Assembly (NCBI RefSeq): GCF_000712055.1
Contig: NZ_JOOA01000002.1
Location: forward strand, 1,302,001 to 1,366,000
Reading direction: 5' to 3'
Origin: Ruminococcus sp. HUN007
GTDB taxonomy: Bacteria > Bacillota > Clostridia > Oscillospirales > Ruminococcaceae
DNA length: 64,000 nt
Below are positions 1 to 64,000 of the stretch, piece after piece; within the stretch, counting starts at the first letter, position 1, and each line of letters opens with the position of its first letter. The translations under genes and the position numbers were made by a program. The notes below the pieces were generated by a model. That model was not told where the DNA came from and made no database searches. It saw nothing but the letters and a program-made list of their open reading frames with translations.

Positions 1-22
1 TGCGTAAAGATCTTTTCTTCAT
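1..22 (-). CDS. 5' end of an unidentified gene, cut by the window edge
   Basis: An ATG at 22-20 on the minus strand follows a G-rich ribosome binding site (GGGGG at about 31-35) by a normal spacing. Only seven codons (MKKRSLR) lie inside the window. The basic start would suit a signal peptide or membrane protein, but no family can be named. It begins about 20 bases after the stop of the diguanylate cyclase, so the two are probably co-transcribed. Confidence 0.5.
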
Positions 23-43
23 GTAATATTCCCCCTTCAAATC

Positions 44-1510
44 CTAAACCCTCATGTCTTTGCCTATCTGCTTGTAGTAGACACGCTTTGCTTCATACAT
101 CTTTGTTTCAGCATTTCTTATAAGCTGATCCATGTTCTGTCCTTCTTCACATTTTCCTATGCCCAGAGCTGCATGATAGTCATTTCTGGCAAGGGCATCG
201 TTGAATCCTTCAAGGCTTCTTTCCAGTTCATCATCTGTCTTTCCGGACTGGAAAACAACAAATTCGTCGCCGCCTATGCGGAATATATTTTCACCGCCGA
301 ACTGCACCTTAAGCGTATCGGCTATAAATCTGAGCATCTGATCACCGGCAAAATGTCCCTTGCTGTTGTTGAGCTCGTGAAGTCCGTTTGCATCGATATA
401 GATACAGGTAAGCTTTTCCTTTAAAGCATCAGTTTTGCCGATGTAGTTTTCGTAGCTGTTACGGTTGTGAAGTCCGGTAAGCACATCGGTATTCGCCTTT
501 TCTTCCGCAAACGAAATGGATGCCCTGAATTCGTGAACCAGCCACGCTGTATATAAAAGAAGTATAACAAGAATAGCCGCGATCAGCATATAAAGTCTGG
601 TTCGTACCGGTGCAACCGCCGAAAACGCAGCGCTTTCCGGAACGACAACGACCATTTCCCAGTCCTCGATGCCGATCGGATCGTATCGCATGTAAAGTGT
701 TTCACTTACCGCTCTTGATGAAAAAACAGAATATCCCGACTTGCCGGCAAGGATCCTTTCAAGTGTTGCGTCCCTTGTATAAGCTGAGTCAACCTGCCTG
801 AACGCAATGTCATTTATATTGTCGATCGGAGAAGGCGAAGTATCAATGATAACCTCCCCTGTCTTCCTGTCTACAACGTAAAGGTATCCTTTATCGTCAT
901 AAACGGACGGAAGCCATGCCTGTGCCACACCTGATGAACTTCCCTCACTGAAGAGAAAACCAATGCAGTATCCGTCCGGGCGTATCTGAACAAAATTACG
1001 TATTTTCGAGTTTCCGGAAGTACTCTGCTCAGGTTTTACCGCGCTTATATGGTCCTTTAGATTTACCTGCTTTTCAAAGTCAAGTTCCTTGTCAATGTTG
1101 TTTCGCCGGCCTTTTGATGATATAAGCTCATCGCCCGGAAGGAGCATGTAGATCTGAGTTACCTGACTGTTTATATCATAATTGGAGAGATATCCGTTAA
1201 GATCAAGTGATTCCATGTCTTCCGAATCTTTTATCAGGCCTGCGATAACACGCAGCATTCTGCGGTCATTCCTGAGATTTGATTCAAGAGCTGAAACAGC
1301 ATCCCTGGTTTCAAGCTTAAGATCATCGTAGCAGGAACGCTGTGTTACACTGTACATCCAGTAAGCAAACCAGAGCGAAAGAACAAGCAGACTCGCCAGT
1401 ACTGTCGCGGTTCCAATAAGATAGCTGAACTGTCTTGGCAGAAGAATGCTTTTCAGGCTTCTTTTTTCTTTATGTTTTTTGTCTTTATCTTTATTCTTTT
1501 TTTCTGCCAT
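44..1510 (-). CDS. Membrane-bound diguanylate cyclase (sensor + GGDEF)
   Basis: Predicted to make cyclic di-GMP from two GTP. The 488-residue protein has a very basic, lysine-rich N-terminus, a membrane segment at about residues 30-52, an extracytoplasmic sensor region of about 245 residues, a second membrane segment at about 305-325 and a C-terminal GGDEF domain with an intact active-site motif (RIGGDEFVVF). No RxxD inhibitory site is seen just before GGDEF, so product inhibition may be absent. I use ATG at 1510; a GTG three codons upstream is also possible because the G-rich Shine-Dalgarno region covers both. The external region resembles Cache-type sensors in length and placement, but its ligand is unknown. 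A downstream gene starts within 25 bases. Confidence 0.85.
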   Translation of the reverse strand: MAEKKNKDKDKKHKEKRSLKSILLPRQFSYLIGTATVLASLLVLSLWFAYWMYSVTQRSCYDDLKLETRDAVSALESNLRNDRRMLRVIAGLIKDSEDMESLDLNGYLSNYDINSQVTQIYMLLPGDELISSKGRRNNIDKELDFEKQVNLKDHISAVKPEQSTSGNSKIRNFVQIRPDGYCIGFLFSEGSSSGVAQAWLPSVYDDKGYLYVVDRKTGEVIIDTSPSPIDNINDIAFRQVDSAYTRDATLERILAGKSGYSVFSSRAVSETLYMRYDPIGIEDWEMVVVVPESAAFSAVAPVRTRLYMLIAAILVILLLYTAWLVHEFRASISFAEEKANTDVLTGLHNRNSYENYIGKTDALKEKLTCIYIDANGLHELNNSKGHFAGDQMLRFIADTLKVQFGGENIFRIGGDEFVVFQSGKTDDELERSLEGFNDALARNDYHAALGIGKCEEGQNMDQLIRNAETKMYEAKRVYYKQIGKDMRV

Positions 1511-1566
1511 AAGCCTCACCCCCGTTTTCCAGTTGTCCCCTTATCATAATCCGTTCCTTTACAGAT

Positions 1567-1611
1567 CAGCGCTGAATAAAGCAGTTTCTGCTTCATAAGA
1601 ACCCTGCGCTG
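1567..1611 (-). promoter_or_regulatory. Leader hairpin upstream of the diguanylate cyclase
   Basis: A 45-base inverted repeat lies in the presumed 5' leader: outer arms CAGCGC/GCGCTG and inner arms GAAGCAG/CTGCTTT around a short AAA loop. It has no T-run, so it is not an intrinsic terminator. It may be an mRNA-stabilising or regulatory hairpin. No known riboswitch signature was recognised. Confidence 0.35.
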
Positions 1612-1689
1612 AGTATAAAGCAAGAAATAAAGTATAATTTATTTTATTTTATCATATTTTTTTAATTTTATCAAGCAGAAAATTTTCTC

Positions 1690-1739
1690 TTGACTTAGTA
1701 GCAATTTTATACTATACTTAGTATATAAAAGCTACTAAG
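1690..1739 (+). promoter_or_regulatory. pnuC operon promoter inside a 46-bp palindrome (candidate NrtR operator)
   Basis: A -35 TTGACT (1690-1695) and -10 TATACT (1713-1718) are 17 bases apart. Both lie in a palindrome spanning 1694-1739: outer arms CTTAGTAGC (1694-1702) and GCTACTAAG (1731-1739), inner arms TATACTA (1708-1714) and TAGTATA (1719-1725), both centred at 1716.5; 18 of 23 positions pair. A repressor bound here would block RNA polymerase. The second gene of the operon encodes an NrtR-like regulator, the natural candidate to bind. Confidence 0.75.
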
Positions 1740-1827
1740 AATACTGATCAGACCGGATATCCGCCGGAGAAACTGCCGGGCACCGCCCCGGAACCTCCTC
1801 GTATCTGTAAACAGATCAGCATTCTTA
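1738..1827. repeat. Degenerate copy of the ~112-bp dispersed palindromic element (pnuC leader)
   Basis: The ends are inverted repeats, AAGAATACTGATC at 1738-1750 and GATCAGCATTCTT at 1815-1827, with GC-rich internal hairpins. The start (ACTGATCAGACCGGA) matches the start of the better conserved copies at 7217 and 51870. It lies in the transcribed leader between the promoter and pnuC, so it will fold into the 5' UTR. Confidence 0.55.
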
Positions 1828-1856
1828 AGGTCATATTAAAAAAGGAGGAAATCAGA

Positions 1857-2612
1857 ATGAACGAAAACACAAATGCAACTGCCGCAGCAAAATTTACGGA
1901 GTTTATCAGAAACGAACTTAAAGGCTGGAAAGCAGGAGAGATCTTCTGGCTGATATTCGCAAACGCTGCTCTGCTTGCCATATCGCTGTATCTCCATGAC
2001 ACGCCCGTCAGCATACTTGCATCACTCACCGGCGTAACATGCGTCATACTTGTCGGAAAAGGAAAAATGTCCAACTACATCTTCGGTACCGTCAACGTTC
2101 TTCTTTATGCCTGCGTCGCATGGAAAGCAAAGTACTACGGTGATGTAATGCTGAATCTTGCCTACTACTTCCCTACCAACATTCTCGGATGGTTCATGTG
2201 GAAAAAGAACATCGACACTGAAACCCAGGTAGTACAGAAAAAGCGAATGACCGTCAGACAGGACATTGCGGTCGCAGTCCTGAGCGCTGCCGGAATATTC
2301 GGATACAGCTGGGTCCTTAAGCTTTTAGGCGGCAATCTTCCGCTTGTGGACAGCATGAGCACAGTTCTTTCCGTTGTCGCACAGATACTCATGATAAAAA
2401 GATTTACCGAACAGTGGATCGTCTGGATACTCGTCGATGCTGTATCGGTCATCATGTGGGTGGTGGCCTTCATGAACGAAGGCGACAGCGTTGCCGTTCT
2501 GCTTATGTGGATAATCTTCCTGCTCAATGCCGTTATCATGTTTATCAAGTGGTACAGGGAATCGGCAGAGGAAAAGACAGAAAATCCTGTAAAGAAGACC
2601 GTACAGGAGTAA
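1857..2612 (+). CDS. pnuC: Nicotinamide riboside transporter PnuC
   Basis: Multi-spanning inner-membrane protein of 251 residues predicted to take up nicotinamide riboside (or a related pyridine nucleoside) by facilitated diffusion, with phosphorylation inside the cell trapping it. It is hydrophobic throughout, with about seven membrane segments and the PnuC-type stretch ending in ILGWFMWKK. Start ATG with AAGGAGGAAATC just upstream. It heads an operon with nrtR, nadR and pncC; the ribosylnicotinamide kinase in nadR is the enzyme expected to trap its substrate. The C-terminus is charged and probably cytoplasmic. Regulation is probably through the palindrome over its promoter. Confidence 0.9.
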   Translation: MNENTNATAAAKFTEFIRNELKGWKAGEIFWLIFANAALLAISLYLHDTPVSILASLTGVTCVILVGKGKMSNYIFGTVNVLLYACVAWKAKYYGDVMLNLAYYFPTNILGWFMWKKNIDTETQVVQKKRMTVRQDIAVAVLSAAGIFGYSWVLKLLGGNLPLVDSMSTVLSVVAQILMIKRFTEQWIVWILVDAVSVIMWVVAFMNEGDSVAVLLMWIIFLLNAVIMFIKWYRESAEEKTENPVKKTVQE

Positions 2613-2618
2613 CGGCAG

Positions 2619-3278
2619 ATGAAGGAACAGATCATACATCAGAAGATTTCCGTCGCGGTTGATGTCCTGATATTTACTATAGAAGACGAAAAGCTGAAAA
2701 TCGTGCTTGCAAAACGTGAAGCGCCTCCTTTTGAAGGTGTATTCGCGCTGCCGGGTGTATCGCTCCGTGAATCCGAGACACCTGAAGAGGCCGCCGAACG
2801 TTCGGTACTTGAAAGAACCGGCATAAGAAATATTTTTCTCGAGCAGCTTCACACCTTCGGAAGGGTTGACCGCGATCCGCGGAGCAGAACCATTTCGATC
2901 GCCTACTGTGCGGTCACCAGTTACCGCAGGCTGAAAGATTCCGGCATTTCCGGAAGTGCCGGGCTTTATCCTGTAAGCGGAATACTCTCGGGAGAACTGC
3001 CTCTCGCTTTTGACCACCGGGAAATGACCGCACACGGCAGGGAAATGCTGAGGGAAAAAGTGAATTCAGGAGGAATAGCATTTGAATTTGTTCCGGAAGA
3101 ATTCACCCTTCCGCAGCTTCAGAAAGTCTACGAGATACTTCTCGGTGAAAAACTCTACAAGGCTAATTTCAGGAAAATGATCGCGCCGATGGTGGAGGAG
3201 ACCGGGAACATGCTTACCGGTCAGGCACACAGGCCGAGCAGACTGTACAGGAAGAAGAAAGGAGAAACAAATGAGTAA
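2619..3278 (+). CDS. nrtR: NrtR-type Nudix-domain transcriptional regulator of NAD metabolism
   Basis: 219 residues: an N-terminal Nudix-like domain (about 1-150) followed by a winged-helix DNA-binding region (about 155-219). The Nudix box is degenerate: the segment after GVSLRESETPEE reads ERSVLERTGI where catalytic members have REVxEExGI. This suits a ligand-sensing rather than hydrolytic domain, as known for NrtR proteins, which sense ADP-ribose-type NAD metabolites. The neighbours pnuC, nadR and pncC are typical NrtR targets. It starts 6 bases after pnuC and overlaps nadR by 8 bases. Autoregulation through the palindrome at 1694-1739 is inferred. The alternative, an active ADP-ribose pyrophosphatase, is less likely given the Nudix box. 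Confidence 0.85.
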   Translation: MKEQIIHQKISVAVDVLIFTIEDEKLKIVLAKREAPPFEGVFALPGVSLRESETPEEAAERSVLERTGIRNIFLEQLHTFGRVDRDPRSRTISIAYCAVTSYRRLKDSGISGSAGLYPVSGILSGELPLAFDHREMTAHGREMLREKVNSGGIAFEFVPEEFTLPQLQKVYEILLGEKLYKANFRKMIAPMVEETGNMLTGQAHRPSRLYRKKKGETNE

Positions 3279-4311
3279 CGAAATAAAGGCCGGCATGAAA
3301 TATCATGTCGGAATGTACGGAGGATCATTCAATCCGATGCACAACGGACACATGGAATGCATACTGAAAGCAGCCTCAATGTGCGAGCAGCTGTACGTTG
3401 TGATCTCATACAGAAACGATGATTCAGACGTGGACGTAAAGGTGAAATACCGCTGGGTATACACGCTCACCTGTCACATCGGCAACGTAAAAATAATCAC
3501 GCTCGAAGACAGGACAAAAAAGAAATCTGACTACACCAGCGAATACTGGGACGAAGACTGCAGAAAAGTAAAAGCCGCCGTCGGAAAAAAGATCGATGTG
3601 GTCTTCTGCGGCAGTGACTACGATGAAAACAGTTTCTGGAACGTATGCTATCCGGAAAGTGAACTTGTGATCTTCCCGCGTGACAAATACAATTCAACAG
3701 CTGTACGCGGAAATGTTTACAGACACTGGGACTGGCTGCCTCTGTTTGTGAGACCGTACTATGTAAAGAAAGTACTTATCATCGGTTCGGAAAGCTGCGG
3801 AAAAAGTGTACTCACGATAAATCTTGCACATCACTACCATACAAACTATCTCGAAGAGGTGGGACGTGATCTTTCAGAGCTTTCAGGCACCGATCTGATG
3901 ATGCTCGAAAGTGACTACACACGGATTCTTCTCGAACACAAGGCGAAGGAAATGCGTCTGGCCGAGCACAGCAACAAAGTGCTTTTTGAAGACACTGACT
4001 GCCTGATAACACGTTTTTTCATGGACTTTCTCGAAAACGGCAGTCCGGACAACTGTGTGCTCGCTGAAAGTATAGCAAAACTCAATCACTACGATCTGAT
4101 ACTGCATGCCGAACCGGATGTTGCATGGGTGCAGGACGGCGACCGGAGCGAGGAGATCGCGGCAAACAGACAGATGTACAGTGACAGAATAGAAGAACTG
4201 TACAGACGTTTCGGGTTCAGCTGCGTACGCATCTCAGGAAGCTATGCCGAAAGATATGAAAAAGCCATTGCACTTGTTGACAGTATACTGAACGAAGGGG
4301 AAGAAAAATGA
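3271..4311 (+). CDS. nadR: NadR-like bifunctional NMN adenylyltransferase / ribosylnicotinamide kinase
   Basis: 346 residues in two domains. The N-terminal nucleotidyltransferase has GGSFNPMHNGHME (the HxGH-type motif) and an ISTxxR-like segment (NSTAVRGN), predicted to join NMN and ATP to NAD. The C-terminal kinase starts with a P-loop GSESCGKS at about residue 171 and would phosphorylate nicotinamide riboside to NMN. The helix-turn-helix repressor domain of enterobacterial NadR is absent, so regulation is left to the adjacent NrtR. The true start may be the internal ATG before KYHVGMYGG. It overlaps nrtR by 8 bases and the next gene by 4 (ATGA), indicating translational coupling. Confidence 0.9.
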   Translation: MSNEIKAGMKYHVGMYGGSFNPMHNGHMECILKAASMCEQLYVVISYRNDDSDVDVKVKYRWVYTLTCHIGNVKIITLEDRTKKKSDYTSEYWDEDCRKVKAAVGKKIDVVFCGSDYDENSFWNVCYPESELVIFPRDKYNSTAVRGNVYRHWDWLPLFVRPYYVKKVLIIGSESCGKSVLTINLAHHYHTNYLEEVGRDLSELSGTDLMMLESDYTRILLEHKAKEMRLAEHSNKVLFEDTDCLITRFFMDFLENGSPDNCVLAESIAKLNHYDLILHAEPDVAWVQDGDRSEEIAANRQMYSDRIEELYRRFGFSCVRISGSYAERYEKAIALVDSILNEGEEK

Positions 4312-4859
4312 CATTCGTAAAAAACACAGAAACCGTTCCGGGAAAGTATCCTGATCATTACCGGGACGAGAAACGCATAAGGGAAAAATACACACTGCTT
4401 ACAAAACTGCTTATAGAAAAAGGATTTACGGTAACAACTATGGAAAGTGCGACGGGAGGGCAGATAGCATCGCTGATAACCGACACGGAAGGATCATCGT
4501 CGGTACTTAAAGGAGCATTTGTCACCTACTGCAACGAAGCCAAGATCATGCAGGGTGTACCGGCGGAAACGATAGAAAAACACACGGTATATTCAAAGGA
4601 AACCGCAGCGGCAATGGCAAAGGCCTGTGCGAAGACATACGGCGCCGACATAGGAATAGGCGTGACCGGGACCATGGGAAACACCGATCCTGTAAATCCG
4701 GAAAATTCCGTTCCGGGGAAGGTCTTTTTCGCTGTATTCTTCAGAGGAAAAACTGAAGCCTTCTGTACGGAGATCCCACCGCAGCCGGACAGACTGATGT
4801 ACAAGCTGACTGCAGCGGAGAGAATATATGACAGGCTGACCGCTATAATCGGTAAATAG
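4308..4859 (+). CDS. pncC: Nicotinamide-nucleotide amidohydrolase (CinA C-terminal family)
   Basis: 183 residues matching the stand-alone CinA C-terminal domain: TTMESATGGQIASLITDTEG near the N-terminus and GIGVTGTMG further on. Members deamidate NMN to nicotinate mononucleotide, recycling NMN from DNA ligase and other reactions into the Preiss-Handler route. An N-terminal extension of about 40 residues precedes the core. Its start overlaps the nadR stop (ATGA). Placement in a pnuC-nrtR-nadR operon supports the NMN deamidase role over the competence label sometimes attached to this family. A strong terminator follows. Confidence 0.88.
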   Translation: MTFVKNTETVPGKYPDHYRDEKRIREKYTLLTKLLIEKGFTVTTMESATGGQIASLITDTEGSSSVLKGAFVTYCNEAKIMQGVPAETIEKHTVYSKETAAAMAKACAKTYGADIGIGVTGTMGNTDPVNPENSVPGKVFFAVFFRGKTEAFCTEIPPQPDRLMYKLTAAERIYDRLTAIIGK

Positions 4860-4862
4860 AAA

Positions 4863-4900
4863 CAAAAAAACGACTGCATTCATGGTGCAGTCGTTTTTTT
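4863..4900. terminator. Bidirectional intrinsic terminator
   Basis: Perfect 9-bp stem ACGACTGCA (4870-4878) / TGCAGTCGT (4886-4894) with a 7-base loop, an A-run before and a T-run after. It can end the plus-strand NAD operon and the minus-strand GGDEF gene. Confidence 0.95.
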
Positions 4901-4903
4901 ATG

Positions 4904-6310
4904 TTATTTGATCCGGTTACGTCTGTCTTTTTCAGGATGCAGACGGTAGTATTCTTCCTTGTCTTTATACATTCTTTCGTCCGCTGTCTGCATTGCTTTG
5001 CATATATCGTACTCACCCGTAACAAAAACGGTTCCGACCGCAAAACGCACATCAGCAGTAGTATCAGTGAGAGTACGGAGCTGAGCTGCAAGGTCTGCAA
5101 GTTTTTCCTCTGTAATGTCCGGACAGAAAACAACGAATTCATCGCCGCCGGCACGGTAGACTTCATAATCACCGAAAGCGACCTTTAAAAGCGATGCTGC
5201 TCTCGAAAGAAGCCTGTCGCCTGCTTCATGCCCTTCTTTATCATTGACTGTCTTGAGTCCGTTAAGGTCCGCAAAGGCAATGCCCAGCTTTTCCGGAGCC
5301 TTCACTTCGCCGGAAACAATTTTTTCAACACGGTCGTTCATCGCATTGCGGTTGTACACCTGTGTGAGCCCGTCAACTGTGCTCTTAATCTCCAGGTTCG
5401 AAATAAGATAGTGGTTCTGAATAACAGCAGCAAGTACAAACGACGAAAGTTCAAGCACACTTTTGATCTTCATGGTTTTTGACACATCAAAGTTTGCGGC
5501 CCAGATGAAACCTACAAGCGTATGTTTGCATCGTATCTCATAAAGAACTATATTTTTGACGTCATGACTGCAGAGCGAACGGTACCAGTCGGGATCACGT
5601 TCCTCAATAACGCTGAGATCCTCAAGGATCAGACAGTCACTCATTTCAAGGATCTTTTCCCAACGTTCAACTGCTTCAAACGGAGTGCATCCCAGATCTC
5701 CGGCGATCTCTTCCAGTATTTCGTTATGAACTCCCGAATCGGTAACACATACGCACTTCCGGCTGCTTATATCTACCGGATAAACAGAACACTTATCAGC
5801 ACCGCAGAACTGTTTGATCTCGGAGGTAACTGAAGTAAGCGCCTGCCAGAAATCCTGCACTTCGTGAAGCCTGATGCTTATATTAGTTACGGCTGCGGAA
5901 ACATCGGCCGGATGCTGTGACATTGATTCTGTTTCCAGATCATTTTCATATTCGAGTATGTAGAGACAGTAAACCGTTTTCGTACCGTCATCAGGCTCTT
6001 TGTCAAAATTTGTTACCGGAATGTAGAATCCCTTGAGCCAGAATCCGCGGGCATTAACATACGAATAAAGCGATTTATTCGTACTGCCGCTCCTGTAAAT
6101 ATACCTTTCAAAGTTCAGATCCATCCAGTATTTTCTGTAAGGAATACCCGGATAGAACTCCGGCGCATCCGGACTGAAATGAAGCATACCTTCATTCTGT
6201 CTGTTTACGCCCATAAGGCGTATTTCGCTGTAGCTTCCGTCAGGAAGAATATCAAAGGAATAAAGGCTAGCCAGTCCGCTGATTCCTTCAAGCCACGACT
6301 GATAATCCAT
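4904..6310 (-). CDS. Cytoplasmic GGDEF protein (diguanylate cyclase)
   Basis: 468 residues without a signal peptide or clear membrane segment. The C-terminal GGDEF domain (about 310-455) carries an intact YRAGGDEFVVF motif, predicting cyclic di-GMP synthesis. No RxxD inhibitory site is seen in front. The middle part (about 130-290, around FCGADKCSVYPVD) is GAF-like in size and position and may sense a small molecule; the first 120 residues are not recognised. It is transcribed convergently to the NAD operon and shares its terminator. With the cyclase at 44-1510 this makes two GGDEF genes within 6.3 kb and no EAL or HD-GYP gene in the window. Confidence 0.83.
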   Translation of the reverse strand: MDYQSWLEGISGLASLYSFDILPDGSYSEIRLMGVNRQNEGMLHFSPDAPEFYPGIPYRKYWMDLNFERYIYRSGSTNKSLYSYVNARGFWLKGFYIPVTNFDKEPDDGTKTVYCLYILEYENDLETESMSQHPADVSAAVTNISIRLHEVQDFWQALTSVTSEIKQFCGADKCSVYPVDISSRKCVCVTDSGVHNEILEEIAGDLGCTPFEAVERWEKILEMSDCLILEDLSVIEERDPDWYRSLCSHDVKNIVLYEIRCKHTLVGFIWAANFDVSKTMKIKSVLELSSFVLAAVIQNHYLISNLEIKSTVDGLTQVYNRNAMNDRVEKIVSGEVKAPEKLGIAFADLNGLKTVNDKEGHEAGDRLLSRAASLLKVAFGDYEVYRAGGDEFVVFCPDITEEKLADLAAQLRTLTDTTADVRFAVGTVFVTGEYDICKAMQTADERMYKDKEEYYRLHPEKDRRNRIK

Positions 6311-6343
6311 GCAGCATCCCCCTTTATCATAAATTAATAATTA

Positions 6344-7180
6344 TCAGTAACAGTCGTAATTATATACAACTCTTGAAAAATCAAGATTTTTCAGGTTCTC
6401 ACGCGGAATGAAAAATGTTCCGGTGCCTGAATCGCCCCACATAATGTCTATGCTGCTGTCGTTTCCTAATGCACTGTCAAGTTCAAATAAAAGCACACTG
6501 CAATCACCAAGACTGCTGCTTCGCGGATCTTCCTGGGTAAATGCCGGATATCCGCCGGTCAGTGTCGAGTATGTGATATTTTCATGCAGTTCTTCGAATA
6601 CATCGTCATCAAGATCGTACAGGTTTTCTATTTTTTCATCTGAAACTTCATTGAAGCATTTTACAAATGCATCTTCAAAACGAAAATCCTGATACGTAAC
6701 TGTCACATTCTCAGGTTTACCCGGTACAAGTCTGTACTCTCCTGAAAACGGCAGATATATCTTTTCCTCACCGCTGTAAACCGGTATTTCATCGGCTGAA
6801 AGAAGTTCTGTTTCATCAGAAATAATGTTTTCATGATATATAACACGGAAATTATTCTGAACAGCAAGAGCTTCACCAAAACACTCGGATGCCATTCCGT
6901 AAAGGTCATCTCCGGCGATAAAAAACTGAAGTATTCCCTTTTCAGGAAAATCAGGTATGTGAGGTATCTGCTCAAAATTAAGCTGTGCAAGCAGTATAAG
7001 GGGCTGATCTTTAAAAGAACCGCTTTTTCCGCACGGATATTCCATATTCTTCGGAAAATACGGTGTTCCTCCTACCTTGCTGTCAAACAGTCCTGTCTTT
7101 TCCTTAACGAAAGAAAACCTGACTGCCGGTTCCGGCGGGAGAATCTCATTTACTTTTTCAAGAATTCTGTTAATTTCCAT
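6344..7180 (-). CDS. DUF1963 (YwqG-like) protein
   Basis: 278 residues resembling the YwqG/DUF1963 family: the KVGGTPYFPKNMEYPC segment near residue 40, then PLILLAQLNFEQIPHIPDFP and GILQFFIAGDDLYG, plus an acidic C-terminal half. The biochemical function of the family is not established. No signal peptide or membrane segment, so probably cytoplasmic. It lies just upstream of the GGDEF gene on the same strand (34-base gap), so co-transcription is possible. A palindromic repeat element separates it from the gene behind. Confidence 0.75.
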   Translation of the reverse strand: MEINRILEKVNEILPPEPAVRFSFVKEKTGLFDSKVGGTPYFPKNMEYPCGKSGSFKDQPLILLAQLNFEQIPHIPDFPEKGILQFFIAGDDLYGMASECFGEALAVQNNFRVIYHENIISDETELLSADEIPVYSGEEKIYLPFSGEYRLVPGKPENVTVTYQDFRFEDAFVKCFNEVSDEKIENLYDLDDDVFEELHENITYSTLTGGYPAFTQEDPRSSSLGDCSVLLFELDSALGNDSSIDIMWGDSGTGTFFIPRENLKNLDFSRVVYNYDCY

Positions 7181-7216
7181 ATAAAAACTCCTTTACATAG
7201 TTTTCACCAGCAAGTT

Positions 7217-7328
7217 AAGGAAACACTGATCAAACCGGAATCCGGCTTTGCCGGATTTCCGAAGGTGGGATTTGCGGAGCTTCGCCCCGGAGCCCAGCGC
7301 TGATTTATGAATAAATCAGCCTTTCCTT
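7217..7328. repeat. Dispersed palindromic element, copy A (112 bp)
   Basis: Ends AAGGAAA...TTTCCTT. It contains a hairpin CCGGAATCCGG/CCGGATTTCCG around CTTTG, a second GC-rich hairpin (GGAGCTTCGCCCC), and the palindrome GCTGATTTATGAATAAATC near its right end. About 85% identical by eye to the copy at 51870-51982. It encodes nothing and sits between two minus-strand genes. Confidence 0.8.
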
Positions 7329-7334
7329 AAAAGA

Positions 7335-8192
7335 TCATGAGATCACTTTACCCTTTCCGCTGCCGGCTTTCGGAACAACCGCCTGTTCCTTTCCGCCCAT
7401 ATCTTCGAAAAGTATTTCTTCATCATCTTCAGATTCATTATATGATTTTTCCGGATTCTTTTCACCGCGTTCACTGTAGAAAGGATCGATGACATATTTC
7501 TGGATCACCGGATAGCAGCAGAAGCAGATGATGAACATAACAAGTGACGGAATGAGCAGATAGAGTGTCAGAAATATTGTATTTCCCGATATTGCCATCA
7601 GTGCGACCGGGATAAGAGGAAGAACCAGATTGAAAACAAAAGCTGTCATATTCTGTTTGAGTGCTGCAAATGCAAGCAAAACTGAATTTCTGACGATCTG
7701 TTTCATGGAAAGTTTTGTCGAAACGATCATGAGATAAATATAATAATTCATTACCGTAAACGTAACTGAAAAGCTTAGCGTCAGTCCAAGCAGTATTACG
7801 GGTATTACACTTCCGCCGGATTCCGCGCTTCTGATCATGGCCGTATAAAGAATGAAGCCGCAAATCATACCTGTATACGCAATGATATCTATTATTCCGA
7901 CAGCAAAAGCCTTCAGGAAATTCTCTTTGAATGCATTTTTGAAATCAAGCCATACAAAAGCATTCCTGTCAATGGAATACTTCTGCAGGACCCTGAATAC
8001 TCCGGCTGTCGCCGGCCCGATCGTAATGACCGGGATACAGGCAATTATATATATTATATTCAGAACGATAAGCTTCCAGAACCTTACTCCGAGTATTTCG
8101 AAGAAAAGCTTGAGTCCTCCTTTTGACGGCTCATCTTTTGAAATGCCCTTTCCCGCTTTTGTATAATCGCCTATTCCGAAGAATCCTGCCAA
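7335..8192 (-). CDS. DUF624 (YesL-type) membrane protein
   Basis: A 285-residue membrane protein. The N-terminus LAGFFGIGDYTKAGKG and the following segment are typical of DUF624/YesL proteins, small membrane proteins often found near carbohydrate transport genes; their role is unresolved. About five to six membrane segments (for example near LIVLNIIYIIACIPVITIG) and a charged C-terminal tail rich in Glu/Asp. I place the start at TTG 8192: an AGGGAGGTG Shine-Dalgarno lies 7 bases upstream, directly after the proC stop, whereas upstream ATGs at 8255 and 8225 overlap proC and lack one. Probably in an operon with proC (16-base gap). Confidence 0.75.
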   Translation of the reverse strand: MAGFFGIGDYTKAGKGISKDEPSKGGLKLFFEILGVRFWKLIVLNIIYIIACIPVITIGPATAGVFRVLQKYSIDRNAFVWLDFKNAFKENFLKAFAVGIIDIIAYTGMICGFILYTAMIRSAESGGSVIPVILLGLTLSFSVTFTVMNYYIYLMIVSTKLSMKQIVRNSVLLAFAALKQNMTAFVFNLVLPLIPVALMAISGNTIFLTLYLLIPSLVMFIICFCCYPVIQKYVIDPFYSERGEKNPEKSYNESEDDEEILFEDMGGKEQAVVPKAGSGKGKVIS

Positions 8193-8208
8193 AAAAGACA
8201 CCTCCCTG

Positions 8209-9006
8209 TTATTCAGAAAGCTCATAGGCTCTCTTTGTACAGCTGTCACATGCATTTTTTACGACCTGTACCAGATTGCCTTCGTAAAGTCTGTCAAGGC
8301 CGGCAAGAGTTGTGCCGCCCGGTGATGAAACCATCTTAATGAGTTCGTCGATAGTGTTTCCTGAATCGGTTATCATCTTTGCAGAACCAACCAGAGTCTT
8401 TGCAAAGAGCTTCTGTGCAGCTTCAGCTGAAATTCCCTGTTCAGATGCATATTCGATAAACGCCTTGGCAAACAGATAGATAAATGCCGGGCTGCTTCCG
8501 TTGATAGCAATGATCTCTTTCATCTTGTCAGCCGGAAGAACTGCATATTCACCGCAGGCACCGAAAATGCTGCATACAAGAGCAAATTCCTCATCGGATG
8601 TCGGTTCAACCTTTGAAAGTGCTGTTGCACCTTCGCCGAGAAGAAGCGGTGTGTTAGGCATTACCAGAACTGCCTTCAGATCAGGAATCGTACGTGTCTT
8701 AAGATACTCTCCTGAAATACCGGCTGCGATCGATACAACTACCTTTTCAGATGTGAGAACAGGCTTTATTGTTTCGAGAACTCCTGAAAGCACCTGTGGC
8801 TTTACTGCTAAAAAGATGTAGTCACACTTTTCAACAAGATCGCATTCATTTGTGCAGACATTAACACCGATCGATTCTGCACGCTTTCTGAGATCTTCAC
8901 TTATGTCAAAGGCATAAAGTGATATATCTTTAAGAGAACTGCCTGTTATACCCTTCATGATGGCAAAGCCCATATTTCCCGCACCTAAAAATCCAACTTT
9001 TTTCAT
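8209..9006 (-). CDS. proC: Pyrroline-5-carboxylate reductase
   Basis: 265 residues, NAD(P)H-dependent reduction of 1-pyrroline-5-carboxylate to proline, the last step of proline synthesis. The N-terminal Rossmann fold starts VGFLGAGNMGFAIMKG; further family landmarks are FLAVKPQVL, VVSIAAG, VMPNTPLLLGEGATAL, and the C-terminal dimerisation helices with SPGGTT near residue 230. Length is normal. It has its own promoter at 9065-9093 and is probably followed in the same transcript by the DUF624 gene. No proA or proB is nearby. Confidence 0.95.
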   Translation of the reverse strand: MKKVGFLGAGNMGFAIMKGITGSSLKDISLYAFDISEDLRKRAESIGVNVCTNECDLVEKCDYIFLAVKPQVLSGVLETIKPVLTSEKVVVSIAAGISGEYLKTRTIPDLKAVLVMPNTPLLLGEGATALSKVEPTSDEEFALVCSIFGACGEYAVLPADKMKEIIAINGSSPAFIYLFAKAFIEYASEQGISAEAAQKLFAKTLVGSAKMITDSGNTIDELIKMVSSPGGTTLAGLDRLYEGNLVQVVKNACDSCTKRAYELSE

Positions 9007-9064
9007 AGTTAAAAAGATCCTTTCTGATTTTCCGCACCTGCGGAACTATTATTCGCTATATTAC

Positions 9065-9093
9065 ATTATACACAAATTTTCATGTTAAATCAA
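9065..9093 (-). promoter_or_regulatory. proC promoter
   Basis: On the minus strand, -35 TTGATT (9088-9093) and -10 TATAAT (9065-9070) with a 17-base spacer, about 60 bases before the proC start. It makes proC independent of the transcript that ends near 9180. Confidence 0.75.
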
Positions 9094-9177
9094 TAGCAGA
9101 TTATAGTGAACGACAAAAAACATTTATCAATTATAGTTAAAGTGAACGAGTCCGGCATTCATGAATTTTCATTTCTC

Positions 9178-9403
9178 AAAATAAAAATACACCGGATCAG
9201 AGACCAGGTGTATTTTTATTGTTGCATTATTTTAATTATGAATGAAGATTTCGTACCCGGAGTCTGCAAAACTCACTGCAGGACAGCGCCTGCAGATCAT
9301 TTTACAGAAAGGTGGTTTCCTTAAATTAACCACTGTGTGTTCAGGAATACAATATACCGGATTCGTTACGTTTTTATGTCCGGTAATCGTTTTCAACCCT
9401 CTG
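9178..9403 (-). ncRNA. Candidate free-standing structured RNA (~226 nt), family unknown
   Basis: A complete non-coding transcription unit on the minus strand: consensus promoter (9410-9438), about 226 bases without a convincing ORF, then an intrinsic terminator (9180-9220). In 5' to 3' order the RNA can form hairpin 1 (UACCGGA 9385-9379 with UCCGGUA 9361-9355), hairpin 2 (GUGGUU 9333-9328 with AACCAC... arms 9328-9333/9312-9317) and a long hairpin 3 (CUGUAAAA 9307-9300 with UUUUGCAG 9271-9264, then a symmetric UGAU/UGAG loop that can form tandem G-A pairs, then CUGCAGG/CCUGCAG). CCGGA in hairpin 1 could instead pair with UCCGG near 9259. It lacks signatures of tmRNA, RNase P or SRP RNA; size and isolation would suit 6S RNA or an undescribed class. 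Confidence 0.6.
9180..9220 (-). terminator. Intrinsic terminator of the candidate ncRNA
   Basis: A 14-bp perfect stem, AATAAAAATACACC (9180-9193) with GGTGTATTTTTATT (9207-9220), around a 13-base loop, with T-rich sequence on both sides. It closes the unit that starts at about 9403. Confidence 0.8.
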
Positions 9404-9409
9404 TTCAGT

Positions 9410-9438
9410 ATTATATCACAGTATGTAATCGTTGTCAA
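9410..9438 (-). promoter_or_regulatory. Consensus promoter of the candidate ncRNA
   Basis: On the minus strand, a perfect -35 TTGACA (9433-9438) and a perfect -10 TATAAT (9410-9415) with a 17-base spacer. Full consensus at both boxes suggests strong, constitutive transcription. No ORF with a ribosome binding site follows. Confidence 0.85.
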
Positions 9439-9681
9439 TAGAGTTTTTAATTTTTTTATGCGAAATTAATCTGTTTTAAGAGGCTGTTTAATCAGTTTCT
9501 CTCCTGAGAAGTGTCCCCTTAAATTATATCAAAACTGACTATTTTAACATGCACAGTTTTTTTGTATAATAGAGTAAACGGGAAAATTACCCGTAAGCTA
9601 CAGAAGAAACCCTGACTCATTAACAGATCCGTATTTACGGGGCCGTCATCGTTTCATGTCAACAAAGAAGGTGATCATTTA
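9439..9681 (+). promoter_or_regulatory. Leader and promoter region of the pyridoxal kinase gene
   Basis: A -10 TATAAT at 9565-9570 has only a poor -35 17 bases upstream. The roughly 110-base leader that follows contains ACGGG (9578 region), CCCGT (about 9590) and a second ACGGG (about 9636), so CCCGT could pair either way. No known riboswitch was recognised. GAAGGTGATC precedes the start codon. Confidence 0.4.
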
Positions 9682-10544
9682 GTGGCAACTGCTGCTGTTA
9701 TAAACGATATTTCTGGTTTCGGACGATGTTCACTCGGCGTGGCTGTTCCGATACTATCAGTATGCGGCATTCAGGCATGTGCTGTACCTACCGCAGTACT
9801 TACAAACCAGACCGGTTTTCCGGATTACTCATGTATCGATCTTACTGAACATCTCGATAATTATATTAAAATGTGGAAATTATGCGGTGCACGGTTCGAC
9901 GGTATCTACAGCGGATATATCGCTCATCCGAAGCAGGCTGATTTCATAAGCTCATTTATCGATGAATTCCGCAGTGAAAACACTCTCGTTCTTGTTGACC
10001 CGGTCATGGGTGACAACGGAGAGATATACAAGGGATACAGTGAAATAATGTGCGAAAAGATCCGTAACCTTACTCTGAAAGCAGACATTATAACTCCGAA
10101 TCTCACTGAGCTGTGCATACTTTCCGGCGGAAACTTTTCCGAGATCTGTTCGCTCTCAATGGAAAAAAAAGAAAGAGAAAATAAAGGAGCTTGCTCTGAA
10201 ACTCATCGGAAAGAACAGCAGACTTAAGGTTATTGTAACCGGCATCAATGCTGATAACATGATATACAATATGGTTTTTTTTAAACGACAGCGAATATTT
10301 TGCTGTTACTGAACGCCTTGGAAAAAGCTTTTCCGGCACCGGAGATATTTTTGCCTCCGTTACTTTCAGCATGCTGATAAACGGAAAGGATATTCAGACA
10401 GCTATCGACACAGCTTCCGGATTTATCGAAAAATCAATAAAGGACACTCTTGCACTGTCACCTGATCCGGATCACAACTACGGTGTCGAATTTGAAAGAA
10501 ATCTCGGATCACTTGCCGATATTAAGAAAACGCTGATTTATTAA
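9682..10544 (+). pseudogene. Pyridoxal/pyridoxamine kinase (PdxK/PdxY family) with two frameshifts
   Basis: Would phosphorylate B6 vitamers with ATP. The first 163 residues read well (INDISGFGRCSLGVAVPILS, DPVMGDNG, ITPNLTELCIL), then the frame breaks in an A8 run at about 10162-10169. Taking A7 restores a frame (MEKKKEKIKELALKL...) that breaks again at a T8 run at about 10274-10281. Taking T7 restores the rest, including the ribokinase-type GKSFSGTGDIFASV motif with catalytic Asp, and reaches TAA at 10542-10544 (about 286 residues in total). Both breaks are one extra base in an 8-base homopolymer: sequencing error, true decay or slippage. The start codon is GTG. The last codons and the stop lie in a repeat-element end. 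Confidence 0.75.
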
Positions 10545-10554
10545 TAAATCAGCT
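10526..10554. repeat. Solo end of the dispersed palindromic element
   Basis: The sequence AGAAAACGCTGATTTATT followed by AATAAATCAGC matches the inverted right end of the element at 51870-51982 with one or two differences. The core is a perfect 20-bp palindrome. It overlaps the last codons and stop of the pyridoxal kinase gene and may act as a 3' hairpin for its mRNA. Confidence 0.6.
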
Positions 10555-10584
10555 GGTCCCTTTATAAATATGAGGTGAATTAAA

Positions 10585-11196
10585 ATGGATAATAAAAATG
10601 AAATTCTTTATACCTACAAAAACAATGTTTACTTAAATATTACAAACGCCTGTCCGTGTAAATGTGAATTCTGCATCAGAAGCACTACTGATACCGTCGG
10701 CGAATCAGGCAGCCTCTGGCTCAACCACAGTCCTGACTTTAATGAAGTGAGATCAGCCATTGACGGCTTTGATTTCACCGGATATGACGAAGCCATCTTC
10801 TGCGGATACGGCGAACCGACATGTGCTTTTGACGTACTTATCAAAACTGCGGAATATCTTCGTGAAAAAGGTATCAGAACCCGTCTTAACACAAACGGGC
10901 TCAGCGACCTTATCAACAAAAGAAGCACGGCAGAGGAGATCTGTAAAAACATCGGCTCCGTTTCCATCAGTCTCAATGCTTCCGACAAAGTAAAGTATAA
11001 TGACATTGTACACCCTTCCTTCGGCATAATCTCGTTTGACGCAATGCTTAGCTTTGCAAAGGAATGCAGAAAGCACACTGAAAACGTTGCATTTACAGTC
11101 GTAGACGTTATCGGTGAGGAAGAAATTGAAAAATGCCGTAAAATCGCAGAGGAATGCGGTGTTAATTTCCGCGTGAGAGTGTATTCAGCTGATTAA
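10585..11196 (+). CDS. Radical SAM protein (TatD-associated type)
   Basis: 203 residues. The CPCKCEFC segment contains the CxxxCxxC motif that binds the 4Fe-4S cluster for radical S-adenosylmethionine chemistry; FCGYGEPT and TRLNTNGL are typical S-adenosylmethionine-contacting segments. The short length and the sequence around VYLNITNACPC fit the subfamily of small radical SAM proteins usually found next to TatD DNases. No tatD gene is present here, and the substrate is unknown. The start ATG has a GAGGTGAAT site. It lies 40 bases after the pyridoxal kinase gene on the same strand, so the two are possibly co-transcribed. Confidence 0.8.
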   Translation: MDNKNEILYTYKNNVYLNITNACPCKCEFCIRSTTDTVGESGSLWLNHSPDFNEVRSAIDGFDFTGYDEAIFCGYGEPTCAFDVLIKTAEYLREKGIRTRLNTNGLSDLINKRSTAEEICKNIGSVSISLNASDKVKYNDIVHPSFGIISFDAMLSFAKECRKHTENVAFTVVDVIGEEEIEKCRKIAEECGVNFRVRVYSAD

Positions 11197-11307
11197 ATAA
11201 TCTGGTTACTGTAAAAGGCTGAAACCGGTACAGCTTTTTTGCTCTCCTGCATACATCCGGTAAGATCAGTTCTCTGATCTGATTTGATATTCCTATAAAT
11301 GCCAGAA

Positions 11308-11341
11308 GGACGGAATGCTTCCTGCATACCGTCCTTTTTTT
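11308..11341 (+). terminator. Intrinsic terminator after the radical SAM gene
   Basis: Stem GGACGG (11308-11313) / CCGTCC (11329-11334) continued by inner ATGC/GCAT, then seven T. A weaker hairpin with a T-run lies nearer the stop, at about 11215-11240. Confidence 0.85.
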
Positions 11342-11350
11342 ATGCTTTTA

Positions 11351-13132
11351 TTAATCCGGAAGTGAATACTTTTCAACATACTGAAAACGCATTTCCTGAA
11401 AATCCTTGTCGTTTTCCTTAATATTGGTTATGTATTCATGAGTGTCAAACTTATCATCCTTCAGCTGAATAAGGCACACTGCAATATTTGAACAGTGATC
11501 TGAAATTCGTTCAAGATTTGTCAGAAGATCAGAGAAAATAAATCCAAGTTCCGTTGTACATTTATCCTGCTGGAGTCTGCGGAGATGACGGTTCTTGAGT
11601 TCCATGCGAAGACCGTTTATAACTTCTTCAAGCGGTTCAACCCTGCGTGCAAGATCTGCATCATTGTTGATAAACGCATTTACAGACATTTCAAGAATAT
11701 CTGCTACCGCAGTCTGAAGTATCTCGGTTTCAATTCGTGCCGCATGCGAGAAGCGGATCTTTCTCTCGTTCATTTCCCTGTATATCTTTACAAGACCTGC
11801 AGCGTGGTCGGATATCCTTTCGAAATCACCGATGCAGTGAAGCAGTCTGGATACCAGCGCAGCGTCCTCCTTGGTAAGTGAACAGCCCGAAAGTTTGATA
11901 AGATATGTTCCGAGTTTGTCCTCATAATCGTCGATAAGATCTTCAGTCTGAAGAACTTTTTCCGCTGTCTTTGCATCAAATTTTGCTGCTGCTGAAAAAG
12001 CGTCGCGGTAACTTTCAAGTGAAAGCGCCGCCATTTTTTCCGCAAAGCTTCTGCACTCTGTAAGTGCAAACGAAGGTGTTTCAAGAAGTCTTTCGTCAAT
12101 AAAAAGTTTCTTTTCATCATCTGATTTTTCGTTTTCGCCCTTAATAACAAGGATAGCCAGCTTTTCGAGTTTTGACGAGAACGGTATCAGAACCAGTGAC
12201 GTGATCACGTTGAAACCTGTATGGACCGCAGCTATCATCAGAGGACCTGCAGTTACCGGATCCGTGCGTTCATCAACACTGTGAGTATAAACCCAGATCC
12301 ATACAGCCGCTGTTGTCAGAAGTCCGCCCGTTAAGTTGAAAAACAAATGAATAAATGAAACACGGCGGGCATTTTTATCTGCACTGTGGCTTGAAATAAA
12401 TGAAGACACGCTTGTACCGATATTCTGACCTACAATAAAGAATACAGCAGACTCAAGAGGCAGAACCCCTGTAATAGAAAATGCCTGAAGCGCTGCCACT
12501 GAAACCGATGAACTCTGAAGTATCATTGTAATAAGCATACCTGCAAAAACACAAAAAACAGGATTACGCAAAAACTGCTGCAGTATCAGATATTGCTCCT
12601 GTCTTGAACTGTCCAGCGAAATCGGGGTCGGCACATACGCTACGAGAGCCATGGTCATCAGAAATATCCCGACGAACAGTATAGATGCTGAAAAAACGAT
12701 AGTTCCCGTATCATTTATCTTATCTTTCGAGGAAAAGCGCTTCATTATTATACCGGCTACAGCTGCGGTACCTATAATATAGAAACCAGCCGGTTCCGTG
12801 ATCGGTACAAGACCAGTTATCCAGAGAGTAAAAGTCGTACCGATATTTGAACCCATGATAAGACCCACAGTCTGACTCAGTTCCATAACTCCGGAATTTA
12901 CGAGTCCTGTAAGTACACTTGCAAGCGCAGATGACGACTGCATAAGAACTGTTATACCGGTACCCAGAGCAATACTTTTTAACGGATTACGTGTTATTTT
13001 TTTCAGGATCTTTTCAATCCTGCTTCCGGTCAGTTTTTCAAGATGCTGTGACATCTCGTTCATTCCGTATATCGTAAAGGCAAGTCCGGCAATAATAATA
13101 AACAGGCCGTATACGTATAAGTCTGTATCCAT
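11351..13132 (-). CDS. Na+/phosphate cotransporter (NptA family) with PhoU-like C-terminal domain
   Basis: 593 residues. The N-terminal half (about 1-310) is a Na/Pi-cotransporter domain with two internally repeated QSSS motifs (VLMQSSSALAS near residue 65 and MILQSSSVSVAAL near 205) and GSNIGTT / GQNIGTS signatures. The C-terminal half (about 350-560) is a soluble helical PhoU-like domain with two bundles. It is predicted to import phosphate with sodium, the tail possibly controlling activity. Start ATG with AAGGAGATAATTA upstream. It is a single gene; no pst or pho genes are near, and a promoter-like AT-rich stretch lies behind it. Confidence 0.9.
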   Translation of the reverse strand: MDTDLYVYGLFIIIAGLAFTIYGMNEMSQHLEKLTGSRIEKILKKITRNPLKSIALGTGITVLMQSSSALASVLTGLVNSGVMELSQTVGLIMGSNIGTTFTLWITGLVPITEPAGFYIIGTAAVAGIIMKRFSSKDKINDTGTIVFSASILFVGIFLMTMALVAYVPTPISLDSSRQEQYLILQQFLRNPVFCVFAGMLITMILQSSSVSVAALQAFSITGVLPLESAVFFIVGQNIGTSVSSFISSHSADKNARRVSFIHLFFNLTGGLLTTAAVWIWVYTHSVDERTDPVTAGPLMIAAVHTGFNVITSLVLIPFSSKLEKLAILVIKGENEKSDDEKKLFIDERLLETPSFALTECRSFAEKMAALSLESYRDAFSAAAKFDAKTAEKVLQTEDLIDDYEDKLGTYLIKLSGCSLTKEDAALVSRLLHCIGDFERISDHAAGLVKIYREMNERKIRFSHAARIETEILQTAVADILEMSVNAFINNDADLARRVEPLEEVINGLRMELKNRHLRRLQQDKCTTELGFIFSDLLTNLERISDHCSNIAVCLIQLKDDKFDTHEYITNIKENDKDFQEMRFQYVEKYSLPD

Positions 13133-13254
13133 TAATTATCTCCTTAAAAAAATAGTATTAATCTAATTATATCATATTTTTTCACTATTTCAATACCATA
13201 TTTACCGGAAAAACAAAGCACGTTTAAGTTTCGAATTCCCTTACGACTTACGAC

Positions 13255-13287
13255 AAAAAAGATCCCGAACCGATTCGGCTCAGGATC
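13255..13287 (-). terminator. Terminator of the ribosomal protein operon
   Basis: On the minus strand, a 13-position stem (11 paired; GATCCTGAGCCG / CGGTTCGGGATC) is followed by TTTTTT (13260-13255). It lies about 75 bases after the rplQ stop. Confidence 0.85.
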
Positions 13288-13299
13288 CTTAAAAACTAT

Positions 13300-13353
13300 C
13301 AGGGAGTCCGCGGTAAAACGCAGACTCCCTGAAACTGTACCGGGAAACCGGTA
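13300..13353 (-). other. Two hairpins in the rplQ 3' UTR
   Basis: Hairpin one: CAGGGAGTC (13300-13308) / GACTCCCTG (13323-13331), a perfect 9-bp stem. Hairpin two: TACCGG (13338-13343) / CCGGTA (13348-13353) closed by a 4-base loop. Neither has a T-run. They lie between the rplQ stop and the terminator and may stabilise the mRNA or form a downstream element. Confidence 0.65.
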
Positions 13354-13361
13354 TTTAATTA

Positions 13362-13703
13362 TTAAACGAGCTTGATGATAGCCATTTCAGCTGCGTCGCC
13401 GCGGCGTGGACCGATCTTGATGATCTGTGTGTAACCACCGTTTCTTTCAGCATACTGAGGTGCAATGTCATTGAAAAGCTTCTTAACAACTGATTCCTTA
13501 GTTACGTAAGCTAATACCTGACGCTTTGAGTGCAGGTCATTTGTCTTACCAAGAGTTATCATCTTTTCAGCAACAGCACGAACTTCCTTTGCTCTTGTAA
13601 CTGTTGTTTCGATCTGGCCGTTTTCAAGAAGGTATGTAACCATAGCTCTGAGCATAGCTTTTCTATGATCAGAAGTTCTACCCAGCTTTCTTGTACCTGG
13701 CAT
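13362..13703 (-). CDS. rplQ: 50S ribosomal protein L17 (bL17)
   Basis: 113 residues beginning [20 protein letters not shown], the standard bL17 start; normal length for Firmicutes without a C-terminal extension. It binds 23S rRNA near the polypeptide exit tunnel. Last gene of the operon, after rpoA, the usual place. A ribosome binding site AGGAGTGAATTTC precedes ATG. Three hairpins, the last a terminator, follow the stop. Confidence 0.98.
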
Positions 13704-13762
13704 TGAAATTCACTCCTTTTCTATAGTGACGCTGTCTTAACCAGCATGAAAATGTTTTACGA

Positions 13763-14716
13763 TTATTCTTCTTCAGAAGAAAGGTCGAATCCAAGTGACT
13801 GGAGTTTTTCCTTAACTTCATCGAAGGATTTCTTACCGAGATTACGAACCTTCATCATTTCCTCTTCGGACTTGTTGATGAGGTCATCCACGGTATTGAT
13901 ACCCGCACGTTTTAAACAATTAAACGAACGTACCGACAAGTCAAGTTCCTCAATGGTCATCTCAAGGATCTTTTCTTTACCCTTTTCGTCTTTTTCGACT
14001 AATACTTCAGTTATTGTAGCCTCATCAGAGAGGTCGATGAATAACTTAAGGTGCTCGTTGAGGAGATTGGCTGCCTGAGATATAGCCTCCTTGGCGGAAA
14101 TTGTACCGTCAGTCCAAACTTCTAATGTAAGCTTGTCAAAGTCAGTTACCTGACCGAGTCGAGTATCTTCTACATGATAGTTTACCTTTAAAACAGGAGT
14201 ATATATACTATCAACAGCAATTACGTCGATAGGCATGTTGATGATCTGCTTATTACGTTCAGCTGAAACATAACCTCTGCCTCTGTCCAGAGTGATCTCC
14301 ATGTATAACTTGGCATCTTTGCCTAATGTAGCAATATGCATGCCAGGATCAAGAATATCAACATCTGAATCAGTCTTTATGTCACCGGCAGTAACTTCGC
14401 ACTCGCCTTCTGCTTCAATAAATACTGTCTTAGGACCGTCGCTGTGCAGTTTGGCTGTTAAACCCTTAATGCTGAGGATTATCTCAGTAACATCTTCTTT
14501 AACACCCGGAATTGTAGAGAGTTCATGGTGAACTCCGTCAATCTTAACTGATGTAACAGCAACACCAGGAAGTGAGGAGAGTAATACTCGTCTTAAGCTG
14601 TTACCAAGTGTAATACCATAGCCTCTTTCAAGAGGTGAAAGTACAAACTTGCCGTACTTGCCGTCACTTTTGAGATCAACTGTTTCAATTTCCGGTTTTT
14701 CTATTCTTTCAAGCAT
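13763..14716 (-). CDS. rpoA: RNA polymerase subunit alpha
   Basis: 317 residues. The N-terminal dimerisation and assembly domain (about 1-225; [20 protein letters not shown]) nucleates core polymerase assembly. A flexible linker leads to the C-terminal domain (about 250-310; [20 protein letters not shown] and [12 protein letters not shown]) that contacts UP elements and activators. Sits between rpsD and rplQ as in most Firmicutes. An acidic SSEEE tail ends the protein. AGGAGGG lies upstream of ATG. Confidence 0.98.
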
Positions 14717-14793
14717 AAAAACCCTCCTATTTCGTAACTACATCAATAGTAATTAGTCGTCTGACTGTCATTATTTCTAGAAACCTTAAGAGA

Positions 14794-15390
14794 TTACTTA
14801 GAATAAAGTTCGACGATCAGATGTTCTTCTACTTCATAGTCAAGGTCTTCCTTAACAGGCATACGAACAACCTTAGCTGAGAAATCCTCTTTGTTAGCTT
14901 CGAGCCAGAGAGGTACTACTCTGCCGTTTGTAAGTTCAACGATTTCCTTGAACTTTGTGCTCTTTCTGCTGTTTTCTCTGAGTGAGATAACATCGCCCGG
15001 CTTGATTCTGTATGATGGAATGTCGATTCTCTTGCCGTTTACGCTGAAGTGGCCGTGAGTAACAAGCTGTCTTGATTCACGTCTTGTTGTAGCGAGACCC
15101 ATTCTGAATACAACGTTATCAAGTCTTGATTCAAGAATTGTGATAAGGTTTGTACCAGCCTGGCCCTGCTGCTTTTCAGCAATCTCAAAGTAGTGGTAGA
15201 ACTGCTTTTCAAGAACACCGTAGATGAACTTGAGCTTCTGCTTTTCCTTGAGCTGCATTCCGTATTCAGAAAGCTTCTTTCTGTTACCCTGATCAGCTTT
15301 ACGCTTTGTATCCTTTGAAACACCCATAACCATTGGGCTGATACCTAAATACTTACATTTCTTAAGAAGTGGTTCCTTATTAATAGCCAT
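14794..15390 (-). CDS. rpsD: 30S ribosomal protein S4 (uS4)
   Basis: 198 residues; primary 16S rRNA binder that nucleates assembly of the 30S body and shapes decoding fidelity. The core GNRKKLSEYGMQLKEKQKLK and S4 domain (SRLDNVVFRMGLATTRRESR) are clear. The N-terminus lacks the four-cysteine zinc site of zinc-type S4 (only one Cys in the first 40 residues), so it is the cysteine-free form, and its first 35 residues diverge from the usual MARYTGP start. Confidence 0.96.
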   Translation of the reverse strand: MAINKEPLLKKCKYLGISPMVMGVSKDTKRKADQGNRKKLSEYGMQLKEKQKLKFIYGVLEKQFYHYFEIAEKQQGQAGTNLITILESRLDNVVFRMGLATTRRESRQLVTHGHFSVNGKRIDIPSYRIKPGDVISLRENSRKSTKFKEIVELTNGRVVPLWLEANKEDFSAKVVRMPVKEDLDYEVEEHLIVELYSK

Positions 15391-15477
15391 TGCTATTACC
15401 TCCGTTTTTTAAAAAATATCGAATTTGTTTATGTATTCGACGCCAAGCAAACTATAGCTCAGTTTCTATTCCTGTTA

Positions 15478-15876
15478 CTATACACGTCTTCTCTTTGGAG
15501 GACGGCATCCGTTATGCGGGATAGGAGTAACATCCTTGATCATTTTAACTTCAAGACCTACTGTCTGGAGTGCTCTGATTGCAGCTTCACGTCCTGAACC
15601 AGGTCCCTTTACGTAAACTTCAACTGACTTGAGGCCATGTTCCATAGCAGCCTTTGCAGCAACTTCAGCAGCATTCTGTGCAGCGAATGGAGTTGACTTT
15701 CTTGAACCTCTGAAGCCTAAGCCGCCTGAGCTTGCCCATGAAAGTGCATTACCCTGTGTATCAGTGATTGTAACGATTGTGTTGTTGAAAGTGGACTGGA
15801 TATGAACAGCGCCGTTTTCAACGTTCTTACGTTCTCTACGTCTCTTAACAGTAACCTTCTTCTTCTGCTGTGCCAT
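15478..15876 (-). CDS. rpsK: 30S ribosomal protein S11 (uS11)
   Basis: 132 residues with a basic N-terminal arm ([18 protein letters not shown]) and the conserved core [20 protein letters not shown] and [14 protein letters not shown], ending [13 protein letters not shown]. Located on the 30S platform next to the Shine-Dalgarno helix. It lies 15 bases after rpsM. Confidence 0.98.
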
Positions 15877-15891
15877 TGTTCATTTCCCTCC

Positions 15892-16260
15892 TTACTTCTT
15901 CTTGTTAGCGATAGTCTTTACAGGGCCCTTACGAGTTCTTGCGTTTGTCTTTGTACGCTGACCTCTAACCGGGAGACCTCTGCGGTGACGGATACCACGG
16001 TAGCAGTTGATTTCAACAAGTCTTTTGATGTTAAGAGCGATCTCTCTTCTGAGGTCACCTTCAACATTGATGTTCTTGTCGATGTATTCACGAAGCTTGT
16101 TTTCATCATCGTCTGTAAGATCCTTAACTCTTGTGTCAGGATTTACGCCTGTTTCAGCTAAGATCTTCTTTGCAGTTGTGTTGCCGATACCGAAAATGTA
16201 AGTAAGAGCAATCTCTATTCTTTTATTCTTCGGTAAGTCAATACCAGCTATTCTTGCCAT
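15892..16260 (-). CDS. rpsM: 30S ribosomal protein S13 (uS13)
   Basis: 122 residues beginning [20 protein letters not shown], with [20 protein letters not shown] near the C-terminus. It sits in the head of the 30S subunit, contacts the P-site tRNA and forms an intersubunit bridge. Follows rpmJ, as usual in this operon. Confidence 0.98.
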
Positions 16261-16293
16261 TAACTAATTGCACCTCCGTTAGCGGACTGAGTA

Positions 16294-16407
16294 TCAGCCC
16301 TGTCTCTGTTTATGCTTTGGGTTTTCGCAAATAACCATTATTTTGCCCTTGCGCTTAATGATCTTGCATTTTTCGCACATTGGCTTTACTGAAGGTCTAA
16401 CTTTCAT
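16294..16407 (-). CDS. rpmJ: 50S ribosomal protein L36 (bL36), zinc-binding form
   Basis: A 37-residue protein starting [19 protein letters not shown] and ending NPKHKQRQG. Cys11, Cys14, Cys27 and His32 are the zinc ligands of the C+ form. It binds 23S rRNA in the large subunit. The start ATG at 16407 has AGGAGGTAATTTC upstream and the stop is TGA at 16296-16294. It sits between infA and rpsM, its normal place. Confidence 0.97.
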
Positions 16408-16455
16408 TGAAATTACCTCCTATTTGATAGTTAGAAAAACGGGATCATTACCTGT

Positions 16456-16674
16456 TTATTTGCATCTCCAGGTAATCCTGCCTCTTGTCAGGTCATAAGG
16501 TGACATCTCAATGGTTACCTTATCACCAGGCACTATACGAATATAATTCATTCTTAACTTGCCTGAAATATTGGCCAGTATCTTGTGACCATTTGCTAAT
16601 TCCACACGGAACATTGTATTCGGTAAAGCCTCAACGACTGTACCTTCAACTTCGATTGCGTCTTCCTTAGCCAT
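16456..16674 (-). CDS. infA: Translation initiation factor IF-1
   Basis: 72 residues, one S1-like OB-fold: [19 protein letters not shown], then [20 protein letters not shown]. It occupies the 30S A site during initiation. Separated from the KOW gene by only three bases. Confidence 0.98.
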
Positions 16675-16677
16675 ACT

Positions 16678-16938
16678 CTAAACCTCACTTTCTCTTTCGG
16701 TGACCGTTAAGTCACGCAGATTCATTTTAAGCCTTTTGTCAGTAATTCCGTCAAGTTCAATCACAGTTTTTGTGACTGCAAGATGTTTTACGTTTTTTTT
16801 CTTCGGTGAAGCCAGCTTTCTGGTGTCACCGTCCGATATATAAACATAACCGCTGTCCGTAATGCCGGTAACAGCAAACAGTCTGTTTTCATCACGTCCT
16901 GCTTTTGCTCTGACTACTGTACCTTCAACTATTTTCAC
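16678..16938 (-). CDS. KOW-domain RNA-binding protein (L14e/L6e-like), function unknown
   Basis: 86 residues with a KOW-type N-terminus (VEGTVVRAKAGRDENRLFAV) like archaeal/eukaryotic L14e. Genes of this kind commonly lie between map and infA in Clostridia, which suggests a ribosome or translation role, but no function is established. I take GTG at 16938 as start because GGAGG lies five bases upstream; a GTG at 16953 overlapping the map stop is the alternative. Confidence 0.75.
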   Translation of the reverse strand: MKIVEGTVVRAKAGRDENRLFAVTGITDSGYVYISDGDTRKLASPKKKNVKHLAVTKTVIELDGITDKRLKMNLRDLTVTERESEV

Positions 16939-16949
16939 AATATCCTCCG

Positions 16950-17699
16950 TCACGGCAGTGTTAAGATAACTGCTCCCTCTGAAGTAACTGCAACTGTGTG
17001 CTCAAAATGAGCTGAAAGAGAACCGCTGGTCGTAACAACAGTCCATCCGTTATCGAGTACCTTTACTCCCGCGCCCTTTACATTGATCATAGGCTCGATC
17101 GCAATGGTCATTCCGGAAACAAGTCTTGTACCATGTCCAGCCACACCGTAATTAGGAACCTCAGGATCTTCATGAAGCTGTCTTCCTACTCCGTGACCGC
17201 AGTACTGTCTGACTACTCCGTATCCTCTTGATTCACAGTATTCCTGAACTGTATGAGAAATGTCGCCGATCCTTATACCGGCTTTTACGATATCTATCGC
17301 AGCAAAAAGACTGTTCTGAGTAACCTCAAGAAGTTTCTTTGCTTCGTCTGATATCTCCCCGACCGGGAAAGTCATGCATGTATCACTGTGGAAACCGTCT
17401 TTAATAGCTCCGACGTCAACACTGACGATGTCGCCTTCCTTCAGAACCCTTTTAGCTGTCGGTATTCCGTGAATAACTTCTTCATTGACGGAAATGCAGG
17501 CACTTGCCGGAAATCCGCCGTAATTAAGAAATGAAGGCTTTGCACCGTGTGATACTATATAGTCATGAACGATTTTATTAACCTGTAATGTAGTCATTCC
17601 AGGTCTTATTTTTTCGCCAACAAGCTTCAACGCACCGCCGGCAATTTTACCGGAAGCACGCATTTTAGCTAAATCAGCAGTGGATTTTACACTGATCAT
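16950..17699 (-). CDS. map: Methionine aminopeptidase, type I
   Basis: 249 residues; removes the initiator methionine from nascent proteins. The metal ligands can be read: two Asp in VDVGAIKDGFHSDTCMTF, His in CGHGVGRQLHE, Glu in IAIEPM and Glu in FEHTVAVT. No N-terminal zinc finger or linker, so the short type Ia form. ATG at 17699 with GGAG nine bases before is preferred; a TTG at 17714 would overlap adk by 11 bases. Confidence 0.96.
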   Translation of the reverse strand: MISVKSTADLAKMRASGKIAGGALKLVGEKIRPGMTTLQVNKIVHDYIVSHGAKPSFLNYGGFPASACISVNEEVIHGIPTAKRVLKEGDIVSVDVGAIKDGFHSDTCMTFPVGEISDEAKKLLEVTQNSLFAAIDIVKAGIRIGDISHTVQEYCESRGYGVVRQYCGHGVGRQLHEDPEVPNYGVAGHGTRLVSGMTIAIEPMINVKGAGVKVLDNGWTVVTTSGSLSAHFEHTVAVTSEGAVILTLP

Positions 17700-17703
17700 A
17701 AAC

Positions 17704-18336
17704 TTAAGCTCCAACCGCCTTAAGTGTCAGCTTTGAAGTTTCTGAAACTTCTTCCTGGCCTATAACTGTTTCGAGCTTGCCCTGCTTGCTGTAGTAATCC
17801 TTGAGCGGAGCAGTCTGCTTATGATATACATCGAGTCTTTCAAGAACTGTTTCCGGCTGGTCATCCTTACGGATAATTGTTTCGCCGCCACACTTGTCGC
17901 ACTTTCCTTCAACCTTTGAAGGCTTGAATTCTACGTGGTATGTAGCGCCGCATCCGCTGCAAACTCTTCTTCCTGAAACTCTCTGCTTGATTGTCTCATC
18001 AGGAACTGAAATTTCGATTACCTTATCGATCGTTACACCCATAGCATCAAGTGCTTCAGCCTGCGGAACTGTTCTCGGGAAACCGTCAAGGATAAATCCC
18101 TTCTTACAGTCATCAGCAGCAATTCTGTCCTTTAAGATACCGATTACGATATCGTCTGAAACAAGAGCACCGCTGTCCATAGCTTCCTTAGCCTTGAGGC
18201 CGTATTCTGTACCGTTCTTAACAGCTTCACGAAGAATGTTGCCTGTTGAGATCTGTGGTATGTTAAGTGCTTCTGAAATAACTTCAGCCTGTGTACCTTT
18301 TCCGGCACCAGGAGCACCGAGTAATATTAAATTCAT
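17704..18336 (-). CDS. adk: Adenylate kinase (zinc-LID form)
   Basis: 210 residues; interconverts ATP + AMP and 2 ADP. P-loop [10 protein letters not shown] at the N-terminus, DGFPRT for AMP binding, and a long LID with four cysteines (CSGCG ... CDKCG) forming the structural zinc site of Gram-positive enzymes. In the spc operon between secY and map, the usual Firmicute location. Confidence 0.98.
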
Positions 18337-18353
18337 AAGTATTATCCCCCTGT

Positions 18354-19673
18354 TTATTCAAGAAATCCTTTATGATGACGCATCATGATCTGTGATTCAA
18401 GAGTACGTACTGTTTCAAGTGCAACGCTTACTACGATAAGAATCGAAGTACCGCCAAGAGCAAGATTGCCGAGATCCGGGAAGATCCATGCAAAGATCGA
18501 CGGAATAATAGCGATGATACCGAGGAAGACCGCACCTACGAGAGTGATCTTTGAAAGAACTCTCTGAATGTAGTCAGAAGTTGGCTTACCAGGTCTGATA
18601 CCCGGGATACCGCCGTTTGACTGACGAAGGTTGTTTGCGATCTCAACCGGATTATACTGCATTGAAACATAGAAGTAGTTAAATCCGATTATGAGGAAAA
18701 ATAATACTGCTGCATATAACGGGCTTCTGTAAGAGAATACTCTCTGGAATCCCATATAGAACTTATCCCACCAGGATGTTCCGTTATCCTTCGGAGGGAA
18801 GAAAATTGCTAATGTCATCGGAAGTGAAACAAAAGCGTTGGCGAAGATGATCGGCATTACACCGCTCATGATTACCTTGACAGGAATATGTGTGTTCTGT
18901 CCGCCGTACTGCTTTCTTCCTACGACTCTCTTTGCATACTGGATCGGAATCCTTCTTTCAGCTTCATTCATGAATACGATAAAGCCTACAACGAATACAA
19001 AGAATAAAATGATGAACAGGTCAACGAAAACGTACGGATTCGGCTTTGTCTTAGCTACTTCGATGAGGTTAAGAATACCGGACGGACCGTTTGCGATGAT
19101 ACCTGTAAAGATCAGTATCGAAACACCGTTTCCTATACCTTTTTCATTGATTCGGTTACCAAGCCATACAACAGCCATGGCACCTGTAATGAAAACTGTA
19201 ACAATGACGATCGCAGCAAATACACCTTCGAATCCGGATCTGTATGTAACAGCGCCGTTCTTCTTCATTGTGAGATAGTATGCAAAAGCCATGAATACAG
19301 CTAATATAAGTGAAACGAAATTTGAGATCTTGTCGATCTTCTTACGTCCTTCCTCACCCTCTTTTGAGAGTCTCTCAAGAGGAGGAAGTGCATAAGTAAG
19401 TAACTGAACTATGATCGATGCGTTGATGAAAGGCTGAATTGAAAGTGCGAACACTGTAGCCTTTGACATCGATCCGCCTGAGAACATGTTGAGATATCCC
19501 AGTGCGTTGTTATCCGAGTTGGCATTCATCCATTCTGCAAGAACATTGGTATCAATGAACGGTGCAGGAACGAGTACCGAACCGATTCTGAAAATGACTA
19601 TGATGAGTAATGTGTATAAAAGCTTCTTTCGGGTCTCTTCAACCTTCCAGGCGTTTCTTATTGTTTCGAGCAC
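18354..19673 (-). CDS. secY: Protein translocase subunit SecY
   Basis: 439 residues with ten membrane segments; the channel of the Sec translocon in the cytoplasmic membrane. Landmarks are the N-terminal [20 protein letters not shown], the plug region, [11 protein letters not shown] in the C5 loop that contacts ribosomes and SecA, and [11 protein letters not shown] in the C6 loop. The SecA gene lies at the far end of the window. Confidence 0.98.
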
Positions 19674-19684
19674 ATTACATCACC

Positions 19685-20131
19685 TCAGGCTTCCTTTGGC
19701 TTAACTACCGTTCCACCGGCCTTTGTGATTTTTTCCTCAGCTGTTTTTGAGAACTTAGCAGCGTTTACTGTAACCTTAACTGTGATGTCACCGTTACCTA
19801 AAACCTTAACGCCGTCAAATTCCTTCTTGATTAAACCTGCTGCCTTTAATTCTGTTACGCCAACTACATCGCCATCGTTGAATCTGTTAAGATCAGAAAC
19901 ATTGATTGTTGCAAACTTAGTAGCAAAGATGTTGTTGAAGCCTCTCTTTGGAATACGTCTCATTAAAGGCATCTGTCCGCCTTCGAAACCGATACGTACG
20001 CCGCCACCTGAACGAGCCTTCTGACCCTTGTGGCCTTTACCTGCAGTCTTACCATTACCTGAACCGTGACCTCTGCCGATACGCTTACGGTCTACAGCCG
20101 GCTGAGCTGGAGATAATTCATGTAACTTCAT
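19685..20131 (-). CDS. rplO: 50S ribosomal protein L15 (uL15)
   Basis: 148 residues: [20 protein letters not shown] then a Gly/Lys-rich segment ([20 protein letters not shown]) that threads into 23S rRNA, and a globular C-terminal half. Late assembly protein of the large subunit. Normal length and position between rpmD and secY. Confidence 0.98.
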
Positions 20132-20151
20132 ATTCTGTGCACCTCCTTGCT

Positions 20152-20328
20152 TTATACTTCCTTAACCTCAACGAGGTGAGAAATTGTCTTGATTTTACCC
20201 ATTGTCTGACTGTTGTCCGGCTGATTAGTAATATCGCCGATCTTTCTAAGTCCAAGTGAATGAGCTGTTTCAATCTGGTTCTTCTTACAACTAATAAGGC
20301 TCTTAACGAGCTTGATCTGCTTTGCCAT
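20152..20328 (-). CDS. rpmD: 50S ribosomal protein L30 (uL30)
   Basis: 58 residues starting [20 protein letters not shown]. The ATG at 20328 has GGAG eight bases upstream; a GTG three codons earlier is in frame but lacks spacing. Contains the L30 LGLRKIGDI segment. Lies between rpsE and rplO. Confidence 0.96.
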
Positions 20329-20340
20329 TGAACTCACTCC

Positions 20341-20841
20341 TTAACCTAAAATTTCTTTTACTGTCTTGCCTCTCTTTTCAGCAACATCCTTTGCAGATGT
20401 GCATTCGCTTAATCCCTGGATTGTAGCTCTTACTACGTTGCATGGATTGTTTGAACGAAGAGACTTTGTTCTGATATCCTTGATACCAGCAATTTCAACA
20501 ACGGCACGAACCGGGCCACCAGCGATAACACCAGTACCAGGAGCAGCCGGCTTCATGAGAACGCAGCCTGCGCCGAACTTACCGATGATTTCGTGAGGAA
20601 TTGTTGTACCCTTAAGTGAGATCTTAACGAGGTTCTTCTTAGCATCTTCGATACCCTTACGGATAGCATCAGGAACTTCACCTGACTTGCCAAGACCAAA
20701 ACCTACTGTACCGTTACCGTCACCTACAACTACGAGTGCAGAGAACTTCATGATACGGCCGCCCTTAACAGTCTTTGAAACTCTGTTAATAGCAACTACC
20801 TTTTCTGAAAGCTCCAGTTTTGAAGCATCTATTTTAGCCAA
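20341..20841 (-). CDS. rpsE: 30S ribosomal protein S5 (uS5)
   Basis: 166 residues with the S5 signature around [20 protein letters not shown] (N-terminal double-stranded RNA-binding domain) and a C-terminal domain containing [17 protein letters not shown]. It lies at the mRNA entry channel and influences decoding accuracy. Confidence 0.98.
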
Positions 20842-20858
20842 AGCGCTTTACCTCCTTA

Positions 20859-21218
20859 TTAGAACTGTAATCCGTTTTCGCGAGCAGATTCAGCAAGCTC
20901 TTTGATACGGCCATGATAAACGTTACCGCCTCTGTCAAATACAACAGCTGTGATACCCTTTTCAATAGCACTCTTAGCTATCATCTGACCTACCTTGCGA
21001 GCGCCGTCCTTATTTCCGCCGTTTCCGTCAAAGTCCTTTGAAAGACTTGATGCAGAAGCAAGTGTAACACCATTTACGTCATCAATAAGCTGAGCGTAGA
21101 TGTGCTTTGTGGAGCGAAAAACATTAAGACGTGGACGCTCCGGTGTGCCGGAAATCTTTTCACGAACTCTGCGATGTCTTGCTTCTCTAGCAAGTTTCTT
21201 ATCAGCCTTTTTAACCAT
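20859..21218 (-). CDS. rplR: 50S ribosomal protein L18 (uL18)
   Basis: 119 residues, basic N-terminus, then [20 protein letters not shown] and [20 protein letters not shown]. Binds 5S rRNA in the central protuberance together with L5. Confidence 0.98.
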
Positions 21219-21236
21219 TGCGATTCACTCCTTTTA

Positions 21237-21782
21237 TTACTTCTTGCCCTTACCGGCTTTACCCTCTTTACGGATAATTCTTTCGCCTTCGTATCTGATA
21301 CCCTTGCCCTTATATGGCTCCGGTGGACGCTTTTCGCGTACTTCAGCGGCGAACTGACCTACAACCTGCTTGTCGATACCGTTGATCACTACCTTGTTAG
21401 CGTTTGGAACGTCAATAGTGATTCCGTCGATTTCAGGAATGATTACCTGATGTGAGAAACCAAGGTTCATTACGAGGTTCTTACCCTGCTTAGCAGCACG
21501 GAAACCTACGCCTTCGATCTCGAGAGTCTTTGAATAACCGTTAGTAACACCGTTTACCATGTTGGAAATGAGTGTTCTTGTGAGACCGTGGAGTGACTTG
21601 TGGTTCTTGCTTTCTGATGGACGTGTTACAGTAATAACACCGTCATTTAATTCAATGCCCAGCTCCTTAGAGAACTGCTTAGAGATTGTGCCCTTAGAGC
21701 CCTTTACAGTAACTAAATTGTTGTCGATCTTAACATCTACGCCGGCTGGGACACTGATTGGCATTCTACCTATTCTTGACAT
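21237..21782 (-). CDS. rplF: 50S ribosomal protein L6 (uL6)
   Basis: 181 residues beginning MSRIGRMPISVPAGVDVKI, two duplicated L6 folds, ending with PEPYKGKGIRYEGERIIRKE. Located near the factor-binding site of the large subunit. Confidence 0.98.
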   Translation of the reverse strand: MSRIGRMPISVPAGVDVKIDNNLVTVKGSKGTISKQFSKELGIELNDGVITVTRPSESKNHKSLHGLTRTLISNMVNGVTNGYSKTLEIEGVGFRAAKQGKNLVMNLGFSHQVIIPEIDGITIDVPNANKVVINGIDKQVVGQFAAEVREKRPPEPYKGKGIRYEGERIIRKEGKAGKGKK

Positions 21783-21794
21783 TGTGTGTCCTCC

Positions 21795-22193
21795 TTACCA
21801 TACAAATGCGAGAACTTCGCCGCCTACGTTAAGTTCACGAGCCTTCTTGTCAGTCATGATTCCCTTTGAAGTAGAAACAACTGCAATTCCAAGACCCTTT
21901 CTTACCTTAGGCATGTCCTCACAACTTGAATATATACGCAAACCAGGCTTTGAAACCCTACGTAAGCCAGTAATAACAGGTGACTTGCTTGCACCGTACT
22001 TAAGAGTGATTCTTATGATACCCTGCTTACCATCTTCAACGATCTGAAAGCTCTTGATATAGCCTTCATCGAGAAGGATCTGTGTGATAGCCTTCTTAAC
22101 GTTTGAAGCGGGAACATCAACCGTAGCGTGCTTAGCTGAATTCGCATTACGAATTCTTGTTAATAAATCTGCTATAGTATCAGTAATCTGCAT
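21795..22193 (-). CDS. rpsH: 30S ribosomal protein S8 (uS8)
   Basis: 132 residues: [20 protein letters not shown] at the start, [20 protein letters not shown] and [20 protein letters not shown] at the end. Central organiser of the 30S body; in other bacteria S8 represses the spc operon, but no such site was searched for here. Confidence 0.98.
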
Positions 22194-22216
22194 GCTAATT
22201 TACCTCCTTTGTTTTA

Positions 22217-22402
22217 TTACCAGCTAGCCTTCTTGACTCCTGGTATCTGACCGTCATGAGCTAACTCTCTGAAGCAGATACGGCAGATGCCGAACTTTCT
22301 GAGGTAAGCGTGTGGTCTGCCACAGATCTTACATCTGTTGTAAGAACGTGTTGAGAACTTAGGAGTTTTCTGCTGCTTTAAAACCATTGCCTTCTTAGCC
22401 AT
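22217..22402 (-). CDS. rpsN: 30S ribosomal protein S14, zinc type (uS14)
   Basis: 61 residues. Four cysteines (CKICG and CRICF) form the zinc site of the short S14 form. Starts [20 protein letters not shown] and ends in VKKASW. Lies between rplE and rpsH. Confidence 0.98.
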
Positions 22403-22419
22403 TTAAAAAACCTCCCGCA

Positions 22420-22959
22420 TTACTTAGCGAACGGAGCGCCCATGAGTGTAAGGAGCTCTTTTGCTTCTTCATCAGTATTAGCTGTAGTGATAAAGTTGAT
22501 ATCCATACCTCTAACCTTGTCGATCTTGTCATATTCGATTTCAGGGAAGATGAGCTGTTCCTTGATACCTGTTGAGTAGTTGCCTCTTCCGTCGAATGAG
22601 TTAGGGTTGATACCTCTGAAGTCACGAACTCGAGGTAATGATACATTGAAGAACTTGTCGAGGAATTCGTACATGTTCTCGTTTCTTAATGTAACTTTAA
22701 CACCGATCGGCATTCCTTCACGAAGCTTGAAGTTAGCAACTGACTTCTTAGCGCGGCAGACTACAGGCTTCTGACCTGTGATAGCAGCGAGGTCGTTCAT
22801 GATAGCGTCGATAACCTTGGCATTTTCTCTTGCTTCACCGGCACCAACGTTGATTACGATCTTGTCGAGCTTTGGAATCTGCATAACGCTCTTGTAGCCA
22901 AACTTCTTCATCAAAGCAGGAGCTACAGTGCTATTATAGTAATCTTTCATTCTAGCCAT
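22420..22959 (-). CDS. rplE: 50S ribosomal protein L5 (uL5)
   Basis: 179 residues; binds 5S rRNA and helps form the central protuberance and a bridge to S13. Conserved segments [27 protein letters not shown] and [17 protein letters not shown]. Standard length. Confidence 0.98.
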
Positions 22960-22971
22960 GTCGTTTCTCCT

Positions 22972-23313
22972 TTACTCAAATGATGCTCCGCATTTTTTGC
23001 AAACGCGTAACTTCTTGTCATTGTCAAAAGTATGACCTACTCTTGTAGCCTTGCCGCACTTAGGGCAAACGAGCTGAACCTTGCAAGCGTAAATAGGAGC
23101 TTCAGCCTTAACTATTCCGCCAACCTGGCCCATTCTTGTAGGCTTAACGTGCTTGGTAACGAAGTTGATTCCTTCTACGATTACCTTGCCTTCCTTAGGG
23201 CTTACTTCGAGAACCTTACCGGTCTTTCTCTTGTTAGCGCCTTCGAACTTATCGTTATACTTACCTGTAAGTAATACAACAGTGTCACCTTTTCTTACGT
23301 GTACTTTACTCAT
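22972..23313 (-). CDS. rplX: 50S ribosomal protein L24 (uL24)
   Basis: 113 residues; KOW-containing assembly initiator of the large subunit. ATG at 23313 ([15 protein letters not shown]) has a GGAGGTG site eight bases upstream, so longer in-frame starts that overlap rplN are rejected. A C-terminal zinc-ribbon-like CPKCG...CKKCG pair is present. Confidence 0.96.
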
Positions 23314-23329
23314 AATAATGACACCTCCA

Positions 23330-23698
23330 TTATAATACTTCCGGAGCAAGGCTTAAGATCTTTGTATAATCCTTGTCACGGAGTTCTCTTGCTACAGGTC
23401 CGAAAATACGAGTTCCCTTTGGATTCTTGTCTTCCTTTATAATTACAGCAGCGTTCTCATCGAAGCGGATGTAAGTACCATCCTCTCTTCTTAAGCCCTT
23501 TGCTGAACGAACGATAACTGCTTTTACAACGTCACCCTTCTTAACAACGCCACCGGGTGTTGCCTTCTTAACAGAAGCTACAACTACGTCACCGATATTT
23601 GCATATCTTCTACGTGTACCGCCTAAAACTCTGATGCACATGAGCTCCTTAGCGCCAGTGTTGTCTGCTACCTTAAGGTATGTCTGCATCTGTATCAC
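23330..23698 (-). CDS. rplN: 50S ribosomal protein L14 (uL14)
   Basis: 122 residues with [18 protein letters not shown] and [20 protein letters not shown]. It binds 23S rRNA at the subunit interface. Start [18 protein letters not shown] at 23698 follows GGAGGAGAAC. A 65-base gap separates it from rpsQ. Confidence 0.98.
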
Positions 23699-23763
23699 AG
23701 TCGTTCTCCTCCTTTCAGAATTAAAGCTGATTTACAGCATAAATATCATTAGATTGTTATTAA

Positions 23764-24021
23764 TTACTTAGCCTTTTCAATTATGTTTGTTACTCTCCAT
23801 CTCTTATCCTTTGAGAGTGGGCGAGTTTCCATAATTTCTACTCTGTCGCCGATTCTGCACTCATTCTTTTCATCGTGAGCCTTCATCTTAACAGTTCTCT
23901 TGATGATCTTCTTGTAAAGTGGATGTTTAACATTGTCAACGATAGCAACAACTACAGTCTTGTCCATCTTGTCGCTAACTACTTTACCGACTCTTGTTTT
24001 TCTGAGACTTCTTTCAGACAT
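23764..24021 (-). CDS. rpsQ: 30S ribosomal protein S17 (uS17)
   Basis: 85 residues, OB fold: [20 protein letters not shown], then [20 protein letters not shown]. Early-binding 16S rRNA protein of the 30S body. Confidence 0.98.
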
Positions 24022-24039
24022 CGCTAAATCCTCCCTTTC

Positions 24040-24243
24040 TTACTGCTGTACTGACTTGAGTTCCTGTTCACGGAGAACAGTCTTAATACGAGCAATATCC
24101 TTCTTTACAGCCTTTAAACGAGCTGTATTTTCGAGCTGATTTACAGCTAACTGAAAGCGGAGATTGAAGAGCTCCTGCTTAAGATCTTCCAGCTTATTGT
24201 TCATCTCATCAACAGACATTTCTTTGATATCAGTTGCCTTCAT
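24040..24243 (-). CDS. rpmC: 50S ribosomal protein L29 (uL29)
   Basis: 67 residues, helical hairpin ([20 protein letters not shown], then [20 protein letters not shown]). It lies near the tunnel exit beside L23, where SRP and trigger factor dock. Its start overlaps the rplP stop by one base. Confidence 0.97.
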
Positions 24244-24668
24244 TACTGCTCGCCTCCCTCTGTTTCTTTAGCTACGAACTTGCACTTGATAGGGAGCTTG
24301 TGCATAGCGAGACGCATAGCTTCTCTTGCCTGCTCTTCTGTTACGCCGGCGATTTCGAACATTACTCTGCCTGGCTTAACTACTGCTACCCAGTATTCAG
24401 GTGCACCCTTACCAGAACCCATTCGAGTTCCAAGTGCCTTCTTTGTAACCGGCTTGTCTGGGAATAACTTGATCCAAACCTTACCGTTACGCTTTATATA
24501 ACGTGTCATTGCGATACGGGCTGCTTCGATCTGGTTGGATGTGATCCAAGCTGGCTGAAGAGCCTGTAAACCGTATTCACCGTTTGATACTTTGTTTCCG
24601 CGATATGCCTTACCTGTCATACGTCCTCTGTGGACACGACGGTATTTAACTCTCTTTGGAAGTAGCAT
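24243..24668 (-). CDS. rplP: 50S ribosomal protein L16 (uL16)
   Basis: 141 residues: [40 protein letters not shown] and [21 protein letters not shown]. Positions the A-site tRNA. The start shares one base with the rpsC stop, so translation is tightly coupled. Confidence 0.98.
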
Positions 24669-25411
24669 TACTGGTTACCTCCTTCATCTTTTTTGTTTCT
24701 TGGCTTACGGAATGACTTGTTGTCATCACGTCTCTTTCTTGCTGGAGCCTTGTCCTCGTTCTTGTCAGGTGATTCACCCTTGAGGATCTCGCCCTTGTAG
24801 ATCCATACCTTAACGCCTAAACGTCCGTATGTTGTATGAGCTTCTGCTGTACCGTAGTCAATGTCAGCTCTGATTGTCTGAAGCGGGATTGTACCTTCGT
24901 TATAGCTTTCAGCTCTTGCGATTTCAGCACCGCCTAAACGACCTGAAACTCTTGTCTTGATACCCTTTGCACCGAGACGGATCGCACGGCCGATTGACTG
25001 CTTCATAGCACGTCTGAATGAAATTCTGTTTTCGAGGTCAAGAGCGATCTTTTCAGCAACGAGCTGAGCATTAAGATCAGGCTGCTTAACTTCAACGATA
25101 TTTATTAAAACCTGTGAACCGGCTGACATCATCTTTTCAACCTGTAAACGAAGCTTTTCAATTTCAGCGCCGCCCTTACCAATTACGATACCAGGCTTTG
25201 CACAGTGGATGTGGATTCTAGTCTTGTCAGCGAAACGCTCGATCTCAACTCTTGCTACGCCTGCTGCATAAAGTCTCTTCTTGATGAAGTTACGTACGTT
25301 GTAATCTTCAACGAGAATGTCACCGAAAGCAGCCTTGTTGGCATACCAGCGAGAATCCCAATCCTTAATAACGCCAACACGGAAACCGTGTGGATTTACC
25401 TTCTGGCCCAT
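24668..25411 (-). CDS. rpsC: 30S ribosomal protein S3 (uS3)
   Basis: 247 residues: [20 protein letters not shown], a KH domain with [15 protein letters not shown], and a C-terminal domain. The tail from about residue 215 is a long charged extension (many K, R, D, E, N) beyond the usual end. Part of the mRNA entry-channel helicase with S4 and S5. Confidence 0.98.
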
Positions 25412-25431
25412 AGTCTACCTCCTATTTGGGA

Positions 25432-25767
25432 TTATTCCTTTTCCTTTAATACCATAGTGATGTGTGATGTTCTCTTAAGAATTCTATAAGCTCTGCCCTG
25501 TGCTCTTGGCATGATGCGCTTCATAGTTGATCCAGGAGTAACAAAGCACTCTGCAACATAGAGTTTTTCCTTATCCATGTCATGGTTGTTTTCCGCATTT
25601 GAAACTGCTGACTTTAAAAGCTTTTCAAGATCTTCACAAGCAGCCTTTGGTGTGTGCTTGATAACAGCCATAGCGTAGTCAACCGGCTTGTTTCTGATAA
25701 GGTCAAGTACGATCTTAACTTTTCTTGGAGAAATGCGAACATTTCTTAAATAAGCTCTTGCTTCCAT
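25432..25767 (-). CDS. rplV: 50S ribosomal protein L22 (uL22)
   Basis: 111 residues: [20 protein letters not shown] at the start and a beta hairpin ending in [20 protein letters not shown] that reaches into the exit tunnel. Standard position between rpsS and rpsC. Confidence 0.98.
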
Positions 25768-25785
25768 AGTGTAGTCCTCCTTTCC

Positions 25786-26070
25786 TTATTTCTTACCGTT
25801 ATTTGATGTTTTTGAACCAACGTGACCCTTATAAGTTCTTGTAGGAGCAAACTCACCAAGCTTGTGACCTACCATGTCCTCTGTAACATATACAGGTACA
25901 TGCTTGCGTCCATCATGAACAGCAAATGTATGACCTACAAACTCCGGGAAAATTGTTGATGAACGGCTCCAGGTCTTTAAAACCTTCTTTTCGCCAGCCT
26001 TGTTCATCTCTTCTACTCTCTTAAAAAGTACTTCCTGAACGAAAGGTCCCTTCTTAATACTTCTGCTCAT
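25786..26070 (-). CDS. rpsS: 30S ribosomal protein S19 (uS19)
   Basis: 94 residues: [20 protein letters not shown], then [20 protein letters not shown] and [15 protein letters not shown]. Sits in the 30S head with S13. Confidence 0.98.
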
Positions 26071-26092
26071 CTGTATTTCCTCCTTTCAAGAA

Positions 26093-26926
26093 TTATTTAC
26101 CGTTTCTGCGTCTTACGATAAACTTGTCAGAACGGTTATGCTTCTTACGAGTCTTATAGCCAAGTGTTGGCTTGCCCCAAGGAGTTACAGGACCCGGACG
26201 TCCGATTGGTGACTTACCTTCACCACCACCGTGCGGGTGATCGCAAGGGTTCATTACAGAACCACGTACTGTAGGTCTCCAGCCCATGTGACGCTTTCTG
26301 CCTGCTTTACCGTAATTAACGTTTTCGTGATCGATGTTACCTACCTGACCGATTGTAGCCTTGCACTGGTTAGGTACGTTTCTTAATTCTCCTGAAGGAA
26401 GTCTGAGGAGAGCATAGATGCCTTCCTTAGCCATGAGCTGAGCCATGTTACCAGCTGAACGAACGAGCTGAGCTCCCTTGCCAGGATAAAGTTCGATGTT
26501 GTGAATGAATGTACCTACCGGGATGTCTGCGAGTGGAAGTGCGTTACCTGGCTTGATATCAGCGTCAGATCCGCTTCTTACTGTGTCGCCTACGCTGAGG
26601 CCGTTAGGTGCGAGGATGTATCTCTTTTCGCCGTCTTCATACTGAAGAAGAGCAATGTGAGCTGAACGGTTCGGATCGTATTCGATTGTAAGAACCTTAG
26701 CGTCCATCATATCCTTATCACGCTTGAAGTCGATGATACGGTACTTTCTCTTGTTAGCGCCGCCTCTGTGGCGAACTGTGATTCTTCCGTAGCTGTTTCT
26801 ACCTGATTTATTCTTTAATGGCTCAAGTAAACTCTTCTCCGGAGCAACCTTTGACAACTGTGAGTAATCAGTAACTGTCATCTGACGACGTGAAGGAGTT
26901 GTCGGTTTATATGTTTTGATTGCCAT
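26093..26926 (-). CDS. rplB: 50S ribosomal protein L2 (uL2)
   Basis: 277 residues; needed for peptidyl transferase centre assembly and subunit joining. [20 protein letters not shown] at the start and [20 protein letters not shown] near the C-terminus, with the conserved His. ATG at 26926 with GGAG seven to eight bases upstream; a GTG three codons earlier is rejected for spacing. Confidence 0.97.
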
Positions 26927-27021
26927 TGTATTCACTCCTTAATTAATGCATTTTCGCGGGAGCATTACTCCCATACCATACTCAGATAATTTATTCCTGA
27001 GTTCTTTCAAAGTCTGACTTA

Positions 27022-27315
27022 TCAGATCATACCGTCGAAGAATTCAATTGTCTTTGAATCTTCCTTAAGTGTAACGATAGCCTTCTTCCAGTCAGCTGTC
27101 TTGCCTACAAATCTGCCTACGCGCTTTGTACGGCCATTGCAGTTTAATGTGTTTACCTTAGCAACCTTAACGTCGAAAAGCTTTTCAACAGCATCTGCAA
27201 TTTCAATCTTGTTAGCGTTCTTATCAACCTTGAATGTGTACTTTCCTGACTGGAGAGCATCCATACTTCTCTCGGTGATGATAGGCTTGATGATGATATC
27301 CTGTGGTGCCTTCAT
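27022..27315 (-). CDS. rplW: 50S ribosomal protein L23 (uL23)
   Basis: 97 residues with [20 protein letters not shown] and [20 protein letters not shown]. Docking site for trigger factor and SRP at the tunnel exit. Its start overlaps the rplD stop by one base. About 85 non-coding bases separate it from rplB. Confidence 0.97.
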
Positions 27316-27938
27316 TATGCGTACACCTCCTCGATCTTCTTCACTGCGTCTGTAACAACAATGAACTTGTCGTAGTTTAATATATCGTAAACATTCAGTG
27401 TATTAACGAGTGTTGTCTTTACGCCAGGAATGTTTGAAGCACTCTTGATGACCTTCTTGTCAACTTCAGGCATAACTATGAGAGCCTTGCCTTCTACGTT
27501 GAGAGCCTTTAACATCTGAACGATTGTCTTTGTCTTGAATTCTTCCATCTTGATTGAATCAAGAACGAGAAGATTTGAATCCTGAAGCTTAACTGATAAA
27601 GCTGACTTCATTGCGAGTCTCTTTACCTTCTTGTTAAGAGAATATCTGTAATCTCTTGGCTTAGGACCGATAGCAACACCACCATGAACCCACTGAGGAG
27701 CACGGATAGAACCCTGTCTTGCATGACCTGTTCCCTTCTGTCTCCATGGCTTTCTGCCGCCTCCGCGTACTTCTGTACGAGTAAGTGTTGACTGTGTACC
27801 CTGACGCTGGTTTGCGAGGTAGTTTACTACCATTGCGTGCATAACAGCTTCGTTTGGCTCAATTCCGAAAATAGCATCGGAAAGCTCAGTTTCTGCAACC
27901 TGCTTACCATTCATATCAAATACTGAAACTTTAGACAT
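27315..27938 (-). CDS. rplD: 50S ribosomal protein L4 (uL4)
   Basis: 207 residues; lines the exit tunnel. Conserved loop [19 protein letters not shown] and [23 protein letters not shown] at 27938 with GGAGG seven bases upstream. In some bacteria L4 represses its own operon through the mRNA leader; the leader terminator at 29054-29089 makes this worth testing here. Confidence 0.97.
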
Positions 27939-27955
27939 TATGCTTCCTCCTTTCA

Positions 27956-28588
27956 TTAAGCCTTAACACTATCAACGATGCAAACTATTCCGCCCTTAGG
28001 ACCCGGAACAGCACCCTTGAGTGCGATAAGATTATTTTCAACGTCGATCTTTACTACTTCAAGATTCTGAACTGTTACCTTTTCAGCACCCATGTGTCCC
28101 GGAAGAGCCTTGCCCTTGTAGATACGTGATGGTGATGAACAAGCACCCATAGAACCTGCTTCTCTGTGAACAGGACCTGTACCGTGTGTCATCTTGAGTC
28201 TGTGCTGATTGTGACGCTTGATAGCGCCCTGGAAGCCCTTACCTTTGCTTGTACCGCTTACGTCAACTGCGTCGCCTACTGCAAAAACGTCAGCCTTGAG
28301 TACATCGCCTACGTTGAGTGCGCTGCAGTCATCGAGTCTGAATTCCTTAAGTGTCTTCTTGCATGCAACGTCAGCCTTCTTGAAGTGACCCTGTAATGGC
28401 TTTGTTACGTTCTTGATCTTTACGTCGCCAAATCCGAGCTGAACTGATTCATAACCGTCGTTTTCAACAGTCTTCTTCTGAACAACTACGCATGGACCGG
28501 CTTCGATTACTGTTACAGGAACAACTTTTCCTGTTTCGTCGAAAATCTGTGTCATGCCGATTTTCTTACCGATCATTGATTTCTGCAT
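27956..28588 (-). CDS. rplC: 50S ribosomal protein L3 (uL3)
   Basis: 210 residues; early 23S rRNA binder near the peptidyl transferase centre. [20 protein letters not shown], then [19 protein letters not shown] and [20 protein letters not shown]. The start has an AGGAGGAATTAGAA site. Confidence 0.98.
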
Positions 28589-28653
28589 TTCTAATTCCTC
28601 CTAAAGTTATTGGTTGACTTTCGTCAACATGACTTCGGCGTTTCTTCACGAAA

Positions 28654-28968
28654 TTACTTTTCGCTCATTTCGATGAGTACGCCAGCCGGGATCTCGAGGT
28701 TACCGAGAGTCTCCATTGTTTTGTTTGTCGGTCTGATGATGTCGATAAGTCTCTTGTGAGTTCTCATTTCGAACTGCTCACGGCTATCCTTGTACTTGTG
28801 TACAGCACGAAGAATAGTAACTATCTCCTTATCAGTCGGCAGCGGGATAGGTCCTGAAACTCTTGCTCCGCTTCTCTTAGCAGCGTCAACTATCTTTGCG
28901 GCTGCTGCGTCAACTACAGCATGTTCATAACCCTTGATCTTGATTCTGATCTTTTCCTTTTCAGCCAT
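28654..28968 (-). CDS. rpsJ: 30S ribosomal protein S10 (uS10, NusE)
   Basis: 104 residues: [20 protein letters not shown], then [21 protein letters not shown] 30S head protein that also acts as NusE, linking transcription and translation. First gene of the operon; its start has AAGGAGGCGAAAACC. The transcript begins about 310 bases upstream and passes a leader terminator. Confidence 0.98.
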
Positions 28969-29053
28969 GGTTTTCGCCTCCTTATAGAATTTACGATGGG
29001 GGCATTGCTTTCATTCGTAACACTTAGCCGTGTGTATCGTCCTTGGATTATAT

Positions 29054-29089
29054 AAAAAAGTCTGCGAACAGTATTAGTTCCCAGACTTT
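29054..29089 (-). terminator. Leader terminator (attenuator) of the ribosomal operon
   Basis: On the minus strand, stem AAAGTCTG / CAGACTTT with an inner GAAC/GTTC pair and the T-run TTTTTT (29059-29054). It lies between the operon promoter (29288-29316) and rpsJ, about 85 bases before the start codon, with no good second promoter after it. This is the layout of transcription attenuation. Confidence 0.75.
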
Positions 29090-29287
29090 GTAACACAACA
29101 CACGAACAGACAGTCCTCACGCATACGCAACCCGCAGTAACACGGAGGAAAATCTTATCACACACAGTGTTCGTTATTACAATCGCCCGGTTTAAAATCG
29201 GACATACTCCACGAAAATTCCCTGTCATACCGACAGCAACCTTTCGCTTCATCGCATATCATCTGCAGTCGTTCAGACTGCTCTTCT
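29090..29287 (-). promoter_or_regulatory. 5' leader of the S10-spc-alpha operon
   Basis: About 200 transcribed bases between promoter and leader terminator, with no credible ORF. It opens with hairpin GCAGTC-TGAAC-GACTGC (about 29265-29281), followed by a CTGTCGGTATGACAG stem-loop. It probably holds the regulatory fold that decides read-through, perhaps by binding a product of the operon. The family was not recognised. Confidence 0.55.
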
Positions 29288-29316
29288 ATTATATCATAGT
29301 AACAAATTTTAATCAA
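29288..29316 (-). promoter_or_regulatory. Promoter of the ribosomal protein operon
   Basis: On the minus strand, -35 TTGATT (29311-29316), 17-base spacer, -10 TATAAT (29288-29293). It is the only strong promoter seen upstream of rpsJ. The A/T-rich stretch before the -35 could act as an UP element. Confidence 0.75.
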
Positions 29317-29454
29317 GTTTTTTTACACTTTCAATTGTAAATTTTTTGTGAACAAATTTATTTTTCGATCATTTTCCAATCGTAACACCATAAATTTCCA
29401 ATAGTGCCAGGCATGCTGCTTATCATGTCTGGTGTTTTCACTATTAATATAGTA

Positions 29455-30774
29455 TCATGTAAAGATCTCTGTTTCGATATCGTAACTTATCTCATCTTTC
29501 ATAAAATCGAGCATTTCTTCAGGAGATTCGTAAAAGCCATCAGCATACGCTTCGACATCCGAGTCAACCGCATTGTATATTACAGCATCATATGGCGTGA
29601 TAATACCATCAACATATATTGCCGATGATACCTTATCAAAAACCTCGTACTGTTCCTGTCCTCCCAGAACCTCAGCACCTTTATGTTTTCCTGAAACGAT
29701 AATGTTCTGCATTGCCTTTTTGTTTGACATAAACTCATCATTTTCAAGCGAATAGGTTTCAATGGCTTTTATATCCGCAGTAAAGAAATCAATAAACTCC
29801 TTTGCTTTTGCACGGTTATCGCATCTTCCAGCTACCGCAAGCCATGTGCCTCCCCAGTAGTAGTCAGAAGGACCAGCGACGCACTTCCACTTACCATTGG
29901 TTCCGTAATCTGAAAGAATCATGTCGATACCCCATGACGATAAAAAGAAGCCCATAACTTCATCTGTATCGGCCAGTCCGAACCAGGTATCTGTCCACTG
30001 ATGATCGTGCGTTATATATTCATTGTCATAAAGCTTTTTGGCAAAGCCGGCATATTCAAGAATGAAATCATCCCCGGTAAATTCTTCGCCAAGCATCCAC
30101 GGTAAGGTTCTTCCAGCTGAATAAGCATGCCATACTCCCTGAAGTGTTGCTGAAAGTGCCGGACCACCTGAAGCTTTCAGTTCTTCTGCCGTTTTTAAAA
30201 AGCTGTCCCAGTTTTTCACCTTTTCACCCATCTCAGAAGGTGATCTGACACCAAGATATTTTTTCGCAAGATCTTCCCTGTAGCAGAAAGTACCCGGACA
30301 TGCCTGCCATGAAACAGCCTTAAGTTCTCCGGTTGCAGTTGAGCGTCCTGTGTCAACAGTATAACTGTAAAGATCAGAGAAATCAGAGTCGTCGTATCCC
30401 AGTTCCCTAAGAGGAACTGTCACCGAGTCATCATTTAAAAATTCGTACCCCCAGTCCGGTTCCAGAAAAATAATGTCTGCTTCGTTAGCCGGATCATTAT
30501 TCAGATAATCTCTGTAGTATTCCGCTGCCTGATATCCTCCGGTGTTAAAGCTCTTAATAACTATCTGCGATGGATCAGTTCCGGTTTCCCTGCAGAAAAA
30601 GTCGGCCATCGGCCGGCTGTTATCTTCATTCCAGCACAGGATCGTTACCGGTTTACCCGTATCGGATGCAGTATTTTTTTTGTCAAGCAGTCCCATTGCA
30701 CCGTATCCCGCTGCTATTCCAGCAGCAAAAACGGCAGAGATCATAAGAAATTTTTTTCCTTTATTATTCATCAT
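29455..30774 (-). CDS. Extracellular solute-binding protein (ABC sugar type)
   Basis: 439 residues resembling family 1 sugar-binding proteins: TILCWNEDNSRPMADFF at the mature N-terminus, EADIIFLEPDWGYEFLND, GELKAVSWQACPGTFCYRED, and WLAVAGRCDNRAKAKEFIDF near the end. The N-terminus is a basic start plus a hydrophobic segment (FLMISAVFAAGIAAGYGAMG) with no lipobox cysteine, so it is a membrane-anchored or signal-peptide form rather than a typical lipoprotein. No permease or ATPase genes adjoin it, so it is an orphan that may work with a distant transporter or as a sensor partner. A second Met at position 2 is also a possible start. An imperfect hairpin at about 29403-29435 may end the transcript. 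Confidence 0.8.
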   Translation of the reverse strand: MMNNKGKKFLMISAVFAAGIAAGYGAMGLLDKKNTASDTGKPVTILCWNEDNSRPMADFFCRETGTDPSQIVIKSFNTGGYQAAEYYRDYLNNDPANEADIIFLEPDWGYEFLNDDSVTVPLRELGYDDSDFSDLYSYTVDTGRSTATGELKAVSWQACPGTFCYREDLAKKYLGVRSPSEMGEKVKNWDSFLKTAEELKASGGPALSATLQGVWHAYSAGRTLPWMLGEEFTGDDFILEYAGFAKKLYDNEYITHDHQWTDTWFGLADTDEVMGFFLSSWGIDMILSDYGTNGKWKCVAGPSDYYWGGTWLAVAGRCDNRAKAKEFIDFFTADIKAIETYSLENDEFMSNKKAMQNIIVSGKHKGAEVLGGQEQYEVFDKVSSAIYVDGIITPYDAVIYNAVDSDVEAYADGFYESPEEMLDFMKDEISYDIETEIFT

Positions 30775-30868
30775 ATTCTCCTCCGGTCATAAGCAGTATC
30801 CTTTCGGCTGCATTTTACCCGATTATTTTATCATATTTCAGATTTAAATGCAATCTCATATTACATAC

Positions 30869-31039
30869 AATTCACGGCATACATTAAATTCCGATGATAA
30901 AACAGACGAGGAAACCTCATAAAACAGTTCCGGCCGGATCTTCTGCAAAGCCGGATTTCCGGTCTGCAGAGCACCTTTAAAAATAATCAGTTTCAAGTCA
31001 TTTTAGGTTTTCATTTTCGTTTATAATGTATAGTGCAAA
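30869..31039 (+). repeat. Duplicated 171-bp segment, copy 1 (histidine kinase 3' end + intergenic)
   Basis: Starts with the last codons of the histidine kinase gene (encoding about FTAYIKFR and a stop), runs through a shared intergenic stretch and ends in a shared CGTTTATAATGTATAGTGC segment. It matches 32363-32533 over the same length with scattered substitutions; weaker similarity extends upstream to about 30837. Here no kinase precedes it, so it is a remnant. Confidence 0.85.
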
Positions 31040-31179
31040 TTGCATTATTTCTTTTTTTCAGTTACAATATAATAGTATTACGTGAAACTTCCGGCTGCAC
31101 TGCACCGGTTACTTTATCTTATTAAGCATTTAAATTCAATCCAGGATCAGCAGCGGCTCTCTGCAGTGATCCTGACCTG

Positions 31180-32391
31180 ATGGAGCAGATCTGGTCATGC
31201 GAGAGGAAGCACCAAACTAACTACCAGTATTCACTAATCGAAGCAGATGATGTGTATATAAAAGATGAAAGTGCTGTAATAAAAAATTGCACTCTTTCAA
31301 TATACAATAAAAACAACAGACTCATCGCCAGCTACGATATTGTTTCTGACGCCGTGATACCTGATGGATATGTTCATTTTCAGAGTGAAAAATCTGATAA
31401 GCATTACGATGACGCACTTACCGTAAACTGCATTGCTGCCGACTGCATCGGAACGCACAAAGGTTCATACTGTGACAGTCTCATACCGGAATTAAAAAAG
31501 AGTTTTCTGAATGGTGATATCCATATGTTTTACTGTAAAAAAGGCAATCCTTTTTCATGGTCACTTGCCTATAACGGCTTAGCTCACTCAGACACCCGCT
31601 GGAAGATCTACACCGTTTCGTATTGCAATCCGGTAAACCTGTACTTTGATGAGATCCTCACCGGCGGCGGTGTGCTGACCGTACTTGCAGTTTTATTTTC
31701 ATATCTCATCGCACGTATAAGATATATGCGCTACAGAAAAGAATATGAAATGAACGAATACAGAAACGGTCTCACCGCAGCTCTGGCTCACGATCTGAAA
31801 ACACCGCTGGCCGCTATTTCAGGATATGCTGAAAATCTCATTGCAAATGTTCATACAGAAAAGCGTGAGACCTACGCTGAGTCCATCCTTAAGAATACTC
31901 AGTATATCGACAGGATGATAGCCGATACCCTTGATCTTGCAAAGATAGAAAAGGCTGCGGAAGTAAGCAGCGAACAGTGTAATATCGAAAAGATCATCAA
32001 AGATTCCCTTGTTCATTTTTCTGAAGAAATACAAGCTAAGGAACTGGTCGTTAAACTCGACGGAACCGGCACGGTGAAAGCGAATCCGCAGATGATGTCA
32101 CAGATGATCACAAATCTTATCGGAAACGCTGTGCGCTATACTCCTGAAAAAGGAAATATAGAGATAAATGCCGACAGCAATTCTCTACGCATTTCCAATG
32201 ATGTAACGGAAAATGTCATAAATGCAAAGGAACTTGTACAAGCATTCCGAAAGGGTGATGCCACAAGGAGTTCATGTTCAGGCAGCGGTCTTGGTCTTGC
32301 GATTGCTAAACAGATAGCAGACCTTCACGGATTCAGATTTGATGTAAATTCGGAAAACAATAAATTCACGGCATACATTAAATTCCGATGA
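31180..32391 (+). CDS. Two-component sensor histidine kinase, apparently 5'-truncated
   Basis: 403 residues in the open frame. The sensor part (about 1-155) is extracytoplasmic in character, one membrane segment lies at about 160-182 (GGGVLTVLAVLFSYLIARI), and the cytoplasmic part has the H-box AALAHDLKTPLAAISGY, N-box MITNLIGNAVRYTPEKG and G-box SGSGLGLAIAKQI. The first membrane segment expected before the sensor is missing, no Shine-Dalgarno precedes the ATG, and an in-frame stop lies about 57 bases upstream. With the duplicated 3' end just upstream, this suggests a rearrangement removed the 5' end and the upstream partner gene. No response regulator is nearby. It could be a pseudogene or be expressed from the duplicated promoter-like segment. 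Confidence 0.7.
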   Translation: MEQIWSCERKHQTNYQYSLIEADDVYIKDESAVIKNCTLSIYNKNNRLIASYDIVSDAVIPDGYVHFQSEKSDKHYDDALTVNCIAADCIGTHKGSYCDSLIPELKKSFLNGDIHMFYCKKGNPFSWSLAYNGLAHSDTRWKIYTVSYCNPVNLYFDEILTGGGVLTVLAVLFSYLIARIRYMRYRKEYEMNEYRNGLTAALAHDLKTPLAAISGYAENLIANVHTEKRETYAESILKNTQYIDRMIADTLDLAKIEKAAEVSSEQCNIEKIIKDSLVHFSEEIQAKELVVKLDGTGTVKANPQMMSQMITNLIGNAVRYTPEKGNIEINADSNSLRISNDVTENVINAKELVQAFRKGDATRSSCSGSGLGLAIAKQIADLHGFRFDVNSENNKFTAYIKFR

Positions 32392-32533
32392 TAGAACAGA
32401 CGTGAACCTCGCATAAAACTGCTTCGGCCGGATCTTCTGCGAAGGCGGTTTTCCGGTTTGCATAACGCCTCTAAAAATAATCAGTTTCAAGTCATTTTAC
32501 GTTTCCATTTTCGTTTATAATGTATAGTGCAAA
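32363..32533 (+). repeat. Duplicated 171-bp segment, copy 2
   Basis: Covers the last nine codons of the histidine kinase and the intergenic region up to the mscL promoter area. Same length as copy 1 at 30869-31039, with scattered substitutions. The shared CGTTTATAATGTATAGTGC end probably contributes to mscL transcription. Confidence 0.85.
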
Positions 32534-32613
32534 AAATATTATTTTAAGCTATAATTATAAGTAACAAATTATTTCTCTATGCAAATAGGAATACGTAAAA
32601 AGGAGTTAGTATT

Positions 32614-33075
32614 ATGGCAAACGAAAACAAAGTCGTGGAAGCAATCAAGTCAAAAAAGGGGATCATTGATGAATTCAAGGAATTTATCGCCAAGGGTAAC
32701 GTTATGGATCTCGCAGTCGGCGTTATCATCGGTGCTGCATTCCAGAACATTGTAACTGCTCTTACAGGAAGCTTCATCAATCCTCTCATCTCACTCATCA
32801 CAGGCGGATGCAAGACAGACGAAAACGGCAACCTTATCCCTGTCGGCGGTCAGTTCAAGATCAACGGCGTAGCATTCGACTACGGCGCATTCATCTCAGC
32901 AGTTATCAACTTCTTCATTATGGCTGTCATCCTTTTCGTAATCGTTAAGGCTGTAAACAAGGCTATGGAACTCGGCAAGAAGAAGAAAGAAGAAGAAGAA
33001 AAGGCTGCTCCTCCGGAACCAACAAAGGAAGAGATCCTTCTTACAGAGATCAGAGATCTTCTCAAGGAAAAATAA
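32614..33075 (+). CDS. mscL: Large-conductance mechanosensitive channel MscL
   Basis: 153 residues: IDEFKEFIAKGNVMDLAVGV is the N-terminal amphipathic helix and pore-lining first membrane segment, a periplasmic loop contains GGCKTDENGN, a second membrane helix follows (AVINFFIMAVILFVIVKAV), and the tail is a charged cytoplasmic helix (KKKKEEEEKAAPPEPTKEEI...). It forms a homopentameric emergency valve opened by membrane tension. Start ATG with AAAGGAGTTAGT upstream. It stands alone between the kinase and the malQ promoter. Confidence 0.96.
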   Translation: MANENKVVEAIKSKKGIIDEFKEFIAKGNVMDLAVGVIIGAAFQNIVTALTGSFINPLISLITGGCKTDENGNLIPVGGQFKINGVAFDYGAFISAVINFFIMAVILFVIVKAVNKAMELGKKKKEEEEKAAPPEPTKEEILLTEIRDLLKEK

Positions 33076-33091
33076 TATTGACCGATTTGTA

Positions 33092-33120
33092 TTGAATCTC
33101 CCGTAATAATGTGTTATAAT
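33092..33120 (+). promoter_or_regulatory. Promoter of the malQ leader
   Basis: -35 TTGAAT (33092-33097), 17-base spacer, -10 TATAAT (33115-33120). The transcript would start near 33127, about 208 bases before malQ. Confidence 0.8.
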
Positions 33121-33151
33121 AAACAATATTGATAATGGGGTGGGATTCAAT

Positions 33152-33247
33152 ATGAAACTAAAAGAATATTCTTATGCTGACAACAGAAAGATCATCTGTA
33201 CATGCTTAAAGGCGGCGCACGCCACATCCATGTACAGACAAGCCTGA
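33152..33247 (+). CDS. 31-codon leader ORF upstream of malQ
   Basis: ATG at 33152 with a GGGGTGGGA site seven to eight bases before it encodes a 31-residue peptide starting MKLKEYSYADNRKIICTC and ending SMYRQA; the stop is TGA at 33245-33247. Its coding sequence contains the hairpin arms TGTACATG / CATGTACA, and its stop sits in the left arm of a terminator-like hairpin. A ribosome on this ORF would therefore change the fold of the leader. No similarity recognised; it could be fortuitous. Confidence 0.45.
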   Translation: MKLKEYSYADNRKIICTCLKAAHATSMYRQA

Positions 33248-33278
33248 CGGTGTATCTTTCTGCCCTGTCAGCTTTTTT
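33184..33278 (+). promoter_or_regulatory. Structured malQ leader with terminator-like hairpin
   Basis: Outer stem CAGAAAGAT (33184-33192) / ATCTTTCTG (33254-33262), 9 bp; inside it TGTACATG (33198-33205) / CATGTACA (33229-33236), and inside that GGCG/CGCC. A second stem, GCCTGAC (33242-33248) with CTGTCAGC (33265-33272), is followed by TTTTTT (33273-33278). The right arm of the outer stem lies in the loop of the terminator, so the two folds interfere. This is consistent with attenuation; the ligand or signal is unknown. Confidence 0.6.
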
Positions 33279-33334
33279 ATTTTCACTCCACCGGATATCT
33301 TTTGATCTGAGGGTAATCAGAGAAAGGAAACACT

Positions 33335-34954
33335 ATGAGAAAAAGCGGTATACTACTACATATTTCGAGTCTGCCGTCTGAATACGGCATAGGAAAAATG
33401 GGAAAGGAAGCCTACAGATTTGCCGACTTTCTTGCTGAAACAAAAACGGGGCTGTGGCAGATACTGCCGCTCTCCCCTACAAGCTACGGTGACTCACCGT
33501 ACCAAAGCTTTTCTGCTTTTGCAGGGAATCCGTATTTCATCGACTTCGAGCTTCTTGAAAAGGAAGGTCTGCTTAAGAAGGATGAATATACGAGCATAAA
33601 ATGGGAGCAGGACAAGGAGAAAATAGATTATGAATTTCTCTACGAAAATGTCTACAAGGTGCTCCGGAAAGCCTATTCGCGTTTCGAAGTAACGCCTGAG
33701 TACAGGCTCTTTGAAATGATAAACCGTAAATGGCTCGGTGACTACGCACTCTTCATGAGTCTTAAATTCAGGTATGACGGAAAGCCGTGGTACAAGTGGC
33801 CTGAAGAACTCGCGATGTGTGAGAAAAATGCAGTTAAAAAGGCAAAGGAAGAACTGAAGGACGAGATCGGTTTCCACAAGTTCATCCAGTTCTGCTTCAG
33901 CAGGCAGTGGAAGGCACTCAAGGAATATGCAAACAGCAAAGGAATAAAGATCATCGGTGACATTCCGATCTACGTTTCACTTGACAGCACCGAAGTATGG
34001 ATGACGCCTGAACTGTTTGAACTCGACGAAGACAAGAAACCGGTCGCAGTTGCCGGCTGTCCGCCTGACTGTTTCTCACCGACCGGTCAGCTATGGGGCA
34101 ATCCGCTCTACGACTGGGACTACCACAGAAAAACGGATTTCAGCTGGTGGATAAGCAGGATACAGAATGCAGCCGAGACATACGACATCATCCGTATCGA
34201 CCATTTCAGAGGATTTGCAGGCTACTACTGCATACCGTACGGAAACAAAACTGCCGAAGTCGGCATCTGGAAGAAAGGCCCGGGAGCAAAGCTCTTCAAA
34301 AAGGCCGAGGAGGAACTCGGCAAGCTTGATATCATCGCTGAAAACCTCGGATTCCTCACACCGGACGTACAGGACATGCTCGATGAAGTCGGCTATCCGG
34401 GTATGAAGGTAATTGAATTCGGATTTTCCGACAGCAAAAACGATTATCTGCCGCATAATTTCACTGATACTAATTCATATTCATATACAGGCACCCACGA
34501 CAATGACACTCTTGTGGGATGGTACAAGTCGCTCGACAAGGATTCAAAGAATTTCTGTCTCGATTATCTGAATGTAAAACTCGATATACAGATACCGGAA
34601 GCAATGCTCCGTCTTGTATGGTCGGGCGTTTCAGATGCCGCGGTAGCACAGTTCCAGGATTTCATCGATGCAGATACAGACTGCAGAATGAACATTCCTT
34701 CCACCCTGTCCGGCAACTGGACATACAGAGCAAAGAAAAAGGATTTCACTGACAAACTAAAAGCAAAGATCCTTAAGCTCAACACTCTTTACAACAGATG
34801 CTCGGAACTTCCTGAGGACACGGAAGAGACGGTCACAAAAGAGTGCAAAGCAGAAGAATCACCGGACAGCTCATGCGATGAAAAGCTCAAGGCAGCAAAG
34901 AAACCGCAGAAAAAAGCTGATACAGACAAACCTGAGCCAAAGCCGCATTCATAA
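33335..34954 (+). CDS. malQ: 4-alpha-glucanotransferase (amylomaltase, GH77)
   Basis: 539 residues. Transfers alpha-1,4-glucan segments between maltodextrins, releasing glucose and longer chains for phosphorylase. GH77 landmarks: GILLHISSLPSEYGIGKMG at the N-terminus, QILPLSPTSYGDSPYQSFSA, IRIDHFRGFAGYY with the nucleophile Asp, IIAENLGFLTPDV with the acid Glu, and GTHDNDTLVGWY. After about residue 490 the protein has an unusual low-complexity charged tail (E, K, D, S, P) of about 45 residues. Start ATG with AGAAAGGAAACACT upstream. It is followed 88 bases later by glgP on the same strand, forming a glycogen/maltodextrin unit behind a structured leader. Confidence 0.95.
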   Translation: MRKSGILLHISSLPSEYGIGKMGKEAYRFADFLAETKTGLWQILPLSPTSYGDSPYQSFSAFAGNPYFIDFELLEKEGLLKKDEYTSIKWEQDKEKIDYEFLYENVYKVLRKAYSRFEVTPEYRLFEMINRKWLGDYALFMSLKFRYDGKPWYKWPEELAMCEKNAVKKAKEELKDEIGFHKFIQFCFSRQWKALKEYANSKGIKIIGDIPIYVSLDSTEVWMTPELFELDEDKKPVAVAGCPPDCFSPTGQLWGNPLYDWDYHRKTDFSWWISRIQNAAETYDIIRIDHFRGFAGYYCIPYGNKTAEVGIWKKGPGAKLFKKAEEELGKLDIIAENLGFLTPDVQDMLDEVGYPGMKVIEFGFSDSKNDYLPHNFTDTNSYSYTGTHDNDTLVGWYKSLDKDSKNFCLDYLNVKLDIQIPEAMLRLVWSGVSDAAVAQFQDFIDADTDCRMNIPSTLSGNWTYRAKKKDFTDKLKAKILKLNTLYNRCSELPEDTEETVTKECKAEESPDSSCDEKLKAAKKPQKKADTDKPEPKPHS

Positions 34955-35042
34955 TGCGTTTAATATACTGATACAAGAAGGCGTTCAAAACCTTAATGCA
35001 GTATCCACTAAGGAAATTTACCCATGAGAAAGGACGAAAAAA

Positions 35043-37391
35043 ATGAACAAGCAGACATTTCTTGCAGAACTGAAAAGTAATCTTGAAGAACTTAGGAAAG
35101 AAGGCGTAACTTCTCCGCACGTACTTCACAACGTACTGAGTGAAACTGCAATGAAGAATCTTTCCGGACTCTGGAAGGACAGTAAAAAAGCTCATCTCGG
35201 CAAAAGACGTGCATGCTATTTTTCAATGGAATTCCTTATCGGACGTTCCATTTTCAATAACCTTCTCTGCCTCGGCATTTACAGCGATGTTGAAAAAGCA
35301 TTCGCAGAGGCCGGTTTCTCGTTAAACGACCTCGAAGCTGCAGAAGATGCTGCCCTCGGAAACGGCGGCCTCGGAAGACTTGCTGCCTGCTTCCTTGACA
35401 GTGCAGCAACTCTGAACCTTCCGCTCGACGGATACGGTATCCGCTACAAGTACGGTCTCTTTAAGCAGAAGATTGAAAACGGATTCCAGACTGAAGAAGC
35501 TGACAACTGGACAAAGTACGGCGACGCATGGTCGGTAAGACACGATGAAGATGCAGTCGAAATCAACTACAGCGACCAGAAGGTGCTTGCTGTTCCGTAC
35601 GACATCCCGATAATCGGCTACGGTGCAAAGAATATCGGCACTTTAAGGCTCTGGCAGTCAGAGGCTTTTGAGGACTTTGACTTTAAGCTCTTCAATGACC
35701 AGAAGTATCTTGAAGCAAGCCGCGAAAAGGTACTCGCTGAAGATATTTCAAGAGTTCTTTATCCGAACGACGACACACGCGAAGGCAAGAAGCTGAGACT
35801 GAAGCAGCAGTATTTCTTCTGCAGTGCCTCACTTAACGATATCATCAAGAAGCACAAGAAGAATCACGGCGACATAAAGACTCTCGCTGATTTTGTTACC
35901 ATCCAGCTCAATGACACACATCCGGTCATCTCGATCCCTGAGATCATCAGACTTCTCACACAGAACGAAGGCCTTACTTTTGACGAAGCCTTTGCAATGG
36001 CAAAGAAGATATTCAACTACACGAACCACACCATCATGCCGGAAGCTCTTGAAAAGTGGGATGAAAGCCTTATCAAGGAACTCCTTCCTGAAATCTACGA
36101 CATCATCTTCATGATAAATGAAGAATACCTCGCTGAGATGTACAGAAAGGATATCAAGAAAGAAAGCATCGAAGTCATGAAGATCATAAAGGGCGGTCAG
36201 GTTCATATGGCAAATATGGCTACCTACTGTTCATCATATGTAAACGGTGTTGCACAGATCCATACTGAGATCCTGAAAGCAAATACGCTCCACGACTGGT
36301 ATACTGTTTATCCGGAACGTTTCCAGAACAAGACAAACGGTATCACACAGAGAAGATGGCTCGCCCTCTGCAACCGTGAACTTTCGGCACTTATCACTGA
36401 ACTTCTCGGAAATGAAGACTGGGTAACTAATCTTGACGAGCTTAAGAAGCTTACAGGATATGCCGACAATGCAGATATCATAAACAGATTCCTCGCAATA
36501 AAGAAGACAAAGAAGGAACAGCTTGCAAAGTTCATCCTTGACCGCGAAGGTATAAAGATCGATCCGGACAGCATTTTCGACATCCAGATCAAGCGACTCC
36601 ACGAATACAAGAGACAGCTTCTCAACGCATTCTCCATCCTCTGGCTCTACTTCGGCATAAAGGACGGAAGCATAAAGGATCTTGCTCCGGTAACATTCAT
36701 CTTCGGTGCAAAGTCGGCTCCGGGATACAGACGTGCAAAGGCGATAATCAAGTTCATCAATGAGATAGCAGCAATGATCGAAAAGGACGACGAAGTAAAT
36801 AAGATCATAAAGGTCGTATTCGTTTCAAACTACAACGTTTCCTATGCTGAAAAGCTCATCGCTGCAGCTGAAGTCTCCGAACAGATCTCAACAGCTGGCA
36901 CGGAAGCTTCCGGTACAGGCAACATGAAGCTCATGGCAAACGGTGCTGTTACTCTCGGTACACTCGACGGTGCAAACATCGAGATCGTGGAGGAAGCCGG
37001 AAAGGAAAACAACTACATCTTCGGTGCTACAGTTAAGGAACTCGAAAAGATCATGCCGGAATACTGCTCAAGAAAGCTTGCGGCAGACAACGAAAAGATA
37101 AGAAGAGTTATAGAAACTCTCGTTGACGGCACATTCGACGACGGCGGAAGCGGTGATTTCAGAGAACTCTACACTTCCCTCCTCGACGGTGCAAGCTGGC
37201 ACGAACCGGACAACTACTACCTGCTCGGCGACCTTGAAAGCTACGTTGAAGCAAAGCTTAAGTGCAACAGCGACTACAAAGACAAGGCAGCCTTCGGCAG
37301 AAAGATGTGGCTTAACATGTGTAACTGCGGCAAGTTCAGTTCCGACAGAACTATTGCAGACTACGCGGAGAACATCTGGAAGATAAAATGA
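35043..37391 (+). CDS. glgP: Glycogen/maltodextrin phosphorylase (GT35)
   Basis: 782 residues. Phosphorolysis of alpha-1,4-glucans to glucose-1-phosphate with pyridoxal phosphate. ACYFSMEFLIGR and ALGNGGLGRLAACFLDSAAT near the N-terminus, VQLNDTHPVISIPEI, HEYKRQLLNAFSIL, and the cofactor-binding EASGTGNMKLMANGAVTLGT with the lysine. Slightly shorter than E. coli enzymes and without long insertions. Cytoplasmic. Coupled with malQ, whose products it degrades. GAGAAAGGACGAAAAA lies upstream of ATG; a terminator follows at 37499-37540. Confidence 0.96.
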   Translation: MNKQTFLAELKSNLEELRKEGVTSPHVLHNVLSETAMKNLSGLWKDSKKAHLGKRRACYFSMEFLIGRSIFNNLLCLGIYSDVEKAFAEAGFSLNDLEAAEDAALGNGGLGRLAACFLDSAATLNLPLDGYGIRYKYGLFKQKIENGFQTEEADNWTKYGDAWSVRHDEDAVEINYSDQKVLAVPYDIPIIGYGAKNIGTLRLWQSEAFEDFDFKLFNDQKYLEASREKVLAEDISRVLYPNDDTREGKKLRLKQQYFFCSASLNDIIKKHKKNHGDIKTLADFVTIQLNDTHPVISIPEIIRLLTQNEGLTFDEAFAMAKKIFNYTNHTIMPEALEKWDESLIKELLPEIYDIIFMINEEYLAEMYRKDIKKESIEVMKIIKGGQVHMANMATYCSSYVNGVAQIHTEILKANTLHDWYTVYPERFQNKTNGITQRRWLALCNRELSALITELLGNEDWVTNLDELKKLTGYADNADIINRFLAIKKTKKEQLAKFILDREGIKIDPDSIFDIQIKRLHEYKRQLLNAFSILWLYFGIKDGSIKDLAPVTFIFGAKSAPGYRRAKAIIKFINEIAAMIEKDDEVNKIIKVVFVSNYNVSYAEKLIAAAEVSEQISTAGTEASGTGNMKLMANGAVTLGTLDGANIEIVEEAGKENNYIFGATVKELEKIMPEYCSRKLAADNEKIRRVIETLVDGTFDDGGSGDFRELYTSLLDGASWHEPDNYYLLGDLESYVEAKLKCNSDYKDKAAFGRKMWLNMCNCGKFSSDRTIADYAENIWKIK

Positions 37392-37424
37392 TTTTACTTA
37401 GCGTTTCCTTAACTCTATAATATT

Positions 37425-37493
37425 AAGAAACACTGATTTGCGTGAAAGCGGAGGCGAATTCACTCGTTTACCCTCAAGCAGATCAGTGTTTCC
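37425..37493. repeat. Degenerate copy of the dispersed palindromic element after glgP
   Basis: Inverted ends AAGAAACACTGAT (37425-37437 region) and ATCAGTGTTTCC (about 37482-37493), 11 of 11 paired. The left end matches the start of the element copy at 7217. The interior differs. It forms a hairpin in the glgP 3' UTR. Confidence 0.55.
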
Positions 37494-37498
37494 ATTAG

Positions 37499-37540
37499 AT
37501 ATAGTGAAAGTCCGAATTAGAAGATTTTCACTATATTTTT
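37499..37540 (+). terminator. Intrinsic terminator of malQ-glgP
   Basis: Perfect 11-bp stem ATATAGTGAAA (37499-37509) / TTTCACTATAT (37526-37536) followed by TTTT. Confidence 0.85.
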
Positions 37541-37601
37541 GTTATTTTTAGCATGAGTCTATAATATTTCAACAATTATTTGCTTTTATAATCAGATTTC
37601 A

Positions 37602-37631
37602 TTGACACAGATTAATAGACAGTTGTATAAT
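37602..37631 (+). promoter_or_regulatory. Promoter of the dockerin protein gene
   Basis: -35 TTGACA (37602-37607) and -10 TATAAT (37626-37631), both full consensus, 18-base spacer. The start codon is about 60 bases downstream. Confidence 0.85.
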
Positions 37632-37694
37632 AGAGATTGTAGTGAAATTTAATACATTACACTACATATTTTACGATAAGGGAGATTATAAAAA

Positions 37695-38759
37695 ATGAAA
37701 AAAACAGGAACAGCAAAAGTATTATCAGGCATCTCAGCACTGGCTCTCGCATTTGCAGCCGCTGCAGGAACATACGCATTTAACGGTATCAGCACCGTAT
37801 TTGCGGAAGACACTGCGGCAACAACTGAAACAGAAGCTGAAGTTCAAAACCTGACAGACGAACAGATCAAAGGCACATGGGAAGGATTTTACACCGGTTA
37901 CTCTAACAGTACAAATATCGAAAGAACAATAAAACTCGATATTTATGACTGCACAGACGGAAAAATCAAAGGTTTTGCAACCATTACTTCCACTGAACAC
38001 GAAAAGTATTATTTTACAGGATCCTATAATTCCAAAACAGGTAAAATGACTTTTAAGGGTCAGTCATGGGAAGAAAACGCAGACAACTGGGGATTTGGTT
38101 CCTTTTCAGGTACAGTTGATCCGACAGACAAATCTTACAGCGGAGTCACAGATTCATCATCAGCCAAGCCTTTCAAACTCACAAAAAAATCTGATGATTT
38201 CACTGACATGAAAATCAAAAAAGAAAACATTCACAGACAGTGGGTCGGCGAATATGACGGTAATAGCGGAGACATAGTTGTAAGAAGAAACTACAAGTTT
38301 ACTATCGATGATATTTCCGATGATAATAAAATAACCGGTACAGCTTACTTTTCACCTTCTGAAAAGGCAGACCAGCAGTATGCAGAAACAGGAAGTTACA
38401 AATTCTCAGGTACAATCAGCGAAGAAAGTGGAAACATAAACATGCAGGGTTTTGAATGGATCGAACATCCGGAATCTTCTAATTTTTCTTTTGTAAAACT
38501 TAACGGCTTCTTCCACGACAATAAAATCGTAGGCGTTTCCGAAAAAGGCATCTGGTCAATGGAAGCAACTGATATCACAACCGGTGACGTCAACTATGAT
38601 AACAAATTAGGTGCTGAGGATCTTATCGTAATGAAAAGATACATACTGGGTGACCTCGATTTCAGCCAGGCAATGGTAAGCCTCACCGACATGAACGGTG
38701 ACGGAGTCGTAAACGTTATGGACTTCAACATCACCATCAACCGCATACTCAATTCATAA
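37695..38759 (+). CDS. Secreted dockerin-containing protein (cellulosome component)
   Basis: 354 residues. A signal peptide (MKKTGTAKVLSGISALALAF..., likely cleaved after VFA) is followed by two related beta-rich modules of about 110 residues (GTWEGFYTGYSNSTNIERTI at about 55 and RQWVGEYDGNSGDIVVRRNY at about 180). A C-terminal type I dockerin follows, with two calcium-binding repeats (GDVNYDNKLGAEDLIVMKRY and DMNGDGVVNVMDFNITINRI) that would plug into a scaffoldin cohesin. The duplicated module is not recognised as a catalytic or binding family; no catalytic motif is visible. Own promoter and terminator, so monocistronic. Confidence 0.88.
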   Translation: MKKTGTAKVLSGISALALAFAAAAGTYAFNGISTVFAEDTAATTETEAEVQNLTDEQIKGTWEGFYTGYSNSTNIERTIKLDIYDCTDGKIKGFATITSTEHEKYYFTGSYNSKTGKMTFKGQSWEENADNWGFGSFSGTVDPTDKSYSGVTDSSSAKPFKLTKKSDDFTDMKIKKENIHRQWVGEYDGNSGDIVVRRNYKFTIDDISDDNKITGTAYFSPSEKADQQYAETGSYKFSGTISEESGNINMQGFEWIEHPESSNFSFVKLNGFFHDNKIVGVSEKGIWSMEATDITTGDVNYDNKLGAEDLIVMKRYILGDLDFSQAMVSLTDMNGDGVVNVMDFNITINRILNS

Positions 38760-38787
38760 TTTCTGACGAACAGGAATATATAATAAT

Positions 38788-38825
38788 CCCCCGGAGATCA
38801 TACGTTTTCCGTATGTCTCCGGGGG
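38788..38825 (+). terminator. Intrinsic terminator of the dockerin gene
   Basis: Long stem CCCCCGGAGA (38788-38797) / TCTCCGGGGG (38816-38825) with an additional inner CATACG/CGTATG pairing and a T loop; a short T-rich stretch follows. Confidence 0.85.
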
Positions 38826-38843
38826 TTGTTTGATTTATAACAA

Positions 38844-38889
38844 ACGGGTGCCAGTCGGCGCCCGTTTTCAATAGCATGCCGAAGGCATT
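38844..38889 (+). repeat. 46-bp REP-like palindromic repeat, copy 1
   Basis: Two hairpins in tandem: a GC-rich stem (ACGGGTGCC...GGCGCCCGT) and ATGCC-GAA-GGCAT, joined by TTTCAATAGC. The same 46-bp layout occurs at 39191-39236 (inverted) and 41135-41180. Confidence 0.85.
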
Positions 38890-38995
38890 CCATAGTCAGG
38901 CAGCAAAAGCCATCCCACAAGTAAATACACTTACTAATCCATAAGCTGTATTTATAATATAATAATGTATGACACGTTGTCTTAGCGGTGGTTTT

Positions 38996-39121
38996 CTATA
39001 TAGTATTAAGCATCTTATGCGAGATCCGCTTCATAGTTGCGGAATCTTCCGGCATCTCGTCAACTGCCATTTCCACTGCAGCTTCCAGATCTGTTTCTTC
39101 TTTCTGATATCTGCTTATTTG
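38996..39121 (-). pseudogene. Remnant of an Rpn-type PD-(D/E)XK nuclease/transposase gene (C-terminal)
   Basis: A 41-codon minus-strand frame contains EETDLEAAVEMAVDEMPED, which resembles the C-terminal region of Rpn family recombination-promoting nucleases (where an EEEQDLxKAVDxAIDEMPED-like segment is common). There is no start, an in-frame stop lies immediately upstream, and the catalytic part is gone. It is bracketed by two inverted REP-like repeats (38844 and 39191). The call rests on one short motif. Confidence 0.5.
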
Positions 39122-39190
39122 CTATTATAGCATTTTGAAGGTTACTTTACAATACTTAAGCCCTCCCATTTTTCCAGCCACACGAAAAGG

Positions 39191-39236
39191 TACGCCTTCG
39201 GCGTGCTATTGAACACGGCCACCGCACGGTGGCCGT
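39191..39236 (-). repeat. 46-bp REP-like palindromic repeat, copy 2 (inverted)
   Basis: Reverse complement of the layout at 38844: GC stem ACGGCCACC...GGTGGCCGT, TTCAATAGC, then a CGCCGAAGGCG hairpin. Compensating changes keep both stems paired, so the structure rather than the sequence is kept. The ISL3 element starts 18 bases further on. Confidence 0.85.
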
Positions 39237-39253
39237 AATAATAAATTTTTTTT

Positions 39254-40852
39254 GGCCTTTCGTCGTTTATAGTGGGTAGACCATGAAAGCCACTTGCTAA
39301 AATTCATATAATGGAGTATCATTTAAAGTACCAGTAAATAAAGGAAGGTACATACAATTGTTTGATAATACAGCTTTATTCACAGCAGCACTTCAGCTCG
39401 AATATCCATGGAAAGTCACCAAGGTAGAACTTAAACCAGAAAAAGAAGGTTCATCGAAAATGGAACTTCATATAGACGTAGACTTTGAACGAGGAGCAAG
39501 GTTCATATTCTATTTTGATGATGGAAAGCAGTGGGTAGATGCAGATGGAAAACCAATTGAGAAGAGCGCCCACGACACCGTAAAAAGAACATGGCAACAT
39601 CTGAATTTCTTTCAGTACAAAACATATATACACGCCAGAGTGCCTAAAGTAAGTGACGGAGAAGGCCATTGTCCAACAGCTCGTGTACCGTGGGCAAGAA
39701 AGAATTCAGGATTCACGCTGCTGTTTGAAGCTATGGTGATGGAATATGCAAAACATATGTCCGTATCATCAATTGCTAAGCTTCTGGAAGTGAACGATAA
39801 AAGACTTTGGCGAGTAATCAAGCATTACGTTGATGACGCACGTAAGCTTGAAGACTATTCATCAGTCAGAAACTTAGGAATTGATGAAACAAGCCGTAAA
39901 GGACATAACTACATAAGTGTCATGGTTGATCTGGACGAACGCAAAGTAATCTATACAACAGAAGGAAAAGATCATACAACAGTAGATAAGTTTGTAACTG
40001 ACTTCAAGGAACACAAAGGAGTTCCTGACAATATAGATATTGTTACATGTGATATGTCCCTTGGATTCAAGAAAGGAATAACTGAAAACTTTAAAAACAG
40101 CAAAACAGTAGCTGACAAATTTCATGTAATTAAACACGCTAATGAAGCAGTTGATAAAGTACGGAAAAAAGAGAGTAAGTATGAGTCAGAGCTTAAAGGA
40201 AGCAAATATCTTTGGCTGAAAAACGAAGGCAATCTGACAGACAAACAACTCGAATGGAAACAGAAAATCCTTAAGTCTGCAAAGCATTTAAAGACTGCAA
40301 GAGCATATGCTATCAGAGTGGAACTACAGGATATTTATGAGCAGTGCATAGATAGACAAAGTGCAGAACCAAGACTAAAAAAGCTATGTTCCTGGATGAT
40401 GCATTCACGCCTTGATGACATTAAAGGGTTCTGCAAACTCGTTAAAAGTCACTGGACTGAAATACTTAACTACTTTGATTACAGATATACAAATGCTATT
40501 CTTGAAGGCGTAAACTGCATAATACAAAATGTTAAGTGCAGAGCACGTGGTTTTAGAAATATGGAGTATTTCAAAACAATGATATATCTGAACTGCGGAA
40601 AGCTTGATATTGACACTGCTGTTAATAATGCTATTAAAACATTCGCTTTGGTATAACTGAGCTTTTATGCCGCGAAAGCCACTTGATAATGAGAAGGCAG
40701 TGTGATAGGCTGTTTGCCAGGCAGCACAGCCTTTAGGCGGCGCCTGCCTCGGCGGACAGAATATCATGCTGACAGAGGCTCATTGTCAAGTGGATCGTGG
40801 AATAAATGCGTACCTGAAGATAGGCCTTACCCACTACAAATGACGAATCACC
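39254..40852 (+). mobile_element. ISL3-family insertion sequence (~1.6 kb) with apparent 8-bp target duplication
   Basis: Left end GGCCTTTCGTCGTTTATAGT (39254) and the inverted right end GGTGATTCGTCATTTGTAGT (from 40852) match at 20 of 25 positions. Exactly eight T flank each end (39246-39253 and 40853-40860), fitting the 8-bp duplication of ISL3 elements, with the caveat that T-runs are easily coincidental. One transposase gene inside. A direct repeat GAAAGCCACTTG occurs on both sides of the gene (about 39284 and 40674) and a related copy near the right end; these may be transposase sites. The right 190 bases hold GC-rich hairpins. Confidence 0.85.
39358..40656 (+). CDS. ISL3-family transposase
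   Basis: 432 residues. The N-terminus is a short zinc-finger-poor region, then FEAMVMEYAKHMSVSSIAKL (helix-turn-helix), and the DDE catalytic domain with NLGIDETSRKGHNYISVMVD (first Asp) and DIVTCDMSLGFKKGI (second Asp), ending RNMEYFKTMIYLNCG. The frame is intact. Start is TTG at 39358, with AAGGAAGGTAC upstream. Probably functional by sequence. Confidence 0.92.
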   Translation: MFDNTALFTAALQLEYPWKVTKVELKPEKEGSSKMELHIDVDFERGARFIFYFDDGKQWVDADGKPIEKSAHDTVKRTWQHLNFFQYKTYIHARVPKVSDGEGHCPTARVPWARKNSGFTLLFEAMVMEYAKHMSVSSIAKLLEVNDKRLWRVIKHYVDDARKLEDYSSVRNLGIDETSRKGHNYISVMVDLDERKVIYTTEGKDHTTVDKFVTDFKEHKGVPDNIDIVTCDMSLGFKKGITENFKNSKTVADKFHVIKHANEAVDKVRKKESKYESELKGSKYLWLKNEGNLTDKQLEWKQKILKSAKHLKTARAYAIRVELQDIYEQCIDRQSAEPRLKKLCSWMMHSRLDDIKGFCKLVKSHWTEILNYFDYRYTNAILEGVNCIIQNVKCRARGFRNMEYFKTMIYLNCGKLDIDTAVNNAIKTFALV

Positions 40853-40922
40853 TTTTTTTTAATCATGCTATAATAACTTTTGAAATCAATCAACTATAAT
40901 TTAATCAAACAGTAGGAATCAT

Positions 40923-41111
40923 ATGCAGCTTGATCAGGAAATGCGCAAAACACTCTCAGAAAAAACAGATTCTTCTTCACCGTCCCAAACCATATTTTTA
41001 TCTGATGACGAAGCCAAACTACTACTAAGATTTCGCCTTCTTAACAAACAAAATAAAAGTAAAGCGGAATCATTCATTGACAATCTCAACGAAACTCAGA
41101 ATAAAAAATAG
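40923..41111 (+). CDS. Small hypothetical protein (62 aa)
   Basis: ATG at 40923 with TAGGAATC six bases before. The product is hydrophilic, Ser/Lys/Asn rich, with a possible helix LSDDEAKLLLRFRLLNKQNK; no family recognised. It begins about 70 bases after the ISL3 right end, just inside the duplicated T-run, so the element separates it from whatever lay upstream. The length and upstream sequence also resemble the first ORF of the IS at 44126, which has the same GTAGGAATCA in front, so it may be a remnant of such an element. Confidence 0.4.
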   Translation: MQLDQEMRKTLSEKTDSSSPSQTIFLSDDEAKLLLRFRLLNKQNKSKAESFIDNLNETQNKK

Positions 41112-41134
41112 CAGTAAAAGATTTGCTTTTTCCA

Positions 41135-41180
41135 ACGGGTGCCAAACGGCACCCGTATTCAATAGCATGCCGAAGGCATT
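41135..41180 (+). repeat. 46-bp REP-like palindromic repeat, copy 3
   Basis: Same layout and length as the copies at 38844 and 39191: ACGGGTGCC...GGCACCCGT, TTCAATAGC, ATGCC-GAA-GGCAT. It lies about 80 bases before the AAA/PD-(D/E)XK gene. Confidence 0.85.
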
Positions 41181-41259
41181 CATTTTCAGTTGCGAAGGTG
41201 GTCCAAATATAGTATAATTGAATAGTAAAGCTAAACTTAAAAGCAGGGAGGAAAACAGC

Positions 41260-42852
41260 ATGGGAATATACTTTAATCCCGGAAATGAAGGATTCAGAAA
41301 AGCCGCCGAAAGCAAAATATATATCGACAAGTCAGGACTTTTAAACTTTACGAATGAACTGTTCCGTGAAGAAAAAAACTGTGTTTCCGTTAGTCACGCA
41401 CGTCGTTTCGGAAAATCACAGGCTGCTGAAATGCTCGAATCCTATTACAGCCGCGGATGTAATTCAAAAGAACTCTTTTCTCCTCTTGAAATATCAAAGT
41501 CACCTGATTTTGAGAAGCATCTCAACAAATATAACGTAATACATGTCGATGTTTCTTCGTTTGCCGATGACTACAAAAATGATATTGTCAAGGCAATAAA
41601 AGCAACGCTGTTCAAGGAAATAAAAACAGTATATCCTGATGTTGATTATAATTCTTCTACTGCATCCATCCTTGCTGGAGTATACGAAAAAACGATCACA
41701 CCGGATAATCCGAACGGCATCAAATTCGTTATAATACTCGATGAATGGGACTGTGTTATAAGAAACTTTTCCGATTCTCCGGAACTGGTTCATGAATATA
41801 TGCAGTTTCTCCACGCTATGTTTAAAAGCAAGGAAGCAAAAACATTTCTCGGTCTTGGATATATAACAGGTATACTCCCAATCAAGAAAATCAAAGATGA
41901 ATCTGCGCTTAACAACTTTAAAGAATATACGATGATCCAGTCAGATGAACTGACACCATATTTCGGATTTACGGAAGAAGAAGTAAGAACGCTTTGCACA
42001 CAGTATGACATGCCGTTTGATTCAGTTAAGGAATGGTACAACGGATATCTTATAAACGGAAAACACATGTACAATCCGAACTCTGTATCAGAAGCGATGC
42101 AAAAGAAAAAAATTGCGCCGTACTGGAAAAACACTTCTGCTTTTGAAACGATAAACACATTCATAACAATGAATTTCGACGGACTTAAAGAAGACATTAT
42201 CGCTATGCTTTCCGGAGAAAAAATATATGTAAATGTCAGAAATTTCGAAAATGATTTTTCAACCATCGCTAACAAGGATGATGCACTGACAGCACTTATT
42301 CATCTGGGATATCTCGCTTTTGACGAAGAAGAACGTTCAGCATATATACCTAACTACGAAGTATCTGATGCTTATCAGTCAGCAATCAGTAAAGGAAACT
42401 GGACCGAAGTAGCAAAAACCATTTCCCGCTGTGAAGAACTTCTTCTGATGACAATTAAGAAAAAAGCTGAAAAAGTTGCCGAGCTCATCGCACTTTCACA
42501 TGAAACATATACATCCATTCTTAAATACAACGATGAAAATGCCCTGAGCTGTGCGATTACAATGGCCTACTTTACCGCTCCGGCTTACTACACAGTCGTC
42601 AGAGAGTTTCCATCCGGGAAAGGATTTGCCGATATTGTAATGATACCGCGTGCAGATTCCGGTAACAAACCGGCAATGATCATCGAACTGAAATATGATA
42701 AAACCGCAGATGCCGCTATCCGTCAGATAAAGGAAAACAGATATTCCGGATTACTAAGCGGTTACGGAAGCGAAGTCCTTCTTGTAGGAATAAACTACGA
42801 CAAAGATACGAAAACACATGAATGTGTGATTGAAAGTGCTTTGATTAAATAA
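41260..42852 (+). CDS. AAA-ATPase-like protein with C-terminal PD-(D/E)XK nuclease domain
   Basis: 530 residues. The N-terminal AAA-like module reads YIDKSGLLNFTNEL, then HARRFGKSQAAEML, a P-loop-like GRRRFGKS variant, and FVIILDEWDCVIR (Walker B-like). The C-terminal domain has GFADIVMIPRAD and MIIELKYDKTADAA, the D...ExK pattern of the PD-(D/E)XK fold. This architecture (AAA-ATPase_like plus PDDEXK) is multi-copy in gut Firmicutes and Bacteroidetes; function unknown, with mobility or defence suspected. ATG at 41260 has GGGAGG eight bases upstream. Monogenic, between a REP-like repeat and a terminator. Confidence 0.85.
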   Translation: MGIYFNPGNEGFRKAAESKIYIDKSGLLNFTNELFREEKNCVSVSHARRFGKSQAAEMLESYYSRGCNSKELFSPLEISKSPDFEKHLNKYNVIHVDVSSFADDYKNDIVKAIKATLFKEIKTVYPDVDYNSSTASILAGVYEKTITPDNPNGIKFVIILDEWDCVIRNFSDSPELVHEYMQFLHAMFKSKEAKTFLGLGYITGILPIKKIKDESALNNFKEYTMIQSDELTPYFGFTEEEVRTLCTQYDMPFDSVKEWYNGYLINGKHMYNPNSVSEAMQKKKIAPYWKNTSAFETINTFITMNFDGLKEDIIAMLSGEKIYVNVRNFENDFSTIANKDDALTALIHLGYLAFDEEERSAYIPNYEVSDAYQSAISKGNWTEVAKTISRCEELLLMTIKKKAEKVAELIALSHETYTSILKYNDENALSCAITMAYFTAPAYYTVVREFPSGKGFADIVMIPRADSGNKPAMIIELKYDKTADAAIRQIKENRYSGLLSGYGSEVLLVGINYDKDTKTHECVIESALIK

Positions 42853-42858
42853 GAAATG

Positions 42859-42902
42859 AAAAACGGAATGCTCTCATATCGTAGAGAAAACATTCCGTTT
42901 TT
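42859..42902. terminator. Bidirectional intrinsic terminator
   Basis: Stem AAACGGAATG (42861-42870) / CATTCCGTTT (42891-42900), with a small inner CTCT/AGAG stem and A- and T-runs on the two sides. It serves the AAA gene and the convergent permease gene. Confidence 0.9.
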
Positions 42903-42904
42903 TA

Positions 42905-43606
42905 TTATCTGCAATACTTAACCCCTTTAAGATAAAGTCTGCAGCTTAGAAAATATGAACCCCAATATGCCAGCAGTGATACCATAATTACTGATATCTT
43001 CAATACTAAAGGCGCTTCATATTCTTTGATCTTGCCAAACATTTCAGTCGGTGTGATATTACTGTTACTGATCAAAACCGCAGTAAATCCTATGATCAAT
43101 AACATCTGAAAGAAAACCATAACCGTAATTGCTTTTCTTACTCCCATACGAATGGTAAGCGGCAGAACAACCGCGCAGTATAACAACTGTAAACATGAAT
43201 AACCTATAAACAGCCATGGCATAACCGTAAATCCTGTATATCCTCTCGACGCTTCAATATTTCTGAACAGAGAATCAAATATCAGTGCAGTAATGAGATG
43301 CAGTATTGTCACAAGAAATATTATTGCATATTTTACGAGGAGATATCCCTTGTAACCCGATGATGTTGATGTTACAAAGTATCCCCATATTTTTTTCTCA
43401 TTCATTTTCAGTAATGATGAATCCATGAATACTATACTAAATAATACGTATACTGGTGCAAAAGTACGAAATGAATCCATACCCTCAACGTTTCTAAATA
43501 CATATTCCAGACTAAAGATATTCAATAAAGGATACATTCCCAGAAAAACTACAGTTAAAACAAAAACCCAGTTCTGCCGCAGTTCCTTGTAGATCCAGCC
43601 TTTCAT
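42905..43606 (-). CDS. ABC transporter permease, YtrA-associated, third of the operon
   Basis: 233 residues with about six membrane segments; begins MKGWIYKELRQNWVFVLTVV and ends CRLYLKGVKYCR. It is a paralogue of the interrupted permease at 43637-46033, which shares the MKGWIYKELRQ start and CCLYLKGVEHYGE end. ATG at 43606 with AAGGAGAG seven bases upstream is preferred to a GTG six codons earlier. ABC-2-like export permease; the substrate is not known. With the neighbouring gene broken, this may be the remaining partner of the permease at 46030. Confidence 0.75.
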   Translation of the reverse strand: MKGWIYKELRQNWVFVLTVVFLGMYPLLNIFSLEYVFRNVEGMDSFRTFAPVYVLFSIVFMDSSLLKMNEKKIWGYFVTSTSSGYKGYLLVKYAIIFLVTILHLITALIFDSLFRNIEASRGYTGFTVMPWLFIGYSCLQLLYCAVVLPLTIRMGVRKAITVMVFFQMLLIIGFTAVLISNSNITPTEMFGKIKEYEAPLVLKISVIMVSLLAYWGSYFLSCRLYLKGVKYCR

Positions 43607-44125
43607 TACACAACTCTCCTTCACCTGCTATATCTCCTATTCCCCGTAATGTTCCACGCCTTTGAGGTAAAGGCAGCATGTTATCTTGTAAGAAAGATAA
43701 TAGATAAGTATCGAACACGCAATAAATACCGGCCAGGAACTCAGAGATCCAAATATTTTTAAAACCAAACGCGCTGTATCCATTATTTTTTCTGTATCAT
43801 CTGTTAATATCAGCATAATAAGCGATACGAACGCCAGCAGTATCAGAGATATAACTTTAACTGTATTTCCTCTCTGTGTCCCAAACCGGTAAACAAACGG
43901 TATATCTATCGCACGTACAATTAACTGTATACATAAAATCGGTATTAAAGCTTTTCTTACACGGTTTTCAATACTCCAGCCAACAAAATAAGGATCATAA
44001 ACTAAACCAGCTATAACGGTACCTATAAAAAACAAGGCCATCATAATCAGTATAAAGCGGTATTTATTAAAGAGAAAAGCCCGGAAACCATCTGGCGTTG
44101 AAACGGTAAAATACCCAAAACTTTT

Positions 44126-45805
44126 CGAGCTGTGCGGTTGAATTTTTTTTGATTCATCAGTAGCATCTACCAAGTGTCACGGAAATATGGTATGATATAA
44201 ATATCATAATTTCAAAAGATAAGGTAGGAATCAACCATGAGTGAATCATCTTCAAATAAAAGTAAAGTAGAATTTATCGCACGTATAGTTAATCCTGACG
44301 GTCAGGTTATCGAAAAAACAGTTACATCATACAACGAGCTGCCGTCACTTGAGGATTTTGACCTTGAAACCAAAGCCGGATTTCTCAAGGATTTTGATAA
44401 ACTTGAAAAAGCGCTCCTTTCAGCGCGAAATGAAATCGGCGAAGCTATAGCAGAAGAATATCTTGATAAAGCCTATAAAAAAAAATCGCCAAAAATAAGT
44501 TAACTAAGGTTGATACTGAATTAGGTCAAGTTTCAGCACAAATAATAAATTCCGTTTTGTTTCCGTTGCAGCCAAAGGAACGAATACAATCCATTGGCTG
44601 GACGATAATAGAAACTAAAATGTGCACTCAGCTCAGTTATCGCAGAGCAGCAGAAATGCTAAATCTCGTATATCATAAAAGTGAAAATGAAACTGTAAAA
44701 CTTCGTACATTATCAGATAACGCAATTCGTATTGGCAAAGAAATCACAAACGAAGTAATGCGAAAATCAGAATCAGTTCTGAAAATGTATGGTTTTAATG
44801 CCGAAACGGGGTTAGTCGAAAAAGGTGTTACCCTTTCTGAAAGCGTTACTCAGGTATACAACTCAAATGAAGATGCAGAAAATCGACTTGGCGAAATACA
44901 AAATACTATAAATGCAATCAATGATATCAGGGATGAAAAAATACCGTTCAAAAGTGAAGAGATTTACCTGGAATCAAAAGATAACTGTGTCTATATATCT
45001 GTTGATGATGTAGGAGTGAAACATCAGAAAGATGTACGCAAGTCGGATGTAAACTATGAAAAAGACGGCAAATACGTCGAAAATACAGTAGCTCATATCC
45101 AAACCGGTGATGAAACATATATACTCACAGCCGTAGGAATGCGTAATCTTTTCAAGATCCTTTTAGCGTTTCTGCTAACACATGATTTTCTTAGCAAAGA
45201 AATCATATTTTTCACAGACGGTGCTAAAAACATAAAAAGCAACATAAATGAAATGTTTGCGTTTCATAGTTATAGCATCGTTCTCGATTGGTTCCATTTG
45301 AAGAAACGGTGTCAGGAATACCTTAGCATGTCGATAAAAGGAAAGGATAAAAGAAATTCCTGCCTTGAAAAAACGCTTCGCTATTTATGGGTTGGAGATG
45401 TTACATCTGCAATTTCATATCTCTCAAATATTCCTGAGGGCGATGTTAAAAAACAAAAATGGCTGGATGAACTCATTGCTTATCTTGAAAGAAAAAGAGA
45501 ATGTATTGTATGCTATGCAGTGAGAGATAAACTTGATTTCAGAAAATTCAAGCAATCCAGTAGAAAAAGCAAATGATATTATTGTCGCCAAGCGTCAGAA
45601 GCATAACGGAATGGCTTGGACTCCAAAAGGTAGTTCTTCGCTTGCTGCGATAGAATTTTTATATCATAACGATCAGGCATATGAATGGTTTTTTAATCAT
45701 TCTATTCCTATGTTAACTCCAAATTTAATAGCGTGCGCTTGACAGAATAGCTATGTCTTTTGACACTGGAATATTATACCTCAGCCAATTCAACCGCACA
45801 GCTCG
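44126..45805 (+). mobile_element. Insertion sequence (1,680 bp), DDE type, family not assigned
   Basis: Perfect 19-bp terminal inverted repeats (CGAGCTGTGCGGTTGAATT at 44126 and its complement ending at 45805), flanked by the 8-bp direct repeat AAACTTTT (44118-44125 and 45806-45813). It contains one transposase region in which the reading frame changes at an A9 run and again near 45545. It interrupts an ABC permease gene. An 8-bp duplication occurs in several IS families (IS256, ISL3, IS66, ISKra4-like), so it does not decide the family. Confidence 0.93.
44237..45742 (+). pseudogene. IS transposase read in two or three frames
   Basis: The first frame (44237-44503, 88 residues, MSESSSNKSKVEFIARIVN...) runs through an A9 stretch at 44477-44485. 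A -1 shift there leads into an open frame (KIAKNKLTKVDTELGQVS...) that continues as the catalytic part: YISVDDVGVKHQ, FFTDGAKNIKS and VLDWFHLKKRCQEY look like DDE-domain strands. This frame fails at about 45545, where dropping one A from AGAAAATTC restores NSSNPVEKANDIIVAKRQKH and GMAWTPKGSSSLAAIE to the end. The A9 shift may be programmed, as in many IS; the second looks like a mutation or sequencing error. Start ATG with AAGGTAGGAATC upstream. Confidence 0.75.
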
Positions 45806-46029
45806 AAACTTTTTCTTTCATCTCCATTGAACGTCATCATCTGAATGAAGCCTGTTCCGGCTATAATTGCAAAAGTCTCTGCTAAATAAAAAACACTTAT
45901 ACACCTGAGAATCATCAAAAGTCCATTCAAAGATCATAAGATTTATAAACGGCATAATACTCAGAAATATAATCGTTACCAAATGAAGCCATCTCTGTCT
46001 GAGTTCCTTGTAGATCCAGCCTTTCATCA

Positions 46030-46776
46030 TCATGCCTCTCTCCTTTCATACGCCTTGCGCATGATCAGATAATAGCCAATGCATACAACAACAAAGAATG
46101 AAATCGAGAAAATCAAAGTACTGCTCCGTTCAGCCAGATCAAATACGCTGTATTCTGCTCCGGTAGATACATTTGTAATTTTTCCTGTAAATAGATTTAT
46201 ACCGAATACCGGGAAAATCGCAGTGAGCAGAATTATAGTGATAAGAACTGATTTTACTACGGAAGAGTTTAAACCGATCACTACAGCACCGCTTTCAATT
46301 GCATCAATGAGCCAGATTTCTGCAGACATTATCAGATACATATTCAGCATAAAACACATCACATCGTATCCTGATCCGTAACTGATTCCCAGTACAAAAA
46401 CTGAAGACAGTACTCCAAACAAAAGGAAAACTACGATTTTCAGTAAAAAATCTGACATCGCTTTCTCACCTGCAGTAAGAGGTAAAGTATATGAATAGCG
46501 CTTCCATCCTGAATTAATGTCCATTTTCTGAACGTTGTTGGTTGATCCGGATGTAACAGCACCTAAAAGAGCCAGAAGTACTGCAAACATCTGAATAATA
46601 CTTTTTCCGGTTTCATAAGATAACCCGCTTTTTTTATCGAAGCTTCCTTCGCCTGACAGAACTAACGGAAGCATAAATAAAAGACCCATGAGACTATACA
46701 GTACAAGATAGAGAAAATAATGCTTCCATGTAAGTTTCAGTTCGCGGTAAACAAGTGATCTGTACAGTGCCATCAT
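46030..46776 (-). CDS. ABC transporter permease (ABC-2 type), first of the operon
   Basis: About 248 residues, six membrane segments (for example YFLYLVLYSLMGLLFMLPLV and AVLLALLGAVTSGSTNNVQ), ending IGYYLIMRKAYERREA. GGAG lies five bases before ATG at 46776. It starts inside the region where the ATPase gene ends and overlaps the following (interrupted) permease by ATGA. Predicted to form an exporter with the ATPase at 46773-47651. Confidence 0.8.
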   Translation of the reverse strand: MMALYRSLVYRELKLTWKHYFLYLVLYSLMGLLFMLPLVLSGEGSFDKKSGLSYETGKSIIQMFAVLLALLGAVTSGSTNNVQKMDINSGWKRYSYTLPLTAGEKAMSDFLLKIVVFLLFGVLSSVFVLGISYGSGYDVMCFMLNMYLIMSAEIWLIDAIESGAVVIGLNSSVVKSVLITIILLTAIFPVFGINLFTGKITNVSTGAEYSVFDLAERSSTLIFSISFFVVVCIGYYLIMRKAYERREA

Positions 46777-47651
46777 GACCACTCCTTTTCATCACGGTGA
46801 ACGTAGTAGACCATGATATCGTCAAGACCGGCTGCATCGATTACTGCATTTCTGTATTTTGCTGCTGCGCTCTCGCGGTCTTTCACCATGATCTCTGCAC
46901 CGAAATCATTCATTCTGATACTTACAATATCCTCCGGATCAATATTCTTCACTTCGTCCTTATCACATTTAAGGATGCCATGACTTCCGAGAATATCATC
47001 CTTGTAACCGGAAAGCAGTATCTTTCCTCTGTCGATAAATGTAACCATGTCAGCGATCTTTTCAAGATCAGAAGTGATGTGAGATGACATGAGTACCGAA
47101 CGTTCACCGTTCTGCATGTACTCCATGAAAATATGAAGTATCTCGTCACGTACAACCGGATCAAGACCGGCTGTTGCCTCATCCATTACAAGCAGTTCCG
47201 CATTGTGCGAAAGAGCGCAGGCTATCTGCAGTTTCATTTTCATACCCTTGGAGAACTGCCCGATTTTCTGCTTTGGCGGAAGTCCGAAACGTTCTGCATA
47301 TTTCATAAACTGAGCGTCATCCCATTCCGGATAAAGTCCCTCAAATATCTTCGAAATATCTCTGATATTGAAAACATCATGGAAAGGCATTTCATCGAAC
47401 ACCACAGCGATGCGTTTCTTTATCTCTTTTTCGTCTTTCGCGTGGTCAAGTCCGAAAATCTTTATCTGCCCTTCGCCGGTCTTTTTTATATTCAGCATGG
47501 TGTGGATAGTTGTGGTCTTTCCTGCACCGTTCTGTCCGATAAATCCCATTATGCAGCCTTTCGGAACAGTAAAACTTATATCATCCAGCTCAAAAGTCTT
47601 ATATCTCTTGCTGACATTTCTGATCTCTATCGCGTTTTCGTATGTACTCAT
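46773..47651 (-). CDS. ABC transporter ATP-binding protein
   Basis: 292 residues: Walker A GFIGQNGAGKTTT, Q-loop region, signature QFSKGMKMKLQIACAL, Walker B LLVMDEATAGLDPVV and H-loop SSHITSDLEKIADMV. The C-terminal about 70 residues are a variable tail common to exporters of this type. It powers the permeases encoded next to it. It starts one base after the gntR stop. Operon structure gntR-ATPase-permeases resembles the ytr type in Firmicutes. Confidence 0.92.
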   Translation of the reverse strand: MSTYENAIEIRNVSKRYKTFELDDISFTVPKGCIMGFIGQNGAGKTTTIHTMLNIKKTGEGQIKIFGLDHAKDEKEIKKRIAVVFDEMPFHDVFNIRDISKIFEGLYPEWDDAQFMKYAERFGLPPKQKIGQFSKGMKMKLQIACALSHNAELLVMDEATAGLDPVVRDEILHIFMEYMQNGERSVLMSSHITSDLEKIADMVTFIDRGKILLSGYKDDILGSHGILKCDKDEVKNIDPEDIVSIRMNDFGAEIMVKDRESAAAKYRNAVIDAAGLDDIMVYYVHRDEKEWS

Positions 47652-47652
47652 T

Positions 47653-48027
47653 TTAATCTCCTCCGTTTACCAGATCAAGCAGATCATGCAGTTCTTCCAT
47701 GGTAAGTCCTGCTTTGCGTGCCGCATCTCCTGCTTCCATAAGAAGCGCCTCGATACGTCTTATCTGCTCTTCGCGGTATATCTCTAAATTCTGTGCCTTT
47801 ACAAACGATCCTTTACCGGTATAACTCTCTATAAATCCGTCCCGTTCAAGTTCTTCGTACGCTCGTTTTGTTGTCATAAAACTGATACGCAGTTCCGTCG
47901 CCAGAACGCGCATGGAAGGCAGCGCTTCACCTTCACTTAGTTTTCCCTCAAGTATCAGCGTTTTGATCTGATTCACTATCTGCAGATAGATCGGTTCCCC
48001 GCTTGAATTGCTGATGTTGATATTCAT
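47653..48027 (-). CDS. GntR-family (YtrA subfamily) transcriptional regulator
   Basis: 124 residues: winged helix with PIYLQIVNQIKTLILEGKLS, EGEALPSMRVLATELRISF and FIESYTGKGSFVKAQN, and only a short C-terminal tail, as in YtrA proteins which lack a large effector domain. Such regulators usually repress their own ABC operon and respond to envelope or antibiotic stress. A 27-bp palindrome over its promoter is the likely operator. Confidence 0.9.
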   Translation of the reverse strand: MNINISNSSGEPIYLQIVNQIKTLILEGKLSEGEALPSMRVLATELRISFMTTKRAYEELERDGFIESYTGKGSFVKAQNLEIYREEQIRRIEALLMEAGDAARKAGLTMEELHDLLDLVNGGD

Positions 48028-48090
48028 TCTGTCTGTCCCCCTTCTAAAGGTCCGGCTCTTTTTAACATTTGCAACTGCTAAAAGAGTCTA

Positions 48091-48143
48091 AATTGTATAA
48101 CCTCTATGTATACAATTATAGCAGCGTTTTATACACTTGTCAA
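48091..48143 (-). promoter_or_regulatory. Promoter and operator of the gntR-ABC operon
   Basis: On the minus strand, -35 TTGACA (48138-48143), 17-base spacer, -10 TATAAT (48115-48120), both consensus. The palindrome AATTGTATA (48091-48099) / TATACAATT (48109-48117), perfect 9-bp arms 9 bases apart, overlaps the -10 and start site, so a bound dimer would block initiation. Autorepression by the YtrA-like protein is inferred. Confidence 0.8.
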
Positions 48144-48186
48144 GTGAAATTTATATTGAAAGTAAAATATTTTTTCGTTTACCATT

Positions 48187-48240
48187 CAAAAAAGTAACCG
48201 GAAACCCCTGACAGCGTTGATCTGTCCGGAATTTCCGGTT
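48187..48240 (-). terminator. Intrinsic terminator of the GNAT gene
   Basis: On the minus strand, stem AACCGGAAA (48240-48232 side) / TTTCCGGTT (48204-48196 side), 9 bp, followed by AC and TTTTTT (48193-48187). Confidence 0.8.
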
Positions 48241-48248
48241 TACGATTT

Positions 48249-48746
48249 TTATAAAAACAGTTCCATATCGATGCATTCCCACACACCGATCGGCATTTCA
48301 CATTTTCTGCGGTTAAACTCCTTAAACCCAAGAGAGCCATAGCATCGTCGGGCATTCTCATTGTTCTCGAACACCCCGAGATCTATTCTTTTAGCAGCGG
48401 TATTTTCCTTTACATATTCCACTGCAAGACGAAGCAGCTCTTTTCCGTATCCCCTGCCTCTGAATTCCGGATCTACAACAACGAAACCAAAGCGGACATT
48501 CTCATCATCGTTTTCTTTCGGATATCGGATTATCAGATGTCCGACTGCTTTACCATTATCATCGACAGCAGTAAGCGGAATAAATCTCCCCGTTTCTATC
48601 TGCGGAGCATAATTATCATCTATATCATTGTCTCCAAGCGGATACTTATTGAATCTGTCAGCAGACCATTTATACAGTTCCGCTTCCGACCGCAGCCATT
48701 TACATATAACTGCAGAGTCTTCTTTTTTATACGCACGTAAAAGCAT
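48249..48746 (-). CDS. GNAT-family N-acetyltransferase
   Basis: 165 residues. The acetyl-CoA binding motif A reads VDPEFRGRGYGKELLRLAVE and motif B FENNENARRCYGSLGFKEF, with HLIIRYPKENDDENVRFGF before them, as in the RimJ/RimL-like acetyltransferase_1/3 proteins. The substrate cannot be told. Start ATG (MLLRAYKKEDSAVICKWL) with AAAGGAATTTAT upstream. Monocistronic by its terminator. Confidence 0.88.
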   Translation of the reverse strand: MLLRAYKKEDSAVICKWLRSEAELYKWSADRFNKYPLGDNDIDDNYAPQIETGRFIPLTAVDDNGKAVGHLIIRYPKENDDENVRFGFVVVDPEFRGRGYGKELLRLAVEYVKENTAAKRIDLGVFENNENARRCYGSLGFKEFNRRKCEMPIGVWECIDMELFL

Positions 48747-48847
48747 CGTTTATAAATTCCTTTCTTTTTATAATACAATAGTAGTATATATAAAACCGAC
48801 GGATTTGTCAAATTACTCACCCCGGCTGTTTTTTTGAAAATTTACTC

Positions 48848-48876
48848 TTGCATGTTGCATTTAAAATTGATATAAT
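48848..48876 (+). promoter_or_regulatory. purA promoter
   Basis: -35 TTGCAT (48848-48853), 17-base spacer, -10 TATAAT (48871-48876), about 78 bases before the purA start. Confidence 0.7.
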
Positions 48877-48953
48877 ATATACGGGTGTTTTTGCGCGGAA
48901 GAACGTGCAGAACAATCAGTGAAACCAAAAATTTTGAAATGAGGAATCAGAAC

Positions 48954-50231
48954 ATGCCAAGTAGTATAGTAATCGGAAGTCAGTGGGGCGACGAAGGAAA
49001 GGGTAAAGTAATCGACATCCTTGCGTCACAGGCTGAAGTAGTTGTACGTTCACAGGGTGGTAACAACGCTGGTCATACAGTAGTAAACAACGGTGTTACT
49101 TACAAACTCCACGTAGTTCCTTCCGGTATCCTTTATCCGGACACACTCTGCCTTATCGGTGCGGGCGTTGTTATAGATCCTAAGAACTTCCTTGAAGAGC
49201 TCCAGATGCTCAAAGACAAGAACATTTCAACAAAGAATCTTAAGATAGATCCTCGTACACACGTTGTAATGCCATGGCACATCCTCCTCGACGGACTTTC
49301 AGAACAGTTCAGAGGAAACAGTGACATCGGTACAACAAAGCGCGGTATCGGTCCTGCTTACATGGACAAGTACGAACGCTGCGGTATCAGAATGTACGAC
49401 CTTGTTCATCCTGAAATATTCAGACAGAAGGCGCTTTCAACAGGCGCCCTCAAGAACAAGATAATCACAGAAGTTTACGGCGGTGAAGCATTCGACCTCG
49501 AAGCAGTTATCGCTGAATACACAGAATACGGCAAGCAGCTTGCTTCATACGTTGACGACGTTTCAGTACTCACATACGAAGCAAACAAGGCAGGCAAGAC
49601 AATTCTTTTCGAAGGTGCTCAGGCTACACTTCTTGACATCGACTTCGGTACATATCCATACGTAACATCTTCACACCCTGTATCAGGCGGTGTATGCACA
49701 GGTACAGGTGTAGGTCCTAAGATGATCGACAGAATAATCGGTGTTGCCAAGGCTTACACAACAAGAGTCGGCAAGGGACCTTTCCCGTCAGAACTCAATG
49801 ACGAGATCGGTGACAAGATCAGAAACATCGGCGGCGAATTCGGTACAACAACAGGTCGTCCGAGAAGAACAGGCTGGTTTGACGCAGTTATCGTTCGTCA
49901 CTCAGTAAGAGTAAACGGTCTTGACGGACTCGCACTCAACAAGCTCGATACACTCTGCGGTCTCGGCGACCTCAAGGTATGCGTAGCTTATAAAAAGCCT
50001 GACGGAACAATTCTCAAAAACTTCCCTGCAGCACTCGAAGAACTCGACGGTGTTGAACCGGTTTACGAAACACTTCCTGGATTTACAGAAGACATTTCAG
50101 GATGCAGATCATTCGATGAACTTCCTGAAACATGCAAGGCATACATCAAACGTGTTGAAGAACTCATCGAATGCCCTGTATGCATGATCGGTGTTGGTCC
50201 GGACAGAACACAGACAATCGAAAGAAACTGA
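48954..50231 (+). CDS. purA: Adenylosuccinate synthetase
   Basis: 425 residues; GTP-dependent joining of IMP and aspartate, the first committed step to AMP. SIVIGSQWGDEGKGKVIDIL with the P-loop-like GDEGKGK, NNAGHTVV, GTTKRGIGPAYMDKYERCG and TTGRPRRTGWFDAVIVRHSV. ATG at 48954 (MPSSIVIGSQ) has TGAGGA nine bases upstream; longer in-frame starts from 48885 would add an unconserved 23 residues. Codon use is strongly biased, as in highly expressed genes. Monocistronic. Confidence 0.97.
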   Translation: MPSSIVIGSQWGDEGKGKVIDILASQAEVVVRSQGGNNAGHTVVNNGVTYKLHVVPSGILYPDTLCLIGAGVVIDPKNFLEELQMLKDKNISTKNLKIDPRTHVVMPWHILLDGLSEQFRGNSDIGTTKRGIGPAYMDKYERCGIRMYDLVHPEIFRQKALSTGALKNKIITEVYGGEAFDLEAVIAEYTEYGKQLASYVDDVSVLTYEANKAGKTILFEGAQATLLDIDFGTYPYVTSSHPVSGGVCTGTGVGPKMIDRIIGVAKAYTTRVGKGPFPSELNDEIGDKIRNIGGEFGTTTGRPRRTGWFDAVIVRHSVRVNGLDGLALNKLDTLCGLGDLKVCVAYKKPDGTILKNFPAALEELDGVEPVYETLPGFTEDISGCRSFDELPETCKAYIKRVEELIECPVCMIGVGPDRTQTIERN

Positions 50232-50342
50232 TAAAAACAAAACCGTCAGCTTATGTAACGTATTCTCTCAGAGCCGGAACCGTTTTCCACGCTCTGAGAG
50301 ACTTTAAGCTCACGGATCATAATATTAGCGAGGTGATCAGGA

Positions 50343-51749
50343 ATGGCTGAAAACAACCACAATCTTGACGGTATCAGTGCGCCTGTTCTTGAAGAAACTA
50401 CTTACGATCCTTCAAAGGCCGTAAAACGTAGTCTTGACGGAATTCAGGCTCCTGCACTTGAAGAAACATCCTATACCCCTGAAAAGAAAACAGCAGGACT
50501 CGACGATGTTGCAGCTCCTGTTCTTGCAGATACTTTCACACCAGGCGCAGCACCGCAGTATGGTGCTCCTCAGAACGCACAGGCCGCTGCCCCGAACTTC
50601 CAGCAGTACGGTGCCCAGAATCCTCAGGCTGCAGCTCCGCAGTTTCAGCAGTATGGTGCACAGGCTCCTCAGGCCTCAGCTCCGCAGTTCCAGCAGTACG
50701 GCACTCAGAATCCTCAGGCCACAGCTCCGCAGTTCCAGCAGTATGGTACTCCTGCTCCACAGGCTGCAGCTCCGGCTTTCCAGCAGTATGGTGCTCAGAA
50801 TCCTCAGAACGCAGCTCCGCAGTTCCAGCAGTACGGTGCTCAGAATCCTCAGGCAACAAGTCAGCCTTTCCAGCAGTATGGTGCTCAGAATCCTCAGAAC
50901 GCAGCTCCGCAGTTCCAGCAGTACGGTGCTCAGAATCCTCAGGCTACAAGTCAGCCTTTCCAGCAGTACGGCTCTCAGAACCCTCAGGCTGCGAGCCAGC
51001 CGTTCGGACAGTACGGTGCTCAGAATCCTCAGGCTGCAAGTCAGCCGTTCCAGCAGTACGGCGCTCCGAATGCGCAGGCTGCAAGTCAGCCTTTCCAGCA
51101 GTACGGCGGTGCTGGTCAGACAAGCAGAAATCTGGATGATGTTCAGAAACCTGTACTTGCAGATGAACCTCAGACCGAACAGCGTTACGTTCCTAAATTC
51201 GTTGACCCTGATCTTGAAAACGCTAAGAAAACTGCAGTTGACAGAGCAATAAAGAGTTCACTCAACTCAGTTCCTGAAAGCTTTGACAAGGAAAAGAGCC
51301 GTGAAGTCTACCGTGAATTCATGCGTGAAAAGGAAGCTGATCTTGCAAGAAAAGGCGGCATGCTGGTTATTGTTATCATGGTCATCGGCATGATCTCCGG
51401 TCTTCTCACACTTCTTTACTCATTCATGGCGCTTAAGGATGAAACACCTGCATTCCTTGAAACATGCAATATGTGCACAACGATCCTCGGCGTCATCTTC
51501 CTCGGCGGCGCAGGCGCAATGCTCGTAAAGTCAAACACAACCAGAAAGATAGCTTCAAATATATTCACATTCGGTACAGTTCTTCACGTAATTCCGGGAC
51601 TGTTCGTAATGTTCTCAAAGGTACAGGGTATGGCAAAAATAATGTACCTCGCAGTACTTGTGATCAACATAATAATCTGCTTCTCATACGGTTCAAGCGA
51701 AGCGATCAAGAAGCACTACAACGGCCACGACGACGAAGCTTATTATTAA
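50343..51749 (+). CDS. Membrane protein with a YGxQNPQ low-complexity repeat domain
   Basis: 468 residues. The N-terminus (1-60) has three LDxIxAPxLEET-like motifs (LDGISAPVLEETTY, LDGIQAPALEETSY, LDDVAAPVLADTF), and a fourth (LDDVQKPVLADEP) follows the repeats. Residues about 75-260 are about 12 tandem 15-residue units of consensus QYGAQNPQAAAPQFQ, rich in Q, Y, G, P, N and poor in charge. After a charged helix (about 285-335) come four membrane segments (IVIVMVIGMISGLLTLLYSF region, MCTTILGVIFLGGAGAMLV, ASNIFTFGTVLHVIPGLFVM, MYLAVLVINIIICFSYG). No signal peptide. Function unknown; the repeat is prion-like in composition. The start ATG has AGGTGATCAGGA upstream. Confidence 0.85.
   Translation: MAENNHNLDGISAPVLEETTYDPSKAVKRSLDGIQAPALEETSYTPEKKTAGLDDVAAPVLADTFTPGAAPQYGAPQNAQAAAPNFQQYGAQNPQAAAPQFQQYGAQAPQASAPQFQQYGTQNPQATAPQFQQYGTPAPQAAAPAFQQYGAQNPQNAAPQFQQYGAQNPQATSQPFQQYGAQNPQNAAPQFQQYGAQNPQATSQPFQQYGSQNPQAASQPFGQYGAQNPQAASQPFQQYGAPNAQAASQPFQQYGGAGQTSRNLDDVQKPVLADEPQTEQRYVPKFVDPDLENAKKTAVDRAIKSSLNSVPESFDKEKSREVYREFMREKEADLARKGGMLVIVIMVIGMISGLLTLLYSFMALKDETPAFLETCNMCTTILGVIFLGGAGAMLVKSNTTRKIASNIFTFGTVLHVIPGLFVMFSKVQGMAKIMYLAVLVINIIICFSYGSSEAIKKHYNGHDDEAYY
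50540..51120 (+). repeat. Tandem 45-bp coding repeat (~12 units)
   Basis: Each 45-bp unit encodes QYGAQNPQAAAPQFQ or a variant. Two adjacent 90-bp blocks (around 50800 and 50890) are almost identical at the DNA level, encoding the same alternation QNPQNAAPQFQ / QNPQATSQPFQ, so part of the array was duplicated recently. Copy number probably varies between strains. Confidence 0.9.
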
Positions 51750-51801
51750 TGAAACTCTGCAGTTTCATTGAAACGAAGTTATTAACCCACGATAAAAAAG
51801 T

Positions 51802-51838
51802 TCAGCATATCCTCACGAAAAGGATATGCTGATTTTTT
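51802..51838. terminator. Intrinsic terminator
   Basis: Perfect 11-bp stem TCAGCATATCC (51802-51812) / GGATATGCTGA (51822-51832), T6 after and A6 before it, so it can work for both strands. Confidence 0.92.
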
Positions 51839-51869
51839 ATTGTACTAATTTGATACAGCTTATGATTTC

Positions 51870-51982
51870 TAGGGATACACTGATTAAACCGGAAATCCGG
51901 CTTCGCCGGATTTCCGGAGGTGGGATTTGCGGGGCTTCGCCCCGGACCCCGCGCTGATTTATGAATAAATCAGCGTTTTCCT
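51870..51982. repeat. Dispersed palindromic element, copy B (~113 bp)
   Basis: Best preserved copy. Ends CTAGGGATACACTGATT and AATCAGCGTTTTCCTAG are inverted repeats; the interior has CCGGAAATCCGG-CTTCG-CCGGATTTCCGG (12-bp perfect hairpin), GGGGCTTCGCCCC, and the palindrome GCTGATTTATGAATAAATC. The stop codon of the SGNH gene (51983-51981) falls on its edge. Non-coding. Confidence 0.85.
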
Positions 51983-53078
51983 AGCTTAAACACAGTCCGA
52001 GAACCGTAAAAGCGGTATGTACCGATCCGTCGGCGATCTCGATCTCGATATAATGGGTCTGATTGAGCTCAGACGCCATTATTTCCTTATACGCTGCATA
52101 GTCGCCCCATCCTCCGGAAAAGTCACCGTCAAGATCACAGCACGGCTTTCCGTCGAGTCTCACGGAATAGATGCCGCTTCTTGAATCAGCAGTCCGAAGA
52201 TATACAATGCCGATGTTACGGGCTATGACTTCAAAACAGATCCTTCCCTCCTGGGTCGTTGTCCAGCTGTGAGGAAACTGCGGACTGACATCTGAAGGCC
52301 AGAAGCCGGTGCACAGTACAGGATTTATATCACGGTTGTCGAAAAACTTTGCATTATCATATTTCTCATATGATTCAATGATCTCATAATACTCCGGCTC
52401 ATCGGAAAATGTTTCGGAAAACACCTTGTCCATGTATGAGTTTATGAGTTCTGCGACAAGCGCATGGCCTGCTGAGGAAGGATGTATCTCATCCGGTGAA
52501 ATGTTTTCCCACTTAAGCTTCCCCGCCTGAATTTCGGGCCAGATAGCATCAGCATAGCTGATCATAGGCAGATCATAAAGCCAGCCCGTTTCGGAATGAT
52601 ATTTCTGAAAACTATCTCCTTTTGAATCCACCATGAAAAGAAGGATAACAGCAGGCTCTGAATCATGACAGAGTATCTTTTTCACAAGGCTTCTGTACGA
52701 ATCAATATTTATGCTTTCATCGGTATCATTCACTGAAAATTCCACAATGACGATATCAGGATCATGAGTGAGAAGATCACGTCCGGCGCGATGGACCCCT
52801 ATGTAGGAATCAGTCGCCCCGATACCGCAGTTTACATAGTTTACAACTGTCCACGGAAACTTATCCCTCCACCAGTCGTAGGTAAGCTCCGCATAGGACT
52901 CTCTCCGCGAATCTGCATGACAGCCATGAGTGACAGAGCCGCCTATGACTGAGAATGTAATGGTCTCTCCACGGGCGGCTCTCTTTATTGCAGAGTAAAG
53001 ACGGCTTTTATTGCCTTCGCAAAGAACTGACCTTTGTTTCATGGGCTCAGTTGCAATAATTCCGTTACTCTCCATCAT
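51981..53078 (-). CDS. SGNH/GDSL-type hydrolase (probable carbohydrate esterase)
   Basis: 365 residues without a signal peptide. N-terminal SGNH fold: block I SVIGGSVTHGCHAD (nucleophile Ser), Gly/Asn block NCGIGATDSYIG, VEFSVNDTDE (block III Asn), and PDEIHPSSAGHALVAE (catalytic Asp and His). The last 130 residues form a probable beta-rich domain (WPSDVSPQFPHSWTTTQEGR). Likely deacetylates an oligosaccharide in the cytoplasm; the exact substrate is unknown. Its start overlaps the 3' end of the AraC gene by 14 bases, so the two are co-transcribed and the regulator probably senses the related sugar. Confidence 0.82.
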   Translation of the reverse strand: MMESNGIIATEPMKQRSVLCEGNKSRLYSAIKRAARGETITFSVIGGSVTHGCHADSRRESYAELTYDWWRDKFPWTVVNYVNCGIGATDSYIGVHRAGRDLLTHDPDIVIVEFSVNDTDESINIDSYRSLVKKILCHDSEPAVILLFMVDSKGDSFQKYHSETGWLYDLPMISYADAIWPEIQAGKLKWENISPDEIHPSSAGHALVAELINSYMDKVFSETFSDEPEYYEIIESYEKYDNAKFFDNRDINPVLCTGFWPSDVSPQFPHSWTTTQEGRICFEVIARNIGIVYLRTADSRSGIYSVRLDGKPCCDLDGDFSGGWGDYAAYKEIMASELNQTHYIEIEIADGSVHTAFTVLGLCLS

Positions 53079-53967
53079 CTGTCTTTAACTCAATATTCTT
53101 TTCAAGCCATGACTTACGGTACTTGTAAGGAGTGGTTGACTCGATCGCCTTGAACTGCTTGTTGAAATAGCAGGTGTCATAGAATCCACAGGCAGCAGAG
53201 ATCTCCTCAAGTGTCTTGTCAGAATACTTAAGCAGCCATTTCGCATTTCCGATACGCTTCTGCATTATGTACTTGGCGATCGTTATGCCGTAGGCTTTCT
53301 TGAATTCCTTGGTAAGATGGAACTTGCTGATATTGAATTTTTCACATATTGTTTCAAGATAAATATCTGTAGTGTAATTCCTGTTTATATATCTTCTTAT
53401 CTCGGCCAGTTTTCTTACTATCTGTGAATTGTATATCGTATCATTCTTCTTGAATGTCATCATCAGAGTAAGAAGATCTACTATAAGCTTTGATGAACGT
53501 ACTTCAGTGGATGAATCATGTCTGGTATTTATCTCGATCAGCTGACGCATAAGATCCTCGAAAGGATCAATAATATCGGGATGGATAACATTAATATACG
53601 CATTGGCAAAATATTCGTAGTATCCTCGTGCTGTCGGCCCGTTGAAATGCAGCCAGAGCAGTTTCCACGGTTCACTCAGACTGCTTTTATACGAATGCGG
53701 CTTAAGGCAGTCGATAAGGAAACAGCAGCCCTTGGTAAGTGTATACGACCTGTTGTTATACACCAGTTCGCCCTTGCCGTCAAGAACGATCACGAAGAGA
53801 AAGGAATCGAGATTATCACGGATCGTGTTATACGGTTTGATAACATCAAGATAACCGATCTCCTGCACATAGAAAAAAGTTTCCTTTACCGAAGCACTTA
53901 CAGTGCTCATTATGCGGTACGAATCCTTGGTGTAGTTGCTTTTGAAACTGTCAAACAAACTATCCAT
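53065..53967 (-). CDS. AraC-family transcriptional regulator
   Basis: 300 residues. N-terminal cupin-like ligand-binding domain (FLFVIVLDGKGELVYNNRSY, then LIDCLKPHSYKSSLSEPWKL, typical of AraC_binding) and a C-terminal double helix-turn-helix (LETICEKFNISKFHLTKEFK and LEEISAACGFYDTCYFNKQF, ending TTPYKYRKSW). ATG at 53967 follows GGAAGTGAG; in-frame starts further upstream (54042) lack a good site. It would activate a sugar-utilisation operon, most simply the overlapping esterase gene. Confidence 0.92.
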   Translation of the reverse strand: MDSLFDSFKSNYTKDSYRIMSTVSASVKETFFYVQEIGYLDVIKPYNTIRDNLDSFLFVIVLDGKGELVYNNRSYTLTKGCCFLIDCLKPHSYKSSLSEPWKLLWLHFNGPTARGYYEYFANAYINVIHPDIIDPFEDLMRQLIEINTRHDSSTEVRSSKLIVDLLTLMMTFKKNDTIYNSQIVRKLAEIRRYINRNYTTDIYLETICEKFNISKFHLTKEFKKAYGITIAKYIMQKRIGNAKWLLKYSDKTLEEISAACGFYDTCYFNKQFKAIESTTPYKYRKSWLEKNIELKTDDGE

Positions 53968-54085
53968 TTTACGCTCACTTCCTTTTTTATCAATCATTTT
54001 CCCTGAAAGCACTGATCCGTCCGTAAACCAGTGCGAAGCCACGTGACAAATCTCCGTAAAACCGCAGACCTGATCAGCGGACTCA

Positions 54086-54931
54086 TTATTTCTTTGTTTT
54101 TATCTTCATTGAAATATCAAAACACTTAACTGAATGAGTAAGCGCTCCGAGTGAGATAATATTCACACCCGTAAGAGCTACATCACGTATATTCTCTGCA
54201 GTAACATTTCCGGATGCTTCAAGAAGTGCTCTGCCGGCTGTTATCTCAACAGCTTTTTTCATATCATCACAGTTCATGTTATCAAGCATGATAACTTCGC
54301 ATCCGCAGTCAAGAGCTTCCTTAAGTTCGTCAAGATTTCTTACTTCAACCTCGATCTTGACCATGTGACCTATCTTTTCACGGAGAGCCTTTACTGCAGG
54401 TGTGATACCGCCGTAAGCATCAAGGTGATTGTCCTTGAGCATAGCCCCGTCAGAAAGATTGTAGCGGTGGTTCTTTCCGCCGCCCACGGTAACTGCGTAT
54501 TTCTGAAGCGCACGGAGTCCCGGAAGAGTCTTTCTTGTATCAGTTACCATCGCATTTGTGCCCTTAACAAGCTCTGCACATCTGTTTGTTGCAGTTGCAA
54601 TGCCTGACATATGCTGAAGAATGTTGAGTGCTGTTCTTTCGCCCTTCAGCAGAGTTCTTGTCGAACCTGTCATTTCAGCTATGATATCGCCCTTTTTAAC
54701 ATGTTCGCCGTCTTTTATTTTTATGATGAAATCAACGTCGCCTCCGGAAAAATCAAATACGCGCTTTGCTATTTCTATACCGCAGAGAACACCGTCATCC
54801 TTGGCAACATAGTAAGCCTCACTTCTGTGAGAATCATCGAGAAGGTTGTCAGTTGTGACATCCATGTAGTTTATATCTTCAAGAAGCGCAGTCTTTATTA
54901 TATCGTCAATGTACAGCTGAGAAAGCTTCAT
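54086..54931 (-). CDS. nadC: Nicotinate-nucleotide pyrophosphorylase (quinolinate phosphoribosyltransferase)
   Basis: 281 residues; converts quinolinate and PRPP to nicotinate mononucleotide. Conserved segments GERTALNILQHMSGIAT, TDTRKTLPGLRALQKYAV, GGGKNHRYNLSDGAMLKDNH and VMLDNM followed by GVNIISLGALTHSVKCFDIS. Lies 21 bases after nadB on the same strand, one transcript. Confidence 0.97.
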   Translation of the reverse strand: MKLSQLYIDDIIKTALLEDINYMDVTTDNLLDDSHRSEAYYVAKDDGVLCGIEIAKRVFDFSGGDVDFIIKIKDGEHVKKGDIIAEMTGSTRTLLKGERTALNILQHMSGIATATNRCAELVKGTNAMVTDTRKTLPGLRALQKYAVTVGGGKNHRYNLSDGAMLKDNHLDAYGGITPAVKALREKIGHMVKIEVEVRNLDELKEALDCGCEVIMLDNMNCDDMKKAVEITAGRALLEASGNVTAENIRDVALTGVNIISLGALTHSVKCFDISMKIKTKK

Positions 54932-54951
54932 AGATAAGTTCCTTTCTTTTA

Positions 54952-56400
54952 TCAGATTATTTCCCTGAGAATGAGATAAGCAATTGTGATCAGAGAGTTT
55001 GCCTCAACATAGTCTCTGTTTACACAGTAGTCCTCGGAATGGATGAGTTTTCTGAGTTCCTTGACTCTTTCAAATCCGCGGACTGCAGCTTCCTTGTCAG
55101 GAATAACAAAGGCACTTTCCTGCATGATCTTTCTTACCTCTGTTCTGATGCCCTTAGGGATCACCGGCTTGTCCTCGTGTGAATCAAACTTATGCTCTGC
55201 AAAATCCTTAGGAACGCTTTCGGCACATGCTGCTATATGTGCTGCCGCATGTCTTGAGAATACAAGAGCTTCAAGCAGTGAGTTGCTGGCAAGTCTGTTG
55301 TTGCCGTGTACGCCTGTGTGTGAGCACTCACCTGCTGCGTAGAGACCTCTTATCTTGGTCTGTGCATTCTTGTCAACGTTGATACCGCCCATAAGGTAGT
55401 GCTGACACGGGAATATCGGGATCCAGTCCTTTGTGAGATCGAATCCCTGGTCAAGAAGATTCTTGTAGATCATCGGGAATCGGTTTTTAAGGAATTCAGG
55501 ATCCTTGTGTGTTATATCGAGATAAAACTCAGTGGAGTTCTGTTTTCTGCTTTCATGAATAATGGAGTGTGAAACGACATCACGCGGAGCAAGTTCAAGT
55601 CTGTCATCGTAATTATGCATGAATCTCTCGCCGTGATAGTTGCGGAGGTAAGCGCCCTCGCCTCGTACAGCCTCGGAAATGAGGAAACATTCACGTGTCT
55701 GTCTGTTGTTGAATGCTGTAGGATGGAACTGAACATAGCTTAAGTTCTTTATGTCAGCACCCATGTCATAGGCCATTGAAATACCGTCACCTGTTGCGAT
55801 GGCTGAGTTTGTGGTAAATTCATAGACACGTCCTATACCGCCTGTAGCCATTATAAGGAAATGGCTGTTTACTGCAGTGTATCCTTCTTCGTTAAGAAGG
55901 TTTACTGAAAAACCGGTATCGGTCTTGACTGCTTCACACATCAGTGTGTTTTCGAGTATTGTAACATTAGGAAGTGACTTGGCCTTGATGATGAGCTTGT
56001 CAACGATCTCGGCACCTGTCGCATCTTTATGGTGGAATATTCTGTGTCTGCAGTGACCGCCTTCAAGAGTGCGGTGATAGGTTCCGTCAGGATTCTTGTC
56101 AAAGTCAACGCCGAACTTAATGATATTTTCTATGTCGTATGCTGCTTCGCTTACAAGAATGTGCAGTGTTTCACTGTTGTTTTTAAAGCCTCCGGCAATA
56201 AGTGTATCGTTCTGATGCAATTGGATATTGTCATTAGGAGAATTGTAAACGCCTGCGATACCGCCCTGCGCAAGTGCGGAGTTGCAAAGCTTCAGCTCCC
56301 TTTTTGCAATTACAAGTACTTTAAGATTTTCAGGGAGATTGATAGCCGCATAAAGACCGGCTGCTCCGCTTCCTGCAATAATTACATCATAATTATTCAT
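54952..56400 (-). CDS. nadB: L-aspartate oxidase
   Basis: 482 residues. FAD enzyme making iminoaspartate, the first step of de novo NAD synthesis. N-terminal dinucleotide fold VIIAGSGAAGLYAAINLP, LCNSALAQGGIAG, TGGIGRVYEFTTNSAIATGD, HPTAF, and GGINVDKNAQTKIRGLYAAGE. ATG at 56400 has TGGAG nine bases before; the longer frame from 56424 has no site. Forms an operon with nadC. No nadA (quinolinate synthase) in the window, so the middle enzyme must come from elsewhere. Confidence 0.95.
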   Translation of the reverse strand: MNNYDVIIAGSGAAGLYAAINLPENLKVLVIAKRELKLCNSALAQGGIAGVYNSPNDNIQLHQNDTLIAGGFKNNSETLHILVSEAAYDIENIIKFGVDFDKNPDGTYHRTLEGGHCRHRIFHHKDATGAEIVDKLIIKAKSLPNVTILENTLMCEAVKTDTGFSVNLLNEEGYTAVNSHFLIMATGGIGRVYEFTTNSAIATGDGISMAYDMGADIKNLSYVQFHPTAFNNRQTRECFLISEAVRGEGAYLRNYHGERFMHNYDDRLELAPRDVVSHSIIHESRKQNSTEFYLDITHKDPEFLKNRFPMIYKNLLDQGFDLTKDWIPIFPCQHYLMGGINVDKNAQTKIRGLYAAGECSHTGVHGNNRLASNSLLEALVFSRHAAAHIAACAESVPKDFAEHKFDSHEDKPVIPKGIRTEVRKIMQESAFVIPDKEAAVRGFERVKELRKLIHSEDYCVNRDYVEANSLITIAYLILREII

Positions 56401-56536
56401 AATTTTGTCTCCAGAACACGGCACACGAAAGATGCACTGATCTTTCCGCAGACATCCTTAAAAAGCAGGATAACGTGATTTGTCAGCGATCGTCCCGGAT
56501 GTGCCGGATGATATTTTCAAAAAATTGTACATTTTT
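56401..56536 (-). promoter_or_regulatory. nadB 5' leader
   Basis: About 130 transcribed bases between the promoter and nadB. No ORF or known riboswitch was recognised. Confidence 0.4.
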
Positions 56537-56588
56537 ATTATACCACAGGCTATGCTTAAATTCAATAAAAAAATTCAATTTAAGCATA
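56537..56588 (-). promoter_or_regulatory. nadBC promoter overlapped by a 38-bp palindrome (candidate operator)
   Basis: On the minus strand, -35 TTGAAT (56560-56565), 17-base spacer, -10 TATAAT (56537-56542). The plus-strand palindrome TATGCTTAAATTCAAT (56551-56566), AAAAAA, ATTCAATTTAAGCATA (56573-56588) pairs at 15 of 16 positions. Its promoter-proximal arm covers the -35 and part of the spacer, so a bound dimer or tetramer would block transcription. It differs from the palindrome over pnuC, so a different regulator may act here. Confidence 0.7.
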
Positions 56589-56690
56589 AATTAAATACTA
56601 CATTATATAATCTAAATCACAAAAACGGACCCGTTTTTATATAAAATAATATCCATTTGAATGAAAATAAATTTTTAACCTTGAATTAAT

Positions 56691-56719
56691 TTGACAATAT
56701 CTGTGTTATGAGATAGAAT
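56691..56719 (+). promoter_or_regulatory. Promoter of the GH5 gene
   Basis: -35 TTGACA (56691-56696), 17-base spacer, -10 TAGAAT (56714-56719). The 5' UTR of about 175 bases contains CTGCAGA/TCTGCAG and GAGAAACAC...GGTGTATTCTC inverted repeats, the outer one resembling ends of the dispersed element family. Confidence 0.7.
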
Positions 56720-56901
56720 TATTCTGTAGAGATTTAACCCAAAAACAAAAATACAATTATGCTTTTGAGAAACACTGAACCGTGTACATACCGCACATTG
56801 CGGACACACATCAGAATTACTGCAGAATATCGCCAAATCATCTGCAGCACCACGGCCGGTGTATTCTCCGACACAGTAAAATTATAAAGGATGAGTGTAA
56901 A

Positions 56902-58857
56902 TTGACTGGAACTAAAAAAATAACAGCAGCCCTTCTTTCACTCTGCCTTATCTGCGCATCATTCTCTCTGAACGGCTGCAGCCAGACAGATGAGAATACA
57001 TCCGTCACGGACACACGTTCTTCCGGCAGCTCTGCTGACAATGACGACAGTGAAGAGGAAGATACCTCCGATGGCGAATCATCACAGGATTCTGATGAAG
57101 AAAGCAGTTCCGATGATGATGACAGCGATAAGGAGAAAGAAACAAACAAGAACAAAGACGGTAAAGGCTCCGGCGAGGATGCTGATACCAAAAAGATCGC
57201 CTTTACTTTAAAGAACGGTAACAGCTGGCCGGAAGGAAACATTAACATTTACCAGCTCGACGGCACTGTTACAAACAACCAGTCCGCAGCGATAAGCGAC
57301 TGGAAAGTAACGGTTCCTGTAAACAAGGACATCGACGTCAAGAATTCATGGGGACTTACCTGGGAGCTTGACGGAAGCACACTTATTATCAAGCCGGACA
57401 ACAACACCGGCAATATTCTTCCTAACGGAAGCATAAACTTCGGCATACAGATCGCATCGCCTGAAGATATAAGTGCAAAGGAAGCCGTATTTACCGCAAA
57501 GAATACATCGGCTTCAAACAACGTACAGAACGGACAGAACAACAACAACAATAACAATAATAATAATAATAACGAAAACCAGAACCAGAACAATAATCAG
57601 AACAGCGGACAGACATCCTCACCGAATGCCAAGGATGTTCCTGCTCCTTCAACAGATGACTGGCTCAGTGTTGAAAAGAATAAGATCGTTGATTCAAACG
57701 GTAAGGAAGTATGGCTTACCGGATGCAACTGGTTCGGCTACAACACCGGTACAAACATTTTCGACGGACTCTGGAACGCTGATCTGAACACATCTGTAAA
57801 CGCCATTGCAGACCACGGTTTCAATCTTATCAGAATTCCTATCTCAACCGAACTCGTAAATCAGTGGGAGGACGGTACCTATCCGCAGGCAAACTTCAAC
57901 CAGGCTACAAACTCCTATCTCGTGGGAATGAACAGCCTTGAGATATTCAACTACGTTATCGGTCAGTGCCGTGCCAACGGTATGAAGATCATGATCGATT
58001 TCCACTGTGCAACAACAAACGCCGCAGGTCATAACTATCCGTTATGGTGCGACGACAAGATATCAGAAAAGGACTACATCAGAGCCCTTGAATGGATCGC
58101 TTCAACATACAAAAATGACGATACTATCATCGCCATCGACCTCGAAAATGAACCTCACGGGAAGCCTGATGAGAAGCCTCGCGCAAAGTGGGATGATTCA
58201 AAGGATTCCGACAACTGGAAGTACATTGCTGAAAAGGCCGGTCTTGCAGTTCTGAACAAGAACCCTAACCTGCTCGTCATGGTCGAAGGTATTGAGTGCT
58301 ATCCTGTTGACACTAAGAAAAACGGTAATTACAAGTCCACAGACAAGTCTGACTACTACTTCAACTGGTGGGGCGGAAACCTCCGCGGCGTAGCAGACCA
58401 TCCTGTAGACCTCGGCAAGTATAACAACAAGCTCGTTTATTCACCTCACGACTACGGCCCGACAGTTTACGAACAGCCGTGGTTCGAAGGCAGCTACACA
58501 TTCGATTCCCTCATGGATGACTGCTGGCGCGACAACTGGTTCTACATCTACGAACAGAAAAAAGCTCCGCTCCTCATCGGTGAATGGGGCGGCTTCATGA
58601 AGGAACCAAACCTCACATGGATGACCTACTGCAGAAAACTCATCAAGGAAAACAAGCTCCACCACACATTCTGGTGCTTCAACGCAAATTCCGGAGATAC
58701 AGGCGGACTTGTACTTGATGACTTCACAACATGGGACAACGACAAGTACGAATTCGTAAAGGAAGTTCTCTGGCAGACAGACGACGGCAAATTCATCGGC
58801 CTCGACCACCAGATCCCACTCGGAGAAAACGGAATTTCACTTTCAGATTATCGCTGA
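56902..58857 (+). CDS. Lipoprotein GH5 cellulase with CBM-like module
   Basis: 651 residues. Start TTG at 56902 with AAAGGATGAG upstream (an ATG at 56891 ends after four codons). Signal peptide with lipobox LNGC (Cys26), so membrane-anchored on the outside. Then a Ser/Asp/Glu-rich linker (about 30-100), a beta-sandwich module of about 100 residues with FTLKNGNSWPEGNINIYQLD and WKVTVPVNKDIDVKNSW resembling family 2-like carbohydrate-binding modules, a poly-Asn linker (12 N in a row), and a GH5 catalytic domain: GCNWFGYNTGTNIFDGLWN, IAIDLENEPHG (acid/base Glu), LLIGEWGGFM (nucleophile Glu). This fits an endoglucanase (GH5_1-like). No dockerin, so it acts on the cell surface independently of a cellulosome. 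Confidence 0.93.
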   Translation: MTGTKKITAALLSLCLICASFSLNGCSQTDENTSVTDTRSSGSSADNDDSEEEDTSDGESSQDSDEESSSDDDDSDKEKETNKNKDGKGSGEDADTKKIAFTLKNGNSWPEGNINIYQLDGTVTNNQSAAISDWKVTVPVNKDIDVKNSWGLTWELDGSTLIIKPDNNTGNILPNGSINFGIQIASPEDISAKEAVFTAKNTSASNNVQNGQNNNNNNNNNNNNENQNQNNNQNSGQTSSPNAKDVPAPSTDDWLSVEKNKIVDSNGKEVWLTGCNWFGYNTGTNIFDGLWNADLNTSVNAIADHGFNLIRIPISTELVNQWEDGTYPQANFNQATNSYLVGMNSLEIFNYVIGQCRANGMKIMIDFHCATTNAAGHNYPLWCDDKISEKDYIRALEWIASTYKNDDTIIAIDLENEPHGKPDEKPRAKWDDSKDSDNWKYIAEKAGLAVLNKNPNLLVMVEGIECYPVDTKKNGNYKSTDKSDYYFNWWGGNLRGVADHPVDLGKYNNKLVYSPHDYGPTVYEQPWFEGSYTFDSLMDDCWRDNWFYIYEQKKAPLLIGEWGGFMKEPNLTWMTYCRKLIKENKLHHTFWCFNANSGDTGGLVLDDFTTWDNDKYEFVKEVLWQTDDGKFIGLDHQIPLGENGISLSDYR

Positions 58858-58876
58858 TAATTCAAAACAAACATAA

Positions 58877-58915
58877 AAATGCTTCGCATCACAGAGATGC
58901 GAAGCATTTCTTTTT
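58877..58915 (+). terminator. Intrinsic terminator of the GH5 gene
   Basis: Perfect 14-bp stem AAATGCTTCGCATC (58877-58890) / GATGCGAAGCATTT (58896-58909), then TCTTTTT. Confidence 0.92.
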
Positions 58916-58923
58916 GTCATTAC

Positions 58924-58954
58924 TTCAACTTGTGCAAATTTTGCACAAGTTGAA
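58924..58954. repeat. 31-bp perfect palindrome between convergent genes
   Basis: TTCAACTTGTGCAAA (58924-58938), one central base, TTTGCACAAGTTGAA (58940-58954): 15 of 15 paired with a one-base centre. No T-run, so not a terminator as DNA is read, and too short a loop for an RNA hairpin of full length. It looks like a protein binding site or a repeat core. Confidence 0.7.
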
Positions 58955-59041
58955 ATTTGTGATAAATTATAGTCATTATTCACAGATTGAGTTAGTGTCA
59001 AAATGGCACATACTTATTTCTGTACGAAGGTTCCCGCCGTA

Positions 59042-61132
59042 TTATTCACCGTCATTTGAAAGACTTACTATAACTTCCGGAACAAGGTTTGCAGGAAGCT
59101 GTTCGTATCTTACAAACTCGAATGTGAAGTCGCCGAGACCTCTTGTTGTCTGTCTGAGGTATGTAGCGAAGTCATGCATTTCCCTTACAGGTACATCAGC
59201 GAGGATCTCTGTCATGCCTTCCTCTTCAGCCGGGTTCATGCCAAGCATACGTCCGCGGCGCTTGTTGAGTTCACCCATAACGTCACCTGTCTTGTCGTCT
59301 GAAACACGTACTGAAAGACTTCCGATTGGTTCAAGAAGAACCGGGTCAGCCTGCTTGAGTCCTTCCTTGTATGCGATTGAAGCAGCAGTCTTGAATGCCA
59401 TTTCAGATGAGTCAACCGGATGGTATGAACCGTCAACGAGAATAGCCTTGAGTCCTACCACAGGGCAGCCTGCAAGAACACCCTTCTTCATGCTTTCCTG
59501 AATACCCTTTTCAACTGCCGGGAAGTAGTTCTTAGGAACCGCACCGCCGAATACTCTTTCTTCGAACACGAGTTCGTCACCTACTGTAGGCTCGAATTCC
59601 ATCCATACATGTCCGTACTGGCCGTGACCGCCGCTCTGCTTCTTGTGCTTGCCTTCAACCTTTACCTTCTTTCTGATCGTTTCCTTGTAAGGTATCTTAG
59701 GAACTGTAAGTACAACGTCGGCACCGAACTTTTCCTTGAGCTTTGAAGCTGCTATTTCAAGATGCTGGTCGCCGAGGCCGCTTAATATCTGTTCAGTTGT
59801 TGAAGGATCCTGTTCATATTTAAGTGTAGGATCTTCTTCAAGAAGCTTTGCGATACCAGCAGATATCTTGCTTTCATCGCCCTGTGCCTTAGCCTTTACA
59901 GCCATTGAGTAGCACGGAGCCGGATACTGTACAGCATCGAACTTAACTGTTCTTGAAGGATCGCAGAGAGTATCTGATGTGCTTATATCTGTCTTGACTG
60001 CTACAACAATGTCACCTGCATTAGCACTATCAACTTCTTCCTGCTTCTTGCCAACCATGTTGTAAAGCTTGCCTATCTTGACATTCTGGCCGCTTGTGGA
60101 ATCAAATACTGTATCACCTGACTTAAGCACACCGGCGTAAACCTTGATGTATGACATCTTTCCTACGAAAGGATCGACTGTTGTTCTGAATACGAATGCT
60201 GCAAGCGGATCAGAAACCGTACAGTTTATTTCAACCGGATCACCGTTTTTATCTTCAGCCACCGGCTTTGCTACTTCAAGCGGAGAAGGAAGAAGAAGTG
60301 AGATCTCCTTTAAAAGCATGTCTATTCCGGCAAGTGATTCAGCAGATGTTGCGATTACCGGAGTGATCTTGCCCGCATTTACACCCTTGTGGATACCGTC
60401 TATAAGCTCCTTCTGAGTAAATGCTGTTCCTTCAAAGAACTTTTCCATAAGTTCATCATCAGTTTCAGCAACGGCCTCACTGATAGCCTGGATAAGACCG
60501 TCAAGTCTGTAGTCCATTTTGTCGGCTATATCGCCTTCAGGCATATCTGTTTCAACAGCTTCACCCTTGTCGTTGTATTTATAAGCCTTCATCTCGATAA
60601 GATTGATGTAGCTTGAAATGCTTCCGTCCCTGATGACCGGAACAACTACCGGACACACTGTAGGACCGAAAGCGGTCTTGAGCTCTGTAAGAGTATTATA
60701 GAAATTTGCATTAGGATCGTCAAGCTTTGTTACGATGAATACTCTTGACTTTCCGAGCTTTTCTGCAAATTTATAAGCTTTTTTTGTACCTACCTTAACC
60801 CCTGACTTGCCTGATACTGTTATCATGACAGAGCCGGCTGCAGTAATACCTTCACGCATTCCGCCTTCAAAATCAAAAAGGCCCGGAGTGTCGATGAGAT
60901 TTACCTTTATTCCTTCTGTAACGAAGTTGGCTATTGATGTATTTATTGAAACTTTTCTCTTGATTTCTTCCGGATCAAAGTCACAAACAGTGTTTCCTTC
61001 TTCTGTCTTTCCAAGACGTTCTGTAACCCCTGCCCTGAAAAGTAATGCTTCAGCAAGCGAAGTCTTGCCTGAACCGTTATGTCCTGCAAGAGCGATGTTT
61101 TTAATAGTTTCTGCATTGTTAGTCATAATCAC
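59042..61132 (-). CDS. Elongation factor G-like translational GTPase (EF-G2 type)
   Basis: 696 residues with all EF-G domains. The G domain differs from standard EF-G: P-loop GHNGSGKTS instead of AHIDAGKT, G3 LIDTPGLFDFEGG, G4 TKLDDP instead of NKMD, G5 SAES. Domain IV contains YKETIRKKVKVEGKHKKQSG and GHGQYGHVWMEFEP, and the end has KRRGRMLGMNP. This is the second EF-G-like class, without proven translocase function; ribosome rescue, stress translation or post-termination roles are possible. The start ATG (MIMTNNAETIKNIALAGH) follows AAAGGGGAAATGTG. Confidence 0.9.
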   Translation of the reverse strand: MIMTNNAETIKNIALAGHNGSGKTSLAEALLFRAGVTERLGKTEEGNTVCDFDPEEIKRKVSINTSIANFVTEGIKVNLIDTPGLFDFEGGMREGITAAGSVMITVSGKSGVKVGTKKAYKFAEKLGKSRVFIVTKLDDPNANFYNTLTELKTAFGPTVCPVVVPVIRDGSISSYINLIEMKAYKYNDKGEAVETDMPEGDIADKMDYRLDGLIQAISEAVAETDDELMEKFFEGTAFTQKELIDGIHKGVNAGKITPVIATSAESLAGIDMLLKEISLLLPSPLEVAKPVAEDKNGDPVEINCTVSDPLAAFVFRTTVDPFVGKMSYIKVYAGVLKSGDTVFDSTSGQNVKIGKLYNMVGKKQEEVDSANAGDIVVAVKTDISTSDTLCDPSRTVKFDAVQYPAPCYSMAVKAKAQGDESKISAGIAKLLEEDPTLKYEQDPSTTEQILSGLGDQHLEIAASKLKEKFGADVVLTVPKIPYKETIRKKVKVEGKHKKQSGGHGQYGHVWMEFEPTVGDELVFEERVFGGAVPKNYFPAVEKGIQESMKKGVLAGCPVVGLKAILVDGSYHPVDSSEMAFKTAASIAYKEGLKQADPVLLEPIGSLSVRVSDDKTGDVMGELNKRRGRMLGMNPAEEEGMTEILADVPVREMHDFATYLRQTTRGLGDFTFEFVRYEQLPANLVPEVIVSLSNDGE

Positions 61133-61266
61133 ATTTCCCCTTTATGTAGATTTGTACAAAATATTATGTTAGTTATTATATCACTTTTGTTTTTTTAACA
61201 CAATACATAATTAAAAATTTCATTCCAATAGATAAAATAATTATAATGTGTTTGTACACAACGCAC

Positions 61267-61296
61267 AAAAAGCGGACCCGTCACGAGTCCGCTTTT
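61267..61296 (-). terminator. Intrinsic terminator after secA
   Basis: Perfect 10-bp stem AAAAGCGGAC (61267-61276) / GTCCGCTTTT (61287-61296). On the minus strand it is followed by TTTTT. It lies just after the secA stop. Confidence 0.88.
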
Positions 61297-61318
61297 GTAA
61301 TTATAGTTTGTATAGTTA

Positions 61319-64000
61319 TCAGTCTTCGTTAAGTCCGCAGCACTTCTTGTACTTCTTGCCGCTTCCGCAAGGACAAAGCTCATTGTCCTTTATTTTATTT
61401 GACTTCGCAGCTCCTGAGAAGCTGCCGTCGCCTGCGCCTGCATTAGGAGCATCAGGCTTGTTTACCTGTACACGTTCAGGAGCCTGATTGTTTGCAAGTC
61501 TTACAGTGAGAAGCATACGTACTGTATCTTCACGGATGCTTTCTACCATTGCATCGAACATTTCAAAACCTTCGTATCTGTATTCAACAACAGGGTTCTT
61601 CTGGCCGTAGGCTCTGAGTGAGATACCCTTCTTGAGTTCGTCCATGTCGTCGATGTGAGCTGTCCACTTTGAGTCAACAACTCTGAGAAGGATAACTCTT
61701 TCGAGTTCTCTGATAGCTTCCTCGCCGTACTGAGCTTCCTTGTCGGCATAGAGCTTCAGTGCTCTCTCAGTGAGCATATTGACGATATCCTTCTTTTCTG
61801 TTTCCTCAAACTTGTTTTCATCTTCTTCAAGATCCTTAAAGTCATCTTCCTTTGTTATCCAGTCGAGGAAGTATTCCCTGAGAGCAACAAGGTTCCAGTT
61901 TTCCTTGTCTTCACCGTCTTCAAGAAGATATCTGTCAACAGTAGTCTCGATGAGATCCTTTATCATCTTGATGATGCTGTCGTGGAGATCATCACCGTTA
62001 AGAACCTTTGAACGCTGATCGTAGATGATCTCACGCTGCTTGTTCATAACATCGTCGTAGTTGAGGACATTCTTTCTTATGCTGAAGTTACGTCCTTCAA
62101 CCTTCTTCTGTGATGACTCGATCATCTTTGTGAGGAACTTGCTTTCGATAGGCATTGTTTCCTCAACGTTGAGAGTCTTCATGAGGTTTTCTATTCTGTC
62201 AGCTGCAAAGATTCTCATGAGGTCGTCTTCGAGTGAAAGGAAGAAACGGCTTTCGCCCTCGTCGCCCTGACGTCCTGAACGTCCGCGAAGCTGATTGTCA
62301 ATACGTCTTGATTCATGACGTTCGGTACCGATAATGAAAAGACCGCCTGCCTTACGTACTTCAACTGCCTTTTCCTTAACCTCGGCACTGAACTTGTCGT
62401 AAAGTTCCCTGTAGACTTTTCTTGCCTCGATTATAGTTTCATCATCAGTTTCAGCATAGCCAACTGCTTCGTTGATGATATCTTCCTCGTAGCCCTTCTT
62501 GCGCAATTCTGCCTTAGCCTGGAATTCAGCGTTACCGCCGAGGATGATGTCAGTACCACGTCCGGCCATGTTGGTAGCGATAGTAACTGCTCCGAGCTTA
62601 CCTGCCTGAGCAACGATCTCAGCTTCCTTTTCATGCTGTTTTGCGTTGAGGACGCTGTGCTTGATGCCCTTCTTCTTGAGGAGAGCAGAGAGCTTTTCTG
62701 ACTTGTCGATGGATACTGTACCTACGAGTACCGGCTGTCCTTTTTCATGACACTCAACGATCTGGTTGATAACAGCTTCGAATTTTCCGCGTTCTGTTCT
62801 GTACACCTGATCTGAATGGTCTATTCTCTGTACCGGTCTGTTTGTCGGTACCTGAATAACGTCGAGTTTGTAGATCTCCTTGAATTCATCTTCTTCAGTC
62901 ATAGCTGTACCGGTCATACCGGAAAGCTTTGCGTAAAGTCTGAAGTAATTCTGGAATGTGATAGTAGCAAGTGTCTTTGATTCATGAGCTACCTTAACGC
63001 CTTCCTTGGCTTCAATAGCCTGGTGGAGACCGTCGTTGAAACGACGTCCCATCATGAGACGGCCTGTGAATTCATCAACGATGATAACTTCGCCGTCCTT
63101 TACAACGTAGTCGATATCTCTCTTCATTACACCGTTAGCCTTGAGGGCCTGGTTGATATGGTGAAGAAGAGTCATGTTGTCAGGGTCCATGAGGTTTTCA
63201 ACGTTAAAGTGCTTTTCAGCTTTCTTTACACCTGTTCTTGTTATAGTAGCGGATTTCGACTTTTCATCGATGATGTAGTCATATTCCTTGTTGAGTTCAT
63301 CCTGGTCTTCCTTGTCGTCCATTTCAACGACTGTTACAGGAACAAGAGTCTTGGCAAACTTGTCAACTATACCATAGAGCTCTGTTGACTTTTCGCCGCG
63401 TCCTGAAATGATAAGAGGAGTTCTTGCTTCATCGATGAGGATGGAGTCAACTTCGTCGACGATAGCAAAGTTAGGTTCTCTCTGAACCATGTCCTTCTTG
63501 TAGATTACCATGTTGTCACGAAGGTAGTCAAATCCGAGTTCATTGTTTGTGGCATAAGTGATGTCACAGTTGTATGCAGCTCTTCTCTGACCGTTGTTGA
63601 GGTCATGAAGGATAACACCTATTGTAAGACCAAGATAGCGGTATACCTTACCCATTTCCTCAGACTGGAACTTGGCAAGATAGTCGTTTACTGTTACTAC
63701 GTGAACGCCCTTTCCTGAAAGTGCGTTGAGATAAGCTGCAAGGCAGGCTACGAGAGTTTTACCTTCACCGGTCTTCATTTCTGCGATACGTCCCTGATGA
63801 AGAACGATAGCACCGATGATCTGTACAGGGAAAGGTTTTTTGCCGAGTACACGGAATGCAGCTTCACGGCATGTTGCAAGAGCCTCCGGAAGAATGTCAT
63901 CAAGAGTTTCACCTGCAGCAAGTCTGTCCCTGAAAGCTTTTGTCTTGCCCTTGAGTTCAGCTTCGGAAAGCTTTGAATATTCTTCATCAAGGTCAAGGAC
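61319..64000 (-). CDS. secA: Preprotein translocase ATPase SecA (5' end outside window)
   Basis: 893 residues visible; the frame stays open to the window edge, so about 20-40 N-terminal residues are missing. Walker [36 protein letters not shown] (Walker B region), [36 protein letters not shown] (helicase motif) and [20 protein letters not shown]. The C-terminal SEC-C zinc motif [13 protein letters not shown] binds SecB or phospholipid. It drives export through SecY (encoded at 18354-19673). The first visible codons read [18 protein letters not shown]. Confidence 0.97.

Follow-up and report, generated by a model that had tools for sequence, protein, structure and literature searches.

The window analysed here is a 64-kb stretch of DNA from Ruminococcus sp. 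HUN007 (genome G000; relatives are given by similar numbers), and the coordinates of the unit are positions in it. The unit is encoded on the minus strand, with proC on one side and a pyridoxal-kinase-like gene on the other, and its predicted RNA runs from about 9404 to 9178, a length of about 227 nt. A first-pass annotation of the same DNA had described it as a complete non-coding transcription unit, and at the sequence level this was confirmed: it has its own promoter and terminator and no ORF between them, as is seen with trans-acting base-pairing sRNAs. The following features were recognised.

9410..9438, minus strand: promoter TTGACA-17-TATAAT with TG before the second hexamer (promoter scan and alignment with relatives)
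about 9404, minus strand: transcription start, inferred from the promoter
9424..9438, minus strand: first LacI/cre-like operator, TTGACAACGATTACA, overlapping the -35 box (alignment)
9382..9396, minus strand: second LacI/cre-like operator, TTGAAAACGATTACC, just 3' of the inferred start (alignment)
9349..9390, minus strand: hairpin 1, a 5'-UTR hairpin (folds; reforms in G009, G005, G003 and G007)
9312..9345, minus strand: junction zone, the place of a missing ORF (alignment with relatives)
9333-9312, minus strand: hairpin 2, inside the junction zone (not seen in G009)
9263..9308, minus strand: hairpin 3, a 3'-UTR hairpin (folds; reforms in G009, G005 and G003, shortened in G007)
9219..9245, minus strand: antisense segment, UCAUUCAUAAUUAAAAUAAUGCAACAA, predicted to pair with the leader of a GH5-dockerin gene at G000:C2:2678023-2678049
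9180..9220, minus strand: intrinsic terminator of the unit, 14 + 4 pairs (fold; kept in aligned relatives)

The perfect TTGACA-17-TATAAT claimed for this strand was recovered at 9438-9410 as the sole 12/12 match within 8000-11000. Eleven promoter-like sites were found in this interval compared with 6.9 +/- 2.9 in shuffles, so it is the perfect score of the site that matters and not the count. A promoter-like site of proC itself, TTGATT-17-TATAAT, lies at 9093-9065, in agreement with the earlier statement that the unit is not the proC leader. The terminator at 9220-9180 was missed by a pattern scan and found in the RNA fold, where the 14-bp stem described before is extended by four further pairs. 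The two operators are labelled LacI/cre-like after a motif that we take to be the relevant one. The pyridoxal-kinase-like gene (window 9682-10544) is read in two frames of 181 and 57 aa, and its G009 counterpart in one frame of 285 aa. The reading frame may shift at two homopolymers, A8 near 10163-10170 and T8 near 10275-10282, either through a read error or through real decay.

No convincing ORF was found in the 227-nt stretch, as had been stated for about 226 bases of it. A 68-aa frame with a TTG start begins within the promoter, and its in-frame continuation from an ATG loses the frame in G009 and G005 (alignment, by eye), which ruled out a small-protein gene. The RNA folds with -68 kcal/mol compared with -44.7 +/- 4.1 for 200 dinucleotide shuffles, none of which reached this value (z -5.7), and much of this energy is accounted for by the terminator and hairpin 3. 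From the three hairpins drawn in the first-pass annotation, hairpin 1 reforms from differing sequence in all four relatives folded (G009, G005, G003 and G007) and hairpin 3 in three of them, being shorter in G007, but hairpin 2 was not seen in G009. The tandem G-A pairs suggested for the internal loop of hairpin 3 are possible in G000, G009 and G005 but not in G003 (by eye). A structural switch between CCGGA and UCCGG had also been considered; the UCCGG partner near 9259 is absent from the alignment in G009 and G005, and the proposal was dropped.

A search of the 64-kb window against Rfam gave no match at the unit at gathering scores, and up to an E value of 10 merely sub-threshold matches, mostly to the terminator; the check that the annotation had called for thus returned no known class. 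The sole gathering-score match in the window was an S10-Clostridia ribosomal protein leader (RF03136, 48.1 bits) at 29183-29261 on the minus strand. The 6S RNA, previously the leading alternative, is similar to the unit in size and isolation, but its covariance model (RF00013) has no match at the unit and a single one elsewhere in the genome, at C2:2906362-2906549 with 63.9 bits (gathering score 46.4), and 6S RNA was rejected.

Relationship to a GH74-like dockerin gene

In a nucleotide search of 61 genomes the unit was matched in seven, namely G000, five others of the genus and one outside it, the latter by a 34-nt match. Its two halves lie on the same strand and 2.8-3.0 kb apart in G009, G003 and G007, and a single ORF of 926, 899 and 914 aa, respectively, is located between them. 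In G005 the halves are found near the ends of two contigs, together with both ends of the same ORF. The G009 product consists of Sortilin/BNR repeats and a C-terminal dockerin, and Pfam gave repeat and dockerin families only; presumably it is a GH74 enzyme of the xyloglucanase type, and it is called GH74-like here. A strain-comparison table (PMC4081043) lists GH74 in one row for several ruminococcal strains.

Orthologs of the GH74-like gene with 71% identity or more were found in 8 of the 11 genus genomes, upstream of proC in seven of the eight. The distance is less than 2 kb in G009, G005, G003, G006, G010 and G008 and about 6 kb in G007; in G002 the gene is about 14 kb from proC. The assemblies of G000 and G001 contain no ortholog, only distant paralogs (28% and 31%). 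G004 was counted neither as presence nor as loss, since its proC contig stops short of the position that the gene occupies in G007. Where the flanks align, the promoter, tandem operators and 5' UTR of the gene form the 5' part of the unit, and its 3' UTR and terminator the 3' part. The relatives therefore have an ORF between the same flanks which is absent in G000, as expected of a gene remnant. It is well supported by these alignments, and nearly certain unless the assembly has a gap here, that the unit is the shell of a GH74-like dockerin gene, whose 5' end was joined to its 3' end after the ORF was lost. The hairpins are the 5'- and 3'-UTR hairpins of the GH74-like dockerin mRNA, and the idea of an unrecognised class of structured RNA was abandoned.

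The letters of the junction zone show no clear alignment to either ORF end in G009 or G005. In G009 the ORF is flanked by a 10-bp direct repeat, CATCTTTCTG (L016 3196-3205 and 6038-6047), with one copy just before the ribosome-binding site and the other just after the stop; the repeat is a possible deletion hot spot. In a tree of proC, G000 groups with G005 and G009, and G001 is placed elsewhere, its exact place being weak. Given these positions, an ancestral presence of the gene in the genus would require at least two separate ORF losses, and the losses in G000 and G001 were apparently independent.

A second ORF-less unit adjoining proC was observed in G001 (contig 31, L021 about 905-1095). 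It comprises a promoter, a GTAAACGTTTAC operator, the 3' motif and a terminator, and measures about 150 nt from start to end. Operator-like sites of the GTAAACGTTTTC type were seen by eye in this unit and in the leaders of the GH74 genes of G010, G008 and G002. A nucleotide match search gave no strong target for the G001 unit (best E 0.15). One weak match (E 0.53) at L254 about 1470-1530 (G001 contig 65) is antisense to a GGAGGAATAAATG start region by eye, and this region could possibly be a different target in G001.

The two ends of the unit were also compared with those of the intact genes. The promoter and operator block of G000 carries one change of its own in 60 columns relative to G009, G005, G003 and G007, and neither of the LacI/cre-like operators is damaged. 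Of the changes in the 137-column 3' block, five are private to G000, two to G005 and one to G009. The 3' block of G000 has therefore changed somewhat faster than those of its sisters, which was counted against a regulatory reading.

Complementarity to the leader of a GH5-dockerin gene

The six genomes with the locus (G000, G001, G003, G005, G007 and G009) all conserve the stretch that immediately precedes the terminator, and this was noted before the other match of the stretch was looked at. Besides itself, the unit has a single non-overlapping match in G000 (E 2.8e-4), and this is antisense to the leader of a GH5 gene. The gene encodes 688 aa with a Pfam Cellulase domain, and its C-terminal end reads by eye as a dockerin. 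Positions 9245-9219 of the RNA can form 27 contiguous pairs with the GH5 leader, two of them G-U. The helix would stop beside the Shine-Dalgarno sequence, about 20 nt short of the AUG taken as the GH5 start. The first-pass annotation had missed this telling part of the unit, an unpaired pre-terminator stretch antisense to a GH5-dockerin mRNA leader. A distant relative of the target GH5 (47% identity) was observed within the window at 57595-58863 on the plus strand, the match being interrupted by one TGA and one TAA.

The strength of the match was assessed with a 38-nt segment, which was delimited after the match had been seen, so that a factor of a few should be allowed on the fitted chance estimate of about 0.0017 matches genome-wide at the observed score. 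The segment scored 53 on the GH5 site compared with a maximum of 36 in 400 kb of G000 on both strands and at most 29 against 310 leaders, and none of 5000 shuffled segments reached 53, the highest being 39. The duplex of the segment with the GH5 leader had an energy of -34.5 kcal/mol, compared with a minimum of -18.1 over the 310 leaders. A helix-energy scan with the whole RNA was not unusual, with 0.8 equally good helices expected per genome; this was counted against regulation, and the unremarkable result is explained by the G+C-rich stems, which find matches of their own. Duplex folding of the whole RNA against leaders was permissive and uninformative.

In the predicted fold of the G000 RNA the segment is unpaired with a value of 0.85 compared with 0.37 for the rest. 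The contrast is smaller in G009 (0.51 compared with 0.40), and in each of the six genomes the segment is more unpaired than the rest of the RNA. The GH5 site is about half unpaired in its own leader (0.47), which was counted against regulation. As in known sRNAs, the RNA has a segment that is predicted to be accessible and that matches an mRNA leader in antisense better than chance would allow; this holds for the 38-nt segment and not for the whole-RNA scan. The segment lies in the 3' UTR of an intact mRNA, immediately following the ORF and upstream of the terminator, in G009, G003 and G007, and in G005 it follows the ORF that is cut by the contig start.

The motif is rare. A 14-mer, TTAAAATAATGCAA, is present as a single copy in 7 of the 11 genus genomes, in six of them at the unit locus, and is absent in the other four, which ruled out a repeated genomic element. 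In G008 the 14-mer overlaps a -35-like box and has an ORF read as GH10-like downstream of it; this copy was taken as chance. The pattern TTGTTGYATTRTTTTWA with up to one mismatch gave 28 matches in the 11 genomes compared with 19 for a reversed control. All 10 matches without mismatch were located at the unit, the 3' UTR of the GH74 gene or the GH5 leader, as was one of the 18 with a single mismatch, in the GH5 leader of G003. With up to two mismatches the 3' motif was found in 12 of 396 family genomes, including G000, G001, G005 and G009 at the unit, and G005 and G009 also had matches at the GH5 leader; G003, G007, G008 and G002 were left out of this family draw. In G000 there are 35 near-matches with 2-3 mismatches.

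The GH5 leader site is present in five of the six genomes with the RNA motif. The scores of each RNA with its own leader were 53 in G000, 46 in G009, 45 in G005, 45 in G003 and 44 in G007, and the corresponding duplex energies were -34.5, -25.5, -25.5, -29.8 and -26.3 kcal/mol. The GH5 leader of G001 has no site (score 21) though the RNA motif is kept there, and this was counted against regulation. The GH5 leaders of G010, G008, G002 and G006 did not exceed a score of 26 with any of the six RNAs. A blastn search with the 63-nt 3' UTR of G007 did not have the GH5 leader among its matches, and this was likewise counted against regulation.

There are some signs that RNA and leader change together. 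The G000 RNA carries a change of CAAAAT to CATAAT, which is matched by a partner change in its own GH5 leader; when it is paired with the GH5 leaders of the other genomes that have the site, its score drops to 40, and that of the G007 RNA drops from 44 to 39-40. The RNAs of G009 and G005 scored equally or higher with the leaders of other genomes, which was counted against regulation. In a hand calculation over four leader groups, the true assignment of RNAs to leaders only shares first place by score (2 of 24), and by duplex energy it comes first by a narrow margin (1 of 24). A 17-nt core, TTAAAATAATGCAACAA, is identical in the five RNAs, among which proC differs at 0.25 to 0.50 of four-fold sites. 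By eye, the entire GH5 leader is fairly conserved beyond the pairing site, and this was also counted against regulation.

Proposed function and alternatives

The best-supported function would be an action of the RNA on GH5. We suggest, with a probability of about one in two, that the unit is a regulatory RNA of the 3'-UTR type which was freed by the loss of the ORF and acts on the GH5-dockerin leader. Transcription would start when a LacI-family repressor, in response to some inducer, leaves the tandem operators. The unpaired segment 9245-9219 would then pair in the cell with the mRNA leader of the GH5-dockerin cellulase beside the Shine-Dalgarno sequence and presumably lower its translation or stability; this direction is assumed from the position, and activation would be possible too. 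Hfq, encoded in 10 of the 11 genus genomes and not found in G004, may take part in the pairing. Relatives with the GH74-like gene carry the conserved antisense stretch in its 3' UTR, and in G000 the stretch would belong to a stand-alone RNA of about 227 nt. A little more tentatively, the 3'-UTR regulatory RNA of a cellulosomal GH74-like gene could have survived the loss of the whole ORF under the operator-controlled promoter of that gene and, co-varying with the GH5-dockerin leader, link two cellulosome enzymes, which would make it a stand-alone sRNA gene that arose by ORF loss.

The main rival to a regulatory RNA is that the unit is a non-functional scar with ends not yet decayed, its GH5 match being fortuitous or useful only while the gene existed. 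This has a lesser but considerable probability. The loss of the ORF is certain in kind and may be recent, given the place of G000 beside G005 and G009 in the proC tree; the excess of changes in the G000 3' block and the similar G001 unit with no GH5 site point the same way. However, a match of the segment as good as this is expected by chance only about 0.002 times genome-wide, it falls beside the ribosome-binding site of a second gene for a dockerin enzyme, no other pairing in the clade is as good as that of G000, which is not a decaying one, and the promoter and operators are intact. Loss of the ORF only on paper, by its being dropped from the assembly and still present in the organism, is very improbable. 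The apparent homopolymer frameshifts in the adjacent kinase gene, maybe read errors, and the 10-bp repeat around the ORF in G009 could be taken to suggest it, but 10 bp is short for an assembly collapse, the junction letters do not clearly align with either end in G009 or G005, and the best match elsewhere in the assembly has 28% identity and is no ortholog.

Two further explanations were considered. One regulatory protein could bind both loci, in opposite orientation, the RNA pairing being incidental; the GH5 leader and the 3' region of the GH74 gene do share these letters, and the data are DNA data only. We consider this improbable, because the segment is no evident palindrome by eye, one copy is at the end of a gene, both differences within the G000 pair are G-U compatible, and a position with G in the RNA and U in the leader is kept in five genomes. 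There is a similarly small chance that the RNA is functional but acts on other targets, either together with GH5 or in its place. The 3' motif kept in G001 with no GH5 site would fit such a role, but apart from its own terminator no further match was found in G000 at an E value of 0.001 or better.

To our knowledge, the origin of stand-alone bacterial sRNA genes is seldom caught in the act. Like canonical stand-alone trans-acting sRNAs, the unit has its own promoter, a predicted short non-coding transcript, a terminator hairpin and an unpaired segment able to pair with a leader close to its ribosome-binding site; it differs from them in that its origin can be traced to a protein-coding gene, in having one candidate target and in being known from sequence alone. 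IpeX and the SgrS homologues that lack the SgrT ORF are said to be sRNAs in gene remnants, and with them the unit shares a non-coding RNA where relatives have or once had a coding sequence, although here nearly the whole ORF is lost and both UTRs are kept.

CpxQ, SdhX, RsaC and s-SodF are 3'-UTR-derived sRNAs (PMC9438474), and in the passages of that review on such RNAs they resemble the unit in having an antisense segment in an mRNA 3' UTR, the terminator of the mRNA itself and a target of related function, the last as proposed for the unit. In these passages they are processed from the mRNA or made from an internal promoter, whereas the RNA of the unit is a predicted primary transcript that includes the 5' UTR, with the ORF gone. 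An sRNA left by ORF loss is not described in the passages of the review covering 3'-end sRNAs, and the terms pseudogene and remnant are absent from its text. The cip-cel mRNAs stabilised by stem-loops (PMC8219983) likewise combine a cellulosomal gene with strong 3'-UTR stem-loops, but the mechanism described there sets transcript ratios within an operon and has no antisense target, unlike the one proposed here. Judged from titles and abstract openings, the literature gave no sRNA for cellulosome genes in Ruminococcus.

Since the sister genomes have an intact mRNA with an antisense 3' UTR and G000 has the same ends with no ORF between them, the route from an mRNA to an sRNA can be tested directly at this locus, and the pairing of the RNA with the GH5 leader can be tested by simple mutations. 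If true, this would be a candidate case in which base pairing controls the supply of cellulosome enzymes through one defined target, and in which a regulatory RNA may have outlived the plant-fibre enzyme gene from which it came.
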